A stretch of DNA of 9,859 nucleotides from Candidatus Lithacetigena glycinireducens (GTDB lineage Bacteria; Coprothermobacterota; HKB111). The stretch lies in contig QLUP01000029.1 in the NCBI GenBank assembly GCA_018725485.1, positions 1 to 9,859 of the forward strand, given 5' to 3'. The translations under genes and the position numbers were made by a program. Positions within the stretch are counted from its first letter, which is position 1. Every line of letters starts with the position of its first letter. A model generated the notes under the pieces. It worked only from the letters and a program-made list of their open reading frames with translations. It did no database searches and was not told where the DNA came from. Positions 1 to 9,859 of this stretch are shown here, one piece after another.

Positions 1-492
1 GGGAGAGTCAAACATAGTAACATTGCTTAATAAGTTAGGAAAACTGACAGTAAGGAATCTTAAGACACTCGGACATAGGGGAGGTATATACTCCCTTTTC
101 TTACCTGCTTTATCTATATACAATTTTAATAACTCCGGATAAGTTTCAAAGATTAGGCTCATATCGTAAGCTTTATTAAACCCGAGTGATTTAATAAACT
201 TGTTTACCGTAACAAAAGTAGGGGGAGGATCAAAATGTAAATAAAAAACCGGAGGTATCAACACCACTACCTTATCTCTTTCGGGAATGCTGGATATATT
301 ATCGAATATCACACCTCGGGCTTTATAAGGACAGACCCGTATACACTCTCCACAATCTATGCACCTAATTGGTAATATACGAGCTTTCCCATCTACCACC
401 CTGATAGCTTCAGTTGGGCAGTTACGAACACAATGGGTACACCCTTTACACAGATCGTCTTCAATAATAATTGAATGCATATAACCCTTCAT
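1..492 (-). CDS. Ferredoxin/[FeFe]-hydrogenase-like iron-sulfur protein, N-terminal part (cut by left window edge)
   Basis: The frame is open for 164 codons from ATG 492 to the window edge. Seen: two ferredoxin-type [4Fe-4S] motifs, C15-x2-C18-x2-C21-x3-C25-P and C44-x2-C47-x2-C50-x3-C54-P. These are followed by a segment resembling the start of the hydrogenase large-subunit H-domain (COG4624 type), with PPLCPSVLR at about 137-145 and a following FPNLL. The last matches the L1 region written TSCCPGW in catalytic [FeFe] hydrogenases; here the ligand-type Cys (C140) before Pro is kept, but the preceding proton-relay Cys is Leu139. The start is supported by an AGGAGG five bases upstream, encoded in the last two codons of the preceding gene, which ends two bases away. 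Inference: a cytoplasmic redox or H2-sensing protein rather than a turnover enzyme. The L2 and L3 cysteine motifs lie outside the window, so an H-cluster cannot be confirmed. Confidence 0.85.
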   Translation of the reverse strand, partial: MKGYMHSIIIEDDLCKGCTHCVRNCPTEAIRVVDGKARILPIRCIDCGECIRVCPYKARGVIFDNISSIPERDKVVVLIPPVFYLHFDPPPTFVTVNKFIKSLGFNKAYDMSLIFETYPELLKLYIDKAGKKREYIPPLCPSVLRFLTVSFPNLLSNVTMFDSP

Positions 493-494
493 TT

Positions 495-1376
495 CTACCT
501 CCTGGTGAGATTTACCACCGCATACACCTTGGTCCCTACGCCCACACGGCTGTCAACCTGAAAAATATCAGCATTTCTCTTTATATTTGGTAAACCCATG
601 CCGGCACCAAAACCCATCTCCCTTATATAATCCGGTGCAGTAGTAAACCCTTCCTGTAGGGCTAAATTCACATCGGGGATTCCTGGTCCTTTATCCTCAG
701 CAATCACTTCAACTTTCTCGGAGTTAACTTTGGCCTGCAGAGAACCCCTATCAGCATAGATTATAATATTCATTTCAGCTTCATAGGCTATTATACCTAT
801 TCTTCTTAAATCTTTGGGGTCTATAGATAACTGTTGAAGGGATTTCCGCATCTGCAGGGAAGCATTTCCGGCATGAACAAAATCTTTTCCTAAAATCTGG
901 TAAGTATAGCTGATTACTCCTTCTGAAGGGGTAGTTTTTTTAACAACCATCCCCGTGTCCAGGGCTTCCTGTAAAAAAGCAAATAAAGACCACCAATAAA
1001 CTACTCCTATAACTTTAAACTTATCATCAACCACGGGAAGCCGTCCAAATTTAAAGCGGTTCATTTCCCTTAGAGCTTCAATAAGGGTTTTATTTAGAAT
1101 TAAATACTTTACCGGTGTAGTCATATATTTACTTACCGGGGCTTCAAGGTCTTTATTCTCGATGCAGATAATTAAGTCGCTAATAGAAATTATACCTAAA
1201 AGATGACCTTCATCGTCAGTTATCGGAACTCCATCAAGTCTTCTAATTCTCATTAATTCTTTGACATGCCTCATCTGCCAGTAAGGAGTAACCTGAGGAA
1301 TATTCCTCACCATCACTTTTTCCACAGAGCAAGAAAGAGTTTCCTGTTCTAATTTATTAGTTGCTTCTAAGTCCAT
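495..1376 (-). CDS. Two CBS domains fused to an RsbW-like (GHKL) ATPase domain; candidate sensory serine kinase/anti-sigma-type protein
   Basis: I place the start at ATG 1376 (293 residues). A TTG at 1403 in the same frame would add nine residues but has no ribosome-binding site and deepens the overlap with the upstream gene. Domains in order: CBS1 about 18-75 (with RLDGVPITDDEGHLLGII), CBS2 about 81-140 (FGRLPVVDD), and an ATPase domain about 155-290. The ATPase shows an N-box with E199 and N203, a G1 box DKGPGI at about 228-233, and a glycine-rich lid GFGAGMGLPNI from about 255. There is no phospho-acceptor histidine domain and no membrane segment, so RsbW/SpoIIAB-type serine kinases are closer than histidine kinases. 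CBS pairs commonly bind adenine nucleotides, so control by energy charge is a reasonable inference. It overlaps the DRTGG gene by 20 bases and its last codons form the Shine-Dalgarno of the hydrogenase-like gene. The target protein is unknown. Confidence 0.88.
   Translation of the reverse strand: MDLEATNKLEQETLSCSVEKVMVRNIPQVTPYWQMRHVKELMRIRRLDGVPITDDEGHLLGIISISDLIICIENKDLEAPVSKYMTTPVKYLILNKTLIEALREMNRFKFGRLPVVDDKFKVIGVVYWWSLFAFLQEALDTGMVVKKTTPSEGVISYTYQILGKDFVHAGNASLQMRKSLQQLSIDPKDLRRIGIIAYEAEMNIIIYADRGSLQAKVNSEKVEVIAEDKGPGIPDVNLALQEGFTTAPDYIREMGFGAGMGLPNIKRNADIFQVDSRVGVGTKVYAVVNLTRR
498..503 (-). promoter_or_regulatory. Shine-Dalgarno of the hydrogenase-like gene, encoded by the final Arg codons of the CBS/ATPase gene
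   Basis: AGGAGG on the minus strand is both the last two codons (Arg-Arg) of the CBS/ATPase gene and the ribosome-binding site for ATG 492, five bases further on after the TAG stop. It fixes the start of the truncated gene and suggests tight translational linkage. Confidence 0.75.
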
Positions 1377-1698
1377 GGTAATATAAAATCCCGCAGGTTT
1401 CAAACAAAGATAAATCTGTAGATACTATAGGAATGCCTAATTCCTCGGCAAGATTTAGTATGGTATCGTCGGCTTTTTTCCCGCTTACAATGATTATGCC
1501 CACCATTCCTACCATCTCTGCTGTCCTCACAATTTGGGGAGCAGCTAAGGAGGTGATAAGAATGGCTCCTTCGGTGGGAGAGGCGAGAACATCTGACATC
1601 AGGTCTGCTGCCCAGGCTTTATTAATATCCAGATTTTCCAGATGCTGGCAAACGCATATCCTACCTTTAACTAAGTTAATAATGTTATTAAGTTTCAC
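1357..1698 (-). CDS. Stand-alone DRTGG-domain protein
   Basis: This is a 113-residue protein that covers essentially one DRTGG domain (Pfam PF07085 type) and nothing else. Recognisable parts are the N-terminal KLNNIINLVKG, a central ASDL-like segment (AADLMSDVLA), the strand GAILITSL, the hydrophobic VGMVGIIIVSGKK, and the C-terminal GIPIVSTDLSLFETCGILY. DRTGG domains occur in HPr-kinase-like and phosphotransacetylase proteins and are thought to be ligand-binding or regulatory; no enzyme activity is known for the lone form. The start is GTG 1698, set by an AAGGAG six bases upstream. It overlaps the end of valS by 11 bases and the CBS/ATPase gene by 20 bases, so the three are very likely cotranscribed. 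Its association with a GHKL ATPase and a hydrogenase-like protein suggests a role in the same signalling module (inference). Confidence 0.85.
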   Translation of the reverse strand: MKLNNIINLVKGRICVCQHLENLDINKAWAADLMSDVLASPTEGAILITSLAAPQIVRTAEMVGMVGIIIVSGKKADDTILNLAEELGIPIVSTDLSLFETCGILYYHGLRSN

Positions 1699-4330
1699 TT
1701 CCTTCTCCTTGAAGATAATTTATGGTTTCGTCAATTCTCACTATTTGCTTCTGGTACTCTTGTTCTCTTCGTTGGAATTCTTCAATGGTTGCTGGTGAGG
1801 CTTTTTCCCTGAATAAGGGATTCCTGAGATCCTTTTGGACCCTCTCCAGCTCAGTGGTTAATTCAACCAGACTTCCAGTGAGTTTTATAATTTCTTCTTT
1901 AATCTCTACCAAACCTTTTAAGTTAACAAATATGGAAGTTCCCCTGACAACCTGTATTGCAGAACTTTTAGGCCAGGTTTCCAGGTCACAAACGATGTCT
2001 AAATTTCCAATACCTGCCATCTGGGTGATGTAGTTGGAACCTTCAACTAAAGATTGGTACTCAAAAGCATCTGAGGGATGAATAACCACCTTTATGGGAC
2101 GGTTGGGCTTAATTTTGAACAGACTACGAATATTTCGAATTGCAGTAATAATACCGAAGATATAATTTGTTTTTTCCAGTGCTATTTCGCATTCAGGGAA
2201 ATCAACTTTATTAACCCAGTCCTGTATTATCAGGGGAGGTAAATTATCCTGATTAAGTTTAGACCAGAGCTCCTCAGTTATGAAAGGAATGACCGGATGC
2301 AATAAAACTAAGATGTTTTTAAGAACATAATAAAGCGTAAACAGGGTTCCCTGGCTATCTTTTTTAAATTTGGATATTTCCAGGTACCAATCACAATAAT
2401 CCTTCCAGAAGAACTCTTCAATAGCTTTGATATAATTCCCTACATCAAAAGAAGCAAATTTATCATTAACCTCCTTTACCAGATGAGATAAGCGCGATAG
2501 GATATACCTATCAAACAGGTCTAAATCAATCAGTTCAGGTGGTTTTTCAAACTTATTTTCCCCAATGGTAGAGATAACATAGCGAGATGCATTCCACAAT
2601 TTATTCATGAAGTTTCTACTATGAAGGAGTGCTGGTTTGGTTAAAGTGATATCCTGACCCCCGAGGGTGCTTAAAGAGGCCAGGGTAAACCTGAGGGCAT
2701 CAGTACCATAATCTTTTATTAAATCAAGGGGATCAAGAACATTTTTCAGAGATTTAGACATTTTTCTGCCTTTCTCATCTCTAACTAAACCATGTATGAA
2801 AACATTTTTAAACGGTGGCTTACCGGTTAACTCTAATCCTGCCATAATCATCCTGGAAACCCAGAAAGTTATTATGTCATAACCTGTGACTAAAACTGAA
2901 GTGGGATAGAAATTTTCTAAATCCGGGGTTGAATCAGGCCAACCAAAAACTGAAAAAGGCCACAAAGCAGAACTAAACCAGGTATCAAGTACATCTTCAA
3001 CTTCTTCCAGATTCTCAGAAGAACAATGAGTGCATTTTTCAGGTGTCTCCCGGGAAACGATAACCTCTCCGCAGGATTGACAAATCCAGGCTGGAATACG
3101 GTGTCCCCACCAGAGTTGCCTGGAGATGCACCAATCTTTGAGATTTTCCATCCAATCCAGGTACACAGCGGACCATCTCTCTGGAATGAAAGTTATTTCT
3201 GCATTTTTTACCTTTTCAATGGCTGCCTTTTTTATTTCTTTGACACTTAAAAACCACTGTACAGAAAGCAAGGGCTCAATAACAGTATGGCACCTGCTGC
3301 ATCTTCCCGGAGAATACCTGTAGGACTCGGTTTTTACCAATCTATTTTCCAGATTAAGTTTTTTTACCATTAATTCCCTGGCTTCCAGTGTTGATAACCC
3401 AGCAAAGTCACTGCCGGATTCCTCAGCCATGAAACCATGTTCGTTAATAACCCTAATCAGGGGAAGATTATGCCTTTTTCCCATTTCATAGTCGAGGAAA
3501 TCGTGGGCTGGGGTTACTTTTACTACACCAGACCCAAATTCTGGGTCAACCTCAGAATCAGCAATTATAGGTAATTTTCTACCGACAACTGGCAAAATGG
3601 CTACTTTTCCGACAACTGATTTATACCTCAAATCATCAGGGTGAACTGCTAAAGCAACATCCCCCAACATAGTTTCTGGCCTGGTGGTTACTATTTCTAT
3701 GTCACCACCCTGTTCGAGAGCATAGATTATTTGGTAAAGCTTTCCTTCCACCTCTTCCCTTTCCACTTCAATATCTGAGATTGCAGTATGGCAGTGCGGA
3801 CAAAGGTTGACCAGGTATTCACCCCGGTAAATATAACCCTTTTCATACATGCGGACAAAAAATTCAGTAACTGCACGAGAACATACTTCGTCAAGGGTAA
3901 ACCTTTCTCGGTTCCAGTCACAGGAAGCCCCCATTTTCTTTATCTGCGAGGTAATAGTATGGCGACACTTTTCCATCCATTGCCACATATACTCCTGGAA
4001 TGCTTTTTTCCCGATTCTGGATCTCTCTATACCCTGCTTGCGAAGCTCTTCTTCCACCACATTTTGAGCAGCAATTCCAGCATGGTCAGTTCCCGGAACC
4101 CATAGAGTGGGAATCTTTCGCAGGCGATTAATCCTAACTAAAATATCCTGCAAAGTAGCATCGAGTGCATGCCCTAAATGAAGGGAGCCGGTAACATTGG
4201 TAGGAGGTAAAACAATTACAAAAGGGGGTGAACCGGTATTATTCTGTGGTGAAAAAAAACCTTTTTCTTCCCAGAATCTATACCACTTTTCTTCTACTTC
4301 TTCTGGATTATATCTCGTGGATAAGCTCAA
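1688..4330 (-). CDS. valS: Valyl-tRNA synthetase
   Basis: This class Ia synthetase charges tRNA-Val with valine in the cytoplasm. With the start preferred here it is 880 residues, a normal bacterial length. Seen: the HIGH-type motif HLGH at about 51-54 inside PPTNVTGSLHLGHALD, KMSKS at 523-527, the CP1 editing domain containing TTRPETMLGD and TPAHDFLDYEMG, several CxxC pairs (CPHC, CSRC, CQSC, CTHC) of the usual zinc-binding regions, and a C-terminal charged coiled coil over about the last 65 residues. Start choice: a longer frame opens at TTG 4354 (888 residues). However, TTG 4330 lies six bases after GAGGTG (4342-4337) and gives MSLSTRYNPEEVEEKW, which matches the usual ValRS N-terminus, whereas the extra eight residues are encoded by the ribosome-binding region itself. 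It begins after a 52-base gap, the longest in the window, and overlaps the DRTGG gene at its end. Confidence 0.97.
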   Translation of the reverse strand: MSLSTRYNPEEVEEKWYRFWEEKGFFSPQNNTGSPPFVIVLPPTNVTGSLHLGHALDATLQDILVRINRLRKIPTLWVPGTDHAGIAAQNVVEEELRKQGIERSRIGKKAFQEYMWQWMEKCRHTITSQIKKMGASCDWNRERFTLDEVCSRAVTEFFVRMYEKGYIYRGEYLVNLCPHCHTAISDIEVEREEVEGKLYQIIYALEQGGDIEIVTTRPETMLGDVALAVHPDDLRYKSVVGKVAILPVVGRKLPIIADSEVDPEFGSGVVKVTPAHDFLDYEMGKRHNLPLIRVINEHGFMAEESGSDFAGLSTLEARELMVKKLNLENRLVKTESYRYSPGRCSRCHTVIEPLLSVQWFLSVKEIKKAAIEKVKNAEITFIPERWSAVYLDWMENLKDWCISRQLWWGHRIPAWICQSCGEVIVSRETPEKCTHCSSENLEEVEDVLDTWFSSALWPFSVFGWPDSTPDLENFYPTSVLVTGYDIITFWVSRMIMAGLELTGKPPFKNVFIHGLVRDEKGRKMSKSLKNVLDPLDLIKDYGTDALRFTLASLSTLGGQDITLTKPALLHSRNFMNKLWNASRYVISTIGENKFEKPPELIDLDLFDRYILSRLSHLVKEVNDKFASFDVGNYIKAIEEFFWKDYCDWYLEISKFKKDSQGTLFTLYYVLKNILVLLHPVIPFITEELWSKLNQDNLPPLIIQDWVNKVDFPECEIALEKTNYIFGIITAIRNIRSLFKIKPNRPIKVVIHPSDAFEYQSLVEGSNYITQMAGIGNLDIVCDLETWPKSSAIQVVRGTSIFVNLKGLVEIKEEIIKLTGSLVELTTELERVQKDLRNPLFREKASPATIEEFQRREQEYQKQIVRIDETINYLQGEGSET

Positions 4331-4336
4331 TACATT

Positions 4337-4342
4337 CACCTC
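4337..4342 (-). promoter_or_regulatory. Shine-Dalgarno that decides the valS start
   Basis: GAGGTG on the minus strand sits six bases before TTG 4330. If TTG 4354 were the start, this sequence would be coding and no comparable site precedes it. It supports the shorter 880-residue ValRS. Confidence 0.7.
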
Positions 4343-4354
4343 ATTAGAGCTCAA

Positions 4355-4382
4355 ATTATATTCAATTAATATACCTTATAAT
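4355..4382 (-). promoter_or_regulatory. Possible sigma-A promoter for valS and the downstream sensory genes
   Basis: The gap after the glycosyltransferase gene contains a perfect TATAAT (4360-4355, minus strand). About 17 bases upstream the hexamer is AATTAT, a poor match to TTGACA, so the -35 is weak. Transcription would start near 4348, giving a leader of roughly 18 bases that carries the GAGGTG site and leads to TTG 4330; that layout would exclude the longer valS start. No T-box or terminator hairpin fits in this short interval. The region is AT-rich, so a chance TATAAT is possible. Confidence 0.35.
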
Positions 4383-5036
4383 TTATTTTCCTGCAATAGT
4401 TTGCAGTATTTCCCAGTACATCTTCAAGTGAGATAGAAACCCTCGCCAAAATCCAATTTTTTCTACCTTCATAACCTGGGAAACCCCAAATAAATATACC
4501 TTTTTTTCCTGGAGACGCATTTTTCGGATATTTCTGTAAATCAAGACCTCGATAGCATAACCTTTTCCCTGCAGGGAATCCTTCATTAAAAAAAAGGTTT
4601 CTCTCTTTATTGCTCGCTGGGAATTTAAGGCTGGAGTTATGGCTTGAGTAAAGTCGGTTACCAGTCTTCCACCTTTAAATACTCCAAGGGAAGTATCAGC
4701 TTCTCCAGCAAACACAGGGGTTAACAAGGAATCAATGTGGTATGGTTTGAGATTGATAATATCAGCATCTATAAACAGCAATACATCATAACTGGAAAGT
4801 TTTGCACCGGTAATCAAAGCATTGCTTTTACCTGAATTTATTTTTAACTCTACCAGATAAGCACCATTATTGATAGTTGAATCAGATGTCATATCGGTTG
4901 ACCCATCGTTGACAACTATTACTTCCCCTACTAACTTAGACTGGATTACCGCCTGGATAACCTGCCCTATTCTTGGACCTTCATTATAGGCAGGAATAAT
5001 TACTGAGGCTTTTCTTTCAATAAACTGCTTAACCAT
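4383..5036 (-). CDS. Family-2 glycosyltransferase (GT-A fold)
   Basis: The 217-residue protein has GT2 hallmarks: SVIIPAYNEG at 11-20, the nucleotide-binding VVNDGSTD at about 41-48, and the metal-binding FIDADI with D90 and D92. The remainder (FKGGRLVTDFTQ, then a C-terminal HLKMYWEIL near 203-211) resembles a short soluble GT2 group I recall from Clostridia, related to glucosyl-3-phosphoglycerate synthase and polyprenyl-phosphate sugar transferases. No membrane segment is seen, so a cytoplasmic or peripheral enzyme is likely. It uses a nucleotide-sugar donor; donor and acceptor cannot be read from the sequence. ATG 5036 is the only sensible start because the PAYNE motif follows within 15 residues. 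The gene overlaps the end of ispG by 37 bases, which implies cotranslation. Position next to ispG and cdsA is compatible with a lipid or polyprenyl-phosphate acceptor, but that is speculative. Confidence 0.88.
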   Translation of the reverse strand: MVKQFIERKASVIIPAYNEGPRIGQVIQAVIQSKLVGEVIVVNDGSTDMTSDSTINNGAYLVELKINSGKSNALITGAKLSSYDVLLFIDADIINLKPYHIDSLLTPVFAGEADTSLGVFKGGRLVTDFTQAITPALNSQRAIKRETFFLMKDSLQGKGYAIEVLIYRNIRKMRLQEKKVYLFGVSQVMKVEKIGFWRGFLSHLKMYWEILQTIAGK

Positions 5037-6046
5037 TTTAAGGCTTCGTCCTGAGTTTTAATTCCTTGAAAAACACCTTTTATGGACACTACAATTCCCT
5101 CAGGGGAACCAAATAGACCTATATCAGCGCCTTTTGCTTCACCTGGGCCATTGATTTCGCATCCCATAACCGCTAAGGTGTAATTTTCCTGTAAATCACC
5201 GATCAACTCGTTTACGAGGGTTGCCAGTTTTAATACATCAATTCTCATTCGGCTGCAACCCGGACAGGAAATTAGATTTATCCCCTTTACCTTTTTTCTT
5301 ATATTATTAAGAATCGCTTTCGCTACTTCAATCTCTTTAATTGGTCCATCGGTTAGGGATACCCTTATGGTATTGCCAATTCCTCTAAACAGCAGATAAC
5401 CGATACTCATAGATGACTTAACCATACCAGGTAAACCTAATCCTGCTTCAGTAAGTCCTATATGTAGTGGGTAATCCATAAGAGAAGAAATTTTTTCATT
5501 AATAATGATATTGTTTTCCACCTGAGAATCTTTAGCAGAAACCATAAGATTTTTCTGGCCAGCAGTTTCAAAAATATCCAGAGTTTTCATTAACTCCTGT
5601 TCAATTATTGATACCAGATCCCTGTTTCTTAGTGCAAGAGAACCAGAATTAAGCCCAACTCTTACAGCAACATTATAATCAACCGAGGCAGAGGCGATTT
5701 CTTTTAATCCATTAATGTGAGTGTTACCAGGATTAACCCTGACCATAGAAAAACCCTGTTGAGCAGATAATACGCCTAACCGGGGGTCTTTGTGAATATC
5801 TGCTATGACCGGTAGAGAAACATTATTTTTAATTAACCTAAAAGCTTCAACTTCTTCAGCAGACTTAACTGCAACCCGTAGAATGTCTGCTCCCGCTTGT
5901 TCTATTTCAGTATACTCCTGTAAAAACTCTTTTTTATGGAGAAGGCTAACACGAGACATCGTTTCAATTAATACAGGAAAGTTACCCCCAACTATTAAAT
6001 TTCCTAATTTAATGGTACGGGTAATTTTTTCTGGGATAAATATCAA
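5000..6046 (-). CDS. ispG: 4-hydroxy-3-methylbut-2-en-1-yl diphosphate synthase (GcpE)
   Basis: IspG is the [4Fe-4S] enzyme that converts MEcPP to HMBPP in the MEP isoprenoid pathway, using reduced ferredoxin or flavodoxin. At 348 residues it is the short bacterial type. Seen: IADIHKDPRL and VRVNPGN of the TIM-barrel domain, the cluster ligands C261, C264 (CPGC) and C296, and E303 in CEINGPGEAKGADIG. The spacing matches the E. coli set C270/C273/C305/E312. The start is TTG 6046, sharing TTGA with the rseP stop; AGGAG six bases upstream supports it. The Shine-Dalgarno is embedded in an inverted repeat described separately. The dxr gene that usually accompanies it between cdsA and rseP is absent here. 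Confidence 0.97.
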   Translation of the reverse strand: MIFIPEKITRTIKLGNLIVGGNFPVLIETMSRVSLLHKKEFLQEYTEIEQAGADILRVAVKSAEEVEAFRLIKNNVSLPVIADIHKDPRLGVLSAQQGFSMVRVNPGNTHINGLKEIASASVDYNVAVRVGLNSGSLALRNRDLVSIIEQELMKTLDIFETAGQKNLMVSAKDSQVENNIIINEKISSLMDYPLHIGLTEAGLGLPGMVKSSMSIGYLLFRGIGNTIRVSLTDGPIKEIEVAKAILNNIRKKVKGINLISCPGCSRMRIDVLKLATLVNELIGDLQENYTLAVMGCEINGPGEAKGADIGLFGSPEGIVVSIKGVFQGIKTQDEALKWLSSLLKEKPQ

Positions 6047-7038
6047 AACAAACTCCTGATTTCTTTCAAAGAAAGAAGAATCAGGAATAACATTAAAATA
6101 GCGAAACCGATAAAGTTTATTAAGCCGAGGATCTTAGCTTGAGGTCTTTTCTTGAAAATCATTTCATATAAAAGAACAATGACATAACCTCCATCCAGGG
6201 CTGGTAAGGGGAAGAGATTAACCGTTGCCAGGTTTGAACTTAATAAAGCAGTGATAAAAAGTAAATATAATATCCCTGCCCCATAAGCCCTGCTCACTAC
6301 CTGGGCAACCCCAACAGGCCCGATGAGGTCAAGTGACCCTTCCCCAATAACAAAGAAGAATACCGCTTTTATTATAGCTATGGATGCCGAAAAAGTTCTT
6401 ATAACCCCATAGTAAAGTGAGTAAATAATAGGTGTTTTTTTAAACTCAGGGAAAATCCCGATAATTCCAACATTATTTACTTTATCCAGGTTGGGTACAA
6501 CAGGTATTTCTAATCTCTGGTTATTTCTGATTATGGAAAGGGTTATTTCTATCTGAGGGTTTTTATTAATAACTGAAACCAATTCTTCCCATTTTTGTAT
6601 TTGGATACCATTTACAGCAACTATTTTATCGCCTATCTTTATACCCACAGCTTCCGCTGGAAGTCCGGGAACCAAACCCCTAATAGTAGTTGTAGGTTGA
6701 GCAGGATCACCTGATATTAGTATTAAGGTAAGCAGGACTATGGCAAGAATAAGGTTCATGACTGAACCTCCAAGAACTACTTTAAGCCTGGCAAAAGGAG
6801 ACCCAAAAATATAACCGCTTTCTTCTTCAAAAAGACCGGCTACTTTGACATAACCTCCAAAAGGAATGATGCCTATAGAAAACCTGGTCTCTTTATATTG
6901 AAAGTTATAAATAGAGGGGCCAAAACCAATAGAAAACCTTTCTACCTTAAAACCTTCTCTCTTAGCCATCAGAAAATGTCCGAATTCATGAATTCCTACC
7001 AGAACACCAAATACTATCAGGACAACAAGAATATTCAT
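6043..7038 (-). CDS. rseP: Site-2 intramembrane zinc metalloprotease (RseP/RasP family)
   Basis: This 331-residue membrane protease belongs to the M50 family that cleaves anti-sigma factors and signal-peptide remnants within the membrane. Seen: an N-terminal membrane segment carrying the zinc motif HEFGH at 17-21, GGYVKVAG at about 61-68, a second membrane segment at about 88-109, one PDZ domain at about 115-185 (RGLVPGLPAEAVGIKIGDKI), and two C-terminal membrane segments. The third metal ligand lies in NLFPLPALDGG, with D282 in LDG. The single PDZ and length resemble Gram-positive RasP rather than the two-PDZ E. coli form. ATG 7038 is three bases after the cdsA stop; a GGAGG lies about 16 bases upstream, longer than usual spacing, so translational coupling probably helps. 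No substrate anti-sigma factor is encoded in the window. Confidence 0.96.
   Translation of the reverse strand: MNILVVLIVFGVLVGIHEFGHFLMAKREGFKVERFSIGFGPSIYNFQYKETRFSIGIIPFGGYVKVAGLFEEESGYIFGSPFARLKVVLGGSVMNLILAIVLLTLILISGDPAQPTTTIRGLVPGLPAEAVGIKIGDKIVAVNGIQIQKWEELVSVINKNPQIEITLSIIRNNQRLEIPVVPNLDKVNNVGIIGIFPEFKKTPIIYSLYYGVIRTFSASIAIIKAVFFFVIGEGSLDLIGPVGVAQVVSRAYGAGILYLLFITALLSSNLATVNLFPLPALDGGYVIVLLYEMIFKKRPQAKILGLINFIGFAILMLFLILLSLKEIRSLF
6053..6086 (-). promoter_or_regulatory. Inverted repeat enclosing the ispG ribosome-binding site
   Basis: Seen directly: arms 6054-6061/6079-6086 (8 bp) and 6062-6067/6071-6076 (6 bp), with a 2-base bulge and a 3-base loop, giving 14 perfect pairs. On the minus-strand transcript the 3' arm ends in AGGA, so four of the five bases of the ispG AGGAG lie in the stem. 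The whole element lies within the last codons of rseP. Ribosomes finishing rseP would melt it, so it may couple ispG translation to rseP (inference). Confidence 0.5.
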
Positions 7039-7041
7039 AGA

Positions 7042-7842
7042 TTAAAAGAACTTTCCTCCAAAAACATAAACCATATAGAACCCCAGAAAAACAAAACAAA
7101 GGCTATCAATCCGGTCGAGGAAACCCCCATGTCCGGGAAGCAAGGAAGAAGAGTCTTTAACTCCATAAGCTCTTTTGATAAAAGATTCACTTAAATCACC
7201 CGAGGTTGCTAAAAGAGCAACTATTAAAGCCAGCGACAGTTTTAAGGCAAGATTATTGATTCCAAGGTAAGGACCTATTAAAATTGCTGAAATAATAACA
7301 ATTGCTAATCCTCCTAAGAATCCTTCCCAACTCTTTTTGGGGGATATCCGGGGCATAAAAGCATGTTTTCCAAACGATTTTCCGATAAAATAAGAACCAG
7401 CATCAAAAATCCAGGTCAACATTAGTGCCAGTAAAGCCCAATGTGGATTTTTTATCTTTAACAAAAGAATGAAGGGTAAGAGAAAACCGAGATAGATAAT
7501 TCCCACTAACAAACGATTGAAAACTCTTCTACCTCGTTCAGGCTCTACCAGCATAAATAAAGAAACCAGAGTAATTACTGAACTAATAGCCCAAAAAAAT
7601 GGTAAGAAATGGAATTGTTGAGTTAAAAACAGGTAAAGGTTGACAGTAAACATCACCCAACCACCAAAAGCCAGAAGAATGGGGGTATCAATATTCTTCA
7701 TGGTTACAATCTCCCACCAGCATAAGGTCATAATAAATACTATTAAGTAAAAAAAAGGATAAGGGTTAGAAATCCAGGTAGTGTAAAGTACTATGGGCGC
7801 TAATATTAAAGCTGTTATAGTTCTTTTAGTTAATTCGCTCAA
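7042..7842 (-). CDS. cdsA: Phosphatidate cytidylyltransferase (CDP-diglyceride synthase)
   Basis: The enzyme makes CDP-diacylglycerol from phosphatidic acid and CTP at the membrane, feeding phospholipid synthesis. It is 266 residues and strongly hydrophobic, with about seven or eight membrane segments. The family signature is complete: from S220 (SFIKRAYGVKD) through PGHGGFLDRID ending at D246, with the upstream SPKKSWEGFLGG at about 167-178. The start is TTG 7842, which overlaps the frr stop as TTGA; GGAAG four bases upstream is a modest ribosome-binding site. In most bacteria uppS lies between frr and cdsA and dxr follows cdsA; neither is present. Confidence 0.96.
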   Translation of the reverse strand: MSELTKRTITALILAPIVLYTTWISNPYPFFYLIVFIMTLCWWEIVTMKNIDTPILLAFGGWVMFTVNLYLFLTQQFHFLPFFWAISSVITLVSLFMLVEPERGRRVFNRLLVGIIYLGFLLPFILLLKIKNPHWALLALMLTWIFDAGSYFIGKSFGKHAFMPRISPKKSWEGFLGGLAIVIISAILIGPYLGINNLALKLSLALIVALLATSGDLSESFIKRAYGVKDSSSLLPGHGGFLDRIDSLCFVFLGFYMVYVFGGKFF

Positions 7843-8399
7843 TGCACTTCCATTATTTCTTTTTCTTTAGCTCTAACCAGTTCCTCAACCATTAATATGA
7901 ATTTATCGGTTGTTTTTTGTATCTTCTCCTGAATGTTATACATGAGGTCTTCAGATATCAGGTCGTCATTTTGGGCTCGTTTAATATGTTCATTCTGATC
8001 TCTTCTAATGTTGCGAATAATTACCTTGCACTCTTCTCCGTGTTTATGCATATTTTTTACTAATTCTTTCCGCCTATCTTCGGAAAGCGGAGGAAACACC
8101 AGGCGTATATTAGTACCATCATTAGATGGAGTAATGCCCAGATCAGATTTAAGGATTGCTTTCTCAACTTCTTTAAGTATATTTTTATCCCAGGGCTGAA
8201 GTAATAAAGTTCGAGCATCAGGAATACTAACCTGACATAGCTGGGTTATAGGAGTAGGGGTTTCGTAATAGATAATAGAAATTTTTTCTAAAATACGGGA
8301 ATTTACACGACCTGTTCTAATGAGAGAGAGGTCTTCTTTTAGTTTAGTAATTGCTTTATTCATAAGCTTTTCCGTTTGGTCGAGAGTTTCTTTCTCCAT
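7839..8399 (-). CDS. frr: Ribosome recycling factor
   Basis: RRF works with EF-G to split post-termination ribosomes. The 186-residue length is standard. Seen: the N-terminal helix leading to LSLIRTGRVNSRIL, the domain II segment PDARTLLLQPWDKNIL, the conserved SDLGITPSNDGTNIRLVFPPL, and the C-terminal helix with EDRRKELVK and VIIRNIRRDQNE. ATG 8399 follows a GAGGTG at five bases. It lies 13 bases after pyrH and overlaps cdsA by four bases, in the usual pyrH-frr order. Confidence 0.97.
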   Translation of the reverse strand: MEKETLDQTEKLMNKAITKLKEDLSLIRTGRVNSRILEKISIIYYETPTPITQLCQVSIPDARTLLLQPWDKNILKEVEKAILKSDLGITPSNDGTNIRLVFPPLSEDRRKELVKNMHKHGEECKVIIRNIRRDQNEHIKRAQNDDLISEDLMYNIQEKIQKTTDKFILMVEELVRAKEKEIMEVH

Positions 8400-8412
8400 A
8401 AATTCACCTCGC

Positions 8413-9141
8413 TTACTTTATGCTGGTACCTATTTTTTCTCCTAAAACTACTTTAACAATATTTCCTGGATCATCGCCATTAAAAACGATTATCTTCATT
8501 TTATGATCTCGAGATAAGGATACTGCTGTGGAATCCATAGCTCCCAATGTTTTCATCAAGACATCGTTATAGGTAATTTCATCATATTTTATAGCAAGGG
8601 TTTCCTTGTTAGGGTCAGCATCATAAATTCCATCAACCTTATTTTTGGCCATGAGTAAAGCTTCCGCTCCAATTTCTACTGCTCTTAAAGCAGCAGCTGT
8701 ATCGGTAGTAAAAAAGGGATTACCTGTTCCTGCAGCAAAAATAACTACCCTTCCCTTTTCAAGATGCCTTATCGCTCTTCGTAAAATAAAAGGTTCTGCT
8801 ACTTCACGCATTTCAATGGCTGATAAAACCCTGGTTTGAATGCCCTTGTTTTCAAGGACTCCCTGAAAAGCAAGAGCATTGATTACTGTAGCTAACATTC
8901 CCATGTAATCAGAAACAGATCTATTAATACCCATAGCATTGCCTTCCAGACCTCGCCAAAGATTGCCACCACCTACGATTACTCCTACTTGAACTCCCAT
9001 CAATACAATTTCCTTCACCGCATCAGCATTATCAGCTACTGTTTTAAAATGGATGCCCTGAATGTCAGGTCCGGAAAAAGCTCCACCACTTAGTTTAAGT
9101 ACTATCCTTTTATAAAGTGGTTTTATAGAAGAACCAGCCAT
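8413..9141 (-). CDS. pyrH: Uridylate kinase (UMP kinase)
   Basis: This amino-acid-kinase-family enzyme phosphorylates UMP to UDP and is a control point of pyrimidine synthesis. It is 242 residues, the normal size. Seen: YKRIVLKLSG at 10-19, VGGGNLWRG at about 56-64, the DYMGM helix at 78-82, GTGNPFFTTDTAA at about 138-150, DGIYDADP at about 170-177, and the C-terminal GEKIGTSI. An oddity: the motif normally written KLSGEAL reads KLSGGAF, so a usual Glu is Gly20. The start is ATG 9141, two bases after the tsf stop; no clear Shine-Dalgarno precedes it, so it probably depends on ribosomes ending tsf. Confidence 0.97.
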   Translation of the reverse strand: MAGSSIKPLYKRIVLKLSGGAFSGPDIQGIHFKTVADNADAVKEIVLMGVQVGVIVGGGNLWRGLEGNAMGINRSVSDYMGMLATVINALAFQGVLENKGIQTRVLSAIEMREVAEPFILRRAIRHLEKGRVVIFAAGTGNPFFTTDTAAALRAVEIGAEALLMAKNKVDGIYDADPNKETLAIKYDEITYNDVLMKTLGAMDSTAVSLSRDHKMKIIVFNGDDPGNIVKVVLGEKIGTSIK

Positions 9142-9143
9142 TA

Positions 9144-9740
9144 TTAGTCTTCGTTAACCTTCATACGAACAAATTTTCTTAAGGTTATATTCTCTCCGGT
9201 TTTAGTAATAACATCTTTAATTAAATCAACTATTTTTTTAGAACCATCTTTTACATAAGGCTGCTCTAAAAGACAGATATTTTTAAAGTAATCTTCCAGC
9301 TTCCCTAAAGCAATTTTTTCAATCACCTGGGCTGGTTTACCGCTTTCACGAGCCTGGGCTTCAAAAAGGGCTTTTTCTTTTTCGATTTCTTCAACAGGAA
9401 CATCTTCCCTGGAAATATAAATTGGGCTCATCGCAGTAATCTGTAAAGAAATTTCTTTAGCTAAATTCTTGAATTCATCAGTACGGGCTACAAAATCAGT
9501 CTCGCAATTCAATTCTAAAATAACTCCAACTTGCCTGTCATGATGAATATAGGCTTCAATAATGCCAGATTTGGTTTCTCTGGCCATTTTTTTTAAAGCC
9601 TGGGTTAGACCTTTTTGTCTAAGCAGTTCAGCAGCTTTATCAAGATTTCCTTCTGTTTCTATTAAAGCTTTTTTACAATCTAAAAAACCTGCTCCAGTAA
9701 TATCTCTCAATTGTTTTACCATTTCTGCATCCAGAATCAT
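9144..9740 (-). CDS. tsf: Elongation factor Ts
   Basis: EF-Ts is the guanine nucleotide exchange factor of EF-Tu. At 198 residues it is the short form, lacking the large C-terminal part of E. coli EF-Ts (283 residues). Seen: the UBA-like N-terminus MVKQLRDITGAGFLDCKKAL, the EF-Tu-contacting TDFVARTDEF (TDFV 81-84), and a C-terminal helix rich in charged residues. ATG 9740 has an excellent AAAGGAGG upstream and shares ATGA with the stop of the preceding frame. That Shine-Dalgarno is inside an inverted repeat (separate entry). Confidence 0.97.
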   Translation of the reverse strand: MILDAEMVKQLRDITGAGFLDCKKALIETEGNLDKAAELLRQKGLTQALKKMARETKSGIIEAYIHHDRQVGVILELNCETDFVARTDEFKNLAKEISLQITAMSPIYISREDVPVEEIEKEKALFEAQARESGKPAQVIEKIALGKLEDYFKNICLLEQPYVKDGSKKIVDLIKDVITKTGENITLRKFVRMKVNED

Positions 9741-9859
9741 AACAAGTAATCCTCCTTTAAGAATGGTAGGTCTCCTTCTTCACCATAAAAGGAGGCATCT
9801 TTCAAAATCGTAATTTCTTCTAAGAATTCTTCTTCTACTGTATCTTCAGATGGTTCCAG
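9737..9859 (-). CDS. rpsB: C-terminal tail of probable ribosomal protein S2 (cut by right window edge)
   Basis: Forty codons are open from the right edge to TGA 9739-9737; the other two minus-strand frames close within a few codons. The tail is strongly acidic (EDTVEEEFLEE, then GEEGD) and ends in EDYLL. No conserved S2 core is inside the window, so the identity rests on position: rpsB almost always precedes tsf, and S2 proteins often end in an acidic, poorly conserved extension. The stop overlaps the tsf start as ATGA. Confidence 0.65.
   Translation of the reverse strand: MEPSEDTVEEEFLEEITILKDASFYGEEGDLPFLKEDYLL
9751..9795 (-). promoter_or_regulatory. Inverted repeat enclosing the tsf ribosome-binding site
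   Basis: Seen directly: an 8 bp perfect stem (9751-9758 with 9788-9795) and an inner 5 bp stem (9763-9767 with 9782-9786), separated by a 4x1 internal loop, with a 14-base apical loop. The 3' arm in the transcript is AAAGGAGG, the tsf Shine-Dalgarno itself, so the folded RNA would hide it completely. The 5' arm lies in the last codons of the preceding gene. Translation of that gene would open the hairpin, giving coupled S2/EF-Ts synthesis (inference). Confidence 0.55.

Follow-up and report, generated by a model that had tools for sequence, protein, structure and literature searches.

The stretch of DNA that we analysed, referred to here as the window, is 9,859 nucleotides long and constitutes an entire contig (C127) of a 1.24-Mb metagenome-assembled genome (G000; 204 contigs, 83% complete). 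Our dataset contained nine genomes of its phylum, and the sole other genome of its genus was G008 (93% complete). At the left end of the window, three genes lie on the minus strand downstream of tsf-pyrH-frr-cdsA-rseP-ispG-GT2-valS. The first, DRTGG1 (1357–1698), overlaps the co-directional valS gene (1688–4354) by 11 bp and encodes a 113-residue protein that matched PF07085 with 30.5 bits, against a cut-off of 25.2. It overlaps by 47 bp a gene (495–1403) for a 302-residue fusion of two CBS domains (PF00571 twice, 79 bits) with a kinase whose HATPase domain scored above the cut-offs of both PF02518 and PF13581. After a gap of 2 bp follows the 5′ part of a third gene, hydS (1–492), whose 164 residues include two 4Fe-4S motifs and the start of an H-domain with its L1 cysteine, C140. 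This fragment scored 19.8 bits for PF02906, slightly below the cut-off of 22.1, because the gene is cut by the contig end. The original prediction, made from the letters of the window, had described three overlapping or abutting genes for a DRTGG domain, a CBS-ATPase fusion and an Fe-S/H-domain protein, and the three genes are located where that prediction placed them. Further upstream, the product of ispG (5000–6046) fell below both NCBIfam equivalog cut-offs (303 against 345 bits, and 260 against 280 bits) and represents a divergent IspG.

Positions 1–77 of the window overlap exactly with the beginning of another contig of the same genome (G000:C2). These 77 bp join the two contigs, and the hydS reading frame is continuous across them. 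The remainder of hydS (L005:1–866) completes a protein of 426 residues. Both the second DRTGG match and the second H-domain match of the genome were located at the start of C2, and the joined gene order was valS, DRTGG1, CBS2-kinase, HydS, DRTGG2, PHP and RnfCDGEAB, with the PHP and RnfC genes overlapping by 11 bp. The Rnf genes are six consecutive open reading frames (L005:1946–6781) that were named from their sequences rather than by family models. Rnf complexes couple the oxidation of ferredoxin to the reduction of NAD and the pumping of ions. Past rnfB, MEMO, AMMECR1 and radical-SAM genes lie between it and an apbE-like gene (L005:6771–10085), the latter at 9072–10085 and also named from its sequence. 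We consider the join to be safe because G008 has the identical run, Rnf included, uninterrupted on a single contig (L012). The three genes predicted to form a cassette are thus real, but they are part of a set of five; a PHP-domain protein, one of the partners that had been suggested to lie just to the left of the window, is present both on C2 and in G008. In the window genus, the cassette adjoins Rnf and not a hydrogenase.

To determine how widely the cassette occurs, a HydS profile was scanned over 84,980 species genomes, and the best 80 loci listed were analysed together with our own, giving 83 surveyed loci. The five-gene cassette (DRTGG1, kinase, HydS, DRTGG2 and PHP) was complete in 73 of these 83 best-scoring and own loci, with median intergenic gaps of −4, 24, 7 and −1 bp. 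An order that is complete in so many loci, with genes that overlap or nearly do so, is not a product of chance; the neighbourhood is conserved. HydB followed the cassette on the same strand in 44 of the 83 loci, many of the others being cut by contig ends, and the usual neighbour of the cassette in the surveyed loci was the bifurcating HydABC. The expectation that such gene sets occur beside hydrogenases in fermentative anaerobes thus describes the usual case in these loci, but not the window, where Rnf takes that place. Coprothermobacter has this cassette with an unfused kinase, and the genes that come after the five encode HydC, a second GHKL protein, a thioredoxin-like ferredoxin, HydB and HydA, in that order.

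Since the best 80 loci are biased towards relatives of the query, we searched a further 386 genomes, nearly all of other phyla, and identified HydS in 39 of them. The contexts of the cassette in this second survey again included HydABC. In three loci (L165, L168 and L170) the cassette accompanied NuoE/NuoF-type genes and molybdopterin subunits. In three others (L143–L145, from G085, G227 and G356) it was found with HydBC in the absence of HydA, the CBS-kinase and an extra DRTGG1-like gene being followed by HydC-GHKL-ferredoxin-HydB. The arrangement at L154 (2646–11548) comprised the cassette, HydC, GHKL, ferredoxin and HydB, then directly RnfD, RnfE and RnfA; no RnfC or HydA was seen at that locus, and its genes possibly encode a NuoEF-Rnf hybrid complex. 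Two Clostridia metagenome-assembled genomes had rnf genes upstream of the cassette, but these count for little as they were 2.8 and 6.8 kb distant with other genes intervening. Abutment of the cassette and Rnf was therefore observed in the window genus and, in a different form, in family f48. Three unrelated lineages (the window, L147 and L154) have a valS-like gene adjoining the cassette or in its vicinity.

The kinase of the cassette has the features of SpoIIAB/RsbW-type GHKL proteins, which phosphorylate a serine of a small partner protein. Its catalytic boxes (the N-box E and N, the G1 box DxGxG and the glycine-rich G2 box GFGxGxGL) were invariant in 115 kinases, and residues 162–301 of the modelled window protein matched SpoIIAB with a Z score of 19.1 and an rmsd of 1.8 Å over 134 residues, as was anticipated when the domain was termed an RsbW-like ATPase. 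CBS pairs are adenylate binders, and residues 21–148 of the model matched CBS pairs with Z scores of 14–16, including AMP-bound CBSX2, AcuB and AMPK gamma. The modelled fold is consistent with the adenylate-binding type that had been proposed, although by our reading of the sequence the ribose motif S/T-x-x-D is present in CBS1 and missing from CBS2. The pTM of the whole CBS-kinase model was 0.52, such that the relative placement of its two halves is uncertain. Fusion of a CBS pair to the kinase recurs in families f80 and f48, and in L165 and L170 the kinase gene is instead fused to DRTGG1, which points to a direct partnership between these two proteins.

Both DRTGG proteins of the cassette are of an unusual type. 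They lack the GDR/GNR-type loop of other DRTGG domains, the window DRTGG1 having T-S-L-A-A-P at the GDR site, and they have a D-L-x-S motif whose serine was identical in all sequences compared (S35 in 109 DRTGG1 proteins and S34 in 107 DRTGG2 proteins). In longer proteins (Pta-like, BioD-like and CBS-pyrophosphatase-like) and in AF_1212, the DRTGG domain mostly has I-G-A-M at this site. In the window the motif is D-L-M-S, encoded by codons 32–35 of DRTGG1 (1594–1605, minus strand), and Ser35 is a candidate phospho-acceptor. The missing GDR motif and the invariant serine make it doubtful that these are ligand-binding domains, as had been suggested. PHP proteins are phosphoesterases, and all ten metal ligands (D11, H13, H15, D47, H48, E73, H81, H159, D206 and H208) were conserved in each of 102 PHP proteins, those of the window lineage included.

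The iron-sulfur protein is a homologue of the group D (M2e) [FeFe]-hydrogenase HydS, and has the architecture of that group: two N-terminal [4Fe-4S] motifs with eight cysteines, an H-domain, a C-terminal Cx2Cx4Cx16C motif and no PAS domain. One member of the family has been characterised, TamHydS of Thermoanaerobacter mathranii (PMC8163306, PMC10407848, PMC11803613, PMC13104023), and in HydS of T. wiegelii the residues A137, S191, E252 and L291 have exactly the positions that have been published for TamHydS. Using this numbering, we found that HydS of the window and of G008 retained all 16 ligand cysteines, namely eight in the F-domain, the four of the [4Fe-4S]H cluster (equivalents of C138, C193, C293 and C297) and the four of Cx2Cx4Cx16C.

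By contrast with the cluster ligands, the residues of the diiron pocket and of the group D proton path (S/T191, P192, K196, E252 and D265) were largely lost, reading A, N, Q, Q and G in the window and T, T, Q, E and C in G008. K196 was a lysine in 83 of 83 relatives, and is a glutamine in both the window and G008. P192 was conserved in 82 of the 83, and is asparagine in the window and threonine in G008, and D265 was conserved in 81, being replaced by glycine and cysteine, respectively. E252, also conserved in 81, is glutamine in the window; of two alignments, one gave a glutamate in G008 and the other a loss. The A/S at position 137 was lost from both proteins in comparison with the 83 relatives. 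Identity of HydS to the family consensus was 61% in the F-domain and 53% in the C-terminal domain, and fell to 26% in the H-domain. The predicted structure of G008 HydS (pLDDT 88.9) nevertheless matched [FeFe] hydrogenases with Z scores of up to 30.6 and 3.0 Å over 328 residues. On the evidence of the model and of the residue comparisons, the H-domain fold is retained in HydS of the window genus and its H-site is lost. Hence, we regard the window protein as a homologue or descendant of these enzymes rather than as an H2-active hydrogenase; an ordinary catalytic hydrogenase it is not. As an aside, the HydS match of G111 (L146, G111:C40) contains one in-frame TGA.

The original prediction suggested that H2 or electron status is read by this protein. 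In other bacteria, where the cassette lies beside H2-producing enzymes, it is a presumed hydrogen sensor. Of these, H2 is an unlikely input in the window genome because the H-site is degenerate and the maturases HydF and HydG were not found. As the clusters have been kept and the H2-binding site has not, HydS of the window genus probably senses electron supply rather than hydrogen.

Based on these observations, we tentatively favour, as the best single explanation, that the cassette is a signalling companion of low-potential NADH/ferredoxin oxidoreductases that in the window genus has been redeployed from an [FeFe]-hydrogenase to Rnf, where it would act as a phospho-switch. Through its [4Fe-4S] clusters, HydS would signal how oxidised or reduced the ferredoxin pool is, the CBS pair would report AMP/ATP, and the two inputs would jointly determine how active the SpoIIAB-like serine kinase is. 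This enzyme would phosphorylate the invariant D-L-x-S serine of DRTGG1 and DRTGG2, which would stand in for STAS anti-anti-sigma proteins, and PHP, with its full set of metal ligands, would take the role of a PP2C phosphatase and dephosphorylate them. The phosphorylation state of the DRTGG proteins would then adjust the expression or activity of Rnf. This scheme builds on the gene anatomy, linkage, residue conservation and selection observed here, from which we infer the signal, the phosphorylation and the target through what is known of the protein families. How HydS would pass on its signal is constrained by TamHydS, whose C-terminal cluster does not change its redox state under H2 (PMC13104023). 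A simple relay through that cluster is therefore doubtful, and the signal must travel by way of another cluster or a conformational change.

An alternative that we consider unlikely, yet worth weighing seriously, is that the cassette takes no part in transcriptional signalling and that its proteins together either assist the assembly of flavin/Fe-S oxidoreductases (HydBC, formate-dehydrogenase-like complexes and Rnf) or restrain them allosterically, with HydS giving or withdrawing electrons. The distribution of the cassette is consistent with this, since it tracks the NuoE/NuoF-type module whichever terminal enzyme is present, be it HydA, the molybdopterin subunits of L165, L168 and L170 or the Rnf subunits of L154. 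In addition, no transcription factor or other DNA-binding protein is encoded in the cassette. However, a kinase combined with a phosphoesterase and an invariant serine resembles signalling, and the catalytic residues are perfectly conserved.

Classical partner switching is an improbable explanation. The kinase would in that case be an anti-sigma factor, or would act on a sigma factor or STAS protein whose gene lies elsewhere, with DRTGG and PHP serving only as ligand sensors or accessory enzymes. The nearest sequence and structure matches of the kinase are indeed SpoIIAB bound to SpoIIAA or sigma F. Yet no gene for a STAS anti-anti-sigma protein or a sigma factor was present in any of the cassettes or flanks that we examined, and the conserved partners are instead the invariant-serine DRTGG proteins, one of which has twice been fused to the kinase.

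It is very unlikely that HydS of the window genus is still a true H2 sensor with an H-cluster that is matured by an unrecognised route. The four [4Fe-4S]H cysteines and the H-domain fold have been retained, and the genus does have an H2 metabolism in the form of a Hox-type [NiFe] hydrogenase operon with hyp maturation genes (L211:822–12641 and L212:165–8049). On the other hand, HydS has lost residues that hold the diiron site in place and tune it (K196, P192 and D265, and S/T191 in the window), and neither HydF nor HydG was found in G000 (83% complete) or G008 (93% complete), although both are present in three Coprothermobacter genomes. A second, genuine [FeFe] hydrogenase in G008 (C200, L108), beside a Rex-like repressor gene, was set aside as probable contamination (GC content of 51.2% compared to 37.7%).

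Whether maturases are found is an imperfect guide to the state of the pocket. Loss of the pocket as a simple result of maturase loss was rejected as a rule: K196 was lost in the HydG-positive loci L146, L152 and L155 and kept in the HydG-negative loci L153, L156, L161, L165, L168–L170 and L173, the pocket being intact in L153 and L156. With mismatches in both directions, the two do not track one another cleanly. Neither HydF nor an above-cut-off HydG was found in 15 of 33 HydS-bearing genomes that were at least 90% complete, and in nine of these 15 (G227, G169, G328, G053, G156, G304, G294, G142 and G187) HydS was the only H-domain protein found. G086, G085 and G356 had a strong second H-domain protein and HydF was not found in them, for which divergent or missed maturases are a possible explanation. 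HydA-type H-domain proteins of 348 and 344 bits were identified at L178 (G005:C2, about 165 kb) and in G086, respectively; HydF and HydG were not found in G005 (95% complete) or G086 (92% complete). These strong H-domain proteins may reflect an assembly gap or an unrecognised maturation, and make an unrecognised or missed route conceivable for the window genus as well.

The notion that the cassette is a decaying relic of a hydrogenase operon draws on the degenerate H-site and on the long branch of the window HydS in the HydS tree (1.83 changes per column), and is disfavoured to the point of being extremely unlikely, as dN/dS between G000 and G008 was 0.06 for DRTGG1, 0.10 for the CBS-kinase, 0.13 for HydS (0.18 for its H-domain), 0.06 for DRTGG2 and 0.18 for PHP, in the range of valS (0.11) and RnfC (0.15), the cassette genes had no frameshifts or stops, and all other motifs were kept. 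Purifying selection acts on each of the five genes. Long branches also make the placement of the window in the HydS tree unsure. A derivation of the window-genus HydS from that of Coprothermobacter was unsupported, as the latter groups with Thermoanaerobacter. The CBS fusion requires two changes on this tree, and a single origin is still conceivable.

The closest known systems share some features with the cassette and differ from it in others. TamHydS has the same domain order as the window HydS, and its T. wiegelii homologue, identically numbered at the residues checked, lies in the same five-gene cassette, flanked by the SpoIIAB-like kinase and DRTGG2, the latter with no AraC or HTH match. 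The window protein differs from it in the lost pocket and proton-path residues, in the maturases not found and in being linked to Rnf instead of HydABC. Partner-switching systems of the SpoIIAB/RsbW type share the fold and catalytic boxes of the kinase, but have STAS neighbours and PP2C where the cassette has DRTGG and PHP; the N-terminal CBS pair is a feature of the kinases of the window genus, f80 and f48. The regulatory module of CBS-pyrophosphatases (CBS-DRTGG-CBS) uses both domain types together, as the cassette does, and 3l2b/3l31 was the best DRTGG match among solved structures. In the cassette, however, the domains are encoded by separate genes, the CBS pair is fused to a kinase rather than a pyrophosphatase, and the DRTGG proteins have D-L-x-S and lack GDR.

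An operon of Halanaerobium hydrogeniformans (Halsa_1862-1871) has been listed with HydA, NuoF, a ferredoxin, a histidine kinase, NuoE, PHP, Fe-S and hydrogenase-like proteins and an anti-sigma kinase (PMC4237134). Its gene order is similar to that of the cassette loci, and it was listed with no function proposed; unlike the window it is beside a hydrogenase and has no Rnf, and a CBS fusion is not mentioned. Open-licence full texts contained no description of the five-gene unit, the D-L-x-S type of DRTGG, the CBS fusion or the Rnf-linked form lacking an H-site, and on DRTGG and hydrogenase together they yielded one unrelated paper. In the literature searched the cassette is thus undescribed as a unit, pieces of the operon having already been listed. 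That these gene sets have no established function is true of the cassette, but the biochemistry of the sensor itself has been studied in group D HydS, specifically TamHydS (PMC8163306, PMC13104023).

How group D HydS passes on its signal is an acknowledged question, the identification of its interaction partners being considered critical in a 2026 paper (PMC13104023). Four candidate partners emerge from the conserved cassette, together with a serine that can be tested. The window genus represents a natural experiment in which the sensor has been kept, the H2 site has gone and the linked enzyme has changed from a hydrogenase to Rnf. More broadly, and with a good deal of doubt, we speculate that the group D “sensory hydrogenases” may at root not be H2 sensors, and may instead provide the Fe-S redox signal to a widely distributed phospho-switch. 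This switch would tune flavin-based NADH/ferredoxin machines, namely HydABC, NAD-linked formate-dehydrogenase-like complexes and Rnf, with H2 sensing a special case that was lost in several lineages. H2 sensing is unlikely to be a general role of the HydS family, and confirmation of our explanation would establish this. It would also reveal a new kind of redox and energy switch for the ion-pumping and bifurcating enzymes of anaerobes.
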